Source of the DNA: Steroidobacter agaridevorans
GTDB lineage: Bacteria > Pseudomonadota > Gammaproteobacteria > Steroidobacterales > Steroidobacteraceae
Direction of reading: 5' to 3'
Assembly (NCBI RefSeq): GCF_009932555.1
Contig: NZ_BLJO01000003.1
Coordinates: 744,001-808,000 of the forward strand
Length of the DNA stretch: 64,000 nt
The position numbers and the translations under genes were made by a program. The notes below the pieces were generated by a model. That model was not told where the DNA came from, searched no databases, and saw only the letters and a program-made list of their open reading frames with translations. Shown here piece by piece: positions 1-64,000 of this stretch. Every line of letters begins with the position of its first letter. The stretch's first letter is position 1.

Positions 1-605
1 TCGCCGTGTTGCCAGGCAGCCGGCAAGGCGAGGTGTCGCGGCTCAGTCCGGACTTCACGCAGACCATGGCGTGGCTGGTTCGTGAGCGGCCGCAATTGCG
101 CTTCATCGCGGCGCTGGCCAGCGAGCCGGCGCGAAGAATCTTCGAGGAGGCGCTGGAGCGCGCCACTATCGGCACTCCGGCGCTGCTCGATCGGGTCACG
201 CTGATCAACGGTCATGCGCAGACCGTGATGGCGGCCAGCGACGTCGTGCTGCTCGCTTCAGGCACTGCGACCCTGGAAGCGACCCTGGTGAAGCGCCCGA
301 TGGTGGTCGCCTATCGTTTAGGGATGCTGACAAGTTTCCTGCTCAAGCATTTGAAACTCTTCAAGGCGCCGTTCTTCTCGCAGCCCAACCTGCTGGCCGG
401 CCGGGAGCTGGTGCCGGAGTTCTTCAACGCCGAGGTTCGCGCCGACGTGCTCGGTCCCGCGGTGCTTCAGCAATTGGACCGTGCCGATCGCGATGAGCTC
501 GTGCAAAACTTCGCTACCATTCACGAGACCCTCCGGCGCGACGCCAGTGCGCGTGCGGCGGACGCGATCGTGGACTTGTTGGTGAAGCGTAGGTTGTCGG
601 TGTAG
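1..605 (+). CDS. lpxB: Lipid-A-disaccharide synthase, C-terminal part (5' end outside window)
   Basis: LpxB joins UDP-2,3-diacylglucosamine to lipid X to make the lipid A disaccharide at the inner face of the cytoplasmic membrane. The reading frame is open from the left edge (first full codon at base 3) and gives about 200 residues, roughly the C-terminal half of a 380-residue enzyme. It opens with the LPGSR motif typical of LpxB and continues through the GT-B C-terminal lobe (VLLASGTATLEATL, then PMVVAYR and PNLLAGRELVPEF). The gene ends nine bases before the longer possible start of rnhB, the usual lpxB-rnhB-dnaE order. The start is not visible. Confidence 0.96.
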   Translation, partial: AVLPGSRQGEVSRLSPDFTQTMAWLVRERPQLRFIAALASEPARRIFEEALERATIGTPALLDRVTLINGHAQTVMAASDVVLLASGTATLEATLVKRPMVVAYRLGMLTSFLLKHLKLFKAPFFSQPNLLAGRELVPEFFNAEVRADVLGPAVLQQLDRADRDELVQNFATIHETLRRDASARAADAIVDLLVKRRLSV

Positions 606-650
606 AAACAGGCGATGGCAGCATCTCAGCGGGCAGCATCTCAACGGACG

Positions 651-1310
651 ATGGCCTTGCCGTTGCAGGCGCCCGGGCTGGTCGCGGGCGTCGATGAGGC
701 GGGTCGCGGACCGCTTGCGGGACCGGTGGTCGCCGCGGCGGTGATCCTCGATCCGCGCCGTCGTATTCGCGGCATCAAGGATTCCAAGCAGCTCGAGGCC
801 GAGGAGCGCGAAGAGCTCGCGATCAAGATTCGTGGCGCGGCGCTGTCGTGGTCGGTGGCCTGGGCCGACGTGGAAGAGATCGACTGCCACAACATTCTGC
901 AGGCAACGCACCTGGCCATGCGCCGTGCGCTCATCGGTTTGCACATTCATCCGGGACACGTGCAGGTCGACGGCAACCTGTGTCCGTCGTTCATCGGGCT
1001 GCCGATGAAGTGCAGCTACGAAGCCATCGTCGATGGCGACGCGCTCAAGACCTGCATCGGCGCGGCCTCGATTCTCGCCAAGGTGGCGCGCGATCGCATG
1101 ATGGTCGAGCTGGATGCGCTCTATCCCGAATACGGATTTGCCGCTCACAAGGGCTACAGCACGCCGCAGCACTACAAGGCGCTGAAGCGCCACGGCCCGA
1201 CGCCGATTCATCGGCGCAGCTTCGAGCCGGTGCGGCTCGCCGGTGAGCGTCGCTTGACGCTGGCCGATATGGGCGAGATGGCGCCCGAAGCTGCCGTGGT
1301 CGAGCTCTAG
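651..1310 (+). CDS. rnhB: Ribonuclease HII
   Basis: RNase HII cleaves the RNA strand of RNA-DNA hybrids and starts removal of misincorporated ribonucleotides. From ATG 651 the protein is 219 residues. The catalytic DEAGRG motif is at residues 15-20, close to its position in E. coli RnhB, and [12 protein letters not shown] and the [10 protein letters not shown] segment follow. An in-frame ATG at 615 would add 12 residues ([12 protein letters not shown]). These come from a 15-base sequence present twice in tandem, and neither start has a good Shine-Dalgarno, so 651 was chosen by family length. The gene lies between lpxB and dnaE. Confidence 0.95.
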
Positions 1311-1350
1311 TATGAAACAGCGACTCGGGCATCCTGCCACTCGCGCTGTG

Positions 1351-1405
1351 GCGCAGGGAGGAAAAGGCGCGACTTTTCCTCCTGCGCTCGCCGCCTGTGG
1401 CGGCG
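1351..1405 (+). terminator. Two adjacent hairpins between rnhB and dnaE
   Basis: Two inverted repeats stand side by side in the 170-base gap. The first pairs 1351-1366 with 1373-1387 (about 15 bp, one bulged G, 6-base loop). The second pairs 1389-1395 with 1399-1405 (7 bp perfect, 3-base loop). No U-tract follows either, so a standard intrinsic terminator is unlikely. An attenuator, a processing site or a weak terminator upstream of dnaE are alternatives. The structures also argue that the in-frame codons upstream of 1481 are not coding. Confidence 0.45.
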
Positions 1406-1480
1406 GGCACATCCCTGTGCCTAGGGTGGGCACGCGATGAGCTTCATGGTTCGGGACCGGCCGTGGCCGATGGACAGCTA

Positions 1481-5020
<3,540 letters not shown>

Positions 5021-5114
5021 GCGAAATGTTTGGCGGCTGAGAAGCAGTCGGAGATGATGCGCGACCCAAGCGCATATCTTTGACAAACCTCCGAGCGTCG
5101 ATCCGTCCACCGCC

Positions 5115-6275
5115 GTGGCCCCACAGCGTCTTTTCGTCCTCATCGCCGGCAACTTCTTCGTCGCCACCAGCTTTCTGAGCGTCGGCGGTCTGCTCAGCGA
5201 TATTTCGAGCTCGCTGCAGATTCCCATCGAGCAGGCCGGGCTGCTGATCGCGGCCTTCGGTATCGCGGCTGCCGTTTGCGCACCGACTCTGGCCACGCTC
5301 GGCTCTCGCATCGATCGACGTAAGCTGCTCACCGGTTCGATGGCGATCTGCGCCCTCGCGAATCTGCTGGCTGCGCTCAGCCAAAGCTACGAGCATTTGA
5401 TGCTGGCTCGCGTGCTCGCGGCGGTGACTTCCGCTGTGTACACGCCGCAGGTCGCTGCGACGTTGAGCATGCTCACGCCGGAGAAGGAGCGCGCCCCGGT
5501 GCTGGCGAAACTGATGGTCGGGTGGTCGGTGGGCTCGGTGCTGGGCAATCCGATTTCGGTGTTGATCGCAGCCGTGTCGTCGTGGCGCATGTCGTTTGCA
5601 TTCATTGGCGTTGCGAGTGCCGTCATCGCGCTCTTTATCTGGCGCTCGGTGCCGCCGAACGTGATGGTGCCGCCGCTCAACTGGGTGCGCTGGTTCCAGG
5701 TGCTGCGCTCGCCAGCCCTGCGCTGGCTGACTGCCGCTACGGCGCTCACCAACGTGGGCGGCGCCGTGATGATGAGCTACATCGCACCTATCGTTAAAGC
5801 CGTGCAAGGGATCGCAGGTGCGGCGTTGGCGCTGCTGTTGTTTACCGCCGGTGCGGGCGCGTTGCTCGGCAATCTGCTGAGCGTTCGGATGGTGCGTCGG
5901 TTCGGCGCTACGCTCGTTGCGTACCGCTGCAATATCACTTCGGCGACCATGCTGTTGCTGTGGCCGCTGTTCTCTTTCTGGGCCGCGACGATCTATGTCG
6001 CCCAGTTTCTATGGAGCCTCGGCAGCTCGGGTTTTCCAGCGGTGCAACAGGCGCGCCTCGTTGCCGTCGCTCCGATGCTCGCCGCTGCTACGATTGCACT
6101 CAATTCATCGGTGACTTACCTGGGCATGGCAGTCGGCGCGAGCATCGGTGCAACGGCGTGGCCTCTGGTGCCGCCACGATTCATGTCGTGGGTGGGATTC
6201 GTGTTCGTTGTGGCGGCGCTGGCGTGCTCGGTCCTGGGTGATCGGGCGGCGAAGAGAGAAACAATAGCGATCTGA
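5115..6275 (+). CDS. MFS transporter, DHA1/AraJ-like
   Basis: A 386-residue integral membrane protein with about 12 hydrophobic segments. It carries the MFS motif A-like loop after TM2 (TLGSRIDRRKLL) and the LARVLAAVTSAVYTPQ segment usual in DHA1 drug or arabinose-type exporters. It probably exports a small molecule by proton antiport. The substrate cannot be read from sequence. The start is GTG 5115 with no clear Shine-Dalgarno. It opens the accessory block between dnaE and accA and is followed after 19 bases by a small membrane protein. Confidence 0.85.
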   Translation: MAPQRLFVLIAGNFFVATSFLSVGGLLSDISSSLQIPIEQAGLLIAAFGIAAAVCAPTLATLGSRIDRRKLLTGSMAICALANLLAALSQSYEHLMLARVLAAVTSAVYTPQVAATLSMLTPEKERAPVLAKLMVGWSVGSVLGNPISVLIAAVSSWRMSFAFIGVASAVIALFIWRSVPPNVMVPPLNWVRWFQVLRSPALRWLTAATALTNVGGAVMMSYIAPIVKAVQGIAGAALALLLFTAGAGALLGNLLSVRMVRRFGATLVAYRCNITSATMLLLWPLFSFWAATIYVAQFLWSLGSSGFPAVQQARLVAVAPMLAAATIALNSSVTYLGMAVGASIGATAWPLVPPRFMSWVGFVFVVAALACSVLGDRAAKRETIAI

Positions 6276-6294
6276 TCGATGCGTGTCGTGATTC

Positions 6295-6732
6295 ATGCAC
6301 TTCGATAGCGAAACCCTGGTCGCTCTGGCCATTCTCTTGGTCCCCACGGCGGTGTTGGCACATCGTTATCGCGTGGAGTGGGGCGCGAGCTTTGGAGTGG
6401 GCTCCGATCTATGGCGGGGCCCGACGATCGTTGCGGCATTGCTGTTGGTAGGCCTGGTAGCCGCGACGGTTTATTTCGGCGCCGATGGGTTCAGGGAAGC
6501 GATGAATGGCGGGCGATTACGGCGAGCGCTGCGATTCCTGCCCTTCTTTGGGTTACCGGGTATTGGCCTCGCGGTCGTCCTCTTCCCTGGGCCCGCTTCT
6601 GAGCTCACCGGTCGATACAAAGCGCTGGTCGAGGACGGCGGCACGCGCCGGTACGCGTGGCTCGGGTGGGGATTGTTTGCTCTTTGGTCGTTCCTGCTGT
6701 TTCTCCGCTGGTTCGCGCGAACCTATCGTTGA
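6295..6732 (+). CDS. Hypothetical four-helix membrane protein
   Basis: A 145-residue protein with four predicted membrane helices (about residues 7-22, 42-60, 81-99 and 120-137), a short loop between the first two, and a charged cytoplasmic-type loop rich in Arg (GGRLRRALRF) before the third. I recognise no family. It follows the MFS gene by 19 bases on the same strand and may be cotranscribed with it. The gene ends before a strong hairpin shared with convergent yceI. Confidence 0.6.
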   Translation: MHFDSETLVALAILLVPTAVLAHRYRVEWGASFGVGSDLWRGPTIVAALLLVGLVAATVYFGADGFREAMNGGRLRRALRFLPFFGLPGIGLAVVLFPGPASELTGRYKALVEDGGTRRYAWLGWGLFALWSFLLFLRWFARTYR

Positions 6733-6784
6733 CGGAGTCGGTCGCTTTTGAGTTGCGCGGACCGACGCTGACTCGTGCGTTGAA

Positions 6785-6815
6785 TCGAGCGGACGCAGCT
6801 CGCGCGTCCGCTCGA
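6785..6815. terminator. Bidirectional terminator-like hairpin
   Basis: A perfect 12-bp inverted repeat (6785-6796 with 6804-6815, 7-base loop) lies in the 93-base gap between two convergent genes that end at 6732 (+) and 6826 (-). Neither side has a long T-run, but position and stem strength fit a shared terminator. Confidence 0.55.
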
Positions 6816-6825
6816 ACAGCAAACC

Positions 6826-7413
6826 TCAGTCGGCCTTCACGGCCTCGACCTGAATCTGCAGCTCGACTTCCTGTTTAAAGCCGTAGCCCTTGCCGTAGTC
6901 CACGCCGAACTCTTCGCGGTCGATCTTGCCGCTGGCATCGGCGCCGCAGGTTTCTTTCTTGTTCATCGGGTTCGGCTTGCACAGGAAGCTGTTGATCTTC
7001 AGCTTCACTGGCTTGGTCACGCCGTGCAGGGTGAGGCTGCCGTCGATTTCGGTGGGGGCGCCGTTCTTGAAGTTCACCAGCTTGCCGGTGTAGGTCGCGT
7101 TCGGGAACTGTTCGACGTTGAAGATCTCCGCCGACTTGGCGTGGGTGTTCATCTTCTCGTGACCGAAGTCGATCGCCGACATGTCCATCTTCACGTCGAC
7201 CGTGCCGGTCTGCGCTTCCTTGTCGAGCGTCACAGTGCCGGAGCTGCTGTTGATCTTGCCGCGCCAGTTGGACAAGCCGCCCATGTGGTCGGCGGTGAAG
7301 CTCGGGTAGGTGTGGTTCGGATCGATGTTGTACTTGACCGGGGCGGCGCTCACGGCGCCTGCAGTCAGCGCGGCGGCTGCGACTGCCAGGGCGAGCAGGG
7401 ACGATGATTTCAT
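6826..7413 (-). CDS. YceI family periplasmic protein
   Basis: A 195-residue protein with a Sec signal peptide (MKSSSLLALAVAAAALTAGAVSA, cleavage near residue 23) and a YceI lipocalin-like domain (YNIDPNHTYPSF, GLSNWRGKIN, LTLHGVTKPVKL). Members bind isoprenoid or other amphiphilic molecules. A Cys pair occurs in the loop FLCKPNPMNKKETCGAD, common in this subfamily. ATG 7413 has GGAG about 6 bases upstream; the in-frame ATG at 7425 would place that GGAG inside the gene, so 7413 was chosen. The ligand is unknown. Confidence 0.9.
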   Translation of the reverse strand: MKSSSLLALAVAAAALTAGAVSAAPVKYNIDPNHTYPSFTADHMGGLSNWRGKINSSSGTVTLDKEAQTGTVDVKMDMSAIDFGHEKMNTHAKSAEIFNVEQFPNATYTGKLVNFKNGAPTEIDGSLTLHGVTKPVKLKINSFLCKPNPMNKKETCGADASGKIDREEFGVDYGKGYGFKQEVELQIQVEAVKAD

Positions 7414-7473
7414 GCAGATCTCCATTGAAGCTGCCGATCGGGCAGCGGTTGAATCGAATGAGTGTGCAGGCCG

Positions 7474-7851
7474 TCAGCCGCCGGCGCGCTTGGCTTTGAA
7501 GCCCCGCTGCGTCAGCTCCTGGACCAGTTTGTCGCGGTGGTCGCCCTGGATTTCGATGCGGCCGTTGTCGACCGCGCCGCCCGAGCCGCATTTTTTCTTC
7601 AGCTCGGTGGCCAGCGCCGCGAGCTGATCGGGCGGCAGGCCGAGGCCGGTGATCACAGTGACGCCTTTGCCTTTGCGGCCGGCAGTCTCACGACTGACGC
7701 GGACGACGCCATCGCTGGCGGTCTTGCCGGGCGTGCCCTTTTTACAGACGCATTCGCGCACCGGGCGCAGACAGTTGGGGCAGCGCTCGCCGATGCCGGT
7801 GGAATAGACGATGCCGCCGCCATCCGACGGCGCCTTGCGCGTCGAAGTCAT
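7474..7851 (-). CDS. yciH: SUI1/eIF1-family translation factor, YciH-like
   Basis: A 125-residue protein with an N-terminal Cys motif (CPNCLRPVRECVCK) and a SUI1/eIF1 domain (VRVSRETAGRKGKGVTVITG, LKKKCGSGG, IEIQGDHRDKL, ending in an RGF sequence). Bacterial YciH resembles eIF1, and E. coli YciH influences fidelity of translation initiation in vitro. The frame is open well upstream, but homology begins near MTSTRK, so ATG 7851 is used. It sits upstream of yceI on the same strand, 60 bases apart. Confidence 0.88.
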   Translation of the reverse strand: MTSTRKAPSDGGGIVYSTGIGERCPNCLRPVRECVCKKGTPGKTASDGVVRVSRETAGRKGKGVTVITGLGLPPDQLAALATELKKKCGSGGAVDNGRIEIQGDHRDKLVQELTQRGFKAKRAGG

Positions 7852-7977
7852 GGGGCGAAACAGGGCACAGTTTTCATGGCGCGAAAGTGTTGCGGCTTTC
7901 GCGAGCGGGTGCAACTGCGAGCTGGCCGGCCTGGGATGTAAGATCCGCGCATAAGTCTTATGCCACGGAGGAATGAA

Positions 7978-8376
7978 ATGGCGCTCGGGAGACGAGAATT
8001 TACCGTGGCCATGATGGCAACCGTCGGCGGCTGCACGCTGCCGACGACAGGCGACAATGCGCGGACAGGAGCAGGACACATGTTCGGTTTGATCGGCAAG
8101 ATGACGGCAACGCCTGGCAAGCGCGAGGAATTGATCGGCTTGCTGCTCGAAGGCACCGAGGGCATGCCCGGATGCCTGAGCTACATCGTGGCTCGCGACG
8201 TGAAAGACGAAAACGCGATCTGGATCACCGAAGTCTGGGACCACAAGGACAGCCATGCGGCTTCGCTGAAACTGCCGGCGGTGCAGGCGACCATCGCCAA
8301 AGCCCGTCCGATGATCGCGGGCTTCAGCGATGGCGTGACCGTCGAGCCGGTCGGCGGTGTCGGTTTGCCGAAATGA
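7978..8376 (+). CDS. Antibiotic biosynthesis monooxygenase (ABM) domain protein, probable Tat lipoprotein
   Basis: A 132-residue protein starting at ATG 7978 with a strong GGAGG 6 bases upstream. The N-terminus has twin arginines (GRREF, residues 4-8), a short hydrophobic stretch and a lipobox-like VGGC (Cys19), suggesting Tat export with lipidation. The rest is an ABM ferredoxin-like fold (FGLIGKMTATPGKREEL, CLSYIVARD, WITEVWDHKDSHAAS), as in YgiN-type quinol monooxygenases. The enzyme activity is inferred from the family. It diverges from yciH and converges with the amidohydrolase. Confidence 0.82.
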   Translation: MALGRREFTVAMMATVGGCTLPTTGDNARTGAGHMFGLIGKMTATPGKREELIGLLLEGTEGMPGCLSYIVARDVKDENAIWITEVWDHKDSHAASLKLPAVQATIAKARPMIAGFSDGVTVEPVGGVGLPK

Positions 8377-8388
8377 ACTGAAGGTCGG

Positions 8389-9999
8389 TTACGGCTGAGC
8401 GAGCTGGGTGACGCCGCGCTTCTGTTTTTCCGCGGCGACCATGTCGCGCACGTCTTTCAACAGGCCTCTGGCGTCGTACACGATGCCGTCCTTGATCGTG
8501 TACTTCACACCGCCGACGCGATGAGTGCGGCCGTCATCGCCCAGGCGGACGTGACCGGTGCCATACATCACTTTGAAGTTCGCCACCGGATTCTCATCGA
8601 GCACGGCGAGGTCGGCGAGCTTGCCCGGCTCGACCGAGCCGATGCGATCCGCCGCGCCGAGAGCCTGAGCGCCGTTGAGCGTCGCCGAGCGGAGCACTTC
8701 CAATGGATGGAAGCCGGCTTCACGCAGCAGCTCCAGTTCCTGGATCGTGCCGAAGCCATACAGCTGATAGATGAAGCCCGAGTCCGATCCGACCGTGACC
8801 CGGCCGCCGCGGTTCTTGTAATCGTTCACGAACGCCATCCACGGGCGATAGTTATCGCGCCAGGCGACCTCGTCCTCGCTGCCCCAGTCGAAGAAGAAGC
8901 TGCCGTGGTTGTCGCGATTCGGCGTGTAGAAGTCCCACAGCTGCGGCAGGGTGTAGTCCTCGTGCCAGTCGGCGCGACGAGCGCGCATCAAGTCGCGTGA
9001 CGCCAGGTAAATCGTGAAGGTCGGATCGATCGTGAAGTCGAGCGCCAGCAGCTCCTTGATCACGGCCTCGTATTTTTCGCTGCCGGGCTCGGCGGCCTGA
9101 CGCCACAACCGCCCAGCCTGGGCGAACCGGTCCTGTTCGTTAAAATAATTGTAGTCCGGTGGATAATTCTGCACGGTTCGGTCATCGAAGAGCGCTTCTG
9201 GCAGGCCATACCAATGTTCCATCGAGGTAAGGCCCCAGCGCGCGGTGGTCAGCACGTTCACCCGGCTCACATCCATCTGCGCGTGATGGCAGGCGCTGCG
9301 CATGCCTTGTTTCTTCAGCTCGTCGAAGATCGCTTGCAGCACCTCCGGCCGATAGCCGAAACATTTCATGCCGACCGCGCCCTTGGCCTTGATGTCGCGC
9401 ACCCACTTCCGTCCTTCCTCCGGCGTGGTCAGAGGCTTCTCTGGAGTGAGGAATGCATAGGGGAAGATGCGTGGCGCAGTGATCTCGTTACGTTCGCTAC
9501 GGCGCGTCTCACTGGCGCACCATTCGATGCCGTTGCCGCAGCCGGGGTCGCGGATGGTCGTGATGCCATGGCCCATCCAGAGTTTGTATACATACTCCGA
9601 CGGTACGCCTTGTTCCTTGCCGCCGATGTGACCGTGCATGTCGACGAGGCCGGGCAGTACATAGTGATTGCGCAGATCGATCTCGCGGCCGCCGGCTTTG
9701 AGCTTGGGCCGGTTCGGCGGTTCCTTGCTGCCGCCCGGCGAGCCGACCGGAAACACGTCGACGATGCGATTGCCTTCGATGACGATATCGGTCGGGCCGA
9801 ACGCGGGCGTGCCGGTGCCATTGATGACAATCGCGCTGCGCAGGATGAGCTGCGAGTAGGGGCCGTCACCCTCGGTGCGGGCCGGCGCGGGCGGCACGGC
9901 GAATTCACTCTCGGCCGCGAGGCTCGCGGCGGTTTGCAGGCACAGGCCGAAGGCAATCGTTGCCCAGGCGAGCGTGCGGGACATCGCTTGGAATCGCAT
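8389..9999 (-). CDS. Secreted metal-dependent amidohydrolase
   Basis: A 536-residue protein with a signal peptide (residues 1-29) and an amidohydrolase TIM barrel. The HxH metal motif VDMHGHIG (H122, H124) follows NHYVLPGL. Further candidate ligands are in CHHAQMD, SMEHW and VGSDSGF, and the C-terminal SVEPGKLADLAVLDENP returns to the composite beta domain. The family hydrolyses amide or ester bonds, including imidazolonepropionase- and prolidase-like members. The substrate is unknown. ATG 9999 has a GGGAGAA Shine-Dalgarno; the upstream ATGs do not. It is last in a minus-strand cassette after a serine hydrolase and a transporter. Confidence 0.88.
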   Translation of the reverse strand: MRFQAMSRTLAWATIAFGLCLQTAASLAAESEFAVPPAPARTEGDGPYSQLILRSAIVINGTGTPAFGPTDIVIEGNRIVDVFPVGSPGGSKEPPNRPKLKAGGREIDLRNHYVLPGLVDMHGHIGGKEQGVPSEYVYKLWMGHGITTIRDPGCGNGIEWCASETRRSERNEITAPRIFPYAFLTPEKPLTTPEEGRKWVRDIKAKGAVGMKCFGYRPEVLQAIFDELKKQGMRSACHHAQMDVSRVNVLTTARWGLTSMEHWYGLPEALFDDRTVQNYPPDYNYFNEQDRFAQAGRLWRQAAEPGSEKYEAVIKELLALDFTIDPTFTIYLASRDLMRARRADWHEDYTLPQLWDFYTPNRDNHGSFFFDWGSEDEVAWRDNYRPWMAFVNDYKNRGGRVTVGSDSGFIYQLYGFGTIQELELLREAGFHPLEVLRSATLNGAQALGAADRIGSVEPGKLADLAVLDENPVANFKVMYGTGHVRLGDDGRTHRVGGVKYTIKDGIVYDARGLLKDVRDMVAAEKQKRGVTQLAQP

Positions 10000-10051
10000 G
10001 CGTCGTTCTTCTCCCTGTCGCGAAGGGCGCATCATGCCGCAACGAGCGGGC

Positions 10052-11272
10052 TCATGTGAACGCCGAATAGACCAGCGTGCGCAGTTCGCGACGCAGGTTA
10101 TAGGTCGTCGACGGGATCAACTGGGTCATGAAGATCACGATCAGCTGTTCGCGCGGATCGATCCAGAAGTACGTGCTCGCCATGCCGCCCCAGGAAAAAT
10201 CGCCCTGGCTGCCGGGAACGAGCGTGCGCGCCGGATGGGTCGTGACCGCGAAGCCGAGCCCGAAGCCCACGCCCGAATAGCCCGCCTCGCTGAACAGCGA
10301 GACCGACATGTCCGGGAGCTCCTTGCCGCCGGGCAAATGGTTGGCGGTCATGAGCTCGACGGTTTTCGGGCTGAGCAGGCGAAAGCCGTCGAGGGCGCCG
10401 CCGTTCAAGAGCATGCGACAGAAGCGCAGATAATCGGCGGCCGTCGATACGAGCCCGCCGCCACCGGAGATGAATGCGGGCGGCCGCAGGTAACCGCTGG
10501 TCGCCGGATCGTCCTGCAATCGCAACCGACCGCTCTTATCGAGCATGTAGCAGGCCGCGAGCCGCGATGCTTTCTCTGCCGGCACGTAGAAGTCCGTGTC
10601 CACCATGCCGAGCGGCGCGAAGATTCGTTGGCGCAGGAAATCGTCGAACGGCACGCCCGAGATCTTGCCGACCAGATAGCCGAGCACGTCGGTGGAAACG
10701 GAGTAATTCCAAACATCGCCGGGCGAAGCTTCCAGCGGCAGTTTTGCGAGACCGTCGATCATCGCCTCGAGGGTGCCGGCGCCGGCGGGATCGCCGAAGC
10801 CGAACTTGCGATACGCGGCATCGACATTGGTCCGCTGCTGCAGACCGTAGGTCAGGCCCGAGGTGTGGCGAAGCAGGTCGATGATGCGCATCGGCGCGTT
10901 GGTCGGTCGCGTGCGGAAGGTTTCCAGAAAGCCTGCTTCGTACACACCGAGATTGCGCCACTGAGGAATGTAACGATGCACCGGGTCGTCGAGGGCGATC
11001 AGCCCGTCCTCGACCAGCATCATCAGCGCGACGCTGGTGATGGGCTTGGTCATGGAATAAATGCGGAACAGGGTGTCTTGCTGCAGCGGCCGCGCGCGCT
11101 CCAGATCCATCTGTCCCTGCACGCTGAAATGAGCTGTCTGGCCGCGGCGCTCGATGAGTGTGAGCGCGCAGGGCAGGCGTCCCATTTCTACGTAGCGCTG
11201 CTGAATGTATCGGTCGAGATACTGCAACCGGCTGCTCGCGAGACCGACGGCTTCGGGGGATTCCGGCGACAT
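10052..11272 (-). CDS. Serine hydrolase, beta-lactamase class C/EstB-like
   Basis: A 406-residue protein with the SxxK active-site motif (S73-M-T-K76 in FRIYSMTKPITS) and a Tyr-Ser motif (VWNYSVSTDVLGY) where class C beta-lactamases have YxN. The C-terminal GDFSWGGMAST region stands near the usual KTG position. No signal peptide is visible, so a cytoplasmic esterase (EstB type) is more likely than a beta-lactamase. ATG 11272 was chosen over 11278 because the AAGGA sequence is 6 bases upstream of it. It lies 13 bases after the MFS gene and 52 bases before the amidohydrolase. Confidence 0.85.
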   Translation of the reverse strand: MSPESPEAVGLASSRLQYLDRYIQQRYVEMGRLPCALTLIERRGQTAHFSVQGQMDLERARPLQQDTLFRIYSMTKPITSVALMMLVEDGLIALDDPVHRYIPQWRNLGVYEAGFLETFRTRPTNAPMRIIDLLRHTSGLTYGLQQRTNVDAAYRKFGFGDPAGAGTLEAMIDGLAKLPLEASPGDVWNYSVSTDVLGYLVGKISGVPFDDFLRQRIFAPLGMVDTDFYVPAEKASRLAACYMLDKSGRLRLQDDPATSGYLRPPAFISGGGGLVSTAADYLRFCRMLLNGGALDGFRLLSPKTVELMTANHLPGGKELPDMSVSLFSEAGYSGVGFGLGFAVTTHPARTLVPGSQGDFSWGGMASTYFWIDPREQLIVIFMTQLIPSTTYNLRRELRTLVYSAFT

Positions 11273-11285
11273 GCCCATTCCTTTG

Positions 11286-12581
11286 CTAAATGAGTGACTC
11301 TCGCTGCGGCTCGCGCATGAAGATATAGACCAGCAGCGAGACGAACACGCAGGCTGTCACGTACCAGTAGAACAGCTCTTCGTGGCCGATGTTCTTGAAC
11401 GACAGCGCGATCATCTCGGCGGTGCCGCCGAACAAGGAGACCGTGATCGCATACGGCAGGCCCACGCCCAGCGCGCGGATCTCCACTGGAAACAATTCGG
11501 CTTTCACCACGGCGCTGATGGAACTGTACAGCGACGAAATCGCCAGGGCGACGAATATCAGGAAGAATGCCGTCCACGCATCGTGCGCCTGTGACAACGC
11601 CGACAGCAGCGGCACCGTCCCGAACAACGCCAGCACGCCGAACACGATCAACATCGGGCGGCGGCCGTAGCGATCCGACAGCGCGCCCATCAACGGCTGC
11701 AGCAGCATGAATATGAACAGATTCGCGGTCGACACCAGAGTCGATTCGCCTTTGCTCAGGCCGACGGTGTTCACCAGGAACTTCTGCATGTAGGTGGTGA
11801 AGGTATAGAAGAACAGCGTGCCGCCCATGGTCAGCCCGATGACGATCAGCACTTCGCGCGGATGTCGCAGCAGCAGCGTCAACTGGCCCGCCTCGGCGGT
11901 TTCGGCTTTCTTCTTGAACGCCTCGGTCTCGACCAGATTCCGGCGCAGATACAGCGCGGCGAGCGCGGCGGCGGCGCCAATGGCGAAAGGAATGCGCCAG
12001 CCCCAGGACTCCAGCTGATGCGCCTCGAGCACGAAGAACTGCAACACCATCAGCACCGCCAGCGCCAGCAGCTGGCCCATGATCAGCGTGACGTACAGGA
12101 TGCCTGAATAGAAACCGCGGCTGCCCTTGGTCGCGATCTCGCTCATGTAGGTCGCGCTGGTGCCGTACTCGCCGCCGACGCTGAAGCCTTGCAGGAGGCG
12201 CGCGATCAGGAGCAGGGCGGGCGCGGCGGCGCCGATAGTCTGATAGGTCGGGGTGACCGCGATGATCAACGATCCCAGGCACATCAGCGTGACCGACAAA
12301 GTCAGCGCAGCTTTGCGTCCGTGACGGTCTGCATAGCGGCCCAACACCCAGCCGCCAATCGGACGCATCAAGAACCCGACGGCGAAGATCGCCGCGGTGT
12401 TCAGCAATTGCACCGTGCTATCGCTCTCGGGAAAAAAGCTCGGCGCGAAATAGATCGCGAAAGCGGCGTATGTGTACCAGTCGTACCACTCGATCAGGTT
12501 GCCGACGGAGCCGCCGAAAATTGCGCGGAGGCGTTGTCTGGCTGTGGTCTCGGCAGCTGCGATCCCCGCGCTATCGTTCAC
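11286..12581 (-). CDS. MFS transporter, metabolite:H+ symporter family (KgtP-like)
   Basis: A 431-residue, 12-helix transporter that closely follows the alpha-ketoglutarate permease KgtP: GNLIEWYDWYTYAAFAIYF, FLMRPIGGWVLGRYADRHGR, LLQGFSVGGEYGTSATYMSE, FYTFTTYMQKFLVNT and LFPVEIRALGVGL. This is the MHS branch, which imports dicarboxylates and related compounds with protons. Alpha-ketoglutarate is possible but not proven. The start is GTG 12581. It heads a minus-strand cassette with the serine hydrolase and the amidohydrolase, suggesting uptake or recovery of hydrolysed acids. Confidence 0.88.
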   Translation of the reverse strand: MNDSAGIAAAETTARQRLRAIFGGSVGNLIEWYDWYTYAAFAIYFAPSFFPESDSTVQLLNTAAIFAVGFLMRPIGGWVLGRYADRHGRKAALTLSVTLMCLGSLIIAVTPTYQTIGAAAPALLLIARLLQGFSVGGEYGTSATYMSEIATKGSRGFYSGILYVTLIMGQLLALAVLMVLQFFVLEAHQLESWGWRIPFAIGAAAALAALYLRRNLVETEAFKKKAETAEAGQLTLLLRHPREVLIVIGLTMGGTLFFYTFTTYMQKFLVNTVGLSKGESTLVSTANLFIFMLLQPLMGALSDRYGRRPMLIVFGVLALFGTVPLLSALSQAHDAWTAFFLIFVALAISSLYSSISAVVKAELFPVEIRALGVGLPYAITVSLFGGTAEMIALSFKNIGHEELFYWYVTACVFVSLLVYIFMREPQRESLI

Positions 12582-12670
12582 TTGGTGGAGTTATTAGTGG
12601 GCCCGCGGCGATGGTGAACGAAGCCGCTGGCAAAGAAAAGCACGCCCGGAAAAATGCAAACATAAAAGGA

Positions 12671-12737
12671 AGCGGTGGACAACCCAGGATTTCCCTGGAT
12701 CGTCACACCGCTCCGAAATTCACGGCCTGCTAGGCCG
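12671..12737. other. Structured intergenic segment with hairpins
   Basis: The gap between the KgtP-like start and the next minus-strand gene holds two inverted repeats. One pairs 12671-12677 with 12706-12712 and encloses a CCAGG/CCTGG inner stem. The other is a perfect 6-bp hairpin, 12723-12728 with 12732-12737. They lie just downstream of the 93-residue gene on the minus strand and may end its transcript. No T-run is seen. Confidence 0.35.
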
Positions 12738-12761
12738 ACGGAGTCATACCCATCCGCCAGT

Positions 12762-13043
12762 CTAATGTGCGGGCCGTGAATTCCGAGACGAACCTTCTCT
12801 GCTGGTGCCTTCTCGCGTCGTTGCGTCGGAGTGGTTGGTCATCTCCGCCGGATCGTGATCCTTCGCGCGCTGCTTGGCTTGCTCCTCGGCGCGCCGGATG
12901 TCCTGCTCCTCGCTCGGCGATACATTGCCGGCGTTCTCGATTTCCTGCTGACCGCGCTCGGATTCGACGAACTCCTTGGTCGCCTTGCGATAGTTGCGAT
13001 CGGCGGACTTGTTGCCTTCGCCTTCGTTTCGCGGTGATCCCAT
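12762..13043 (-). CDS. Small hydrophilic conserved protein
   Basis: A 93-residue, highly charged protein with no hydrophobic core, rich in Glu, Arg, Ser and Asn (NEGEGNKSADRNYRKATKEF, then SEEQDIRRAEEQAKQRAKDHD). The opening resembles a recurrent proteobacterial family of small hydrophilic proteins of unknown role, often thought stress-related. ATG 13043 has a strong GGAGGA about 7 bases upstream. Composition suggests an intrinsically disordered protein. It diverges from the gene at 13136. Confidence 0.72.
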   Translation of the reverse strand: MGSPRNEGEGNKSADRNYRKATKEFVESERGQQEIENAGNVSPSEEQDIRRAEEQAKQRAKDHDPAEMTNHSDATTREGTSREGSSRNSRPAH

Positions 13044-13135
13044 GAGTCGTCCTCCAGTGCGTCGGTGCGATCTAAAACGCCCGTCGGTCGACGAGGTTCC
13101 GGCACGAGGCGGGATGGACGAGGTATGCTGTCAGC

Positions 13136-13693
13136 GTGTACTGGATACTCGCTACAATTTTCATCGTGATCGCGCTGGCGGTACCGCGCTATCGCCCAGT
13201 CGGCATCGTCGGCTGCGTGCTGCTCGGTGCGATGCTGACATGGGCCGTGGTTCAACGCTTACGTGTGCCTGCGGATGACGATGGGCCCCAGGTTCAACAG
13301 CGCGGGCGGCCGACTTCGCCGGCGGCGGTATTGCAAATCATCATGCCGGACCAGGTGCGCGTGGATGACTTGACGATGTCGGGCGGCGGCGCGCCGTTCG
13401 AGCTGCGAGGCCGGATCGAGAACAAATCGGAGGCGCTGCTGAAGTCGATCACGCTGCTGGTGACGCGCCGGGATTGCTACGAGGGCGCGCTGGATCCGAC
13501 CGGCTGCGCGGTGGTGTGGCAGGACAAACATTGGATCTCGATCGTCGTTCCTCCGGGAGAATCGCGCGACTTCTCCAGCCAGGTGTGGATGCGAGGCGCG
13601 GCGCCGAGGGTCCGGGGCACGCTCAAGGATTCCTTCGAAATCGTCGCCGCATCGGGTGAAATTCCGCCGCCCGCCACCAAAGCGGATCAGTGA
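13136..13693 (+). CDS. Membrane-anchored hypothetical protein
   Basis: A 185-residue protein with two short hydrophobic segments (about residues 2-16 and 21-41) and then a soluble domain. That domain has a beta-rich pattern (FELRGRIENKSEALLKSITL ... WISIVVPPGESRDF) reminiscent of FxLYD-type extracytoplasmic domains. Two Cys residues (YEGALDPTGCAV and RRDCY) may pair. I recognise no specific family. The start is GTG 13136. It lies 24 bases upstream of the spermidine-synthase-like pair on the same strand. Confidence 0.6.
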   Translation: MYWILATIFIVIALAVPRYRPVGIVGCVLLGAMLTWAVVQRLRVPADDDGPQVQQRGRPTSPAAVLQIIMPDQVRVDDLTMSGGGAPFELRGRIENKSEALLKSITLLVTRRDCYEGALDPTGCAVVWQDKHWISIVVPPGESRDFSSQVWMRGAAPRVRGTLKDSFEIVAASGEIPPPATKADQ

Positions 13694-13717
13694 TTTTTTC
13701 GCAAAAAGACCGCGGGT

Positions 13718-14317
13718 ATGCAGCTGATACTGAGCTACTTGATCGCAGGCTGGTCCGGATTCTTTGTCATGGCGGTGGAGTTGCTCGGCGGGCGCTTGCT
13801 CGCGCCGACCTTCGGCAGCAGCATCTACGTGTGGGGCGCCATCATCACGGTGTTCATGCTGGCGTTGTCCATCGGCTATCTGGCCGGCGGCCGGCTGTCG
13901 ATGAATGCGCCGTCGGTGCGCAAGCTCGGGCTCATTCTGATCGTCGCCGCACTCACGGTGCTGCCGCTGCTGCTGTTCGCCGTGCCGCTGCTCGACGCGG
14001 TGGCCAACGCGATTCCCGATCCGCGCTTCGGCTCCTTGGTGGGCGCGACGGTGCTGTTCTTCATTCCGACGGTGTTCTCGGGAATGATTTCGCCGTACGC
14101 AGTGCGCTTGATCGTGCCGGACCGCTCCAGCTCGGGCCGCCACGCCGGCCAGCTGTATTTCGTGTCGACTTTTGGCAGTGCTGCCGGCACGCTGCTGACT
14201 TCCTTCTATCTGGTGCTGCTCATGGAAGTGAACCACATCCTGCTCGCGCTGATGGCGATTTCCGGGGTCATCGGCGCGGCCGCCTGCCTGGTACGCGGAG
14301 AAGCGAATGCGCAGTAG
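13718..14317 (+). CDS. Membrane part of a spermidine-synthase-like protein
   Basis: A 199-residue protein with about six membrane helices, resembling the N-terminal transmembrane module of fused spermidine-synthase-like proteins (VELLGGRLLAPTFGSSIYVW, SIGYLAGGRLS, SGMISPYAVRL, GQLYFVSTFGSAAGTLLTSF). In many bacteria this module is fused to the methyltransferase-fold domain, which here is the next gene and overlaps by 11 bases. Function is unknown. The family is thought to transport or handle polyamines or similar compounds, but this is weakly established. Confidence 0.75.
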   Translation: MQLILSYLIAGWSGFFVMAVELLGGRLLAPTFGSSIYVWGAIITVFMLALSIGYLAGGRLSMNAPSVRKLGLILIVAALTVLPLLLFAVPLLDAVANAIPDPRFGSLVGATVLFFIPTVFSGMISPYAVRLIVPDRSSSGRHAGQLYFVSTFGSAAGTLLTSFYLVLLMEVNHILLALMAISGVIGAAACLVRGEANAQ

Positions 14318-15206
14318 CTGGCAAGCGTTGTTATTGTTGGTCGCTGGCTTGCTCGCGGCCCAGGGGGCGAGCGCCGACAATATGAAGTTATTGCACTCCG
14401 AGCGTTCGCTGTATCGTGAAGTGCTCGTCTACGAGACGGGCGACGTGCGCTGTATCTGCTTCACGCGCTTTTGCCGCATCGGGCGGCAGACCTGTCAGGA
14501 CGTGAAGCATCCGGACCGCATCGTCATGAACTATCCGCAGATGATGCTGAGCTCGCTATTCGTGAAGCCCGAGCCGAAGTCGGTGCTCATCATCGGCCTC
14601 GGTGGCGGCACGATTCCCCGCGCGCTGCACGAGTTGGCGCCCGAGGCGCGCATCGATGTGGTCGAGATCGATCCGGCGGTCGTCAAGGTTGCGCGGCGCT
14701 ATTTCGACCTGGGGGACAACAGCGCACTGAATGTGATCGAAGCGGACGGCCGCGTGCAGGTGAAGCGGGCGCTGCGCGAGCAGCGGAGCTATGACCTCAT
14801 CATGCTCGACGCCTTCGACCATGAATACATTCCCGAGCACCTGCTGACGCAGGAGTTCTTGCAGGAAGTGAAGGCGCTGCTGGCGCCGGGCGGCGTGCTC
14901 GCCGCCAACACGTTCTCCTCGAGCCGGCTCTACGATCACGAGTCGACCACGTACGCGTCGGTGTTTCCGGAGTTCTTCAATCTGAAAAAAGAGAACCGCG
15001 TGATCATCGCGGCCAACGGGCCGTTGCCGAATGCGGATCAGCTGCGTGCCAACAGCCAACGCTTCGAGAAAGCCTTCAATTCGTTTGGCATCAGCGCGAA
15101 CAAGTTGTTGCCTTTGTTCTCGCGCAAGCAGGACTGGGAGCGCGGCGCGCGCATCCTCACCGATCAGTATTCACCGGCAAACCTGCTCAATCTCGGTAAG
15201 AACTGA
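14307..15206 (+). CDS. Spermidine-synthase-like methyltransferase-fold protein
   Basis: A 299-residue protein beginning with a signal-peptide-like segment (MRSSWQALLLLVAGLLAAQGASA) and then a Rossmann-like aminopropyltransferase fold: VLIIGLGGGTIPRAL (nucleoside-binding loop), DVVEIDPAVV, EADGRVQVKRAL and LIMLDAFDHEYIP. A Cys-rich insert (CICFTRFCRIGRQTC) precedes the core. The overlap with the membrane-module gene suggests the two products act together. True spermidine synthase activity is not assured, and export to the periplasm is an inference from the N-terminus. Confidence 0.75.
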   Translation: MRSSWQALLLLVAGLLAAQGASADNMKLLHSERSLYREVLVYETGDVRCICFTRFCRIGRQTCQDVKHPDRIVMNYPQMMLSSLFVKPEPKSVLIIGLGGGTIPRALHELAPEARIDVVEIDPAVVKVARRYFDLGDNSALNVIEADGRVQVKRALREQRSYDLIMLDAFDHEYIPEHLLTQEFLQEVKALLAPGGVLAANTFSSSRLYDHESTTYASVFPEFFNLKKENRVIIAANGPLPNADQLRANSQRFEKAFNSFGISANKLLPLFSRKQDWERGARILTDQYSPANLLNLGKN

Positions 15207-15231
15207 GCAGGCTCCGCAAGCTGGCCGCGGC

Positions 15232-15489
15232 TCAGTTGATCGAGCCGCGGGTCCGCTCCAATTCCTGGATCGCGAGCATCACGTCCTGCAGCTGCGGGCG
15301 CTCGCCGCCAGCCATGTTCTCATCCTGAGCGACCGACAACAGCTCGGCATCCTTTTTCCAGGATTCGAGGATGCGCAGCTTTTCGTCGTGATCGAGCTGG
15401 TCGTCTTTGACCACGTCGATGGGCTTGCGATATTCGCGCGTCGGATCGCTGATGGCGTCGCGCACCTTGCTATCGTGCGTCTGGGTCAT
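15232..15489 (-). CDS. Small conserved hypothetical protein
   Basis: An 85-residue hydrophilic protein with a helical pattern (DDQLDHDEKLRILESWKKDA; also LQDVMLAIQELER). ATG 15489 has GAGGA about 6 bases upstream, and the gene follows the DUF883-like gene by 9 bases, so the two are probably one operon. Similar short proteins occur beside ElaB/YqjD-type genes in related bacteria. The function is unknown. Confidence 0.7.
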   Translation of the reverse strand: MTQTHDSKVRDAISDPTREYRKPIDVVKDDQLDHDEKLRILESWKKDAELLSVAQDENMAGGERPQLQDVMLAIQELERTRGSIN

Positions 15490-15498
15490 GGCAGGTCC

Positions 15499-15807
15499 TC
15501 ACTCGCGACGGGCGAGCAGACCGACGACCAGCGCAACGCCGGCGACCGCACCGATGATGGCCCACGAGTGATCGCGCACATAGGCATCCGTGTAGCGGGC
15601 GTATTTGCGAACGCGGCGCTGCATCCGACGGTCGTACAGATTATCGAACGCTCGCTGCACGGTTTTCTGGGTGCGGTAGCGCGCTTCTTGAACGCGTTCG
15701 TTGGTAACATCGGCAGTGGCGCGCAGCAGTTCTTCGGCGTCACGGGCTACGCACTGCAGATCCTTGCGCAGATGCCGGATAGGGGAATCAAAAGCGCCGT
15801 TTCGCAT
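15499..15807 (-). CDS. DUF883 (ElaB/YqjD-like) membrane-anchored protein
   Basis: A 102-residue protein with an amphipathic helical N-terminus (HLRKDLQCVARDAEELLRAT), a basic central part and one C-terminal membrane helix (SWAIIGAVAGVALVVGLLA) ending in ARRE. This is the layout of ElaB/YqjD/YgaM proteins, C-tail-anchored inner-membrane proteins that associate with ribosomes in stationary phase in E. coli. GGAGG lies about 8 bases before ATG 15807. It forms a minus-strand pair with the following small gene. Confidence 0.82.
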   Translation of the reverse strand: MRNGAFDSPIRHLRKDLQCVARDAEELLRATADVTNERVQEARYRTQKTVQRAFDNLYDRRMQRRVRKYARYTDAYVRDHSWAIIGAVAGVALVVGLLARRE

Positions 15808-15968
15808 TGGGGGACCTCCTCGGAACTCGTCAGGTACGGGGTGACTTCAGGCAAGACGTCCGCCCGGTTCGAAAAAACAACGCCATGAATTGCTGGCGGG
15901 TTCCGCGTAGGATTTATGTGCAGCAATTGCGTATGCCGATCCGTATGCATCCTTTGCAGGGAGTAGTC

Positions 15969-16961
15969 GTGGCGACCAAAAGCAAAACAACGGCGAAACG
16001 TAAGCGAGCGCCCGCGAAGCGTAAGACACCGAAAAAAGCTGCGCCGCGCACACGTGGCGTATTGCCCGCCGAATGTCGACTGGAGAATTTGCCGGCCGAT
16101 GCCGCCGCCGTCGCCGAGCGTATCGAGGGCGAGGGTGGCTACGTCATCGGAAGCTACTGCGAGCCGCTCGGCCGCAATCCGCTGCTGCTGGCGGCGCTAC
16201 CCATCGATCAGGTCGAGCCCACGCCATTTCAGCGCGACCTGTCCGATGCGCATTACAAGAAACTCTCCGGCGTCATCGACCGCACCGGTTTGTTTCTGGA
16301 TCCGGTGATTGCCATCACTGCGCCGAAACAAGGCTTCTGGACGCCGAATGGCCGGCACCGGCTCGAAGCCATGCGCCGGCTCGGCGCCAAGTCGATCATT
16401 GCGCTGGTCGTGCCGAAGCGCGAGATCGCATGGCAGATCCTGGCGCTCAACACCGAGAAGGCGCACAACTTGCGCGAGCGGGCGCTCGAGGTGATCCGGA
16501 TCTACAAAGGCTTGATCGACGAGGACCCGCGCCGGCCCGAAAACGATTTCGCGTTCTATCTGGAAGAGGCCGCGCTGGTGACACTGGGCCTGTGCTACGA
16601 GCGCAAAGGCAACTTCGCAGGCGGCGCCTACCATCCCATCCTGCGGCGGCTCGAGGAGTTCTCCTCGGAGACGTTGCAGGCGTCGCTGAAGGTTCATCAG
16701 AAGTACGCCGACCAGCTGTTCGAGCTGGATGAGAAAGTGATGAGCGTCATCGAGAAGTTGAAAGAGCGCGGCCTGGTGAGCCCGTACCTGCGCGCGTTCG
16801 TCGTCGCTCGTATCAATCCGCTGCGCTGGATCAAGGACGAGCCGCCGCCGTTGCCGGAAGTGCTCAAGACCATGAAAGAGCGCCTCGCGAAATTCAACGT
16901 CGACAAGGTGAATCAGCAGGATCTGGCCAAGGTGGGCGGCGCGCCGGATACAGAGGCTTAG
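15969..16961 (+). CDS. ParB-like nuclease-domain protein with H1-like basic tail
   Basis: A 330-residue protein starting at GTG 15969 with CAGGGA 6 bases upstream. Residues 4-29 form a Lys/Arg/Ala/Pro-rich tail (KRKRAPAKRKTPKKAAPRTR) like a histone H1 tail. A ParB/sulfiredoxin-like domain follows (IDQVEPTPFQRDLSDAHYKK, FWTPNGRHRLEAMRRLGAKS, GRHR at 128-131) and then a long helical region. No parA gene or parS-like site is nearby, so a nucleoid- or DNA-binding role is more plausible than plasmid partition. It converges with and overlaps the next gene by 4 bases. Confidence 0.8.
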   Translation: MATKSKTTAKRKRAPAKRKTPKKAAPRTRGVLPAECRLENLPADAAAVAERIEGEGGYVIGSYCEPLGRNPLLLAALPIDQVEPTPFQRDLSDAHYKKLSGVIDRTGLFLDPVIAITAPKQGFWTPNGRHRLEAMRRLGAKSIIALVVPKREIAWQILALNTEKAHNLRERALEVIRIYKGLIDEDPRRPENDFAFYLEEAALVTLGLCYERKGNFAGGAYHPILRRLEEFSSETLQASLKVHQKYADQLFELDEKVMSVIEKLKERGLVSPYLRAFVVARINPLRWIKDEPPPLPEVLKTMKERLAKFNVDKVNQQDLAKVGGAPDTEA

Positions 16962-17767
16962 CGCGCCGGATCGGGAGTAAACATTCCGTCCGGAAACGGA
17001 TTGGGATCGTCGCGATCGGCGTAGCGGCGTGAGTCCGGAATCACGCCTCGCGCGACCAGGTTCTTGTGCGAGTCGTAGTAGATGACGATGGTCTCGATCG
17101 GCACGTGCGAGCCGCGCTGAAAGTCGACGTACTCCGCCGGCGATGTTTCGCGGTGACCATGGCCGGTGCCCAATTTCTCCTGCGGACGGCGAGCGAGAGA
17201 TTCGTCCGCGGCGGCCGGTGCTTCGGCGCGCTCCGGCGCGGGCGCGCTTTGTGAGCTCACGCCGTCGCGGTCCTGATACGGATAGGGGTGGCAGCAGGGA
17301 CGACGCTCTCGAAACACCGCCACTCCAATGACTCCCACATTGTCCGGCCGGCCGGTCCGGGCCGCGTACGAATCCTTCAGCCGTGTGAAGTAGAAGGTCG
17401 CGACTTCGTCCAGGCTCTTGCGCCAGCCTTCGATGTCCACGCCATCCCAGGGATCGAGCACATAGCCGGACTGCCGTTCATCGGCGGTCTTGCCCGTGAT
17501 GACATTCACGCCATCGACGCTGGTGACCGCAAGCAACCGCTCGCTGGTTCGGTTATCGAGCCGCACTTCATACTGATGTCCCGGCTCTCCGACCACGTAC
17601 AGGCGGTTCTCGTGAACGTGTACGGGCAGGGTGTAGCCGGCGGTCCGATCGAAGATCTCGACGCGGGCCAGGCGGTGGATGGTCGAGAGCGCCGGGTCCC
17701 GCCCGGCAAGCGCCTGGACCGGCATCGACAGGGCGACGATCATCAGGAGGGGCACGAACCGGCGCAT
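16958..17767 (-). CDS. Secreted hypothetical protein
   Basis: A 269-residue protein with a clear signal peptide (MRRFVPLLMIVALSMPVQALAG). The mature part has a conserved-looking block (SGYVLDPWDGVDIEGWRKSL, then FTRLKDSYAARTGRPDNVGV and VFRERRPC), then a low-complexity Ala/Pro/Glu stretch and a C-terminal Asp/Pro-rich tail. I recognise no named family. ATG 17767 has CGGAG about 6 bases upstream, whereas the longer start at 17827 would hide the signal peptide. It is the last gene of the accessory block before accA. Confidence 0.7.
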   Translation of the reverse strand: MRRFVPLLMIVALSMPVQALAGRDPALSTIHRLARVEIFDRTAGYTLPVHVHENRLYVVGEPGHQYEVRLDNRTSERLLAVTSVDGVNVITGKTADERQSGYVLDPWDGVDIEGWRKSLDEVATFYFTRLKDSYAARTGRPDNVGVIGVAVFRERRPCCHPYPYQDRDGVSSQSAPAPERAEAPAAADESLARRPQEKLGTGHGHRETSPAEYVDFQRGSHVPIETIVIYYDSHKNLVARGVIPDSRRYADRDDPNPFPDGMFTPDPAR

Positions 17768-17890
17768 ATCAGCTCCGCTGTGGGTGGCTGATGGGTGTAA
17801 ACGGCACGGATACGGCAACGGGGTCAACGGGGCGGGGCCGGCGGGCGCCCGTTCAGGCGGTGGGCCGCCTACGTGGAGCGGGCTTCAAGC

Positions 17891-17919
17891 TTGCCCTTCG
17901 CGCTGGCCCCCGCTATGTT
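17891..17919 (+). promoter_or_regulatory. Candidate sigma-70 promoter for accA
   Basis: TTGCCC at 17891-17896 and TATGTT at 17914-17919 are separated by 17 bases, each matching 4 of 6 consensus positions. A start near 17926 would give a leader of about 25 bases before accA. This is sequence resemblance only. Confidence 0.45.
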
Positions 17920-17950
17920 CGCGCCTCCAAAGGATGAGGCAACTGTTTGC

Positions 17951-18913
17951 ATGGCAATGAATTTCCTGGACTTCGAGCAGCCGATCGCCGAACTGGAGGC
18001 GAAGATCGACGAGCTCAAGTTCGTCTCCAGCGACGCCGAGGTGAATATCGGCGAGGAGATCGCCCGTCTGCGCGCCAAGAGCCGTGCGCTGACCACCAGC
18101 ATCTTCTCCAACCTCAGCCAATGGCAGATCGCGCAGCTGGCCCGTCATCCGCAGCGCCCGTACACGCTGGATTACATCAGCACGATCTTCACGGATTTCC
18201 AGGAACTGCACGGCGACCGCATGTATGCCGACGACCACGCCATCGTAGGCGGCGTGGCGCGCCTGGACGGCCGGCCGGTGATGATCATCGGGCAGCAAAA
18301 GGGCCGCGACACCAAGGAGCGCGTGCGTCGTAATTACGGCATGCCCAAGCCCGAAGGCTATCGCAAGGCGCTGCGCCTGATGCACATGGCCGAACGTTTC
18401 CAGGTGCCGTTGATCACCTTCATCGACACCTCGGGCGCCTATCCGGGCGTCGGCGCCGAAGAGCGCGGCCAGAGCGAGGCAATCGCGCGCAACCTGTTCG
18501 AGATGGCGACCCTGCAAACCCCCATCATCAGCGTCGTGATCGGCGAGGGTGGCTCGGGCGGCGCGCTCGCCATCGGCGTCGGCGATCGCCTGCTGATGCT
18601 CCAATACAGCATTTACTCGGTGATCTCACCCGAAGGCTGCGCCGGCATTCTGTGGCGTAGCGGCGATAAGAAGGATCTCGCGGCCGAGGCCATGGGCGTG
18701 AGCGCCGAGCGCATCGCCAAGCTGGGCGGCATCGTGGATGAAGTGTTGAAGGAACCTCTGGGCGGCGCGCATCGCGATCCGCAAGTCATGGCCGATACGT
18801 TGAAGGACGCACTGCTGCGTCATCTCAACGATCTGCAGGCCAAGCCGCTGGAGCAGTTGATGAAGGCGCGCGAACAGCGCCTGCGCGGCTACGGAGTTTA
18901 CAGCGTCGGCTGA
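17951..18913 (+). CDS. accA: Acetyl-CoA carboxylase carboxyltransferase subunit alpha
   Basis: AccA pairs with AccD to transfer the carboxyl group from carboxybiotin to acetyl-CoA, giving malonyl-CoA for fatty acid synthesis. The 320-residue protein begins [20 protein letters not shown], almost as E. coli AccA does, and contains [24 protein letters not shown] and the oxyanion/CoA-binding [16 protein letters not shown]. The frame is open upstream to 17873, but homology starts at ATG 17951. It is separated from dnaE by the accessory block. Confidence 0.98.
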
Positions 18914-18927
18914 CGGTATCGTGGCTC

Positions 18928-20298
18928 ATGTTCACTCCACGTGAGCTGCAAGATCGAGTGCAAGGTAGAGCTGGGGGCAGGGCATGGCTGCCACCCGATG
19001 CTGCCGTTTGTGTCGCTTTCAGCGGCGGGCTCGATTCCACGGTGTTGTTGCATTCGTTCGCTCGGCTCGCAGCCGAGCCGAACAGCTATCGGGTGCGCGC
19101 CGTGCACATCGATCATGGATTGCATGCGGACTCGGCGCTGTGGCGGGACCACTGCGCACGTCAGGCGCAAGCGTTGCAGGTTGAATTCACCTCCATGCGT
19201 GTCGCTGTCACGGGCATCGATGAAGTCGGTCTCGAGGCCGCTGCGCGTGACGCTCGCTACGCTGCTTTCGCCAGGGAGCTGCGTCCTGGCGAATATCTTC
19301 TAGTCGGTCATCACGCCGACGATCAGTTGGAAACCATGCTGCTCGCGTTGATGCGAGGCGCCGGCGTGCTGGGCCTGGGCGCGATGCAAGTGTTCGAGCC
19401 TTTCGCTCGCGGCGCCTTGCTCCGGCCGCTCTGGGATTTCACGCGCGCCGAGTTGGAGATGTGGGCGAGGGCAGAAGGATTGCACTGGCTCACGGATCCC
19501 TCCAACACGAATCTGGCGCTCGATCGCAACTTCGTGCGTCATCGCATCGTGTCGGCGCTTCGCGAGCGCTGGCCGGCCGCCGCGCAAACGGCGCTTCGTT
19601 CCTCGCAGCACTTGCAAGAAGCCTGGCGGGCGCTGGAGCAACTAGCGGCCATCGACGCCGAGCGCGCCATCGATGGCGAGTGTCTGAGTGTCGAGGCGTT
19701 GAGGGCGCTCAATCCGGAGCGTCGCCGGAACCTGTTGCGCTATTGGATCCGCCGCCGTGGCGCGCGTGCTCCTTCGACGCGCAAGCTGGCAGGCATCGAG
19801 CACGACATGTTGGCTGCGAGCATGGATCGCGTGCCTTGCGTCGGCTGGGACGGTTGGGAGATGCGCCGCCATCGGGGCTGGCTCTATTGCGAGCAAAAGT
19901 TGCCGGCGCTCGATACCGGGCAGGCGATTGCCTGGCCTGCCCATGCGCCCCTGCAATTGCCGGCGGGCCTCGGCTCGTTACGTATCTCTCCTGGAGAGCC
20001 TGGGCGGCTCAGCGCTGCTAAGCTGCCCGCAACGTTGACTGTGCGCTTTCGCGAGGGCGGCGAGACGATTCAGCCCGTCGGTCACGCGATTCACCACAAG
20101 CTCAAGAAGCTGCTGCAAGCGTCGGCGGTCCTGCCGTGGTGGCGCGAGCGCCTGCCGCTGGTCTACGCGGGCAAGCAACTCGTCGCTGTCGGCGATTTGT
20201 GGATTGCCGACGAGTTCGCCGCGACGGACGGCGAGCCCGCCGTGTCGATCGTGTGGGAGCACCGACCCGCCATAGTCGGGCGCTACCCCAACGTATAG
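18928..20298 (+). CDS. tilS: tRNA(Ile)-lysidine synthase
   Basis: TilS attaches lysine to C34 of the CAU-anticodon tRNA-Ile so that it reads AUA. The 456-residue protein has the PP-loop ATP-binding motif SGGLDS (residues 32-37), VHIDHGLH, VGHHADDQLET, and the C-terminal TilS-specific domains ending with VAVGDLWIADEF. ATG 18928 is 14 bases after accA, matching the accA-tilS neighbourhood known in other Gammaproteobacteria. Confidence 0.96.
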   Translation: MFTPRELQDRVQGRAGGRAWLPPDAAVCVAFSGGLDSTVLLHSFARLAAEPNSYRVRAVHIDHGLHADSALWRDHCARQAQALQVEFTSMRVAVTGIDEVGLEAAARDARYAAFARELRPGEYLLVGHHADDQLETMLLALMRGAGVLGLGAMQVFEPFARGALLRPLWDFTRAELEMWARAEGLHWLTDPSNTNLALDRNFVRHRIVSALRERWPAAAQTALRSSQHLQEAWRALEQLAAIDAERAIDGECLSVEALRALNPERRRNLLRYWIRRRGARAPSTRKLAGIEHDMLAASMDRVPCVGWDGWEMRRHRGWLYCEQKLPALDTGQAIAWPAHAPLQLPAGLGSLRISPGEPGRLSAAKLPATLTVRFREGGETIQPVGHAIHHKLKKLLQASAVLPWWRERLPLVYAGKQLVAVGDLWIADEFAATDGEPAVSIVWEHRPAIVGRYPNV

Positions 20299-20372
20299 AG
20301 GATTTCTATCCGTTCTCGTCTATCCGTACGCAACGTATTGAGATACACTGCGCTCCCGTCGTGATTCATTGA

Positions 20373-22103
<1,731 letters not shown>

Positions 22104-22121
22104 TAGAGAGATTTGAAGACG

Positions 22122-24244
<2,123 letters not shown>

Positions 24245-24261
24245 GCTGATCGACACCACGC

Positions 24262-24648
24262 ATGAAGGTTCTCGCCGCCGCTCTGGTCATCGTCCTGGTG
24301 CTCTTGCAGTACCGGCTGTGGCTGGGCGACGGCGGGATGCGTGAGGTCCATCAGTTGCGCGCTCAGATCGAGCAGCAGCGCGAGCAGAATCGCGAGCTCA
24401 AGGAGCGCAATCGCACGCTGGCGGCGGAAGTGCAGGACCTGAAGAAGGGCACAGTCGCCATCGAGGAGCGGGCGCGCACCGATCTCGGCATGGTCGGTCG
24501 CGGTGAGACCTTCTACCAGGTGGTCGAGCCCAAGCCGACCGCTCAGCCCGCGACGCCGGCGCCGCCCAGCGAACCGGAAGAGAGCGGCGGTGGCAGCTCG
24601 CGCGGCAACAGCCCCGCCAGCGTCATTCAGGCTCGCTCGCCGAGATAA
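24262..24648 (+). CDS. ftsB: Cell division protein FtsB
   Basis: FtsB is a bitopic divisome protein that forms a complex with FtsL and FtsQ. The 128-residue product has one N-terminal membrane helix (residues 3-19), a coiled coil (QLRAQIEQQREQNRELKERN), then the conserved EERARTDLGMVGRGETFYQV segment. The C-terminal tail (about 30 residues, rich in Pro, Glu, Ser and Gly) is longer than in E. coli FtsB (103 residues). Confidence 0.93.
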   Translation: MKVLAAALVIVLVLLQYRLWLGDGGMREVHQLRAQIEQQREQNRELKERNRTLAAEVQDLKKGTVAIEERARTDLGMVGRGETFYQVVEPKPTAQPATPAPPSEPEESGGGSSRGNSPASVIQARSPR

Positions 24649-24692
24649 AGACTAGCGCCCGATCCTTAGTCGGACGTTTGAGGTTCCTTTTA

Positions 24693-25394
24693 GTGGATAA
24701 GAGGTTCTGGGTCGTCGTGCCCGCGGCCGGCAGTGCCCGCCGTATGGGCGCCGCTGTGCCCAAGCAATACCTGCCGCTCGCCGGCCGCACTGTGATCGAG
24801 TGGTCGCTCGCGCCGTTCCTGGCGCATGCGCGCACCGTTGCGATCGTGGTCGTGCTTGCCGAACAGGATCAGCGCTGGCCGCAGATCGCCATCGCAGGCG
24901 ATGCCAAGATCGCTACGGCAATCGGCGGCGCGGAGCGCATGGACTCGGTGCTCGCGGGCTTGCGAGCGTTGCAGGATCGCGCAGCGCCCGACGATTGGGT
25001 GCTCGTGCACGATGCAGCGAGGCCGTGCTTGTCTGCCGGCGATCTCGATCGCTTGCTGAACGAGTTGAGCAATGACGACGTGGGCGGACTGCTCGCCGCG
25101 CCGGTCGTGGATACGTTGAAACGCGCCGACGACGGCGGGCGCGTCTTGCAAACCGTGCCCAGAGAGAAACTGTGGCGTGCACTCACGCCGCAGATGTTTC
25201 GTCGCGATCTCTTGCAGAGAGCACTGCAGAGCGCCCAGGCGAAAGGCCTGGCTGTTACCGACGAGGCCCAGGCGATCGAGGCACTCGGATTGCAACCCAA
25301 GCTGGTTGCGGGCGACGCGGACAACGTCAAGATCACGTTGCCCGAAGACCTGCCGCGGGCCGAGCGCATTTTGAAATCACGGAGCGCCACATGA
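24693..25394 (+). CDS. ispD: 2-C-methyl-D-erythritol 4-phosphate cytidylyltransferase
   Basis: IspD joins CTP to methylerythritol 4-phosphate in the MEP isoprenoid pathway. From GTG 24693 the product is 233 residues; TTG 24678 is also in frame, but GAGG lies about 9 bases before 24693. The nucleotide-binding [18 protein letters not shown] is near the N-terminus, followed by [10 protein letters not shown] and [10 protein letters not shown], with [12 protein letters not shown] near the C-terminus. The stop overlaps ispF by four bases. Confidence 0.96.
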
Positions 25395-25882
25395 CTTCCC
25401 AACTTCGTATCGGGCAGGGGTACGACGTTCATGCATTCACCGCGGGCGATCACGTGACGCTCGGCGGTGAAAAGATTCCACACTCCCATGGCATCCTCGC
25501 GCATTCGGACGGCGACGTGCTGCTGCACGCGATCTGCGATGCGTTGCTCGGCGCGGCCGGGCTCGGCGATATCGGCATGCACTTTCCAGACACCGATCCG
25601 CGCTGGAAAGGCGCCGACAGCCGCGCGTTCGTTCGTCACGTCCGCGACCTGCTCAAGGTGAGCGACTACGTGGTCGTGAACGTCGATACGACCGTCATTT
25701 GCGAAGCGCCGCGTCTCGGCAAGTATCGAGAGGCGATGCGCTCCAACATTGCAGCCGATCTCGGCATCAACATCACTCGCGTGAACATCAAGGCCACGAC
25801 CAGCGAAAAGATGGGCTTCATCGGCCGCGCCGAAGGGCTCGCGTGTCAGGCCATCGCACTGATCGAGCATATCTCCGGATGA
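25391..25882 (+). CDS. ispF: 2-C-methyl-D-erythritol 2,4-cyclodiphosphate synthase
   Basis: IspF cyclises CDP-ME 2-phosphate in the MEP pathway. The 163-residue protein has metal ligands D12 and H14 (GQGYDVHAF) and H46 ([18 protein letters not shown]), then [11 protein letters not shown] and [22 protein letters not shown] 25391 is inside the ispD stop (ATGA), and the gene's stop overlaps truD in the same way. The frame is open far upstream inside ispD, but that part is a shadow. Confidence 0.97.
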
Positions 25883-26931
25883 ATTTCGTCGACCTCATGA
25901 ATCTGCCGTGCGCCCACGGCGGACCGGCTGGCAGTGCGCGCTTGCGTGTCGCGCCGGAAGATTTCGTCGTGCGCGAATGGCTCGGTTTCGACGCGGACGG
26001 CGAGGGCGATCATCTGCTGTTGAAGGTCCGCAAGCGCGGCGCGAACACGATGTGGGTCGCAAAGCAGTTGGCGCGAATCGGCAAGATCCATCCGCGCGAT
26101 GTCGGCTTTGCGGGCTTGAAAGATCGCGATGCGGTCGCCGAGCAGGCGTTCACCGTGCCGGGCCGTTCTGCCGTTCCCAATTGGCTCGGTGTCACAGGCG
26201 ATGGCTTCGAAGTCATCGGCGCCGAACGCACGCGACGCAAACTGAAGCGGGGCGCGCTGAAGGGCAACGATTTCGAGATCGTGCTGCGCGAGTTCTCCGG
26301 CGATGCGGCGCTGCTCGAGCAGCGGCTGCAAACGCTGGCAACCGCGGGGGCGCCCAATTATTTCGGGCCGCAGCGCTTCGGTCACAATGGCTCCAATATC
26401 GCCACGGCGGTCGCCTGGTTCGAGGGCGGTCCGGCGCCGGAGCGAGCAGAGCGCGGCTTCGCGTTATCAGCGGCGCGTTCCGTCATTTTCAACGCGGTGC
26501 TGGCCGAGCGACTCAACGCGGGCACCTGGAATCGGCTGCTCGATGGCGAGGTGGTGAATCTCAACGGCAGCGGCAGTTTCTTCCTTGCCGAGACCATCGA
26601 CGACACACTGCGCGATCGTTGCCAGCAACTCGATGTGCATCCCACCGGGCCGATGTGGCACGGCGATTCGTTGCTATCGAAGGGCGCAGTCGCGACTCTT
26701 GAAACGCAGACAGCGCGGCGATTCGCGGTGCTCGCCGCAGGTTTGGCGAAGGCGAGAATGGAGCCTGAGCGCCGGCCGCTGCGCGTGCCGGTGCGAGAGC
26801 TGAAGTGGCGCATCGACGGCGCCGACGTGCATCTGCAATTTCGTTTGCAGCGAGGCTCGTTCGCGACGGCCGTGCTTCATGAGTTGATCGGCAACGCGTT
26901 CCAGGCTGAGACACCCGAAGCCGATGTTTGA
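25879..26931 (+). CDS. truD: tRNA pseudouridine(13) synthase
   Basis: TruD isomerises uridine 13 in tRNA-Glu. The 350-residue protein has the conserved N-terminal region ([28 protein letters not shown]), the catalytic aspartate in [11 protein letters not shown] (D82), [10 protein letters not shown] and GPMWHGD in the insertion, and a C-terminal [21 protein letters not shown] 25879 overlaps the ispF stop by four bases, as is usual for ispF-truD. It converges with the smr gene, with four bases between the stops. Confidence 0.96.
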
Positions 26932-26935
26932 TACG

Positions 26936-27472
26936 TCACTTCACTCGCAGCAGCACGTAGACGGCGCCACTGCCGCCGTCCACCTGTCGCGCCGAGCCGA
27001 AGGCCTGGATGTTGTCGATCCTTTGCAGCCATTGGTTCACGACGTTCTTCAGCACCGGGCCGCGCGGTCCGGAGCCACGGCCCTTGCCGTGAATGATGCG
27101 AACGCAGCTCAGTCGCCGGAATACGGCCTGGGTGAGGAAGTCGCGCATGGCGGCTTTGGCTTCGGCGCCGGTCATGCCATGCAGGTCGAGCTCGGCGTCG
27201 ACGGTGTAGTGACCCCGGCGCAGCTTGACCAGGACCGATTCGGGAATGTGCGGCCGGCGGAAGCTGAGCTCGTCGCCGGTCGCGAGCATGGCCTCATCGC
27301 TCGGCGGCAGCAGGCTTTCCCTCAGGACCTCTTGCTGATCTGCCCGGGTAAAGCGCGCTCGCGGCGGCGGTTTGGGCGCCGTCGGGGCGCGCTTGCTGGT
27401 GTCACGCAAACGGCGTACGTCGCGCATCGCCTCCCGGAAGGCCTGGCTGTCATGATCCGGATCGTCGTTCAC
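26936..27472 (-). CDS. Smr-domain protein
   Basis: A 178-residue protein with an N-terminal hydrophilic region and a C-terminal Smr domain: LDLHGM at 95-100, then HGKGRGSG at 128-135 and VYVLLRVK at the end. Stand-alone Smr proteins such as E. coli SmrA have DNA-nicking nuclease activity in vitro, and SmrB cleaves mRNA at collided ribosomes. Which role applies here is not readable. It is on the opposite strand between truD and surE. Confidence 0.88.
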   Translation of the reverse strand: MNDDPDHDSQAFREAMRDVRRLRDTSKRAPTAPKPPPRARFTRADQQEVLRESLLPPSDEAMLATGDELSFRRPHIPESVLVKLRRGHYTVDAELDLHGMTGAEAKAAMRDFLTQAVFRRLSCVRIIHGKGRGSGPRGPVLKNVVNQWLQRIDNIQAFGSARQVDGGSGAVYVLLRVK

Positions 27473-27517
27473 CCGTTACTCCAGCGCCGGCTCATGAAGT
27501 CGACGCGACATTTCCAG

Positions 27518-27523
27518 TATAGT
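27518..27523 (+). promoter_or_regulatory. Candidate -10 element for surE
   Basis: TATAGT (5 of 6 consensus bases) lies 26 bases before the surE ATG, in the 77-base divergent gap with the smr gene. No good -35 hexamer stands 16-18 bases upstream, so it is only a candidate. Confidence 0.3.
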
Positions 27524-27549
27524 TCCGCGCCGCCAGCTTTCATGAATGC

Positions 27550-28317
27550 ATGAAGATTCTTCTCAGCAACGACGACGGTTACCGCGCCGAGGGCCTGCGT
27601 GCCCTCGACGAAGCGCTCACGCCGCTTGCCGACATTACCGTGGTCGCGCCCGACCGCAACCGCAGCGGTGCCAGTAACTCACTGACGCTGGACGTGCCCT
27701 TGCGCGTGATGCCGTTCGGCGAGCGCCGCTTCCTGGTGGTCAACGGCACGCCGACGGATTGCGTGCACCTGGCGGTCTCCGGACTGTTCGAAGGCGAGGA
27801 CGACCACGACATGGTGGTCTCCGGCATCAACGACGGTCCCAACCTGGGCGATGACGTGATCTACTCCGGCACGGTCGCCGCCGCCGTCGAGGGACGCTTT
27901 CTGGGCCTGCCTGCCATGGCCGTGTCGCTGGTCATTCAGCCAGACTCGGGCGTGCACTACGAGACGGCCGCACGCGTCGCTGCCGAGTTGGTGATGCGCA
28001 TTCAGCGCTCGCCGTTGCATCAGGCGACCATTCTCAACGTGAACGTCCCCGATGTTCCCTACGATCAGTTGCGCGGCTATCAGGCGACGCGCCTGGGTTT
28101 CCGCCATCGCTCCGATCCCATCGTGAAGATGGCCGATCCGCGCGGGCGTCCCGTGTATTGGGTCGGTCCTGCCGGCGGCAGTCAGGATGCCGGTCCGGGC
28201 ACCGACTTCCATGCGGTCGCGAACAATTATGTTTCGGTGACGCCGCTGCAGATCGATCTGACGCGCCATTCGATGCTCGACGACATGCGCAACTGGCTGC
28301 AGGGACGGCCTGAATGA
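27550..28317 (+). CDS. surE: 5'/3'-nucleotidase SurE
   Basis: SurE is a metal-dependent nucleoside monophosphate phosphatase, also able to act on short polyphosphate in some species. The 255-residue protein has the metal site LSNDDG (D8, D9), S39 in RSGASNS, and N94 in SGINDGPN. It overlaps pcm by four bases (ATGA at 28314-28317), the standard surE-pcm-nlpD order. Confidence 0.97.
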
Positions 28318-29015
28318 AGCCGCCCGCGCCGCCGAGAAACAACAGCGGAAACCGTGCCGGCATCGGCATGACATCGGCACGCACGCGCGAACGTTTGGTT
28401 CAGCGCCTGCGCGATCAGGGCATCGTCAATCCAGCGGTGCTCGATCAGATCCGCAACGTGCCGCGCCACTTGTTTGTCGATGAAGCGCTCGCGACGCGTG
28501 CATACGAAGATACAGCGCTGCCTATCGGGCACGGCCAGACCATCTCACAACCGTTCGTCGTCGCTCGCATGACGGAAGCGCTGATCGAAGCGGGCACGCC
28601 GGGCAAGGTGCTGGAGATCGGCACCGGCTGCGGTTATCAAACAGCGGTGATGTCGCCGCTGGTGCGGTTCATCTACAGCATCGAGCGCATCGGCGCCCTG
28701 CAGGAGCGCGCGCGGCAGCGTTTGCGGGAACTGAATATCTCCAATGTCCATTTACGTCACGGCGACGGCTTTCAGGGCTGGAGCGGGCACGCGCCTTACG
28801 ACGCCATTCTGATGGCGGCCGCGCCGCTCGCGATTCCGGACGTATTGTTTCAGCAGCTGGCGCCGGGTGGCCGCTTGATCGCGCCGGTCGGGCCCGAAGG
28901 CCGGCAACAGTTGGTGCGCATCACACGCCGTGTCGATGAACGCCGCGGCGACGAATTTCACAAGGAGACACTGGGGTTGGTCAGTTTCGTGCCGCTGCTC
29001 AAGGGACTCAACTGA
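28314..29015 (+). CDS. pcm: Protein-L-isoaspartate O-methyltransferase
   Basis: Pcm methylates isoaspartyl residues in aged proteins so that they can return to aspartate. The 233-residue protein has the SAM-binding motif [15 protein letters not shown], preceded by the post-start [18 protein letters not shown] block, and [10 protein letters not shown]. It follows surE by a four-base overlap and precedes nlpD by five bases. The first 20 residues are Pro/Asn-rich and extend beyond the E. coli N-terminus. Confidence 0.96.
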
Positions 29016-29020
29016 TTTCT

Positions 29021-29737
29021 GTGTCGCGCCGGTGGCTCGCGCCCTGCTTGATCGCGCTGGCCCTGCTGGCCGGCTGCGCGTCGAATCCGGAGCGCGCGGG
29101 CACCTATATCGTAAAGCGCGGCGACACCCTTTACTCCATCGCGTTTCGTCACAAGCTCGATTACAAAGACCTGGCGCGATGGAATCGCATCGGCCGGGAT
29201 TATGTGATTTATCCTGGCCAGACGCTGCGGCTCTCCGCTCCTGGCGGCAGCGCACGCACTGCTTCATCTGCTCCAAAAGCAGGGGCCTCCGCTTCGCGTA
29301 GAGCGACTCCACCGAAGGCACGACCCACACCGACGGCGCCCCGCCGGCCCGCAATTCCCTCCGGGCCGCCGGTGAAGTGGCAATGGCCAGTGAGCAACGG
29401 GACTGCGACGCTCACATCGCGTCCTAACGGCGGCAATGGGCTGATGATCGTGGGGCAGCTCGGTCAGGACGTGCGCGCGGCTGGGCCCGGCCGCGTCGTT
29501 TATACGGGCTCCGGGCTGCTGGGTTATGGCCAGCTGATCATCGTTAAGCACAACGAAACGTATTTGAGCGCCTACGGACATCTGCAGTCGGTGCTGACCG
29601 CGGAAGGCGATGCAGTCACCGCGGGTCAGCGCATCGCGACCATGGGCAACGGGCCGCAGGGCTCGCCGCAGCTGTATTTCGAGATCCGGATCAATGGCAC
29701 GCCGGGCAATCCGCTGACATTGCTGCCGCAACGGTGA
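29021..29737 (+). CDS. nlpD: NlpD-like lipoprotein, LysM and degenerate M23 domains
   Basis: A 238-residue outer-membrane-type lipoprotein with lipobox LLAGC (C19), one LysM domain (about residues 28-72, YIVKRGDTLYSIAFRH), a Pro/Ala-rich linker, and an M23-like C-terminal domain ending FEIRINGTPGNPLTLLPQR. E. coli NlpD activates the amidase AmiC rather than cutting peptidoglycan. Here the H of LHFEIR is Tyr (LYFEIR) and HxH is not seen, so an activator role is likely. The start is GTG 29021. No rpoS follows, unlike in E. coli and Pseudomonas. Confidence 0.92.
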   Translation: MSRRWLAPCLIALALLAGCASNPERAGTYIVKRGDTLYSIAFRHKLDYKDLARWNRIGRDYVIYPGQTLRLSAPGGSARTASSAPKAGASASRRATPPKARPTPTAPRRPAIPSGPPVKWQWPVSNGTATLTSRPNGGNGLMIVGQLGQDVRAAGPGRVVYTGSGLLGYGQLIIVKHNETYLSAYGHLQSVLTAEGDAVTAGQRIATMGNGPQGSPQLYFEIRINGTPGNPLTLLPQR

Positions 29738-29892
29738 GTGAGCAACGCGTCGAAGCGACTGGCCCGATCATTGCAGTCGAGATGACGCGTCGGCCCCCGG
29801 GGATTTCGCGAAGCGAACAAGGGTTGCGCATTGCGCGATCGTGTGTCTAAATCCGCCCCCATCGTGTCGTCGGTAATACCACCGAAGCCGGG

Positions 29893-30080
29893 TGACGGGG
29901 AGAAGACGCGGGGGCGGAGGGGGATTCGAGGAAACAGCGCGAAGAAGAACAAAAGCAAAAGAAAAAGAATATTCCGTCAGGCGACGACTCCAGTGGAGCG
30001 GCCAGGCGAGTTGGGTCGAACGATCTTCAGTCCCTCGCGTCTTCTCCCGGTCATCCTGGCCAACAGGGTGACCGGGAGAA
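29893..30080. repeat. Long inverted repeat and strong hairpin in 349-base gap
   Basis: The gap from nlpD to the Mth938-type gene holds no convincing gene. The 18 bases at 29893-29910 are inversely repeated at 30036-30053 (17 of 18 match). The second arm also forms a hairpin with 30069-30080 (12 bp at 30042-30053/30069-30080), with an inner CCTG/CAGG stem and a loop of GCCAA. Arms containing the same GGTGAC(G/C)GGGAGAA sequence thus occur three times. An extragenic palindromic repeat or a terminator for the two convergent transcripts are both possible. Confidence 0.6.
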
Positions 30081-30086
30081 TGTTCT

Positions 30087-30464
30087 TCAACTGTTCTTGA
30101 GCAGCAGCGCCGCGACGACGGTGCGTCCCTCGCTCGCGAGAATGTTATAGGTGCGGCACGCCGCGCCTGTATCCATCACTTCACAACCGATGCCGCGCGA
30201 CATCACTGCGCCCAGCACCTCGGGCGCGGGGAATTCCTGCTTCGGGCCCGAACCGATCACGATCAATTCGGGCTGCATCGCCAGCGCCGGCTGCAGATCG
30301 TCGAGCGTCAACTCGGCGACGCTCTGCGGCCGCCAGTCGCTGACGATCCGATCCGCTTTCACCAGGCAGCTGCCGTGAATCACGGTCTCGCCGATGCGCA
30401 CCTCGCTGTCCCCGTAGGAGCGGATCAGGTTGATGCCTGCAATTTTCTCGTCGGTGAGTTTCAT
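30087..30464 (-). CDS. Mth938/DUF498 domain protein
   Basis: A 125-residue protein of the Mth938-like fold (DUF498, NDUFAF3-related): SDWRPQSVAELTLDDL, LIVIGSGPKQEFP, GIGCEVMDTGAACRTYNIL, EGRTVVAALL. NDUFAF3 assists complex I assembly in mitochondria; the bacterial role is not established. ATG 30464 fits the family; the frame is open further upstream but overlaps the divergent gene. Its start lies 34 bases from that gene, and a strong hairpin follows its stop. Confidence 0.88.
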   Translation of the reverse strand: MKLTDEKIAGINLIRSYGDSEVRIGETVIHGSCLVKADRIVSDWRPQSVAELTLDDLQPALAMQPELIVIGSGPKQEFPAPEVLGAVMSRGIGCEVMDTGAACRTYNILASEGRTVVAALLLKNS

Positions 30465-30498
30465 TGGGCTACCATAGCGCAGGTCGCAAGCCGCTGCG

Positions 30499-31494
30499 TT
30501 GAAGATGTTGAAGACGCTGACTTTGATCGTTTCGGGCCTGAATCCCTTGCGCGCCGGGGATGAGGCCGGCCCCGCTCGATGGCCGCAACTCGCGCGTCTC
30601 GCCGGCCGCGGCTCCGTGGGCAAGCGACCGATCGAAGCCCGCCAGGATGCCTTGCATGCGGCCATCCTCGACGCACTTCAACTCCACGATGTTGCCGATA
30701 AGTATCCCAGTGCCGCGGTCATTCGTACTGGCCTTACTGGTGAGCGCGCCGGCGGTTTCTGGCTGCGCGCGCAGCCTATACACTTCGCCGCGGGTTTGGA
30801 TCGGTTGACGACGGTGCCTCTGCACGGCCAAGCGCGCATGAGCATTGCTGAACGCAACTCGTTGGCGCCGAGGTTCGCCGATCATCTACAGTCCACGGGC
30901 TTCGAGCTGCACGACGGCGCTGATGGCGAATGGCTACTGCGCAGCGAAGCGCCGCTGCAAGTGCAGACCGTCACTCCCGAGTTTGCTGCTGCAAATCCGG
31001 CGGAACACATTCTGCCGAGCGGGCGCGATGCGGCCGGGCTGCGGCGGTTGATGACCGAGCTGCAAATGTTGTTACACGAGCATCCGGTCAACACACAGCG
31101 TCAGCTGCGAGGCTTGCCGGCGCTGAATGCGATCTGGTTGCATGGGGAAGGAATGTTGAGTGACGTGAGTGCACAGGCACTGCCCGCCGCCTGCGGCGAT
31201 GATGTTTATTTGCGTGGCGTCTTTCGCCTGCATGAGCGGCCGATGCAGTCGCAGCCGGCGGATGCTGCTTCGCTGCTGTCTCGAATCAGCGGACCGACGG
31301 TGGCTTTCATCGATGCGGCCGATGTCGAGGCGCTCGAGACAAAGTGGCTGGCGCCGGCGAGTCGCGCCTTGATGAGCGGCGCGATCGCCCGGCTCACCGT
31401 GATGTTCGATGGGTGGCAGGTCGTCGCCGACCGCGCCGCCATGTTCAAGCTGTGGCGTCGTGATTTGCAGCCGGCGAACTGGGCTGCATGTTGA
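30499..31494 (+). CDS. RpfE-type regulatory/phosphoglycerate-mutase-like protein
   Basis: A 331-residue protein resembling the RpfE family of Xanthomonas, distantly related to cofactor-independent phosphoglycerate mutase (AIWLHGEGMLSDV; AGGFWLRAQPIHFAAGLDRL). In Xanthomonas rpfE lies with recJ, prfB and lysS, as here, although rpfB, rpfF, rpfC and rpfG are not in this window. RpfE was implicated in extracellular enzyme and polysaccharide output there, but its biochemistry is unknown. The stop overlaps recJ by 7 bases. Confidence 0.75.
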   Translation: MKMLKTLTLIVSGLNPLRAGDEAGPARWPQLARLAGRGSVGKRPIEARQDALHAAILDALQLHDVADKYPSAAVIRTGLTGERAGGFWLRAQPIHFAAGLDRLTTVPLHGQARMSIAERNSLAPRFADHLQSTGFELHDGADGEWLLRSEAPLQVQTVTPEFAAANPAEHILPSGRDAAGLRRLMTELQMLLHEHPVNTQRQLRGLPALNAIWLHGEGMLSDVSAQALPAACGDDVYLRGVFRLHERPMQSQPADAASLLSRISGPTVAFIDAADVEALETKWLAPASRALMSGAIARLTVMFDGWQVVADRAAMFKLWRRDLQPANWAAC

Positions 31495-33227
31495 ATCGCA
31501 CTATTCGTCGCCGCGAGGCGGGTGGGGCGATGGCGCTGCCCGGCGATCTGCACCCATTGCTGAAACGCTTGTACGCCAATCGAGGCGTGAACGCCGCTGA
31601 CGATCTCGATCTGGGCCTGGCGCGATTGATCCCGGTCACTCGCCTCGGTGGCATCGATGCCGCGGTCGATTTGCTCTGCGATCATTTTGGTCGCGGCAGT
31701 CGCATCGTGATCGTCGGTGATTTCGATGCCGACGGCGCGACCAGCACCGCGCTGGTGGTGCGTCAGATGCGCGGGCTCGGCTTCAAACAAGTCGACTTCC
31801 TGGTGCCCAATCGATTTCAGTACGGCTACGGCCTGACGCCGGAGATCGTGCAGCTCGCCGCGGAAATGAAACCCGGGCTGATCGTCACCGTCGATAACGG
31901 CATCTCCAGTCATGCCGGTGTGGCAATGGCCGCCTCGCTCGGGATCCAGACATTGATTACGGATCATCACTTGTCGCCCGCGACCGTGCCGGCCGCGAAC
32001 GCCATCGTGAATCCCAACGCGCCAGGCGATCTGTTTCCCAGCAAGGCGCTGGCCGGCGTCGGCGTGGCGTTTTATTTGATGGCCGCACTCACGAGAGCCA
32101 TGCAGGAACGCGGCTTATGCGCGAAGCCGCCGGCGGTCACAGAGTTGCTCGATCTCGTCGCCCTCGGCACGGTGGCGGATCTCGTGCCGCTGGATAGAAA
32201 CAATCGTGTGCTGGTCCATCAGGGTCTGCGCCGCATCCGAGCGGGTCGATGTGTCGCGGGTATTCATGCGCTGGTCGAGGCGGCGGGTTGCATTCCATCG
32301 CAAGTGGTCGCAGCTCATCTGGGATTCCAGATCGGCCCGCGCTTGAACGCGGCCGGCCGGCTCGATGACATGTCGATCGGCATTCAATGTTTGCTGACCG
32401 ACGATCCCAACATGGCCCGCATGCTCGCGGCGCGGCTGACGCAGTTGAACAGCGATCGCAAGGAGCTCGAGCTCCAGATGCAGCAGGAAGCGCTGATGGC
32501 GATCGCTGATATGCGCGCCGAAGATCCGCAGCTGCCGCTCGGGCTTTGTTTGTTCGATGAGTCGTGGCACCAGGGTGTGGTCGGACTGGTCGCTTCGCGC
32601 GTCAAGGAGCGGGTGAATCGTCCGGTCATCGCGCTGGCTCGCGCAGATGCGAATACGTTGAAGGGATCTGCGCGCTCGATCTCGGGCGTGCACATTCGTG
32701 ATGTGCTCGACGCGGTCGCGACTCGCCATCCGGGACTGATCGAAAAGTTCGGCGGCCACGCGATGGCGGCGGGGCTGACCTTGCCGGCCGCGACGCTCGA
32801 TATGTTCCGCGCCGAGTTCGACGCCGAAGTGCGCCGCTGGATGAGCATCGACGACACCATCGGCATCGTGCATTCCGACGGCAGCCTGCAGCACGACGAG
32901 TTGACGCTCGACGTCGCGCGGCTGCTGCAGCAGGCGGGGCCGTGGGGCCAGAACTTTCCCGAGCCGATGTTCGATGGCTGCTTCGAGGTGCGCAACGTGC
33001 GCATTCTGGGCGAACGCCACTTGAAGCTGGAGGTGCGCAGTGTGTCGAGCGATGGGCCGCTGGGCGGCTCCAGCTGCGAGGCCATCGCGTTCCGCCACTT
33101 CGATCACGACGATGCGCCGCACGTCGAACCGGATTCCCGGGTGGAGCTGGCCTACCGGCTGGACGTGAACCGGTACAACGGCTCGGAGCGCCTGCAGCTG
33201 GTCGTGGAGTATTTGCGGGTCCTTTAA
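31488..33227 (+). CDS. recJ: Single-stranded-DNA-specific exonuclease RecJ
   Basis: RecJ degrades ssDNA 5'-3' in recombination, mismatch and excision repair. The 579-residue protein has DHH/DHHA1 motifs: VGDFDADGATSTA, TVDNGIS, TDHHLSPATVP, FQIGPRLNAAGRLDD, and the DHHA1 block SGVHIRDVLDAV ... KFGGHAMAAGLTL. An in-frame ATG at 31530 exists, but the N-terminal IRRREAGGAMALPGDLHPLL corresponds to the E. coli start region. The next gene is prfB, as in many Gammaproteobacteria. Confidence 0.97.
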   Translation: MLNRTIRRREAGGAMALPGDLHPLLKRLYANRGVNAADDLDLGLARLIPVTRLGGIDAAVDLLCDHFGRGSRIVIVGDFDADGATSTALVVRQMRGLGFKQVDFLVPNRFQYGYGLTPEIVQLAAEMKPGLIVTVDNGISSHAGVAMAASLGIQTLITDHHLSPATVPAANAIVNPNAPGDLFPSKALAGVGVAFYLMAALTRAMQERGLCAKPPAVTELLDLVALGTVADLVPLDRNNRVLVHQGLRRIRAGRCVAGIHALVEAAGCIPSQVVAAHLGFQIGPRLNAAGRLDDMSIGIQCLLTDDPNMARMLAARLTQLNSDRKELELQMQQEALMAIADMRAEDPQLPLGLCLFDESWHQGVVGLVASRVKERVNRPVIALARADANTLKGSARSISGVHIRDVLDAVATRHPGLIEKFGGHAMAAGLTLPAATLDMFRAEFDAEVRRWMSIDDTIGIVHSDGSLQHDELTLDVARLLQQAGPWGQNFPEPMFDGCFEVRNVRILGERHLKLEVRSVSSDGPLGGSSCEAIAFRHFDHDDAPHVEPDSRVELAYRLDVNRYNGSERLQLVVEYLRVL

Positions 33228-33288
33228 GCGTCGGTTTTTGCTAGGATCCGCCTTCTCAATTTCCCGCGATCGACGCCAAGCTCAAGAC

Positions 33289-34384
33289 ATGGAAACCAAT
33301 CCCATCCGCCGTTCCATCGAAGACCTCACCGAGCGCGGCGGGGCGCTCAGGAGGTTTCTTTGACTACGACACCAAGAGCGAACGCCTCGCGGAAGTAAGC
33401 CGCGAGCTGGAAGATCCTGCCATCTGGAATACGCCCGACCGAGCCCAGGAACTGGGTAAGGAGCGCGCGCGCCTGGAGCAAATCGTCGGCACCCTGGATA
33501 AGGTCACCAATGGCGTGAAGGATGCCGAGGAGCTGCTGGAACTGGCCATCGCCGAGAACGAGCCGTCGGCGATCGCCGATGTCGAGCGTGACCTCGCCGC
33601 CATCGATGCGCAGCTGAAGAAGCTGGAATTCCAGCGCATGTTCCCGGGCGAGATGGATCCGCACAGCTGCTTCCTGGACATCCAGGCCGGCGCCGGCGGC
33701 ACCGAGGCGCAGGACTGGGCCAGCATGCTCATGCGCATGTATCTGCGCTGGGGCGACCAGCGCGGTTTCAAGACCGAGGTCGAAGAGGTGAGCGACGGCG
33801 AAGTCGCCGGCATCAAGAGCTGCACCATCAACTTCACCGGCGAGTATGCCTACGGCTGGCTGCGCACCGAGACCGGCGTGCATCGCCTGGTCCGCAAGTC
33901 GCCGTTCGATTCGAACGCGCGCCGGCACACGTCGTTTGCGTCGGTGTTCGTCTCGCCCGAAGTCGATGACAACATCAAGATCGACATCAACCCCGCGGAC
34001 CTGAAGACCGATGTGTATCGCTCCAGCGGCGCCGGCGGTCAGCACGTCAACAAGACCGAATCGGCCGTGCGCATCACGCACATGCCCACCGGCATCGTCG
34101 TGGCCTGCCAGGCCGAGCGCAGCCAGCACAAGAATCGCGACAAGGCGATGAAGATGCTGAAGGCCAAGCTGTACGAGCTGGAAGTGAACAAGCGCAACGC
34201 CGCCGCCAAGGTGCTCGAGGACGCCAAGTCCGACGTGAGCTGGGGCAACCAGATCCGTTCGTACGTGCTGGATCAGTCGCGCATCAAAGATCTGCGCACC
34301 AACGTGGAAATCGGCGCCACCGACAAGGTGCTCGATGGCGATCTGGATCCGTTCCTGGAAGCGAGCCTGAAGCAGGGGCTGTAA
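33289..34384 (+). CDS. prfB: Peptide chain release factor 2 (programmed +1 frameshift)
   Basis: RF2 recognises UGA and UAA stop codons. Reading starts at ATG 33289; codon 25 is TGA (33361-33363), and a +1 shift continues at GAC (33362), giving a 364-residue protein (E. coli 365). Motifs include the anticodon-like SPF ([15 protein letters not shown]) and GGQ ([14 protein letters not shown]). The frameshift lets RF2 limit its own synthesis. It lies between recJ and lysS, with three bases before the lysS start. Confidence 0.96.
33349..33364 (+). promoter_or_regulatory. Programmed +1 frameshift site of prfB
   Basis: The internal Shine-Dalgarno AGGAGG (33349-33354) is three bases from the CTT-TGA-C slippery site, the same geometry as E. 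coli prfB. Here AGGAGG TTT replaces the E. coli AGGGGG TAT. A low RF2 level slows decoding of TGA and lets the ribosome slip from CTT to TTT. Confidence 0.93.
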
Positions 34385-34387
34385 AAC

Positions 34388-35911
34388 ATGTCTGAAAACA
34401 CCAAGGCCCCGAATGCACCGGCTGCCGAAGCAGTCGATGAGAACAAGCTCATTGCCGAGCGGCGCGCCAAGCTCGACAAGCTGCGCGGCGCGGGCGCCAA
34501 CGGCTTTCCGAACGATTTCCGCCGTGACGCGCTGGCGGATCAGCTGCTGACGGCGTACGGCGATCGCGAGCCCGCCTGGTTCGATCAGAACACGGTGCGT
34601 GTGAAGGTCGGCGGCCGCATGATGATCAAGCGGGTCATGGGCAAGGCGAGCTTTGCGAAGATCGCGGATCGCAGCGGCGAGATTCAGCTGTTCATTCAGA
34701 GCGCCGCGGTCGGCGCGGTCTACGACGAGTTCAAGACATGGGATGTCGGCGATGTGCTCGGCGCGGAGGGCACGCTGTTCATCACCAAGACGGGCGAGCT
34801 GTCGGTGAAGGTCGAGAAGCTGCGCCTGCTGGTGAAGTCGCTGCGGCCGCTGCCGGACAAGTGGCACGGCCTGTCGGATCAGGAAACGCGCTATCGCCAG
34901 CGTTACGTCGATCTCATCGTCAGCCCGGACAGCCGGCAGACGTTCCGCACGCGCACGCGGCTCGTGAAGTATTTGCGTGACTTCCTCGACGCGATGGACT
35001 TCCTCGAAGTCGAGACGCCGATGATGCAGGCGATCGCCGGCGGCGCGGTCGCCAAGCCGTTCGTCACGCATCACAACCAGCTCGGCATCGATTTGTTTCT
35101 GCGTATCGCACCGGAGCTTTATCTGAAGCGCCTGGTGGTCGGCGGCTTCGAGCGGGTTTACGAGATCAACCGCAACTTCCGTAACGAGGGCGTGTCGACC
35201 CGGCACAACCCCGAGTTCACGATGCTGGAGTTGTATCAGGCGTACGCGGACTACACCGATCTGATGAACCTGGTCGAGCGGATGTGCCAGGGTCTGTGCG
35301 ACACCATCCTCGGCAAGCGGCAGATCGAATATCAGGGCGAGGTGTTCGACTTCGGTCAGCCGTTCCGTCGCGTGACGGTCGAGGACCTGGTCGTGCACTT
35401 CAATCCCGGCATCGAGCGCGCCAAGCTGCGTGATCTCGAGTACCTGCGTGGCCACTGCGATAAGTTGGGAATTCCTTACGGGCAGGGCGATGGGCCGGGC
35501 AAGCTGCAGATCGAGATCTTCGAGAAGACGGCCGAACATCGGCTGCTCGCGCCGACCTTTGTTTATGGTTATCCGACCGAAGTGTCGCCGTTGTCACGGC
35601 GCAATGACTCGGATCCGTTCATCACGGATCGCTTCGAGTTCTTCATCGGCGGGCGTGAGATCGCCAATGGCTTCTCCGAGCTGAACGATCCAGAGGACCA
35701 GGCGCAGCGCTTCAGAGATCAGCTTGCGCGCAAGACGGCGGGCGATGAAGAGGCCATGCAGTACGACGCCGACTACATCCGGGCGCTGGAGTACGGCTTG
35801 CCGCCGACCGCAGGCTTGGGCATCGGCATCGATCGGTTGGTGATGTTGTTTACCAACTCCCCGTCGATTCGCGATGTGCTGTTGTTCCCATACATGCGGC
35901 CGGAGACCTGA
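34388..35911 (+). CDS. lysS: Lysyl-tRNA synthetase, class II
   Basis: LysRS attaches lysine to tRNA-Lys. The 507-residue protein has an N-terminal OB fold ([24 protein letters not shown]) and the class II core: motif 1 region [20 protein letters not shown], motif 2 [18 protein letters not shown] and motif 3 [13 protein letters not shown], ending [11 protein letters not shown] 34388 follows prfB by three bases. An 800-base gene-free region with repeats follows. Confidence 0.97.
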
Positions 35912-35976
35912 CGGGTTTCGCTGACGCGTTGGCGCTAACGCGCGCGGTGCTAACGCATTGCGCGCAGCCTTCGGCA

Positions 35977-36233
35977 GAGCTGGGGCGTAGGTGGAGGGTC
36001 TCGGGAAACTCGCGAGCGTCTTCACTGTCGGCGGGCTTTGCCTCGATGGCTGCCGCACGATTTGCTCAGTGGCCGCGTCACCGTCCGTGTCGCTCGCTGC
36101 GCGCTAACGCGCTGCGAGCTGCAACGCGCATCGTCATCGGTACTGCCAACGTGCAACGGCTTGCTCGAATGGCCGTGGTGGCCGAGTCACCGTGGTTGCG
36201 AACTTCCCGAGACCCTCCACCTTTCCCCAGCTC
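35977..36233. repeat. 257-bp segment bounded by 36-bp imperfect inverted repeats (MITE-like)
   Basis: Bases 35977-36013 are inversely repeated at 36198-36233, with a one-base indel and four differences (core: GTGGAGGGTCTCGGGAA). The interior has no credible gene but repeats a GTGGCCG(C/A)GTCACCGT phrase directly. Layout is like a miniature inverted-repeat element, but no clear target duplication flanks it. It lies in the 799-base gap between lysS and ygfZ, which holds no convincing coding sequence. Confidence 0.6.
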
Positions 36234-36388
36234 GAAGATGCGCGGCTCGATGCTTCCTGTCGCGGGCCACGCCGGTTCCTTTCGAGCATGGGGCGCTTCG
36301 CGCCTCAAGCACGCTTTCGCGGCGCCTGCGCTTCGCTGGGCGCGGGGGAGGGCAGAGTCAGCGAAAGGCTCTAAGAGCTGCTCCGCCG

Positions 36389-36675
36389 GCGCAATCGAGG
36401 CTGCGCCTGCTCGTGCGCGCCGGCAGGCGAAAGACTTCCGAGAGTTCTGCCGCCGGCGTGATCAAGACTGTGCTTGCTCGTGCGCGCCAGCAGGCGAACA
36501 GCTTCCAAGAACTCTGCCGCCAGCGTGATTAAGACTGTGCTTGCTCATGCGTGCCAGCAGGCGAACAGCTTCCGAGAACTCTGCCGCCGGCGTAATCAAG
36601 ACTGTGCTTGCTCATGCGTGCCGGCAGGCGAAACACCTCTGAGAGTTCTCCCGCCGCCGTAACCCGGGGCTGCGA
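36389..36675. repeat. 67-bp tandem repeat, about 4.3 copies
   Basis: Units begin at 36389, 36456, 36523 and 36590, each 67 bases, with a partial fifth from 36657. Copies 2-4 match most closely, each differing from its neighbour at a limited number of positions. Because 67 is not a multiple of three, no single frame runs through the units, and no long open frame with consistent sequence exists. Contiguous copies without spacers exclude a CRISPR array. The array begins 477 bases after lysS and ends near the ygfZ stop. Confidence 0.85.
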
Positions 36676-36710
36676 GCGTGTCACACCCATCCTCTTCGTT
36701 GCCAAACCTC

Positions 36711-37595
36711 TTATTCCGACGGCGAATACGGCATCGGCAGCTGCTTAAGCAATCCATCCTGTCCATCGACGTGTAGCTCGCTGTTGAGCTGCGCGAGACT
36801 GATGACCGCCAGGATGTTGCATCCATCCTGGGTGCTCGCGGCATCAACCACATCGCCAGCATGTTGCTCCCCAGCCAACACGCGCGTCCCAGGAACGGGC
36901 GCCGCGCCGGCGCTGTGAAAAAGAAACATGCGGCGTTTGACGGTGCCGCGGAAATGGGCGCGGGCGATGATTTCCTGGCCGGTGTAGCAACCTTTCTCGA
37001 AGGCGATACCGCCGAGCAGGTCGATGTTCAGCATTTGCGCGACAAACGCTTCGTGAGTTTCCGGATAAACCTGAGGCAGGCCGGCGCGCACTTGTGACAA
37101 ATGGAACTGATGTTCCCTCGCCGCATCGACAGCGGCAGAGAACGCGCCAAGCACCAGCACATCTTCCATGCCGGGCAATGTGAAATAGCTCACACCGCCG
37201 ATCTCCTGGTGCGAGCCGGCTTCAGCCAAAGTCACATCCGCGGGCAGGGCAGAGCGGGGCACGACACCAAGCTGCAGATGTTTGGCCGGCTCGATCTTCG
37301 CTTTCGCCCGAAGCACATATTTGCGTAGGCGCAGCACGGTGCTATCGAGCAGGGCCGCGGGTAGCACTAATGCAATGCCCTCGGTCCGTGCCAACATCCA
37401 AAACACCGCTTGCACTCGGCCTTGCGGGGAATTGCAGCAGGTGAGCTGCGCTCGATTCGAGCCGAGCGTGTCCAGATCGGCCGTCAGCTGACCTTGCAAA
37501 TAGGCGCGCGCGTCGGCGCCGCTCACCATAATGGTGGCGAGCCTGGTCAGGGGGGCGAAAATACTCACGGCTGGGACGGAAATAGGGGCAGACAT
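36711..37595 (-). CDS. ygfZ: YgfZ/GcvT-domain folate-binding protein
   Basis: YgfZ is a folate-binding protein related to GcvT that supports assembly or repair of Fe-S clusters in certain enzymes. The 294-residue protein has the signature KGCYTGQEIIARAHFRG (KGCYTGQE at 201-208), including the conserved Cys, with LQGQLTADLDTL near the N-terminus and LNSPQGR-type CCNSPQGR. It diverges from the SDHAF4-sdh genes, consistent with shared Fe-S or flavoprotein maturation. Confidence 0.93.
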   Translation of the reverse strand: MSAPISVPAVSIFAPLTRLATIMVSGADARAYLQGQLTADLDTLGSNRAQLTCCNSPQGRVQAVFWMLARTEGIALVLPAALLDSTVLRLRKYVLRAKAKIEPAKHLQLGVVPRSALPADVTLAEAGSHQEIGGVSYFTLPGMEDVLVLGAFSAAVDAAREHQFHLSQVRAGLPQVYPETHEAFVAQMLNIDLLGGIAFEKGCYTGQEIIARAHFRGTVKRRMFLFHSAGAAPVPGTRVLAGEQHAGDVVDAASTQDGCNILAVISLAQLNSELHVDGQDGLLKQLPMPYSPSE

Positions 37596-37675
37596 TCGTG
37601 AAATCCGAAATCAAGCCTCGCCACAAACGAAAAGCGCGCCGTTCCGGGCAGGGGGGCCTTCTGGCACACTACCGG

Positions 37676-37687
37676 CCGTTCGAACGG
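37676..37687. promoter_or_regulatory. Perfect 12-bp palindrome upstream of sdh cluster
   Basis: CCGTTCGAACGG reads the same on both strands and lies 25 bases before the SDHAF4-like start in the 117-base divergent gap with ygfZ. It could be an operator or a chance palindrome. No factor is identifiable. Confidence 0.35.
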
Positions 37688-37712
37688 TCCACCGCCATCA
37701 TCGTCCGGTTCA

Positions 37713-37904
37713 ATGGCAGATACAAATTCGCGGCCAGATTCACACGCTGGGGCCGAGGGGCCGCACGCGGACGTTTCGACCGAGCCACGCACCGCAGGTT
37801 CCACTAGCGAGCACGTCGCGCCGAAAGAAATCGGCGGCCGGGACGGGCCGGAGCCGACGCGCTTCGGCGATTGGGAAAAGGCCGGCCGTTGCATCGATTT
37901 TTGA
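37713..37904 (+). CDS. SDHAF4-like succinate dehydrogenase assembly factor (DUF1674)
   Basis: A 63-residue protein with a disordered, Asp/Glu/Pro/Ser-rich N-terminus and the C-terminal DUF1674 signature GPEPTRFGDWEKAGRCIDF. The eukaryotic SDHAF4 family binds flavinated SDHA and protects it before assembly with SDHB. The gene is 30 bases upstream of sdhC, which strongly supports the assignment. The start is ATG 37713. Confidence 0.85.
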   Translation: MADTNSRPDSHAGAEGPHADVSTEPRTAGSTSEHVAPKEIGGRDGPEPTRFGDWEKAGRCIDF

Positions 37905-37934
37905 TCCGCTTTCCGACTTGAGGCCCTACCTCAC

Positions 37935-38330
37935 ATGAGCAATCCCAAGTACGAGCGGCCGCTATCGCCGTTCATGATGTATCGATGGCAGTACACCAAT
38001 ACGCTGTCGTTCCTGCACCGGCTCACCGGCTGTGCGCTCAGCGTGGGTACGCTGTTGTTTGTTTACTGGCTGGTCGCTGCCGCCAGCGGCGCGGAGGCGT
38101 ATGCAAACGCGCAGGCCGTGTTCGCGCATCCGCTGATCAAGCTTCTGCTGGTCGGATTCTCGTTTGCGTTCTTCTATCACTTGTTGAACGGCGTGCGTCA
38201 CCTGGTGTGGGACACGGGGCGGGGCTTCGACAAGAAGACGGCGCGCACCAGCGGCTGGATCGCGTTCCTGGGCGCGGTCGTGTTGACCGCGTTGTTGTGG
38301 TTCTTGCTCGTGCGCCGGGGTGAAGTATGA
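37935..38330 (+). CDS. sdhC: Succinate dehydrogenase cytochrome b556 subunit
   Basis: SdhC anchors the complex in the membrane and helps bind haem b and ubiquinone. The 131-residue protein has three membrane helices and the HRLTG motif (SFLHRLTGCALSVG), with the haem-region FYHLLNGVRHLVWDTGRG. ATG 37935 opens the sdhCDAB operon, and its stop overlaps sdhD by four bases. Confidence 0.95.
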   Translation: MSNPKYERPLSPFMMYRWQYTNTLSFLHRLTGCALSVGTLLFVYWLVAAASGAEAYANAQAVFAHPLIKLLLVGFSFAFFYHLLNGVRHLVWDTGRGFDKKTARTSGWIAFLGAVVLTALLWFLLVRRGEV

Positions 38331-38713
38331 GTCTGCGCAGTCCGGTAGGACGGGTTCTGGGACTGGGCTCGGCGGGCGACGGCGTCGGTCACTGGTGGAC
38401 GCTGCGGGTCACCTCGGTGGCGCTGGTGCTGCTCGGCCTGTGGTTCGTGTTTTCATTGGTTCGCATGCCTGACACGAGCTATGCGAGCGTCACTGCCTGG
38501 ATCGCGGCGCCCATCAACGCCGTGCTGCTGTCGCTGTTGATCGGCACCATGCTGTATCACTCGCTGCTGGGCGTGCAGGAAGTGGTCGAGGACTACGTCG
38601 CCGGGCACGGCGCGAAGATCGTCACCAAGATCGTCCTGCAGTTCGTTCATTTCCTTCTCGGCGCGCTCGGCATCTTCTCCGTGCTGCGCATTGCTTTCGG
38701 GAGCGCCGCATGA
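38327..38713 (+). CDS. sdhD: Succinate dehydrogenase membrane anchor subunit
   Basis: SdhD is the second membrane anchor. The 128-residue protein has three helices, with [16 protein letters not shown] as the likely haem/quinone region. It overlaps sdhC (start) and sdhA (stop) by four bases each, consistent with coupled translation. Confidence 0.93.
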
Positions 38714-40494
38714 GCGCCTATCAATTCATCGACCATAGTTACGACGTCGTGGTCGTCGGCGCCGGCGGCGCCGGCCTGCGCGCCACTTTCGGTCTGGCGC
38801 ATTCCGGCCTGTCCGTTGCGTGTTTGACGAAGGTGTTCCCAACGCGCAGCCACACCGTGGCCGCGCAGGGCGGCATCAGCGCCGCGCTCGGCAACATGGG
38901 CGAAGACGACTGGCGCTGGCACATGTACGACACCGTCAAAGGGTCGGACTGGCTGGGCGATCAGGACGCCATCGAGTTCATGTGCAAAGAAGCGCCCGGC
39001 GCGGTGATCGAGCTGGAGCACTACGGCGTGCCATTCTCGCGCACCGATGACGGTCGCATTTATCAGCGTCCGTTCGGGGGCATGACGACGCACTACGGCA
39101 AGGGCACCGCGCAGCGTACTTGCGCAGCGGCGGACCGCACCGGCCACGCGATGCTGCATACGTTGTATCAGCAGGCGCTGCGTCACGAAGCTCAGTTCTT
39201 CATCGAATATTTCGCCGTCGACCTGATCATGGAGAACGGCGAGTGCCGCGGCGTCGTCGCCATCAACATGGCGGACGGCACGCTGCATCGTTTCCTCGGT
39301 CATCAGACGATTCTCGCGACGGGCGGCTACGGTCGTGCGTACTTCTCCTGTACGTCTGCTCACACTTGCACGGGCGACGGTGGCGGCATGGTGCTGCGCG
39401 CCGGTCTGCCGATGCAGGACATGGAGTTCGTGCAGTTCCATCCGACCGGCATCTACGGCGCCGGCTGTCTGATCACCGAAGGCGTGCGCGGCGAGGGTGG
39501 CATTCTGCGCAACTCGCAGGGCGAACGTTTCATGGAGCGCTATGCGCCGAACGCGAAGGACCTCGCGTCCCGCGACGTGGTCAGCCGCTCCATGACCATG
39601 GAGATTCGCGAAGGCCGCGGCGTCGGCCCGCACAAAGATCACATCTATCTGCACCTCGAGCACCTCGGCGCCGAAGTGATTCACGAGCGTCTGCCGGGCA
39701 TCGCCGAGACCGCGAAGATCTTCGCGGGCGTCGATGTGACCAAGCAGCCGATTCCGGTGCTGCCGACGGTTCACTACAACATGGGCGGCATCCCGGCGAA
39801 CTATCACGGCGAAGTGGTGACGTTGAAGAACGGCAATCCCGATTCCGTGGTGCCGGGTTTGATGGCGGTGGGCGAGGCGGCGTGCGTGTCCGTGCACGGC
39901 GCGAACCGTCTAGGCTCGAACTCGCTGCTCGACCTGGTGGTGTTCGGCCGCGAAGCTGCGCGTCACGCTGCCGAGATCGTCAAGCCGAATACCAGACATC
40001 GGCCGCTGCCGAAGGATGCGGGCGATCTCGCGCTCAGCCGCATCGACAAGTTCCGCAATGCCAAGGGCTCGCTGAAGACCGCGGACATCCGACTGAACAT
40101 GCAGCGCACGATGCAGAACCACGCGGCCGTGTTCCGCACTTCCGAATCGCTCATCGAGGGAGTGCAGAAGATGCAGGAAGTGTTCAAGTCGTTCGACGAG
40201 GTCAACGTCAGCGATCGCGGCATGGTGTGGAACACCGACCTGATCGAAACGCTCGAGCTCGACAACCTGCGCAGCCAGGCGGTCGCAACCATCGTGTCCG
40301 CCGAGAACCGCAAGGAAAGCCGTGGCGCGCACGCCCACGAGGACTACCCGGAGCGCGACGATGTGAACTGGATGAAACACACCCTCTCGTGGGTGGATCC
40401 GCAGGGCAAGGTGTCGCTCGACTACCGGCCCGTGCACTTGAACACACTGACCAACGACGTTGAGGTCGTTCCGCCCAAGGCGAGGGTGTACTGA
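38710..40494 (+). CDS. sdhA: Succinate dehydrogenase flavoprotein subunit
   Basis: SdhA oxidises succinate to fumarate and carries covalent FAD. The 594-residue protein has the dinucleotide-binding [17 protein letters not shown] and the FAD-linked histidine H48 in [10 protein letters not shown], followed by [16 protein letters not shown] and the substrate-site [19 protein letters not shown]. Flavination should be aided by SdhE and possibly the SDHAF4-like protein encoded in the same cluster. Confidence 0.98.
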
Positions 40495-40496
40495 TC

Positions 40497-41279
40497 ATGG
40501 CGCAATTCCGTCTTCCCAAGAACTCGGTCATCGGCGTCGGCAAGAACTACCCCGCGCCGGCAGGCGCCAAGGATGTGCGGACGTTCCGGATCTATCGCTT
40601 CGATCCGGAGTCGGGCCAGAACCCGCGCTATGACACGTATGAAGTGGACATGGCCAGCTGCGGTCCGATGGTGCTCGACGCGCTGATCAAGATCAAAAAC
40701 GAGATCGATCCGACGCTGACGTTCCGTCGCTCGTGCCGTGAAGGCATTTGCGGCTCGTGCGCGATGAACATCGACGGCGTGAACACGCTGGCCTGCACGC
40801 GCGCCACCGAGGATGTGAAAGGGACGGTGAAGATCTTCCCGTTGCCGCACATGCCGGTGATCAAGGATCTCGTGCCGGATCTCACGAATTTCTACGCGCA
40901 GTACGCTTCGGTGAAGCCGTGGTTGCAGACGCGCACGCCGGCGCCGCCGGATCGCGAGCGCCTGCAGTCCAAGGAAGATCAGGAGAAGATCGACCGTCCG
41001 GCGGCGTGCATTCTGTGCGCCTGTTGCTCGACCTCGTGCCCGAGCTACTGGTGGAATGGCGATCGTTACCTGGGTCCGGCGGCGTTGCTGGCGGCCTATC
41101 GCTGGATCGTGGACACCCGCGACGAGGCGACCGGCGAGCGTCTGGATGCGCTGGAAGATCCGTTCAAGCTGTATCGCTGCCACACCATCATGAACTGCAC
41201 CGAGGCCTGTCCGAAGGACCTGAATCCGGCCAAGGCGATTGCCGAGATCAAGAAGAAGATCGCCGAGCGCAAGCACTGA
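40497..41279 (+). CDS. sdhB: Succinate dehydrogenase iron-sulfur subunit
   Basis: SdhB transfers electrons from FAD to quinone through three Fe-S clusters. The 260-residue protein has the [2Fe-2S] motif [15 protein letters not shown]...C, the [4Fe-4S] motif [12 protein letters not shown] and the [3Fe-4S] motif [13 protein letters not shown]. The start is ATG 40497, two bases after the sdhA stop. sdhE follows after 13 bases. Confidence 0.98.
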
Positions 41280-41292
41280 TGGCATATCGTCT

Positions 41293-41547
41293 ATGAATGG
41301 GCCGCCAACCGTGGGACAGCTCCGCTGGCGTTGCCGGCGGGGCATGCGCGAGTTGGACGTGCTGCTCGAACGCTATCTAAAGGAACGGTATCCTTCCGCC
41401 CCGGCTGCCGAACAACAGGCCTTCGTAGCATTGCTCGAGGCGCCAGACCCGCAGCTGTTCGCCTACGTAGTGCAACGAGAGGTCCCGGACGATCCGGATT
41501 GGGCGCATGTCATTGCCAGACTCCGCAATCCCAACGCTGACGCTTGA
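41293..41547 (+). CDS. sdhE: FAD assembly factor SdhE
   Basis: SdhE (CptB) promotes covalent flavination of SdhA. The 84-residue protein has the signature RGMRELD (R16, G17, M18, R19, E20, L21, D22) and LLEAPDPQLFAYV. The reading frame is open upstream, but ATG 41293 gives the family length (E. coli 88). It overlaps ygfX by 41 bases. Confidence 0.94.
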   Translation: MNGPPTVGQLRWRCRRGMRELDVLLERYLKERYPSAPAAEQQAFVALLEAPDPQLFAYVVQREVPDDPDWAHVIARLRNPNADA

Positions 41548-41986
41548 CGTACGGAGCCGCCGCTCCGAACGGCGGCTGGGCGCGCTCGCGCTGCTGGGAG
41601 TCGCGGCCGCCGCCATGCTCCTGCCCATTCCGCCGCTGGCCGCCGCACTGTTTTTTGTCATCGCCGCCAGCCTCGTCGGGTTCGGCCTGTGGTGGCAAGG
41701 ATGGCTCGGCGGGACCGACCGGTTGACGGCGGTCAGCTGGTTGTCCGACGGCAGCTGGCGGCTCGCCAGCGCCACCCGGCAAAATATTCCGGCCACGCTG
41801 TCCGCCAGCTCGCGCATCGGCAGCCGCTGGTTGTGGCTCCGCTGGCACATTCCGGGCGCGCACCCCCGGCATCGCTCGATGCTGATCCTGAAGGGCGACG
41901 TACTACCTGCAGAATTACGGCGTCTGAACGCCCGGTTGCGACTGGAATCAGTCTCTTTATGCGCTTTGGCCGGTGCGGGACGATGA
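41507..41986 (+). CDS. YgfX-like (CptA) membrane protein
   Basis: A 159-residue protein with two adjacent membrane helices (about residues 25-45 and 46-64) and a cytoplasmic domain (SWLSDGSWRLAS, RIGSRWLWLRW, LPAELRRLNARL). This is the pattern of YgfX/CptA, encoded beside sdhE in E. coli. CptA was described as the toxin partner of CptB, though that view has been disputed. ATG 41507 overlaps sdhE, implying translational coupling. Similarity is in layout, so confidence is moderate. Confidence 0.8.
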   Translation: MSLPDSAIPTLTLDVRSRRSERRLGALALLGVAAAAMLLPIPPLAAALFFVIAASLVGFGLWWQGWLGGTDRLTAVSWLSDGSWRLASATRQNIPATLSASSRIGSRWLWLRWHIPGAHPRHRSMLILKGDVLPAELRRLNARLRLESVSLCALAGAGR

Positions 41987-42043
41987 TTTTTGAAGCCCGT
42001 CACGCAATCGCTCAGCAAGTGTTCAGGAACGCTTATGTCGCAG

Positions 42044-42071
42044 CGAACTTTCGCGCGGCTCGTCAGTCTAT
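42044..42071 (+). promoter_or_regulatory. Candidate sigma-E-type promoter for rpoE
   Basis: GAACTT (42045-42050) and GTCTAT (42066-42071) are separated by 15 bases, similar to the RpoE consensus GGAACTT-N15/16-GTCNAA. It would give a leader of about 50 bases before rpoE, consistent with autoregulation known for this sigma factor. No experiment supports it here. Confidence 0.45.
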
Positions 42072-42131
42072 GAGGGCAGTCGTGGCGTTGCCGATGAGCG
42101 CGCTTCCGCCCACCGGGCAGGGAGCGGGCGC

Positions 42132-42722
42132 TTGACGACCAACGCGATCAACGCGGATGACACCGACCAGGAACTGGTCCGGCGCGTACAGGCGGGCGAC
42201 CAGACGGCGTTCAACCTGCTGGTGCTGAAATACCAGCATCGCGTGTTGAAGCTGGTGGGCCGCTTCGTCAACGATGCCGCCGAGGCCGAGGATGTCGCCC
42301 AGGAAGCCTTCCTCAAGGCGTACCGGGCACTGGCATCTTTTCGCGGTGACAGCGCGTTCTATACATGGCTGTATCGGATTGCGATCAACACCGCGAAAAA
42401 CGCGTTGGTGTCGCAGCGACGCCGGCCGGTGGACTTCGATCTGGATCTGCAGGATCCGGATCAGTACGACCGGCAGGCGAAACTGAAGGAAGCGGACACT
42501 CCCGAAGGGGTGCTGCTGACGGACGAGATTCGCGCCGTGGTCGAAGAGGCCATGGAGCAACTGCCCGAAGACCTGCGCACCGCCATCGTGCTGCGCGAGT
42601 TGGAAGGGCTGTCGTACGAGGAGATTGCCGAAGCAATGGATTGTCCGGTGGGCACGGTGCGGTCGCGGATTTTCCGGGCGCGCGAGGCCATCGATAAAAA
42701 GCTCAAGCCCCTACTCGATTAA
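42132..42722 (+). CDS. rpoE: RNA polymerase sigma-E factor (AlgU-like)
   Basis: An extracytoplasmic-function sigma factor that directs envelope-stress genes. The 196-residue protein has regions 2 (FNLLVLKYQHRVLKLVGRF ... AEDVAQEAFLKAYRAL) and 4 (LPEDLRTAIVLRELEGLSYE, GTVRSRIFRAREAIDKKL). The start is TTG 42132, with GGAG about 7 bases upstream. It stands before the anti-sigma genes rseA and rseB, as in E. coli and Pseudomonas. Confidence 0.97.
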   Translation: MTTNAINADDTDQELVRRVQAGDQTAFNLLVLKYQHRVLKLVGRFVNDAAEAEDVAQEAFLKAYRALASFRGDSAFYTWLYRIAINTAKNALVSQRRRPVDFDLDLQDPDQYDRQAKLKEADTPEGVLLTDEIRAVVEEAMEQLPEDLRTAIVLRELEGLSYEEIAEAMDCPVGTVRSRIFRAREAIDKKLKPLLD

Positions 42723-42806
42723 AATGATCGAGTGAGCAGGGGTGAGCCGTCCGACGGGCGTGGAGTTGTGGCAAATTTGATGGGCGAAGACCATCGTGGT
42801 GACAGC

Positions 42807-43508
42807 ATGACGGATGCTCTGAACGAACAGCTTTCTGCCTGCCTGGACGGCGAATTGCCGCCGGCGGAGCTCGACCTGCTGTTGAAGCGGGTGGGGCGGG
42901 AGGCTGAGCTGCGTGCCGCGATCGGCCGCTACTCGCTGATCGGCGAGGCGATGCGGGCCGAACGTCCAGCGGTCGCGTCGCGCGATTTCGCCAGCAAGGT
43001 CATGGCCGCAGTGGCCGCTGAACCGGCCCAGGCCGAGACGGCGGCGCCGATGGCTCGTCCGAAGGTCGCTCAGAAGCCGGCCGCCGCCGAGCGCGCCTCG
43101 GGAATGTCGCCGGCAGTCATTCGCTATCTGCGTCCCGCAGCCGGCATGGCCATTGCCGCCGGTGTCGCGGCGGTCGCCGTGCTGACGATGCAGCCGACCG
43201 GTCAGTCCGATCTGGGTGTGGTGAGCACTCCGCTGGTCGCGGCGAATCAACCTGCCGCGAACGAGCCAGTGGTTGCATCGGATGCCGAGTCGAGCTACGT
43301 GGTGCCGACCTCGACGACCCAGTCTCCCTTCATTCCGGCGACGCGCCTGACCAATTACGTGGTCGCGCACAGTGAATATTCATCGCCGCTCGGCCGTCGC
43401 TCGGTGTTGAGCGGCGTGCTGGCCGATGACCAGGAAGCGCAAGCCCTCGAGTCCGGCGAAGGCGAGATCAAGATTTCCATCGGCGACGACGGCTCCGCGG
43501 AACGTTGA
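42807..43508 (+). CDS. rseA: Anti-sigma-E factor RseA/MucA-like
   Basis: RseA holds sigma-E inactive from the inner membrane until proteolysis. From ATG 42807 the product is 233 residues. The anti-sigma domain (MTDALNEQLSACLDGELPPA; DFASKVMAAVAA) is followed by a membrane helix (about 110-130, GMAIAAGVAAVAVL) and a periplasmic region. An in-frame ATG at 42780 and an earlier start at 42732 are possible, but the family begins near MTDAL. Its stop overlaps the rseB start by one base. Confidence 0.9.
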   Translation: MTDALNEQLSACLDGELPPAELDLLLKRVGREAELRAAIGRYSLIGEAMRAERPAVASRDFASKVMAAVAAEPAQAETAAPMARPKVAQKPAAAERASGMSPAVIRYLRPAAGMAIAAGVAAVAVLTMQPTGQSDLGVVSTPLVAANQPAANEPVVASDAESSYVVPTSTTQSPFIPATRLTNYVVAHSEYSSPLGRRSVLSGVLADDQEAQALESGEGEIKISIGDDGSAER

Positions 43509-44548
43509 TGGCATCACAGCGCGCCACTGTCTCTATGCTGATTAGATGGCCTGTTACGCTGATCGCCGCCTTGCTGACGGTGGCTTCCACGGCGAATGCC
43601 GGGGATCGCGAAGCCCGCCAGTGGCTCGAGCGCATGTCGGAGGCGCTCGCCACCCGCAATTACGAAGGCCGTTTTTTCCACATGCGCGACTCCCGTCGGG
43701 AGGCGATGCGCATCTATCACCGGGTCGACAAGGGCAAGGTGACCGAGCGGCTGGTGTCGCTCGACGGCAGCGGCCGCGAAATCATCCGCAATCAGAGCGA
43801 AGTGGTTTGCTATCTGCCGGACCGTCGCACGGTGCTGGTGGAGAAGCGCACCGACGACAACACGCTGCTCGCCGCCGTGCCGGCGTACAACGAAGAGCTC
43901 GAAGCTCACTACAACATCGAGCGCGGCCCATTCACCAAGGCGCTGGGCCGCCGCACGCAGGTGATCAATGTCACCCCGCGCGACCAGTTCCGCTATGGCT
44001 ATCGCCTGTGGCTGGATGACGAGACCGCGATGCCGCTGAAGTCGCAGCTGTGCGATCGCGACGGCAATGTCATCGAGCAGATCCTGTTCGCGGAGCTGAA
44101 CTTCCGCGACCGTATTCCCGCCGACAGTCTCAAGCCATCGATTTCCGGCGAAGGTTTTCGCTGGATCCGGCAGGACGTGCAGCCACAGCTGGCTGCGGGT
44201 CAGGTCGGAGGGTGGGGCGTGATTCGCCTGCCCGCGGGCTTCCGGCTGACGGCGTGGCGCATTCAATTGATCGCCGGCTCCAACGTTCCGGTGCAGCACC
44301 TGGTGTATTCGGATGGCCTGGCGTCGGTGTCGGTGTTCATCGAGCCGTCCGACCCGCAGGCGCAGCCCATGCGGGGCCTGGCCAAGGTCGGGGCCGCCTT
44401 TGCATTCTCGCGGGCACTGGACGGTCACCAGGTCACGGCTGTAGGCGAAGTGTCGCCAGTCACCCTGGAAGCGATTGCCTCCAGCGTCACCAAGGATGAG
44501 GCCAAGACCGCCCCCACCCCCGCAACCGCCGTCCCGCCCCAGCAATAA
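43508..44548 (+). CDS. rseB: Sigma-E factor regulatory protein RseB/MucB-like
   Basis: RseB binds periplasmic RseA and senses lipopolysaccharide or unfolded envelope signals. The 346-residue protein has a signal peptide (to about residue 31) and MucB/RseB domains: WLERMSEALATRNYEGRFFH at the start, EIIRNQSEVVCYLPDRRTV, then SDGLASVSVFIEPSD and the C-terminal VTAVGEVSPVTLEAIA. It overlaps rseA by one base (TGATG) and the next gene likewise. Confidence 0.93.
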   Translation: MASQRATVSMLIRWPVTLIAALLTVASTANAGDREARQWLERMSEALATRNYEGRFFHMRDSRREAMRIYHRVDKGKVTERLVSLDGSGREIIRNQSEVVCYLPDRRTVLVEKRTDDNTLLAAVPAYNEELEAHYNIERGPFTKALGRRTQVINVTPRDQFRYGYRLWLDDETAMPLKSQLCDRDGNVIEQILFAELNFRDRIPADSLKPSISGEGFRWIRQDVQPQLAAGQVGGWGVIRLPAGFRLTAWRIQLIAGSNVPVQHLVYSDGLASVSVFIEPSDPQAQPMRGLAKVGAAFAFSRALDGHQVTAVGEVSPVTLEAIASSVTKDEAKTAPTPATAVPPQQ

Positions 44549-44784
44549 TGACCGCTTGGACGGTGCTCAGCCGCGCCGAGTGCAGCCTGTGCGAGCAATT
44601 GCTGACAGAGCTGGCCGAAGAATTGAGCCCCGCCGAGGCCGCCCGGGTCAGCGTGGTCGATGTCGACGGCGACCCGGCGCTGGCCCGTAAATACGGTCAC
44701 CGGGTGCCCGTCCTGCTCGCCGACGGCGACTTCGTCTGCGACTACCGCCTGGACCGGGAGCGGGTCCGGCAGATCGTCCGCTAG
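44548..44784 (+). CDS. Glutaredoxin-family protein (thioredoxin fold)
   Basis: A 78-residue thioredoxin-fold protein with a CxxC active site (C12-S-L-C15 in [13 protein letters not shown]) and the cis-Pro motif [11 protein letters not shown]. It resembles DUF836/glutaredoxin-like proteins that reduce small disulfides. The overlap with rseB (TAATG) places it in the sigma-E operon, which suggests envelope redox duties, though no partner is known. In Pseudomonas mucD lies at the comparable place. Confidence 0.85.
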
Positions 44785-44827
44785 CCGGCAGTTCGCTAAC
44801 GGCCAACCGCCGGCCGCCAACCCCCGC

Positions 44828-44833
44828 TATAAT
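44828..44833 (+). promoter_or_regulatory. Perfect TATAAT element upstream of lepA
   Basis: A full TATAAT stands in the 97-base gap before lepA, 48 bases before the start codon, in a very GC-rich stretch. No good -35 hexamer lies 16-18 bases upstream, so promoter status is uncertain. Confidence 0.4.
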
Positions 44834-44881
44834 CCGCGGCCGCCGGCCAGTCCCCCGGCCCGCAATTACAAGCCCTTGCAG

Positions 44882-46684
<1,803 letters not shown>

Positions 46685-46695
46685 GTGGACAAAGC

Positions 46696-47493
46696 ATGAT
46701 CTTCGACTTCTCGTTCATCCTGGTCGCGGCAACGTTGCTGACCGGCCTGATCTGGGGCATCGACTCGCTGGCCTTCAAGCCCAAGCGTGTGGCTGCGGCC
46801 AGCGCCAAAGGCGTGGCGCCGGACAACATTCGCGAGCCGCTGATGGTCGAATACGCGCGCTCGTTCTTTCCCGTCATCCTGATCGTGCTGCTGATCCGCT
46901 CGTTCCTGTTCGAGCCGTTCCGCATTCCCTCCGACTCGATGATGCCGACGCTGCTGGACGGCGACTTCATCTTCGTCAACAAGTTTTCCTACGGTCTGCG
47001 CCTGCCGGTGGTCAACACCAAGGTCGTCTCGATCGGCGATCCGCAGCGGGGCGATGTCATCGTGTTCCGCCTGCCGCGGGATCCGGCGACCAACTACATC
47101 AAGCGGCTGGTCGGCCTGCCGGGCGACCACATCGTGGTGCGCGGCGAGAACCTGTATATCAACGGCGAGCGCGTGCCGACGGAATTGAACGGGCCTTATA
47201 ACGAACACGGCACCCGCGCGATGCGGGCGACCGAGCATCTCGGCAACGTCGACCACAGCGTGCTGTACATGCGTGACCGGTACGACGGCGAGGGCCGGGA
47301 TTACGATGAGATCGTGCCGGCCGGCCATTACTTCTTCATGGGCGACAACCGGGACAACAGCAAGGACAGCCGGTTCTTCGATGTCGGCTTCGTGCCGGAG
47401 CGCAACCTGGTCGGCAAAGCGGTCCGGATCTGGCTCAACTGGGACCTGCCGAACGCGCCAATTTGGGACCGGATCGGCGCTCCAATCCACTGA
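46696..47493 (+). CDS. lepB: Signal peptidase I
   Basis: LepB removes Sec and Tat signal peptides at the outer face of the inner membrane. The 265-residue protein has two N-terminal membrane helices, the catalytic Ser S81 in PSDSMMPTL and catalytic Lys K136 in YIKRLVGLPGD, then GDNRDNSKDSR. ATG 46696 lies 11 bases after lepA, the common lepA-lepB order. Confidence 0.97.
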   Translation: MIFDFSFILVAATLLTGLIWGIDSLAFKPKRVAAASAKGVAPDNIREPLMVEYARSFFPVILIVLLIRSFLFEPFRIPSDSMMPTLLDGDFIFVNKFSYGLRLPVVNTKVVSIGDPQRGDVIVFRLPRDPATNYIKRLVGLPGDHIVVRGENLYINGERVPTELNGPYNEHGTRAMRATEHLGNVDHSVLYMRDRYDGEGRDYDEIVPAGHYFFMGDNRDNSKDSRFFDVGFVPERNLVGKAVRIWLNWDLPNAPIWDRIGAPIH

Positions 47494-47551
47494 TTGGAGT
47501 ATCTTGCGCGCCATGCTGGCCTATATCCGGCCTGTTTAACGGAGTTCGTGC

Positions 47552-47923
47552 ATGCGGTCTCGTCAGCGTGGCGCCACAGCCCTGGGCATGATCACCATCC
47601 TCGCCATCGTGGGCTTGGGCTTATACGGCGTGATCCGGGTGGTGCCGCTGTACCTCGAGTACATGGCGGTCGTCCGGGCGATGGAACAGACCGCCCAAGA
47701 AGGCGCCGCCTCGCCGAAGGACATCCGGACCGCACTCGGGCGGCGCTGGTCAATCGAGGACATCAAAAGCGTCGACTACAAGGACATTGAGGTCAAGCGG
47801 AGCGGCAACGGCTACAGCATGCGCGCCTGGTATCGTGCCGAAGCGCCTTTCATCTCGAATATTTCGCTGGTCGTCGACTTCGACAAGACTGTCAGCACCG
47901 GCGGAGCGATGGCTGAGACTTGA
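47552..47923 (+). CDS. DUF4845 membrane protein
   Basis: A 123-residue single-helix protein (helix about residues 10-30, LGMITILAIVGLGLYGVIRV) with a pilin-like N-terminal part and DUF4845 features (VRAMEQTAQ, SPKDIRTALGRRWSIEDI, GYSMRAWYRAEAPFISNISL). Members occur between lepB and rnc in many Gammaproteobacteria; their role is unknown. The stop overlaps the rnc start by four bases. Confidence 0.88.
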   Translation: MRSRQRGATALGMITILAIVGLGLYGVIRVVPLYLEYMAVVRAMEQTAQEGAASPKDIRTALGRRWSIEDIKSVDYKDIEVKRSGNGYSMRAWYRAEAPFISNISLVVDFDKTVSTGGAMAET

Positions 47924-48618
47924 AGACTGCTTCCCAATGGCTGCGTGACAAGCTTGGATACGAGTGCCGCGACCCGGCCTTGCTCGAGTCGGCGCTCACC
48001 CATCGCAGCGCCGGTGGCTCGCACAACGAGCGCCTGGAGTTCCTCGGCGACGCGGTCCTCAACTGCGTCGTCGCCAAGCTGGTGTTCCATGAGTTCGCGA
48101 CCGCCGACGAAGGCGACCTGTCCCGCTTCCGCGCCAGCCTGGTGAGCGGAGAGGCGCTGGCTGTGATCGCCGCGGAAATCGATCTGGGCAGCCAGCTGCG
48201 GCTGGGATCCGGCGAGCTGAAGTCCGGCGGTTTCCGACGCAAATCGATTCTGGCCGACGCCCTCGAGGCGCTGTTTGGCGCGGTCTATCTCGACGGCGGC
48301 TTCGAGGCCGCGGCTGGGGTGATCGAGCGCCTGTTCGTGCCGCGGCTGGACCGGCTGCCGAGCGCGGCCGAGCTCAAAGATCCCAAGACGCGTCTGCAGG
48401 AGGCGCTGCAGGCACGCGGATTGCCCTTGCCTTCATACGCAGTCGAATCCATCTCCGGCGAGGCGCACAATCAAGTTTTCCAGGTGCGCTGCTCGGTCAG
48501 CTCGCTGGGCCTGAAAGTATCGGCGAGCGGCGCCAGCCGGCGCCGTGCCGAGCAGGCCGCCGCGCAACTGTTGTTGGCAGCCTTTCACGAGAGCCAGGGA
48601 ATTTCCCCTCGGCCCTGA
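47920..48618 (+). CDS. rnc: Ribonuclease III
   Basis: RNase III cleaves double-stranded RNA in rRNA maturation and mRNA decay. The 232-residue protein has the signature ERLEFLGDAVL (residues 37-47), the second metal site DALEALFGAVYLDGG and a C-terminal dsRBD ending GASRRRAEQAAAQLLLA. The start is TTG 47920, which overlaps the DUF4845 stop. A weak start codon here may limit expression. era follows after 22 bases. Confidence 0.97.
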   Translation: MKTASQWLRDKLGYECRDPALLESALTHRSAGGSHNERLEFLGDAVLNCVVAKLVFHEFATADEGDLSRFRASLVSGEALAVIAAEIDLGSQLRLGSGELKSGGFRRKSILADALEALFGAVYLDGGFEAAAGVIERLFVPRLDRLPSAAELKDPKTRLQEALQARGLPLPSYAVESISGEAHNQVFQVRCSVSSLGLKVSASGASRRRAEQAAAQLLLAAFHESQGISPRP

Positions 48619-48640
48619 TCACCTTTGATGAGTAAGCGCG

Positions 48641-49603
48641 ATGCATGAGGATCCCCCTGAGTTCGATGATGTGGACGACGGCGCCGAGCAGGCCGAGGCG
48701 GGCGATCCCGTCCCGTCGAACTATCGCTGCGGTTTCGCCGCGATCGTCGGCCGGCCCAACGTGGGCAAGTCGACGCTGCTGAATGCCTTGCTCCACCGCA
48801 AGGTCAGCATCGTCAGTCCCAAGCCGCAGACCACGCGTCATCGCATCCTCGGCATCCTGACGCGACCGGAAGAGCAGATCATTTTCGTCGACACGCCGGG
48901 CATTCATTCCTCGGCGCGTCGCGCGATGAACCGACATATGAATCGCGCCGCGCTGTCATCGCTGGCGGACGCGGACATCAACCTGTTCGTCGTCGAGTCG
49001 TTGAGCTGGAGCGAAGAGGATCAGCGCGTGCTCGATGCGCTGAAACAGCAGAAGCGCCCGATCATTCTCGTGCTCAGCAAAGTCGACAAGGTGCAGCCGC
49101 GCGAGCGCATGTTGCCGTTCATCCAGGAAATGAATCGTCGCGCCGAGTTCGTCGAAGTGGTGCCGCTGTCGGCGCTGAAAAAAAGCAATCTCGAGCAGCT
49201 GCCGTCGATCATCGCGAAGCACCTGCCGCTGTCGCCGCCGCATTTCCCGCCCGATCAGGTGACCGATCGCAGCCCGGAATTCCAGGCCGCCGAGATCGTG
49301 CGCGAGAAACTCACCTTGCGTCTGCGCCAGGAACTGCCGTACGGACTGACCGTGGCCCTCGAGCAATTCAAGGAAGAAGACGGCCGGCTGCTGGTCAATG
49401 CCGTGATCTGGGTCGAGCGCACCGGCCAGAAGGCCATCGTCATCGGCCAGGGCGGCGAGCAATTGAAGGAAGTGGGCCGCTCGGCGCGCATCGAAATGTC
49501 CAATCTGTTCGGCCGGCCCGTGCACCTGGAGCTGTGGGTGAAGGTCAAGGAGAACTGGTCGGACAACGAGATGGCGCTGAAGCAGTTGGGATATGAGATG
49601 TGA
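48641..49603 (+). CDS. era: GTPase Era
   Basis: Era binds 16S rRNA and assists 30S assembly. The 320-residue protein has G1 GRPNVGKS (37-44), effector QTTRHRI, G3 DTPG, G4 SKVD and SALKKSN, then the KH domain (VIGQGGEQLKEVGRSARIEM). It has an acidic N-terminal extension of about 28 residues (PPEFDDVDDGAEQAEAGD) compared with E. coli Era. recO follows after 6 bases. Confidence 0.97.
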   Translation: MHEDPPEFDDVDDGAEQAEAGDPVPSNYRCGFAAIVGRPNVGKSTLLNALLHRKVSIVSPKPQTTRHRILGILTRPEEQIIFVDTPGIHSSARRAMNRHMNRAALSSLADADINLFVVESLSWSEEDQRVLDALKQQKRPIILVLSKVDKVQPRERMLPFIQEMNRRAEFVEVVPLSALKKSNLEQLPSIIAKHLPLSPPHFPPDQVTDRSPEFQAAEIVREKLTLRLRQELPYGLTVALEQFKEEDGRLLVNAVIWVERTGQKAIVIGQGGEQLKEVGRSARIEMSNLFGRPVHLELWVKVKENWSDNEMALKQLGYEM

Positions 49604-49609
49604 GGCAGC

Positions 49610-50341
49610 GTGAGCGACGCTCGCCGCATTCAACTGCAGCCCGCCTACGTGCTGCATCACCGGCCGTATCGGGATACGAGCCGGATTCTCGAGCTGTTTA
49701 CTAGAGATCACGGGCGAGTCTCCGTATTTGCCCGCGGCGCGCGCGGCGGCGCCAAGGCCAGCGCGTCGCTACTGCCCATCCTGCAACCGTTCAACCGTTT
49801 GCTCGTTTCATGGAGCGGGCGAGGCGAGGCGGGGCAGCTCACCGGTGCGGAGTTCGACGGCGCGATGACGCCGTTGCCGGCCGACCGACTGGTGCACGGC
49901 TTTTACTTGAACGAGCTGCTGCTGAAGCTGTTCGCTCGGCATGACAGCCATCCCGATGTGTTCGCGCTCTATTCGCAGACGATGGATCGGTTGAAGCTCG
50001 AGGATGCGATCCGTCCGCTGCGCCTGTTCGAGAAGCGCCTGCTCGAAGCGATCGGCTATGGTCTCGCCTTGGAACGGGATGCACAGGATGGCTCGCAGCT
50101 CGATCCGGACGCTTCCTATCATTACCGGATGGAACAAGGTCCGGTGCGCGTCGAAGGCGCTGCCGAGAGCGCCCTGGTTTATTCCGGCGCAACGCTGCTG
50201 TCGCTCGGACGCGAGGAGCTGTCGGATCCGGCAGTTTGTACCGATGCCCGCCGTTTGCTGCGCGCCGCTTTGGACCGCTGCCTGGATGGCCGAGAGCTGC
50301 GCACCCGGCACGTGATGCTGGCGTTGAGAAAGGGAAAATGA
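49610..50341 (+). CDS. recO: DNA repair protein RecO
   Basis: RecO helps load RecA on gapped DNA with RecF and RecR. The 243-residue protein has an OB fold (AYVLHHRPYRDTSRILELFT, VSVFARGARGGAK) and a helical C-terminal part without the usual Cys zinc site evident. The start is GTG 49610. It precedes pdxJ by 12 bases, as in E. coli. Confidence 0.94.
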   Translation: MSDARRIQLQPAYVLHHRPYRDTSRILELFTRDHGRVSVFARGARGGAKASASLLPILQPFNRLLVSWSGRGEAGQLTGAEFDGAMTPLPADRLVHGFYLNELLLKLFARHDSHPDVFALYSQTMDRLKLEDAIRPLRLFEKRLLEAIGYGLALERDAQDGSQLDPDASYHYRMEQGPVRVEGAAESALVYSGATLLSLGREELSDPAVCTDARRLLRAALDRCLDGRELRTRHVMLALRKGK

Positions 50342-50353
50342 CAGCATTCTCGA

Positions 50354-51082
50354 ATGCTTCACCTCGGTGTCAATGTCGATCACGTAGCCACGCTCCGTCA
50401 GGCGCGCCGCACTACCTATCCTGATCCGCTGTTTGCGGCGTTGATCGCCGAGCAGGCGGGCGCGGACAGCATCACCATTCATCTGCGCGAAGACCGTCGG
50501 CATATCCAGGACCGCGATGTCCGCATGTGCAAGGGCGCGCTGCAGACGCGGCTGAACCTGGAGATGGCTGCGACCGATGAAATGGTGCGAATCGCCTTGG
50601 AAGTGCGGCCCCCCGACGTGTGCCTGGTGCCGGAGAAGCGCACCGAAGTCACGACCGAGGGCGGTCTCGATGTGCTCGGTCAGCAGGACTCGTTGAAAAG
50701 GATCTGTGGCCGGCTGAAAGAGGCGGGCATCCGTGTCTCGCTGTTCATCGATCCCGAGCCCGCGCAGCTGGAAGCCGCAGTGCGTGTCGGCGCACCTGTC
50801 GTCGAGTTGCACACCGGCGCCTATGCCGAAGCGCTCGGCGAGCATCGCGCCAAAGAGCTCAATCGCATCGAGGTTGCTGCCCGTTACGCCGCCAAGCTCG
50901 GGCTCACAGTGCATGCCGGGCACGGCCTGCACTATCACAACGTGCAGCCCATCGCCGCGATTCCCGAGATCGTCGAATTGAACATCGGGCACGCCATCGT
51001 CGCGCATGCCGTGATCCACGGCCTGGCGACGGCGGTCTCGGAGATGAAGCGCCTGATGCTGCAGGCCCGCGCCGGACGATGA
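50354..51082 (+). CDS. pdxJ: Pyridoxine 5'-phosphate synthase
   Basis: PdxJ condenses 1-deoxyxylulose 5-phosphate with 3-amino-2-oxopropyl phosphate to make pyridoxine 5'-phosphate. The 242-residue protein has the family series [81 protein letters not shown] and [13 protein letters not shown]. acpS does not follow, unlike in E. coli. Confidence 0.97.
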
Positions 51083-51152
51083 TTTCCGGCCTCTGCGCCG
51101 AGGCGCACCGGCGGCATCCCTGAAGATTTCTTTGCGCACCCGAGGTGCGAGC

Positions 51153-51956
51153 ATGGCTGTTTTCGTTTTCGATATAGAAACCATTCCCGACGTCGAGCTG
51201 GGCCGGCGCATCTACGATCTGGGCGACCTGAGCGACAAGCAGGTCGGCTACGTCATGCAAGCCAAGCGGCGCGAGGAATCGGGCACCGAATTTCTTTCTT
51301 ATGAGCAGCAGCGCGTGGTCGCGATCTCGGTCGCACTGCGCACGCGCGACACCTTCAAGGTCTGGTCGCTCGGCGATCCGAACGCTTCGGAAGCGGAGAT
51401 CATCCAGCGCTTCTACGACGGCATCGACAAGTTCACGCCGGACCTGGTGTCCTGGAACGGCGGCGGCTTCGATCTGCCGGTGCTGCATTATCGCGCGCTT
51501 CGCCATGGCATCGTCGCGCCGCGCTATTGGGAGTCGGGCGAAGAGGATCAATCGTTCCGCTTCAACAACTATCTGAACCGCTATCACTCGCGGCATCTGG
51601 ACCTGATGGATGTGTTGTCGAGCTTCCAGGGACGGGCGCGCGTGAGCCTGCAAGCGGCCGCGATGCTGTTGGGACTGCCGGGCAAGCTGGGCATGAGCGG
51701 CGACAAAGTCTGGGATGCGTATCTCGACGGCCAGCTCGATGTGATCCGCAACTATTGTGAAACCGACGTGCTGAATACTTTCCTGGTCTATTTGCGTTTC
51801 GAGCTGATGCGCGGTCGCTTGATGCGCGATGAATATCACGCCGAGGTGGCTCGCGTGCGCGATGTGCTCGCGGCCCAGGGCAAGCCGCATTTCCAGGAAT
51901 TCCTCGCCGCCTGGGGGCCGCCGCCGGATGTGATTTCGCAAGGGCCGTGCACGTGA
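51153..51956 (+). CDS. PolB-type 3'-5' exonuclease
   Basis: A 267-residue DEDDy-type exonuclease: Exo I FVFDIETIPD, Exo II LVSWNGGGFDLPVL and Exo III-type Y-x-x-x-D (DVIRNYCETDVLNT). It belongs to the stand-alone PolB-like exonuclease family (PF10108). ATG 51153 has GAGG about 7 bases upstream; a start at 51132 would add seven residues. Its stop overlaps the rlmD start by four bases. Confidence 0.88.
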   Translation: MAVFVFDIETIPDVELGRRIYDLGDLSDKQVGYVMQAKRREESGTEFLSYEQQRVVAISVALRTRDTFKVWSLGDPNASEAEIIQRFYDGIDKFTPDLVSWNGGGFDLPVLHYRALRHGIVAPRYWESGEEDQSFRFNNYLNRYHSRHLDLMDVLSSFQGRARVSLQAAAMLLGLPGKLGMSGDKVWDAYLDGQLDVIRNYCETDVLNTFLVYLRFELMRGRLMRDEYHAEVARVRDVLAAQGKPHFQEFLAAWGPPPDVISQGPCT

Positions 51957-53341
51957 ACGCGAAAGCCAGAAAGCGCGCGTCCGCTCAGCCAGAGGCCCAT
52001 AGGCAGAGCAACGAAGGGCGCTCGGCCGGGGTCATCCCGCGGGAAACCGCGCGGATTACCGACTTATCGCACGAAGGCCGCGGCGTCGCGCACGTCGAGG
52101 GCAAGACCGTATTCATCGACGATGCATTGCCTGGCGAGCTGGTGGAATGGCAGCGGATCAAGCGCGGCCGCAATTTCGACGAAGGCCGGCTGCTCAGAGT
52201 GATCGAGCCGTCGCCGGATCGCATCGAGCCTCGTTGCATTCATTTCGGCATGTGCGGCGGCTGCGTGCTGCAGCACCTCTCGGGCGAGCAGCAGCTGCAG
52301 TTCAAACAGAAGCAGCTGATGGATTCGTTGACGCGCATCGGCAGAGTCACGCCGCAGGAAACGTTGCCGCCGCTGCAAGCTGGCAGTTGGAATTATCGTC
52401 GTCGCGCGCGTCTCGCGGCGCGCTGGGTGCCGAAGAAGAATCGCACCGTCGTGGGCTTTCGCGAGCGAAGCACGCCATACATCACGGACCTGCAACGATG
52501 CGAAGTGCTGCAAGCGCCGCTCGATCAGCTGCTCGTGCCGTTGTCCGAGCTGGTGACTGCTTTGAGCATTCGCAATCGCGTTCCGCAGATCGAAGTCGCG
52601 GTCGCCGACAATGCGGTTGCGCTCGTCGTGCGCGTGCTCGAACCGTTGACGGAGGCCGACCGGGAGCTGTTACGTCGCTTCGGTCGCGAACATTCGGTGC
52701 AGATGTTCCTGCAGCCTGGCGGCTACGAGACCATCGCGCCGATGGAGGATGTCGAGCCGCTGGAATACCGGCTGCCGTCCTTCGGCCTCACTCTGCAATT
52801 CCTGCCCACCGACTTCGTTCAGGTGAACGGTCCGTTGAACCTGCAGATGATCGATCGGGCCGTCGAGCTGCTGGCGCTGAAGCCGGACGATCGCGTGCTC
52901 GATCTGTTCTGCGGCCTGGGCAATTTCTCACTGCCTCTGGCGCGGCGCGCCGGACAAGTCGTGGGCGTGGAGGGCGAGGCCGGTCTGGTCGCGCGGGCCC
53001 GAGACAACGCCTCGCGAAATGGCCTGGGAAATGCGCAGTTTTTCACGGCGAATCTCGCGGACGAGAGCATCGGCTCAGCGCAGTCGCCGGCGCTCTGGGC
53101 GGGCAAGTTCGACAAGGTCCTGCTCGATCCGCCGCGCGCCGGCGCTAAAGAAGTGCTGCCGGTGGTCGCTAAGTCTGGTGCCGACACCGTGTTGTATATT
53201 TCCTGTCATCCGGGCAGCCTCGCGCGCGACGCGGGTATTCTGGTGCATGAGCATGGTTATAAGCTGCAGGCCGCGGGCGTGATGGACATGTTCCCGCATA
53301 CGGCCCACGTGGAATCGGCCGCATTATTCGTGAAGCCATAG
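51953..53341 (+). CDS. rlmD: 23S rRNA (uracil-1939-C5)-methyltransferase
   Basis: RlmD methylates U1939 of 23S rRNA using SAM. The 462-residue protein has a TRAM domain (ARITDLSHEGRGVAHVEGKT), the 4Fe-4S cysteines (CIHFGMCGGCVLQHL, later QRCEV), the SAM-binding LDLFCGLGNFSLPLA and the catalytic region LLDPPRAGAKEV with YISCHPGSLARD. GTG 51953 gives the GTGA overlap with the exonuclease; GTG 51947 is two codons upstream. Confidence 0.95.
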   Translation: MNAKARKRASAQPEAHRQSNEGRSAGVIPRETARITDLSHEGRGVAHVEGKTVFIDDALPGELVEWQRIKRGRNFDEGRLLRVIEPSPDRIEPRCIHFGMCGGCVLQHLSGEQQLQFKQKQLMDSLTRIGRVTPQETLPPLQAGSWNYRRRARLAARWVPKKNRTVVGFRERSTPYITDLQRCEVLQAPLDQLLVPLSELVTALSIRNRVPQIEVAVADNAVALVVRVLEPLTEADRELLRRFGREHSVQMFLQPGGYETIAPMEDVEPLEYRLPSFGLTLQFLPTDFVQVNGPLNLQMIDRAVELLALKPDDRVLDLFCGLGNFSLPLARRAGQVVGVEGEAGLVARARDNASRNGLGNAQFFTANLADESIGSAQSPALWAGKFDKVLLDPPRAGAKEVLPVVAKSGADTVLYISCHPGSLARDAGILVHEHGYKLQAAGVMDMFPHTAHVESAALFVKP

Positions 53342-53352
53342 ACGTAACCCAT

Positions 53353-54396
53353 ATGACGCTCGGCCCGGTGATGATGGACGTGCAGGGCAAGTCCCTGACC
53401 CAGGAAGATCGCGAGCTGCTGGCGCATCCGCTGGTCGGCGCTGTGATCCTGTTCACACGCAATTTCGAGAGCGTCGAGCAGCTCCAGCAGCTGGTCGCCG
53501 AAATTCGCGCCGTGCGCTCGCCGCCGTTGCTGGTTACGGTCGATCACGAGGGCGGTCGCGTGCAGCGGTTTCGCCAGGGTTTTACCGTGCTGCCGTCGAT
53601 GCGAATCATCGGGCGCCAATATGACCTGGACGCGGTCGCGGGCCGCCTGCTGGCTCGCCAATGCGGCTGGCTGATGGCCGCCGAACTGCGCGCGGTCGGC
53701 ATCGATATGAGTTTCGCGCCGTGCGTCGATCTGGATTACGGCGCCAGCAGCGTGATCGGCGATCGCGCTTTCCATCGCGATCCCCGCGTGGTTTCGGAGC
53801 TGGCCATCGCGTTCATGGGCGGCATGCGGGAGGCAGGCATGTCGGCCTGCGCCAAACACTATCCCGGCCACGGTTTCGTGGTGCCGGACTCGCACGTCGC
53901 CATGCCGGTGGACCGCCGGCCGCTGGCCGATATGGATGACGACCTCACCCCGTACCGCCGGCTGATCGACAACGGCGTGGCGTCCATCATGGCGGCCCAC
54001 GTCATCTTCAGCGAGGTGGACGACAAACCGGCCGGATTCTCACGCCGCTGGCTGCAGAGCGAGCTGCGCGGCCGGCTCGGTTTCGACGGCGCCATCTTCA
54101 CCGACGACCTCTCGATGGCCGGCGCCCAGGCCATCGGCGACATGCCGGCCCGGGCAAAAGCAGCCCTCGCGGCCGGTTGTGACGTGCTTTCGGTGTGTAA
54201 CGATCGCCAAGGTGTGCTCCAGGTCATCGATTCTTTGCGGGGGAGCGGGGATCCTTTAAGTCAAGTTCGCATGGCCCGCCTGCACGGCAAGCCGGGATTG
54301 ACCCGGGAGGCCCTGCACGCTTCGATGGACTGGCAAACCTGCGAGGGGGCGGTCAAGGGTTGTATGGAACGGCCCGATCTCCGGTTGAATTCATAA
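53353..54396 (+). CDS. nagZ: Beta-N-acetylhexosaminidase NagZ
   Basis: NagZ removes N-acetylglucosamine from recycled muropeptides in the cytoplasm, feeding amidase and AmpC induction pathways. The 347-residue GH3 protein has VDHEGGRVQRFR, the catalytic loop CAKHYPGHG and the nucleophile region AIFTDDLSMAGA. The start is ATG 53353, 11 bases after rlmD. No signal peptide is present. The LOV-GGDEF gene follows after 3 bases. Confidence 0.96.
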   Translation: MTLGPVMMDVQGKSLTQEDRELLAHPLVGAVILFTRNFESVEQLQQLVAEIRAVRSPPLLVTVDHEGGRVQRFRQGFTVLPSMRIIGRQYDLDAVAGRLLARQCGWLMAAELRAVGIDMSFAPCVDLDYGASSVIGDRAFHRDPRVVSELAIAFMGGMREAGMSACAKHYPGHGFVVPDSHVAMPVDRRPLADMDDDLTPYRRLIDNGVASIMAAHVIFSEVDDKPAGFSRRWLQSELRGRLGFDGAIFTDDLSMAGAQAIGDMPARAKAALAAGCDVLSVCNDRQGVLQVIDSLRGSGDPLSQVRMARLHGKPGLTREALHASMDWQTCEGAVKGCMERPDLRLNS

Positions 54397-54399
54397 CAT

Positions 54400-55344
54400 A
54401 TGAGCGTCGACGCAACACTGCTGCAGAGCCTGGTGGAATCCGCCCCGGATGGCGTGGTCATTTGCGATGCCCGGGCGGCCGATCGCCCCGTGATCTTCGT
54501 GAACGCGGCCATGGAGAAGCTCACCGGCTACGACGCGAACTACATGCGCGGCCGCAACCTGCGTTTCCTGCAGGGCGAGGACCATGAGCAGGAAGGCCTG
54601 GAGAAGATCCGGACGGCGCTGCGGCAGGGCGTATCGGTGCAGACCACGCTGCGTAACTACCGCAAAGACGGCACCATGTTCTGGAACGAAGTGACCATTC
54701 AGCCGCTGCGCGATGGCAACGGGAATGTGACGCACTTCGCAGGTTTCCATCGCGAGGGCGGCGATCGCCTGCGGCTCAGCGAGTCGCGCGAGAAGACCGA
54801 TCCGACGCTCTCCACGCAGACCATGCTGGCTTATCTGCGTGACGACAAGCTCACCGGCCTGCTGCGCCGGACTTACTTCGATGAACTGGTGAAGCGCGAC
54901 TGGGGCCTGGCCCAGCGCGAGTCGCGCCGCCTGAGCTTCCTGATTTTCGATCTGGATTGTTACTTCACCTACAAAGAGACGTTCGGCAAGAACGGCTCCG
55001 ATCAATCCTTCAAGCGCATCTCGCGCGTCATCAGCGGCTGTTTCCGGCGCGCCAGCGACCTGTGCGGCCGGTTCGACGAGGATCAGATCGCGGCGGTGAC
55101 GACGGGGCTGGATCTGGCCCAGGCATCGAAGCTGGCGGAAGCGGTGCTCGGACGAGTGCGCGATCTCGCCATTCATCATCCGCGCTCGATCGTGTCTCGC
55201 TACGTGACCGCGAGCTGTGGCGTGGTGTCGCTGGTGCCGCCGCACGATGCGGCGCCTGAACGAGTTTATGAAATGGCGCTGAAGGCGCTGAAGGACGCCA
55301 AGGAGCTGGGCCGCAATCGCGTCGTCAGCCGCGAGGCGGACTGA
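54400..55344 (+). CDS. LOV-like PAS domain plus degenerate GGDEF protein
   Basis: A 314-residue soluble protein. Residues about 5-120 form a PAS/LOV domain with LTGY, GRNLRFLQG, NYRKDG and FWN. Canonical LOV has GxNCRFLQ; here Leu54 replaces the flavin-binding Cys, and the late Gln is His117. Putative FMN contacts N53, R55, Q58, N86 and N96 remain. Residues about 150-310 are GGDEF-like, but the signature reads DEDQI (226-230), while the inhibitory-site RxxD (R217-D220) is kept. It probably binds c-di-GMP without synthesising it. It follows nagZ by 3 bases. Confidence 0.86.
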   Translation: MSVDATLLQSLVESAPDGVVICDARAADRPVIFVNAAMEKLTGYDANYMRGRNLRFLQGEDHEQEGLEKIRTALRQGVSVQTTLRNYRKDGTMFWNEVTIQPLRDGNGNVTHFAGFHREGGDRLRLSESREKTDPTLSTQTMLAYLRDDKLTGLLRRTYFDELVKRDWGLAQRESRRLSFLIFDLDCYFTYKETFGKNGSDQSFKRISRVISGCFRRASDLCGRFDEDQIAAVTTGLDLAQASKLAEAVLGRVRDLAIHHPRSIVSRYVTASCGVVSLVPPHDAAPERVYEMALKALKDAKELGRNRVVSREAD

Positions 55345-55983
55345 TCATTCACTGCTCGGCGTGATGATCGCGATCACGCCAAACTTCGGGCTGTCGATGT
55401 AATGGCGTTCGTTGCTCCGCATGCGACGCGTCTGTCGCAGCACATAGCTGGAGCCTTCGCCGCCATCCAGCACCAGATCCAATGTGAGATGCAGATAGCG
55501 GCCGCGCGTGAGCGCGATCTGGCCCTGTAATCCCGCCGACGCAGGCACGAGTGAGCCGACCGAAAGATATCTCGCGTCGTTCCGCGCGTAGCCCGGCTGA
55601 GTCCAACCGATGTGCGCCAGCGGCTGATAACCGCGGCTGCGACGCAATGTTTCCTCGATGGCGGTCAGCTTCATCTTTGCCGCGGGCAGGGCAGGGTAGC
55701 TCGCGACCGGCGGCGCCGCGGTCGTCGGCGGCGTTGCCGGCTCGGACTCGTCGTCAGGAATCTCCATTTGCTGAACGGAGTCGGCCGCTTCCACGCCCCA
55801 GCTCTCCGGCGTCTCCCGGCCGCCGAGATTGCGAAAGATCAGCAATTCGACGTCGTAGGACTGAATGGGGGCCACTTGTTGGGCGACGGCGGAGCTCACC
55901 GACATGAATGCCGCAAGCAACACCGCCACGCCCAGCTTGCGCTGGCCGGCCCTCACGCGAGAGAAGAAAGCTGAATGGCTCAT
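55345..55983 (-). CDS. CsiV-like periplasmic protein
   Basis: A 212-residue protein with a signal peptide (residues 1-34) and a CsiV-type domain (YDVELLIFRN, then LAHIGWTQPG, IALTRGRYLHLTLDLVL). CsiV-family proteins sit next to mfd or nagZ in Pseudomonas-type genomes, and one is reported as a cell-wall-binding protein that activates penicillin-binding proteins in Vibrio. Function here is inferred from the fold pattern. It starts 20 bases after mfd ends and converges end-to-end with the LOV-GGDEF gene. Confidence 0.8.
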   Translation of the reverse strand: MSHSAFFSRVRAGQRKLGVAVLLAAFMSVSSAVAQQVAPIQSYDVELLIFRNLGGRETPESWGVEAADSVQQMEIPDDESEPATPPTTAAPPVASYPALPAAKMKLTAIEETLRRSRGYQPLAHIGWTQPGYARNDARYLSVGSLVPASAGLQGQIALTRGRYLHLTLDLVLDGGEGSSYVLRQTRRMRSNERHYIDSPKFGVIAIITPSSE

Positions 55984-56003
55984 GCGATGAGTTTACCAGT
56001 TGC

Positions 56004-59000
56004 TCAGCGTTTGAATCGCTGCGGCTTGCTCGAGCCGGGCTTGTAGCTCACGGTCGGCTTCGGCGGCGGAGCCTTCGGCGGCGGATTGACCTTGGTCGCG
56101 GCGGCCGCGATCGTTTTCTCGCGGGCTTTTTCCGCTGCGAGCTCGGCGGCAGTCGGCGTCGCTTTGCCGAGCTCGGCGAGCAGCTGTTCGGCCTGGGTGA
56201 AGCGCAGCTCTTCCTGTTCCATGTTCAGGGTGAACTTCAGCTTGTTGCCGCCTTCGAGGCGGTGGGTGCGGGAGTTGCGCTGAACGTAACGGATCAATGT
56301 GCCGGGTTCGACCTTGGTGTCGCTTTCGAACGTCACTGAGCCGCCGCCCGGTCCGATGTCGATCTTGCGCAAGCCCAAGTTGCGTGCCGCCTGCTTGAAC
56401 TCGGCAATACGGAACAGGTTCTTCGCCGGTGGCGGCAGCAGGCCGAAGCGGTCGATCATCTCCACCTGCAGCTCTCGCAACTCTTCGTTCGTCTTGGCAG
56501 CCGCGATGCGCTTGTACAGCACCAGGCGCAAGTGCACGTCGGGCAGATATTCATCCGGCAACAACGACGGCGCATGCAGATCGACTTCCGGTCCCTGGTG
56601 CATGGGCTGATCGAGTTGCGGCACCTTGCCGGATTTGAGCGCGTTGACCGCGCGTTCCAGCATCTCCATGTAGAGCGCGTAGCCGATCTCCTGGATCTGA
56701 CCGCTCTGTTCCTCGCCGAGCAATTCGCCGGCGCCGCGAATCTCGAGATCGTGAGTGGCGAGTGTGAAGCCTGCGCCCAAGTCTTCCAGCGACTCGATCG
56801 CTTCCAAACGTTTCACCGCGTCTGCCGTCATCAGATTGCGCGGCGGCGTCATCAAATACGCGTACGCCTGGTGATGCGAGCGACCGACGCGTCCGCGCAG
56901 CTGGTGCAGCTGTGCCAGGCCGAGCTTGTCGGCGCGATCGATGATGATGGTGTTCGCGGACGGCACGTCGATGCCGCTCTCGACGATGGTCGTACACACC
57001 AGCAGGTTGGAGCGCTGGTGATAGAAATCCAGCATTACCTGTTCGAGCTCGCGCTCGCGCATCTGACCGTGGCCGACGGCAATGCGCGCTTCCGGAACGA
57101 GCTCGGCCAATGTGCGCGCTGTCTTCTCGATCGTGTCGACGCTGTTATGCAGGAAATAGATCTGACCGCCGCGGCGGATTTCGCGAAGACAGGCCTCGCG
57201 GATCGTCGCCGTGTCCCACTGCGAAACGAACGTTTTGATCGACAGTCGCGATACGGGCGGCGTCGTGATCAACGACAGCTCCCGCAGGCCACCCATGGCC
57301 ATATTCAACGTACGTGGAATCGGCGTCGCCGTGAGCGTCAGAACATCCACTTCAGCGCGCAGCTGTTTCAGCTTCTCTTTGTCTTTGACGCCGAAGCGAT
57401 GCTCTTCGTCGATGATGAGCAGGCCAAGCCGCGCGAACTTCACGCCCGACTGCAACAGGCGATGCGTGCCGACGACGATGTCCGTCTGACCGGACTCCAG
57501 CGTCTCCATGACCTGATTCACTTCCTTGGTCGTACGGAAGCGCGACAACGATTCCACGCGCACCGGCCAATCGGCGAAGCGGTCGGCGAATGTTTGATAG
57601 TGCTGCTGGGCGAGCAGGGTGGTCGGCACGAGCACGACGACTTGCTTGCCCGCCTGCACGGCGACGAACGCGGCGCGCAGCGCCACTTCGGTTTTGCCGA
57701 AGCCCACGTCGCCGCAGACCACGCGATCCATGGGCCGGCCGCTGCCGAGATCGTCGACCACCGAGCGAATGGCTGCCGCCTGATCGGGTGTCTCTTCGAA
57801 CTTGAACGCGGCTTCGAACGCACGCAGATCGTCTTCAGGCGCAAGCAGTTGTTCGCCCTGGCGCGCGGCTCGCCGCGAATACAAATCCAGCAGCTCGGCT
57901 GCAGTATCGCGAATGCGCTGCGCAGCTTTCTTGCGCGCCTTTTCCCAGGCATCGCCGCCGAGCTTATGCAGCGGCGCATGTTCGGCCGGCGCGCCGGTGT
58001 AGCGGCTGACCAGATCGAGCGCCTGCACCGGAACATATAACTTGTCGCCCTCGGCATATTCGAGGACCAGGAACTCGCTGGTGAGGCCGCCGACATCCAG
58101 CGTCGCCAGGCCGACGAAACGGCCGACACCGTATTCCTCGTGCACGACCGGCGAGCCCGGATGCAGATCGGTGAGATCGCGAATGATCTTTTCCGGATCG
58201 CGCTCCGGCCGGCGTCGACGGCGCTCCTGTCGTGCGCGCTCGCCGAACAGTTGTTCCTCGGCGATCAAGGCGAGCGGCGGGTCATCCAACTGCAGGCCGG
58301 TCGAAATCGGCGACACCGTGATCGCGAGGCGATCCTTGCTGGCCTCGAAGGCCGACCAGCTCTCGACCAGTTGCGGCTTCAAATGGCTCTTGGACAGCAG
58401 GTCGATCAGCATCTCGCGGCGCCCAGCGGATTCGGCCGCGAGCAATACGCGCCCTTGGAACGCGCTGACGAAATTCACCAGCTCGCGCGCGGGCTCTTCA
58501 CTGCGCTGATCGACCCGCAGGCTCGGCGGCACGCGAGTGGAAAAGTTTTGATAGGGCAGTGTTTGCGTCAGAGGATCAAGCTCGACGCGCGACAGCTCGA
58601 TGCGTCGATACGACGTCATGCGCTGCATGAACTCGGCGACCGGCATGAACACTTCACGCGGCAGCAGGATCGGTCGATCCACGTCGTGGCCGCGTTGCTC
58701 GTAACGGTTTTCGACCTCGGTGAACGCCTGCGTCGCCATCGAGTCGATCTCACGTTCGACGGCGATGATGGTGTTCTGTGGCAGGTAATCGAGCAGCGTC
58801 GCCGTCTTGTCGAAGAACAGCGGCAAGTAGTACTCGATGCCCGGCGGTGGCGCGCCCTCGGCGATATCGCGATAGATCGACATGCGCGTGAGATCGCCGG
58901 GGAAGCGATTGCGGAAGCGGCGCTTGAAGTTCTGAATGCCTTCGGCGGTGAGCGGGAACTCGCGCGCAGGCAACAAACGCAACGCCGGCACCTTGTCGCC

Positions 59001-59612
59001 GGAGCGCTGCGTTTCCGGATCGAACTTGCGGATCGATTCGACCTCGTCATCGAACATGTCGAGGCGATAGGGCGAGTCGCTGCCCATCGGATAGAGGTCG
59101 ACGATCGAGCCGCGCACCGCGAACTCGCCAGGCGCCATCACTTGTGAGCTCGAGACGTAGCCGGCGCCGGCCAGGCGATCGCGGAACGCGGCGACATCGA
59201 ATGTTTCGCCGGCCCGCAGATCGAACGCATGCGCATCGATGTAAGCCTGCGGCGGCAATCGCTGCAGCATCGTTTCCAGATCGACGATGACGATGCCCTG
59301 GGTCAGCCGAGGCAGGGTCGACAGCAATCGCAGTCGTTGCGAAACGATGTCGGGATGCGGTGAGAACAGGTCGTAGGGCAGCGTTTCCCAGCCCGCGAAC
59401 GTTTCAATCGGCGTACCGGGCTCGCAGAAAAAGCGCAGCTCGTCCTCGATGCGGCTGGCGGCGCGCGCGTCGTGCGCGACGACCAGCATCGGCTGAGAGG
59501 ATTTGCGGGCGGCCTCGGCTAACCACAACGCAGTCGCGGAGCCGTAAAGCTGGCCCCAACGAACCTGCAGTTGTGTACGGCTGGGAAGAATCGGACGGTC
59601 GGAGTCGGTCAT
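56004..59612 (-). CDS. mfd: Transcription-repair coupling factor Mfd
   Basis: Mfd removes stalled RNA polymerase at lesions and recruits UvrA. The 1202-residue protein has the UvrB-like N-terminus, a CarD-like RNA polymerase-interacting domain (PGSPVVHEEYGVGRFVGL), the translocase with Walker A GDVGFGKTEVALRAA, DEEHRFG and GRVGRSHHQAYAYL, and the C-terminal TRCF domain. An extra, basic Pro-rich tail of about 40 residues (VNPPPKAPPPKPTVSYKPG) makes it longer than E. coli Mfd (1148). The start is ATG 59612. Confidence 0.98.
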   Translation of the reverse strand: MTDSDRPILPSRTQLQVRWGQLYGSATALWLAEAARKSSQPMLVVAHDARAASRIEDELRFFCEPGTPIETFAGWETLPYDLFSPHPDIVSQRLRLLSTLPRLTQGIVIVDLETMLQRLPPQAYIDAHAFDLRAGETFDVAAFRDRLAGAGYVSSSQVMAPGEFAVRGSIVDLYPMGSDSPYRLDMFDDEVESIRKFDPETQRSGDKVPALRLLPAREFPLTAEGIQNFKRRFRNRFPGDLTRMSIYRDIAEGAPPPGIEYYLPLFFDKTATLLDYLPQNTIIAVEREIDSMATQAFTEVENRYEQRGHDVDRPILLPREVFMPVAEFMQRMTSYRRIELSRVELDPLTQTLPYQNFSTRVPPSLRVDQRSEEPARELVNFVSAFQGRVLLAAESAGRREMLIDLLSKSHLKPQLVESWSAFEASKDRLAITVSPISTGLQLDDPPLALIAEEQLFGERARQERRRRRPERDPEKIIRDLTDLHPGSPVVHEEYGVGRFVGLATLDVGGLTSEFLVLEYAEGDKLYVPVQALDLVSRYTGAPAEHAPLHKLGGDAWEKARKKAAQRIRDTAAELLDLYSRRAARQGEQLLAPEDDLRAFEAAFKFEETPDQAAAIRSVVDDLGSGRPMDRVVCGDVGFGKTEVALRAAFVAVQAGKQVVVLVPTTLLAQQHYQTFADRFADWPVRVESLSRFRTTKEVNQVMETLESGQTDIVVGTHRLLQSGVKFARLGLLIIDEEHRFGVKDKEKLKQLRAEVDVLTLTATPIPRTLNMAMGGLRELSLITTPPVSRLSIKTFVSQWDTATIREACLREIRRGGQIYFLHNSVDTIEKTARTLAELVPEARIAVGHGQMRERELEQVMLDFYHQRSNLLVCTTIVESGIDVPSANTIIIDRADKLGLAQLHQLRGRVGRSHHQAYAYLMTPPRNLMTADAVKRLEAIESLEDLGAGFTLATHDLEIRGAGELLGEEQSGQIQEIGYALYMEMLERAVNALKSGKVPQLDQPMHQGPEVDLHAPSLLPDEYLPDVHLRLVLYKRIAAAKTNEELRELQVEMIDRFGLLPPPAKNLFRIAEFKQAARNLGLRKIDIGPGGGSVTFESDTKVEPGTLIRYVQRNSRTHRLEGGNKLKFTLNMEQEELRFTQAEQLLAELGKATPTAAELAAEKAREKTIAAAATKVNPPPKAPPPKPTVSYKPGSSKPQRFKR

Positions 59613-59715
59613 CGCTCGCCTGAAATATGGGCGCGGGTGTCAGTTCCAAATAGCAGACACTCGGGTCGACGCCTCGCGGCGTCCCCGAAGGGGCGATGAC
59701 TCTACCAGAGAGGAC

Positions 59716-59734
59716 CTGACGGCGGCTGCGTCAG
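59716..59734 (-). terminator. Hairpin after the small secreted-protein gene
   Basis: A perfect 6-bp stem (59716-59721 with 59729-59734) lies 15 bases beyond the 59750 stop, reading on the minus strand. Further small hairpins at 59668-59683 and 59683-59693 follow. No T-run is evident. Confidence 0.3.
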
Positions 59735-59749
59735 CTCTTAACGCGGGCC

Positions 59750-60055
59750 CTAGGAGGCCGAGACGACCGTGTGGATGACCAGCTGATGCTCGAAATAGAC
59801 CTCGAAGCCGGGGTATTTCCAGCGCGTGATCGGCGGTTCGCCGACGGCCGGGAGGCGCTCGCTGGGGGCGCCGAATTGAGCTTCGACCTTTTCCATGGAC
59901 GTGCCACGCGCCGGCACGTTCGTCTGCTGGCTGGCGGAGGGGGCAGGCGGGGTGGTCAGCTCATCGGCCTGTACAGCCGTAGCGGCCGCGGACACGGCCA
60001 GGGCCGCGAGCAGCGGCAGCTTGGAGCGCAGTTTCGGGCGAATCTGAAAGCTCAT
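59750..60055 (-). CDS. Small secreted hypothetical protein
   Basis: A 101-residue protein with a signal peptide (to about residue 30, LAALAVSAAATAVQA), a Pro/Thr-rich mature start and a C-terminal block (SMEKVEAQFGAPSERLPAVG, then WKYPGFEVYFEHQLVIHTVV) reminiscent of BamE/SmpA-type small proteins. ATG 60055 has AGGAGG about 5 bases upstream. It diverges from lolC; the promoters must be in the 206-base gap. No function is assigned. Confidence 0.72.
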   Translation of the reverse strand: MSFQIRPKLRSKLPLLAALAVSAAATAVQADELTTPPAPSASQQTNVPARGTSMEKVEAQFGAPSERLPAVGEPPITRWKYPGFEVYFEHQLVIHTVVSAS

Positions 60056-60192
60056 GACACCCTCCTGGGATCAACCATCCGGCCCCGATGTTCAATTCTG
60101 TGCGCCGTCAGCGGCGCAACGGAGGACCGGCGGGGACTGTACTGCACGGCTTACATAAGGGCCAAGCACGACACCCCAAATTGTTGTCGCAG

Positions 60193-60221
60193 TTCACATT
60201 TTGGCGGCCAGTTTCCATAAC
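60193..60221 (+). promoter_or_regulatory. Candidate promoter for lolCED
   Basis: TTCACA (60193-60198, 5 of 6) and CATAAC (60216-60221, 4 of 6) are spaced 17 bases apart. A start near 60228 would give a leader of about 34 bases before lolC. This rests on sequence only. Confidence 0.4.
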
Positions 60222-60261
60222 GGCCGGGCCAGGGTAGCCTTGCCCGCCCGAAAGGAGTGAC

Positions 60262-61527
60262 ATGTTCCACCCCCTGCCGCTTTACATCGGGCTGCGCTAC
60301 GTGCGCAGCCGCAGCCAAGGCTTCTTCGTCTCATTCATCAGTTGGGTTTCGATGCTGGGCATCTGCGTCGGGGTGGCGGCGCTGATCACGGTGATTTCGG
60401 TCATGAACGGGCTGGAAGGCGAGATGCGGGGGCGCCTGCTGAGCCTGGCCTCCCATGCCACCTTGTCCGGCGAACCTGAACAGCTGCAGGACTGGCCGGC
60501 GCTCGCGGATCGGATCCGCAAGGAAGAGGGCGTCGTCGGCGTCGCCCCCTATATCGATCTGCAAGGCATGCTCGGGCGAGGCGCGGACATGCGGGCGGCG
60601 CTGATCCGCGGCGTCGATCCTGAGCTGGAGTCGCAGGTTTCCGACATCGGCGCGCACATGCAGGTCGGCAGCTTCACCGATCTGATCGCGGGCGAGCAGC
60701 ACATCATCCTTGGCGCGGGTCTCGCTTATGCGCTCGATGCGCGGGTCGGCGATGAGATCACGGTGCTCGTGCCGGCGCTGTCGGCTCAGGGCGAAGGCGT
60801 GGTGAGCGGCATCGATCTCAAGCCGCGCATTCAGAACTTCATCGTCAGCGGCGTGTTCGAGGCGGGCGCGCAGGAGCAGGACAACGTGCTCGCCCTGATA
60901 CATCTGCAAGATGCATCCGGCCTTGCGGGAACGCATGGCATGCCCAATGGACTGCGCTTGAAGTTCGACGACATCTTCGCCGCGCCGGTGCGCACGCCGC
61001 AGATCAACGAGGCGCTCGGCGGCAAGTTCAAAGTGAGCGACTGGTCGATCGAGAACGCCAGCTATTTCCGCGCGGTGCGCATCGAGAAGACCATGATGAC
61101 GTTGATCCTCATGCTCATCGTCGCGGTGGCTGCCTTCAACATCATCGCGGCGCTGGTCATGGTGGTGAACGAGAAGCGCACCGATATCGCGATATTGCGC
61201 ACCGTCGGCATGACGCCGCGGGCCGTCGTTGGCGTGTTCATGACGCAAGGTGTGTTGATCGGCTGGTTCGGCGCGCTGCTCGGCCTCGTCGTCGGGCTGC
61301 TGCTGGCGTTCAATGTTTCTACCATCGTGCCGTTCCTGGAAGGCCTGTTCGGTGCGAAGGTCTTCGATCCGACTGTGTTCGTGATCTCCGACATGCCCTC
61401 GGAGGTGCAGTGGCCGCAGGTCATGGGCATCACGCTCACCGCGTTAGCGCTCACGGTGCTGGCGACGATCTATCCGTCGCTGCGGGGCGCGGCCACCGAG
61501 CCTGCGGAAGCGTTGCGCTATGAGTAA
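60262..61527 (+). CDS. lolC: Lipoprotein-releasing ABC permease LolC
   Basis: LolC and LolE form the membrane core of the LolCDE complex, which extracts outer-membrane lipoproteins from the inner membrane and passes them to LolA. The 421-residue protein has four helices (first about 24-45, the others after residue 270) and the FtsX/MacB-type core domain. AGGAG is 6 bases before ATG 60262. Starting FHPLPLYIGLRYVRSRSQGF resembles E. coli LolC. It overlaps lolE by 8 bases. Confidence 0.94.
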   Translation: MFHPLPLYIGLRYVRSRSQGFFVSFISWVSMLGICVGVAALITVISVMNGLEGEMRGRLLSLASHATLSGEPEQLQDWPALADRIRKEEGVVGVAPYIDLQGMLGRGADMRAALIRGVDPELESQVSDIGAHMQVGSFTDLIAGEQHIILGAGLAYALDARVGDEITVLVPALSAQGEGVVSGIDLKPRIQNFIVSGVFEAGAQEQDNVLALIHLQDASGLAGTHGMPNGLRLKFDDIFAAPVRTPQINEALGGKFKVSDWSIENASYFRAVRIEKTMMTLILMLIVAVAAFNIIAALVMVVNEKRTDIAILRTVGMTPRAVVGVFMTQGVLIGWFGALLGLVVGLLLAFNVSTIVPFLEGLFGAKVFDPTVFVISDMPSEVQWPQVMGITLTALALTVLATIYPSLRGAATEPAEALRYE

Positions 61528-62767
61528 GCGTTACGAGTTCCTGATCGGCCGGCGCTATCTGCGCTCGAATCGGGGCAACCGGTTCGTTTCTTTCATCTCG
61601 ACCATCTCGATGCTCGGCATCGCCATCGGCGTGGCGGTGCTCATCGTCGTGCTGTCGGTGATGAATGGCTTCGAGCGCGAGGTGCGCGGTCGCATTCTGA
61701 GTCTCACATCGCACGCTGCGATCAGTGCGTTCGGCGCGGGCCTGCCCGACTGGCAAGGAACCGCGGCGAAGATCGGCGAGCATCCCGAAGTGGTGGCGTC
61801 TGCGCCCTACATCGAGGCGCAGGCTTTGTTGATGGCGGGCCCGAAGAGCAGCGGCGCCATGGTCACCGGCGTGCTGCCCGATTACGAGCGCAAAGTCACA
61901 TCGATCACCGAGAAGATGTCACAAGGGTCGTTCGAAGAGCTGCAGCCCGGCGGCTTCGGGATCGTGCTCGGCGTGGAGCTCGCGAAGACGTTGAATGTGT
62001 CGTTGGGCGATCGGGTCGTGGTCGTGACTCCGCTGCGCAAGACGACGCCGGTGGGCGTCATGCCGGTCTATCGTGCGTTCAAGGTGGTCGGCATTTTCAA
62101 CGCAGAGATGTACGAGTTCGATCGCAATCTCGCCTACATCAATCTGAAGGACGCCGCGCGTCTGTATCGCATGGGCGACGATGTGACTGGCGTGCGCCTG
62201 AAGCTCACGGACATGTTTCTCGCTCCTCACCTGGTGCGCGAGTTGGCGCTGTCGCTGGGCGGCGGTTATTACATCGACGACTGGACTCGCAAGCACGCCA
62301 ACTTCTTTCGCTCCATCCAGCTCACGAAGTCGGCGATGTTCCTGATCCTGCTGCTGGTGGTCGCGGTGGCCGCGTTCAATATCGTGTCGACGCTGGTCAT
62401 GGTCGTGAAGGACAAGCGCACCGATATTGCGATCCTCCGGACCATCGGCGCGTCGCCGCGCGGGATTCTGACCATCTTCATGACGCAAGGGACGGCGATC
62501 GGGTTCATCGGTACCGTCGCGGGCGTCGCGCTCGGCGTGCTGATTTCCATCAATCTGGAGACATTGATCCACGGCCTCGAAGCCGTGCTCGGCGTGCATT
62601 TCCTGGACGCCAAGGTTTATTTCATCAGCGACCTGCCGGCGACTGTGCAGTGGCCGGATGTGATCAAGATCAGTGTGACGACCTTCCTGCTGTGCTCGCT
62701 ATCGACGCTGTATCCGGCGTGGCGCGCGGCACGCACCCAGCCCGCGCAGTCATTGCGGCACGATTGA
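61520..62767 (+). CDS. lolE: Lipoprotein-releasing ABC permease LolE
   Basis: A 415-residue paralogue of LolC, with matching layout ([53 protein letters not shown]). The second permease copy is called LolE by position and pairing. The assignment of C versus E between the two is by order and overall similarity and could be reversed. lolD follows after 16 bases. Confidence 0.88.
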
Positions 62768-62783
62768 GAACAAAGAGAAGTTC

Positions 62784-63461
62784 ATGTCCGATCCGGTTCT
62801 GGCTTGTAACAATCTGACCAAGTATTTCCAACAGGGCGATGCCCGCGTGGACGTGCTGAAAGGCATCGATTTCACGATTCATCCGGGCGAGCGTGTCGCC
62901 ATCGTCGGTGCATCGGGGTCGGGCAAGACCACGCTGCTGCAGCTGTTGGGCGGCCTGGATCTGCCGACGTCGGGCACGGTCAGGATCGCGGGTCAGGAAA
63001 TCAGCCAGCTCTCCGACAAGGAGCGCGGCGATCTGCGCAATCGGGCGCTGGGATTCGTTTATCAATTCCATCACCTGTTGCCGGAGTTCACGGCGTTGGA
63101 GAACGTCGCGATGCCGCTGCTCATCCGTCGCGTGCCAGTGGAAGAGGCGCGCACGCAAGCACGAGAGTTGTTGGAGCGCGTGGGCTTGGGCGCGCGTCTC
63201 GAGCATCGGCCGGGGCAGTTGTCGGGTGGTGAACGTCAACGTGCCGCGGTGGCTCGCGCCCTAGTGACGCGGCCGCCGGTCGTGTTGGCGGATGAGCCCA
63301 CGGGCAATCTCGACGGCGCGAATGCGCGCCAGGTGTTCGAGCTGATGTTGGAATTGAATCGAGAGCTGGGCACGGCGCTGATCATCGTGACTCACGCGCC
63401 GGAACTGGCTGCACAGCTGCAACGCTCGCTCACGTTGAGCGACGGCCAGCTGCACGGATAA
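62784..63461 (+). CDS. lolD: Lipoprotein-releasing ABC ATPase LolD
   Basis: LolD powers the LolCDE complex. The 225-residue protein has Walker [10 protein letters not shown] (42-50), the ABC signature LSGGERQR, Walker [13 protein letters not shown] and the switch H in [10 protein letters not shown]. The gene order permease-permease-ATPase differs from the E. coli lolC-lolD-lolE. Confidence 0.96.
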
Positions 63462-63482
63462 ATAGCGTTTGCCGGGCTATTT
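63460..63482. terminator. Short hairpin between convergent lolD and DUF2062 genes
   Basis: A perfect 7-bp stem (63460-63466 with 63476-63482, 9-base loop) bridges the two stops. It may help terminate both transcripts; no T-run follows. Confidence 0.35.
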
Positions 63483-64000
63483 CTCGGCCTTCGCCGACCC
63501 TTTCAGGTTATTCGCGCCTTTGCGCTCGTGATATTTGAGCACCAGGCTCAGATGCCAGGCGCCGCCGAGTAGCACGTAGCCGCACACGGCCGCGGTCACG
63601 CCCAGCACCAGGCATCCCAGCAGGAACGGTTTCCAGATCGGCACCAGCTGAGTGGTCAGCCACTCCCAGGTCATGGCGAAGGCAATGGGATGCGCGGTGA
63701 CGCCGAGCAGTTGGGAGCCGACCCAGTAGGCGCCCATATACATGGGCACCATGGTGAGCGGATTGGCCAGGAATGTGCCGAAGATCGCCGCGGGCACGTT
63801 CAAACGCAACGACAGCGCCAGCACGGTAGCCAGCAGGAAGTGCACCGGGATGGGCACGAAGGCGACCAGCAAACCGAGCGCGAACGCGCGTGTCACGTTG
63901 CGTCGGTTCAAGCTCCAGTACACCGGCTGCTCCAGCAGCAGGCGGAACGGCCGCATGAACCAGCGATCTTTCCAGCGATGGCGCTGGCGGCTCAGCGGTT
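63477..64000 (-). CDS. DUF2062 membrane protein, start beyond right edge
   Basis: The frame continues without a stop to the window edge. The visible part is 174 residues, with SRQRHRWKDRWF ahead of MRPFRLLLEQP, typical of DUF2062 proteins, which have about three membrane helices (VTRAFALGLLVAFVPIPVHF, FGTFLANPLTMVPMYMGAYW, FLLGCLVLGVTAAVCGYVLL). The function is unknown. An ATG at 63956 exists, but the true start is likely beyond 64000. Confidence 0.85.
   Translation of the reverse strand, partial: PLSRQRHRWKDRWFMRPFRLLLEQPVYWSLNRRNVTRAFALGLLVAFVPIPVHFLLATVLALSLRLNVPAAIFGTFLANPLTMVPMYMGAYWVGSQLLGVTAHPIAFAMTWEWLTTQLVPIWKPFLLGCLVLGVTAAVCGYVLLGGAWHLSLVLKYHERKGANNLKGSAKAEK

Follow-up and report, generated by a model that had tools for sequence, protein, structure and literature searches.

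A LOV-derived sensor joined to a degenerate GGDEF domain with a conserved I-site: a candidate c-di-GMP receptor encoded downstream of nagZ in Steroidobacter agaridevorans and its relatives

Known systems and features of the window protein

Degenerate GGDEF domains are common. In one published count, 24% of the cyclase-like proteins were degenerate and ~53% of GGDEF domains carried an RxxD motif, and PelD, PopA, and CdgA are named as degenerate-GGDEF receptors in the same source (PMC3974145). Which of the degenerate GGDEF proteins are genuine c-di-GMP receptors has mostly been settled one protein at a time. WspR binds c-di-GMP at its I-site through R242 from one domain and R198 from a second; the R242A and R198A variants were each purified essentially nucleotide-free, and a dead GGAAF variant could still bind c-di-GMP, a result marked as unpublished data in that paper (PMC2270323). 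The linkers of LadC proteins are 35 or 21 residues long and have heptad patterns (PMC10396304), and BAT, a natural LOV-like protein lacking the adduct cysteine, retains the signalling Gln, its Cys position being occupied by Pro (PMC4682037, Yee et al. 2015).

In the window, i.e. the whole 64,000-nucleotide stretch of DNA that was analysed, an ORF located between nagZ and csiV encodes a protein combining domains of these kinds. The features are as follows.

53353..54396, + strand: nagZ, glycosyl hydrolase family 3, 3 nt upstream of the ORF (ORF list, domain search)
54400..55344, + strand: ORF for a PAS/LOV-like plus degenerate GGDEF protein, 314 aa, start codon ATG (ORF list, translation, Pfam)
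54400..54762, + strand: PAS/LOV-like domain, residues 1-121 (Pfam, alignment with 8c05, structure model)
54559..54561, + strand: Leu54 at the LOV adduct cysteine position, codon ctg, within GRNLRFLQG (aligned with NCRFLQ of 8c05)
54748..54750, + strand: His117 at the LOV signalling Gln position, context FAGFHRE (8c05 and family alignments)
54763..54822, + strand: linker, residues 122-141 (model confidence <50)
54844..55320, + strand: degenerate GGDEF domain, residues 149-307 (Pfam, WspR alignment, model)
54916..54918, + strand: Arg173, corresponding to WspR R198, the I-site Arg donated by the neighbouring GGDEF domain (WspR alignment)
55048..55059, + strand: predicted I-site RxxD, here RASD (R217-A-S-D220) (sequence, family alignments)
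55075..55089, + strand: degenerate signature DEDQI, residues 226-230 (sequence, alignments)
55174..55185, + strand: family motif HHPR, residues 259-262 (invariant in 26/26 rows retrieved with the whole protein, not with the motif)
55345..55983, - strand: csiV, convergent with and directly abutting the ORF (ORF list, domain search)

The translation of the ORF and the alignments confirm the preliminary description of this DNA in its reading of Leu54, of the His in place of Gln, and of DEDQI and RASD. In Pfam, the protein matched PAS_9 (E 6.7e-19) and GGDEF (PF00990; E 8.4e-28), both above cut-off. Of the NCBIfam models, that for YtvA-family LOV photoreceptors scored highest, with 115 bits (residues 7-135), short of its cut-off of 250. 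The solved chain closest over the whole length was 8c05, a LOV-activated diguanylate cyclase (sequence E 2.4e-54), which was also the best PDB fold match of the structure model (E 5.4e-30). This model is a monomer with a mean pLDDT of 88 and a pTM of 0.56, in which the arrangement of the domains is of low confidence. Its GGDEF half superposes on WspR with 1.7 A over 168 columns, and the GGDEF fold of diguanylate cyclases is thus present in the window protein on both the PF00990 match and the WspR fold match.

The signature DEDQI, separated from RASD by five residues, differs from GG[DE]EF at four of five positions. Both glycines and the fourth and fifth residues are missing, an acid is kept at the third residue (Asp228) and at Asp184, and neither the FK lysine nor the Asn after it is retained, the equivalent residues being F189 and K192. 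In the LOV-like domain, all eight residues of the set G51, N53, R55, F56, L57, Q58, N86, and N96 are present; the protein has eight of the nine listed LOV residues, the definition of Yee et al. being no Cys and at least 9 of 10 other residues.

Distribution of the family and its gene neighbourhood

A search of the genomes of 60 relatives detected near-full-length matches throughout the genus and in many genomes of the taxonomic family. In a scan of named genome contigs, 93 relatives were found, with identities falling from 97% (Peristeroidobacter agariperforans) through Steroidobacter and Povalibacter to 27% in other gammaproteobacteria, by which the idea of an oddity specific to the window was rejected. 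The best 80 of the 93 were kept and form, together with the window protein, a locus set of 81 proteins. The window protein and L031-L096 are hereafter referred to as the nearer rows (65 readable); at least one of these (L091) does not differ, over the columns used for the tree, from a protein of another taxonomic family of the order.

In a profile search of the order, 94 of the 147 genomes had a match at E 1e-40, and ordinary cyclases account for some of these matches. Ninety loci were read, of which 30 were given by the search and 60 were fetched, and eight of them, all with GG[DE]EF and without xHP or xNP at the HHP site, were set aside, leaving an order set of 82 members. HHPR is not counted as independent evidence because it was part of the retrieval pattern for the 80 loci and xHP/xNP was the membership rule for the 82. 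In a tree of 96 GGDEF domains, from which the signature and I-site columns were left out, all 58 chosen family rows (20 of the 81 and 38 of the 82) lie on one side of a branch with an SH-aLRT of 99; a long-branch control row (L205) joins the family group in this tree. The family was absent from the literature searched, subscription journals being mostly outside the scope of that search.

In 73 of the 80 loci, nagZ precedes the gene on the same strand. It was undetected in the other seven, in six of which the match starts no more than 150 bases from the end of the locus. Among the 73 loci, the distance from the nagZ stop to the start of the gene is <100 nt in 63, the two genes overlap in 42 (34 of them with an overlap of exactly 4 nt), and 0.7-1.5 kb lies between them in 10; single distances are approximate because start codons were picked by rule. 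The spacer of one such locus (L101, 4274-5835) contains genes for a phosphoribosyltransferase and a phosphorylase-superfamily protein. On the other side, csiV or mfd follows in the opposite orientation in 57 of the 80 loci. The family is therefore usually positioned directly downstream of nagZ and before a convergent csiV-mfd, and the neighbourhood that had been noted from the window alone, next to nagZ and csiV, turns out on the nagZ counts to be a recurrent arrangement.

CsiV occurs 166 times in PMC4063736, a paper that according to its title concerns a peptidoglycan-binding protein of Vibrio cholerae that is crucial for PBP1A. Gene order suggests that the protein may be functionally linked to NagZ and cell-wall recycling; if the coupling to nagZ is functional, c-di-GMP would be tied to cell-wall recycling. 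The csiV locus was also surveyed in the class: csiV was matched in 108 genomes, and in the 30 loci read from these, 1.5 kb being covered on each side so that a gene located farther away would escape, the GGDEF half was matched in none, and the possibility that the gene is general to the csiV locus of the class was rejected. The N-terminal half only was matched in two of the 30, both from one genus (E 1e-9 and 8e-11).

Loss of the signature and retention of the I-site

Canonical GG[DE]EF was found in none of the 81 proteins of the locus set, all of which are changed at two or more positions; canonical orthologues, which the preliminary description had named as evidence against it, were thus not encountered. 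The orthologue search that it had suggested for RxxD returned this motif in all 81 proteins, and the residue at position 173, equivalent to WspR R198 by alignment, is Arg in 80 of them. In the order set, for which the membership rule did not use RxxD, the motif is again present in every member (82/82), and R173 is present in 75 and missing in seven. The 82 members have 68 different signatures, one of which is a single change from the canonical form. In a 26-row alignment, R217 and D220 are invariant and L54 is nearly so. The window protein and the family accordingly show the combination that marks degenerate-GGDEF receptors in sequence, i.e. a non-canonical signature with RxxD kept.

That the protein is still an active diguanylate cyclase with an unusual active site has very little probability in our assessment. 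The acids D184 and D228 remain, and near-canonical AGDEF and SGDEF sites are active (PMC3974145), but in those active variants only the first position is changed, whereas the window signature and those of the whole locus set depart further from the canonical form, as described above. An active cyclase was rejected on the signature and the residue losses.

The loss of two hallmark sites, together with the finding that 12 of the 24 genomes of the window's taxonomic family (own genome counted) gave no match at E 1e-40 in one search, could also be explained by the decay of a gene without function. This explanation is extremely improbable. In 10 pairs of five genus-level sequences, dN/dS ranged from 0.06 to 0.18 over the whole gene, and the separate domains gave 0.03-0.08 (GGDEF) and 0.03-0.31 (LOV-like). 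Across the named loci, the gene has also retained its position behind nagZ and its RxxD. The window gene is under purifying selection, and decay was rejected as unlikely for the genus by these values.

As a control, 114 other GGDEF domains from the same genome and two related genomes were compared, with architectures pooled, since many of these domains may belong to other architectures such as GGDEF-EAL. RxxD is present in 73 of the 90 canonical domains, only 40 of which also have the R198 equivalent. Among the 24 non-canonical domains, three contain RxxD (GGEEI, AGDEF, and SGEEF), one of them with the R198 equivalent; a first subset of 75 of the 114 had shown RxxD in none of 15 non-canonical domains. 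The motif was found in 0/12 control domains with at least two signature changes, compared with every protein of the locus set. In these three genomes, active-site loss is usually accompanied by I-site loss, and the nagZ-linked family is an exception. This family-wide contrast, in which the I-site is kept, the active site is varied, and the paralogues show the opposite, points to a predicted receptor family and to the residues concerned.

A second type of strongly degenerate GGDEF domain, with GDGTL or GDGTF as signature and QxxD in place of RxxD, occurs once per genome in the three genomes (L205, L211, and L213), and the copy in the genome of the window has an EAL match directly after it on the same contig and strand. 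This genome contains 36 GGDEF and 20 EAL matches and only 2 PilZ matches, which suggests that other kinds of c-di-GMP receptors are at work.

The reading that we favour, with moderate confidence, is that the window protein is a catalytically dead diguanylate-cyclase-like protein acting as a c-di-GMP receptor with a LOV-derived sensor. As far as can be judged from the sequences, the family probably reads c-di-GMP, because the predicted docking site is kept in every member read and the active site is lost; I-site residues matching those of WspR together with a missing active site are what a receptor needs. c-di-GMP made by the other cyclases of the cell would bind to R217 and D220, and R173 of a partner GGDEF domain would complete the I-site, by which the putative dimer may be locked or rearranged. 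The N-terminal PAS/LOV-derived domain would then gate or read out this change in the dimer, and contact with another protein, plausibly NagZ or the cell-wall machinery, would serve as the output. Weighing against this reading are the seven order members that lack R173, the pairing of RxxD with the R198 equivalent in only 40 of 73 canonical paralogues, the acids kept at Asp228 and Asp184, the low confidence of the monomer model in the arrangement of the domains, the long-branch control inside the family group, the 12 genomes of the window's taxonomic family that gave no match, and the variation at position 54 across the order.

RxxD may instead have been kept as a protein-protein surface, in a scaffold or pseudo-enzyme pairing with itself, an active cyclase, or NagZ. 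The I-site of MsLadC sits in the groove of the LOV dimer, and dark inhibition was affected when this site was changed (PMC12805367); CdpA is a degenerate GGDEF protein acting without c-di-GMP (PMC3974145). We nevertheless consider this alternative unlikely: R, D, and the partner Arg, by which WspR holds c-di-GMP, are kept together, and RxxD persists in members without the LOV motif, so that a LOV-specific contact does not explain it.

The LOV-like sensor and comparison with known systems

At position 54, Leu is found in 63 and Met in two of the 65 nearer rows. In the locus set, where two of the 81 rows are gapped at this position and were dropped, the 79 readable rows contain Leu (68), Trp (6), Met (2), Thr (2), and Phe (1), and Cys is found in none of the rows of either group. 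The Gln-site position is His117 in 51 of the 65 nearer rows and Gln in one. The flavin-pocket residues are N53 and R55 in 58 rows each, Q58 in 61, N86 in 63, and N96 in 54, with F56 in only 18. Judged from these alignments, the retention of Leu54 in the nearer rows and of RxxD in the locus set is beyond chance. A random residue at position 54, which the preliminary description had also named as contrary evidence, is therefore not seen among the nearer rows; across the order, the position does vary (82 members: L 31, W 19, F 14, others 16, gap 2).

In the 14 rows L097-L110, Q58, N86, and N96 are present in none, and RxxD is present in all 14; the model of one distant member (L101), of lower confidence (pLDDT 80), has the same order of elements as the window model and also has 8c05 as its best match. 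The flavin motif, defined as at least 4 of 5 residues, is kept in 13 of the 82 order members, namely in 8 of the 11 in the window's taxonomic family and 5 of the 71 outside it, and the remaining 66 members outside the family are without it. Set against the presence of RxxD in every order member, this distribution suggests that the sensor drifts from a LOV-like to a plain PAS domain and that the I-site is the constant part.

Cys is found at position 54 in one of the 82 order members (L297, from genome G038, belonging to another taxonomic family of the same order); this protein keeps the adduct Cys in NCRFLQ and has Arg at the Gln position and the degenerate signature DAETF. Three members (L291, L302, and L303) have Pro54, and in these as well as in L275, one of the members with Phe54, the remaining flavin motif is retained, indicating that the cysteine was replaced by different routes. 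The forms with Cys, Leu, Pro, and Phe at the adduct position and those without the flavin motif constitute a natural series for the loss of LOV photochemistry.

It is improbable, in our view, that the protein is a blue-light receptor in which a flavin semiquinone formed without the cysteine passes its signal on to the binding of c-di-GMP. Most of the flavin pocket, F56 excepted, is retained in the nearer rows, receptors lacking the Cys can signal via the semiquinone (PMC4682037), and natural LOV receptors without Gln exist, some of which have His (PMC9098866). However, the near absence of Gln from the nearer rows has to be set beside the behaviour of Cys-less Vivid, in which replacing Gln blocked radical-state dimerisation (PMC4682037), and of YF1 and NmPAL, in which His at this site abolished the light responses (PMC9098866); a photoreceptor role is not expected on these grounds. 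The non-helical linker predicted over residues 128-143 and the scarcity of the flavin motif outside the window's taxonomic family also argue against such a receptor.

In the lineage of the window, the sensor most likely still binds flavin. Because neither a cysteinyl adduct nor the Gln is available, any input would be redox or ligand occupancy, not a classical photocycle, and by analogy with the receptors above the sensor is expected to hold flavin and to be either redox-responsive or static, and not to act as a photoreceptor. The preliminary description had proposed the coupling of flavin redox or another ligand to c-di-GMP binding. The c-di-GMP half of this proposal has gained strong sequence support from the RxxD and R173 counts in both sets and from the rarity of RxxD in non-canonical paralogues. 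The flavin-radical half is weakened: with both Cys and Gln gone, with the effects seen in Vivid, YF1, and NmPAL, and with most members outside the taxonomic family lacking the flavin motif, light or flavin-radical signalling is less likely than earlier supposed.

A wider interpretation, which we offer tentatively and which is possible but doubtful, is that dead LOV/PAS-GGDEF proteins form a family fixed at this locus, with genes that often overlap nagZ, and carry c-di-GMP status directly to peptidoglycan recycling, a blue-light sensor having lost its cysteine and, in most lineages, its flavin. Since the messenger-binding site was fixed while the sensor was stripped, the former output domain would have become the input. 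If this is true, one order would show the steps from a photoreceptor cyclase to a pure messenger receptor.

The predicted role of the window protein shares the degenerate-GGDEF receptor logic with PelD, PopA, and CdgA, which presumably differ from it in architecture and gene context; the lists of 50 fold matches for the window model and for that of L101 name none of the three. As in BAT-LOV, the adduct Cys is replaced and other LOV residues are kept, but the window protein differs from BAT in having Leu and His at the Cys and Gln positions and a degenerate GGDEF output. With LadC (MsLadC, PDB 8c05) it shares the LOV-GGDEF order and the RxxD motif, whereas the Cys (in NCRFLQ), the Gln, and the GGEEF that 8c05 keeps are all missing. 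The linker of the window protein (~33 residues, from E119 to L151) also differs from the helical LadC linkers of 35 or 21 residues in that its residues 128-143 are not helical in the model, whose confidence is low in this region. WspR differs in being an active cyclase and in carrying a receiver (CheY-like) domain, yet its GGDEF fold and its three I-site residues, R198, R242, and D245, are all matched in the window protein.
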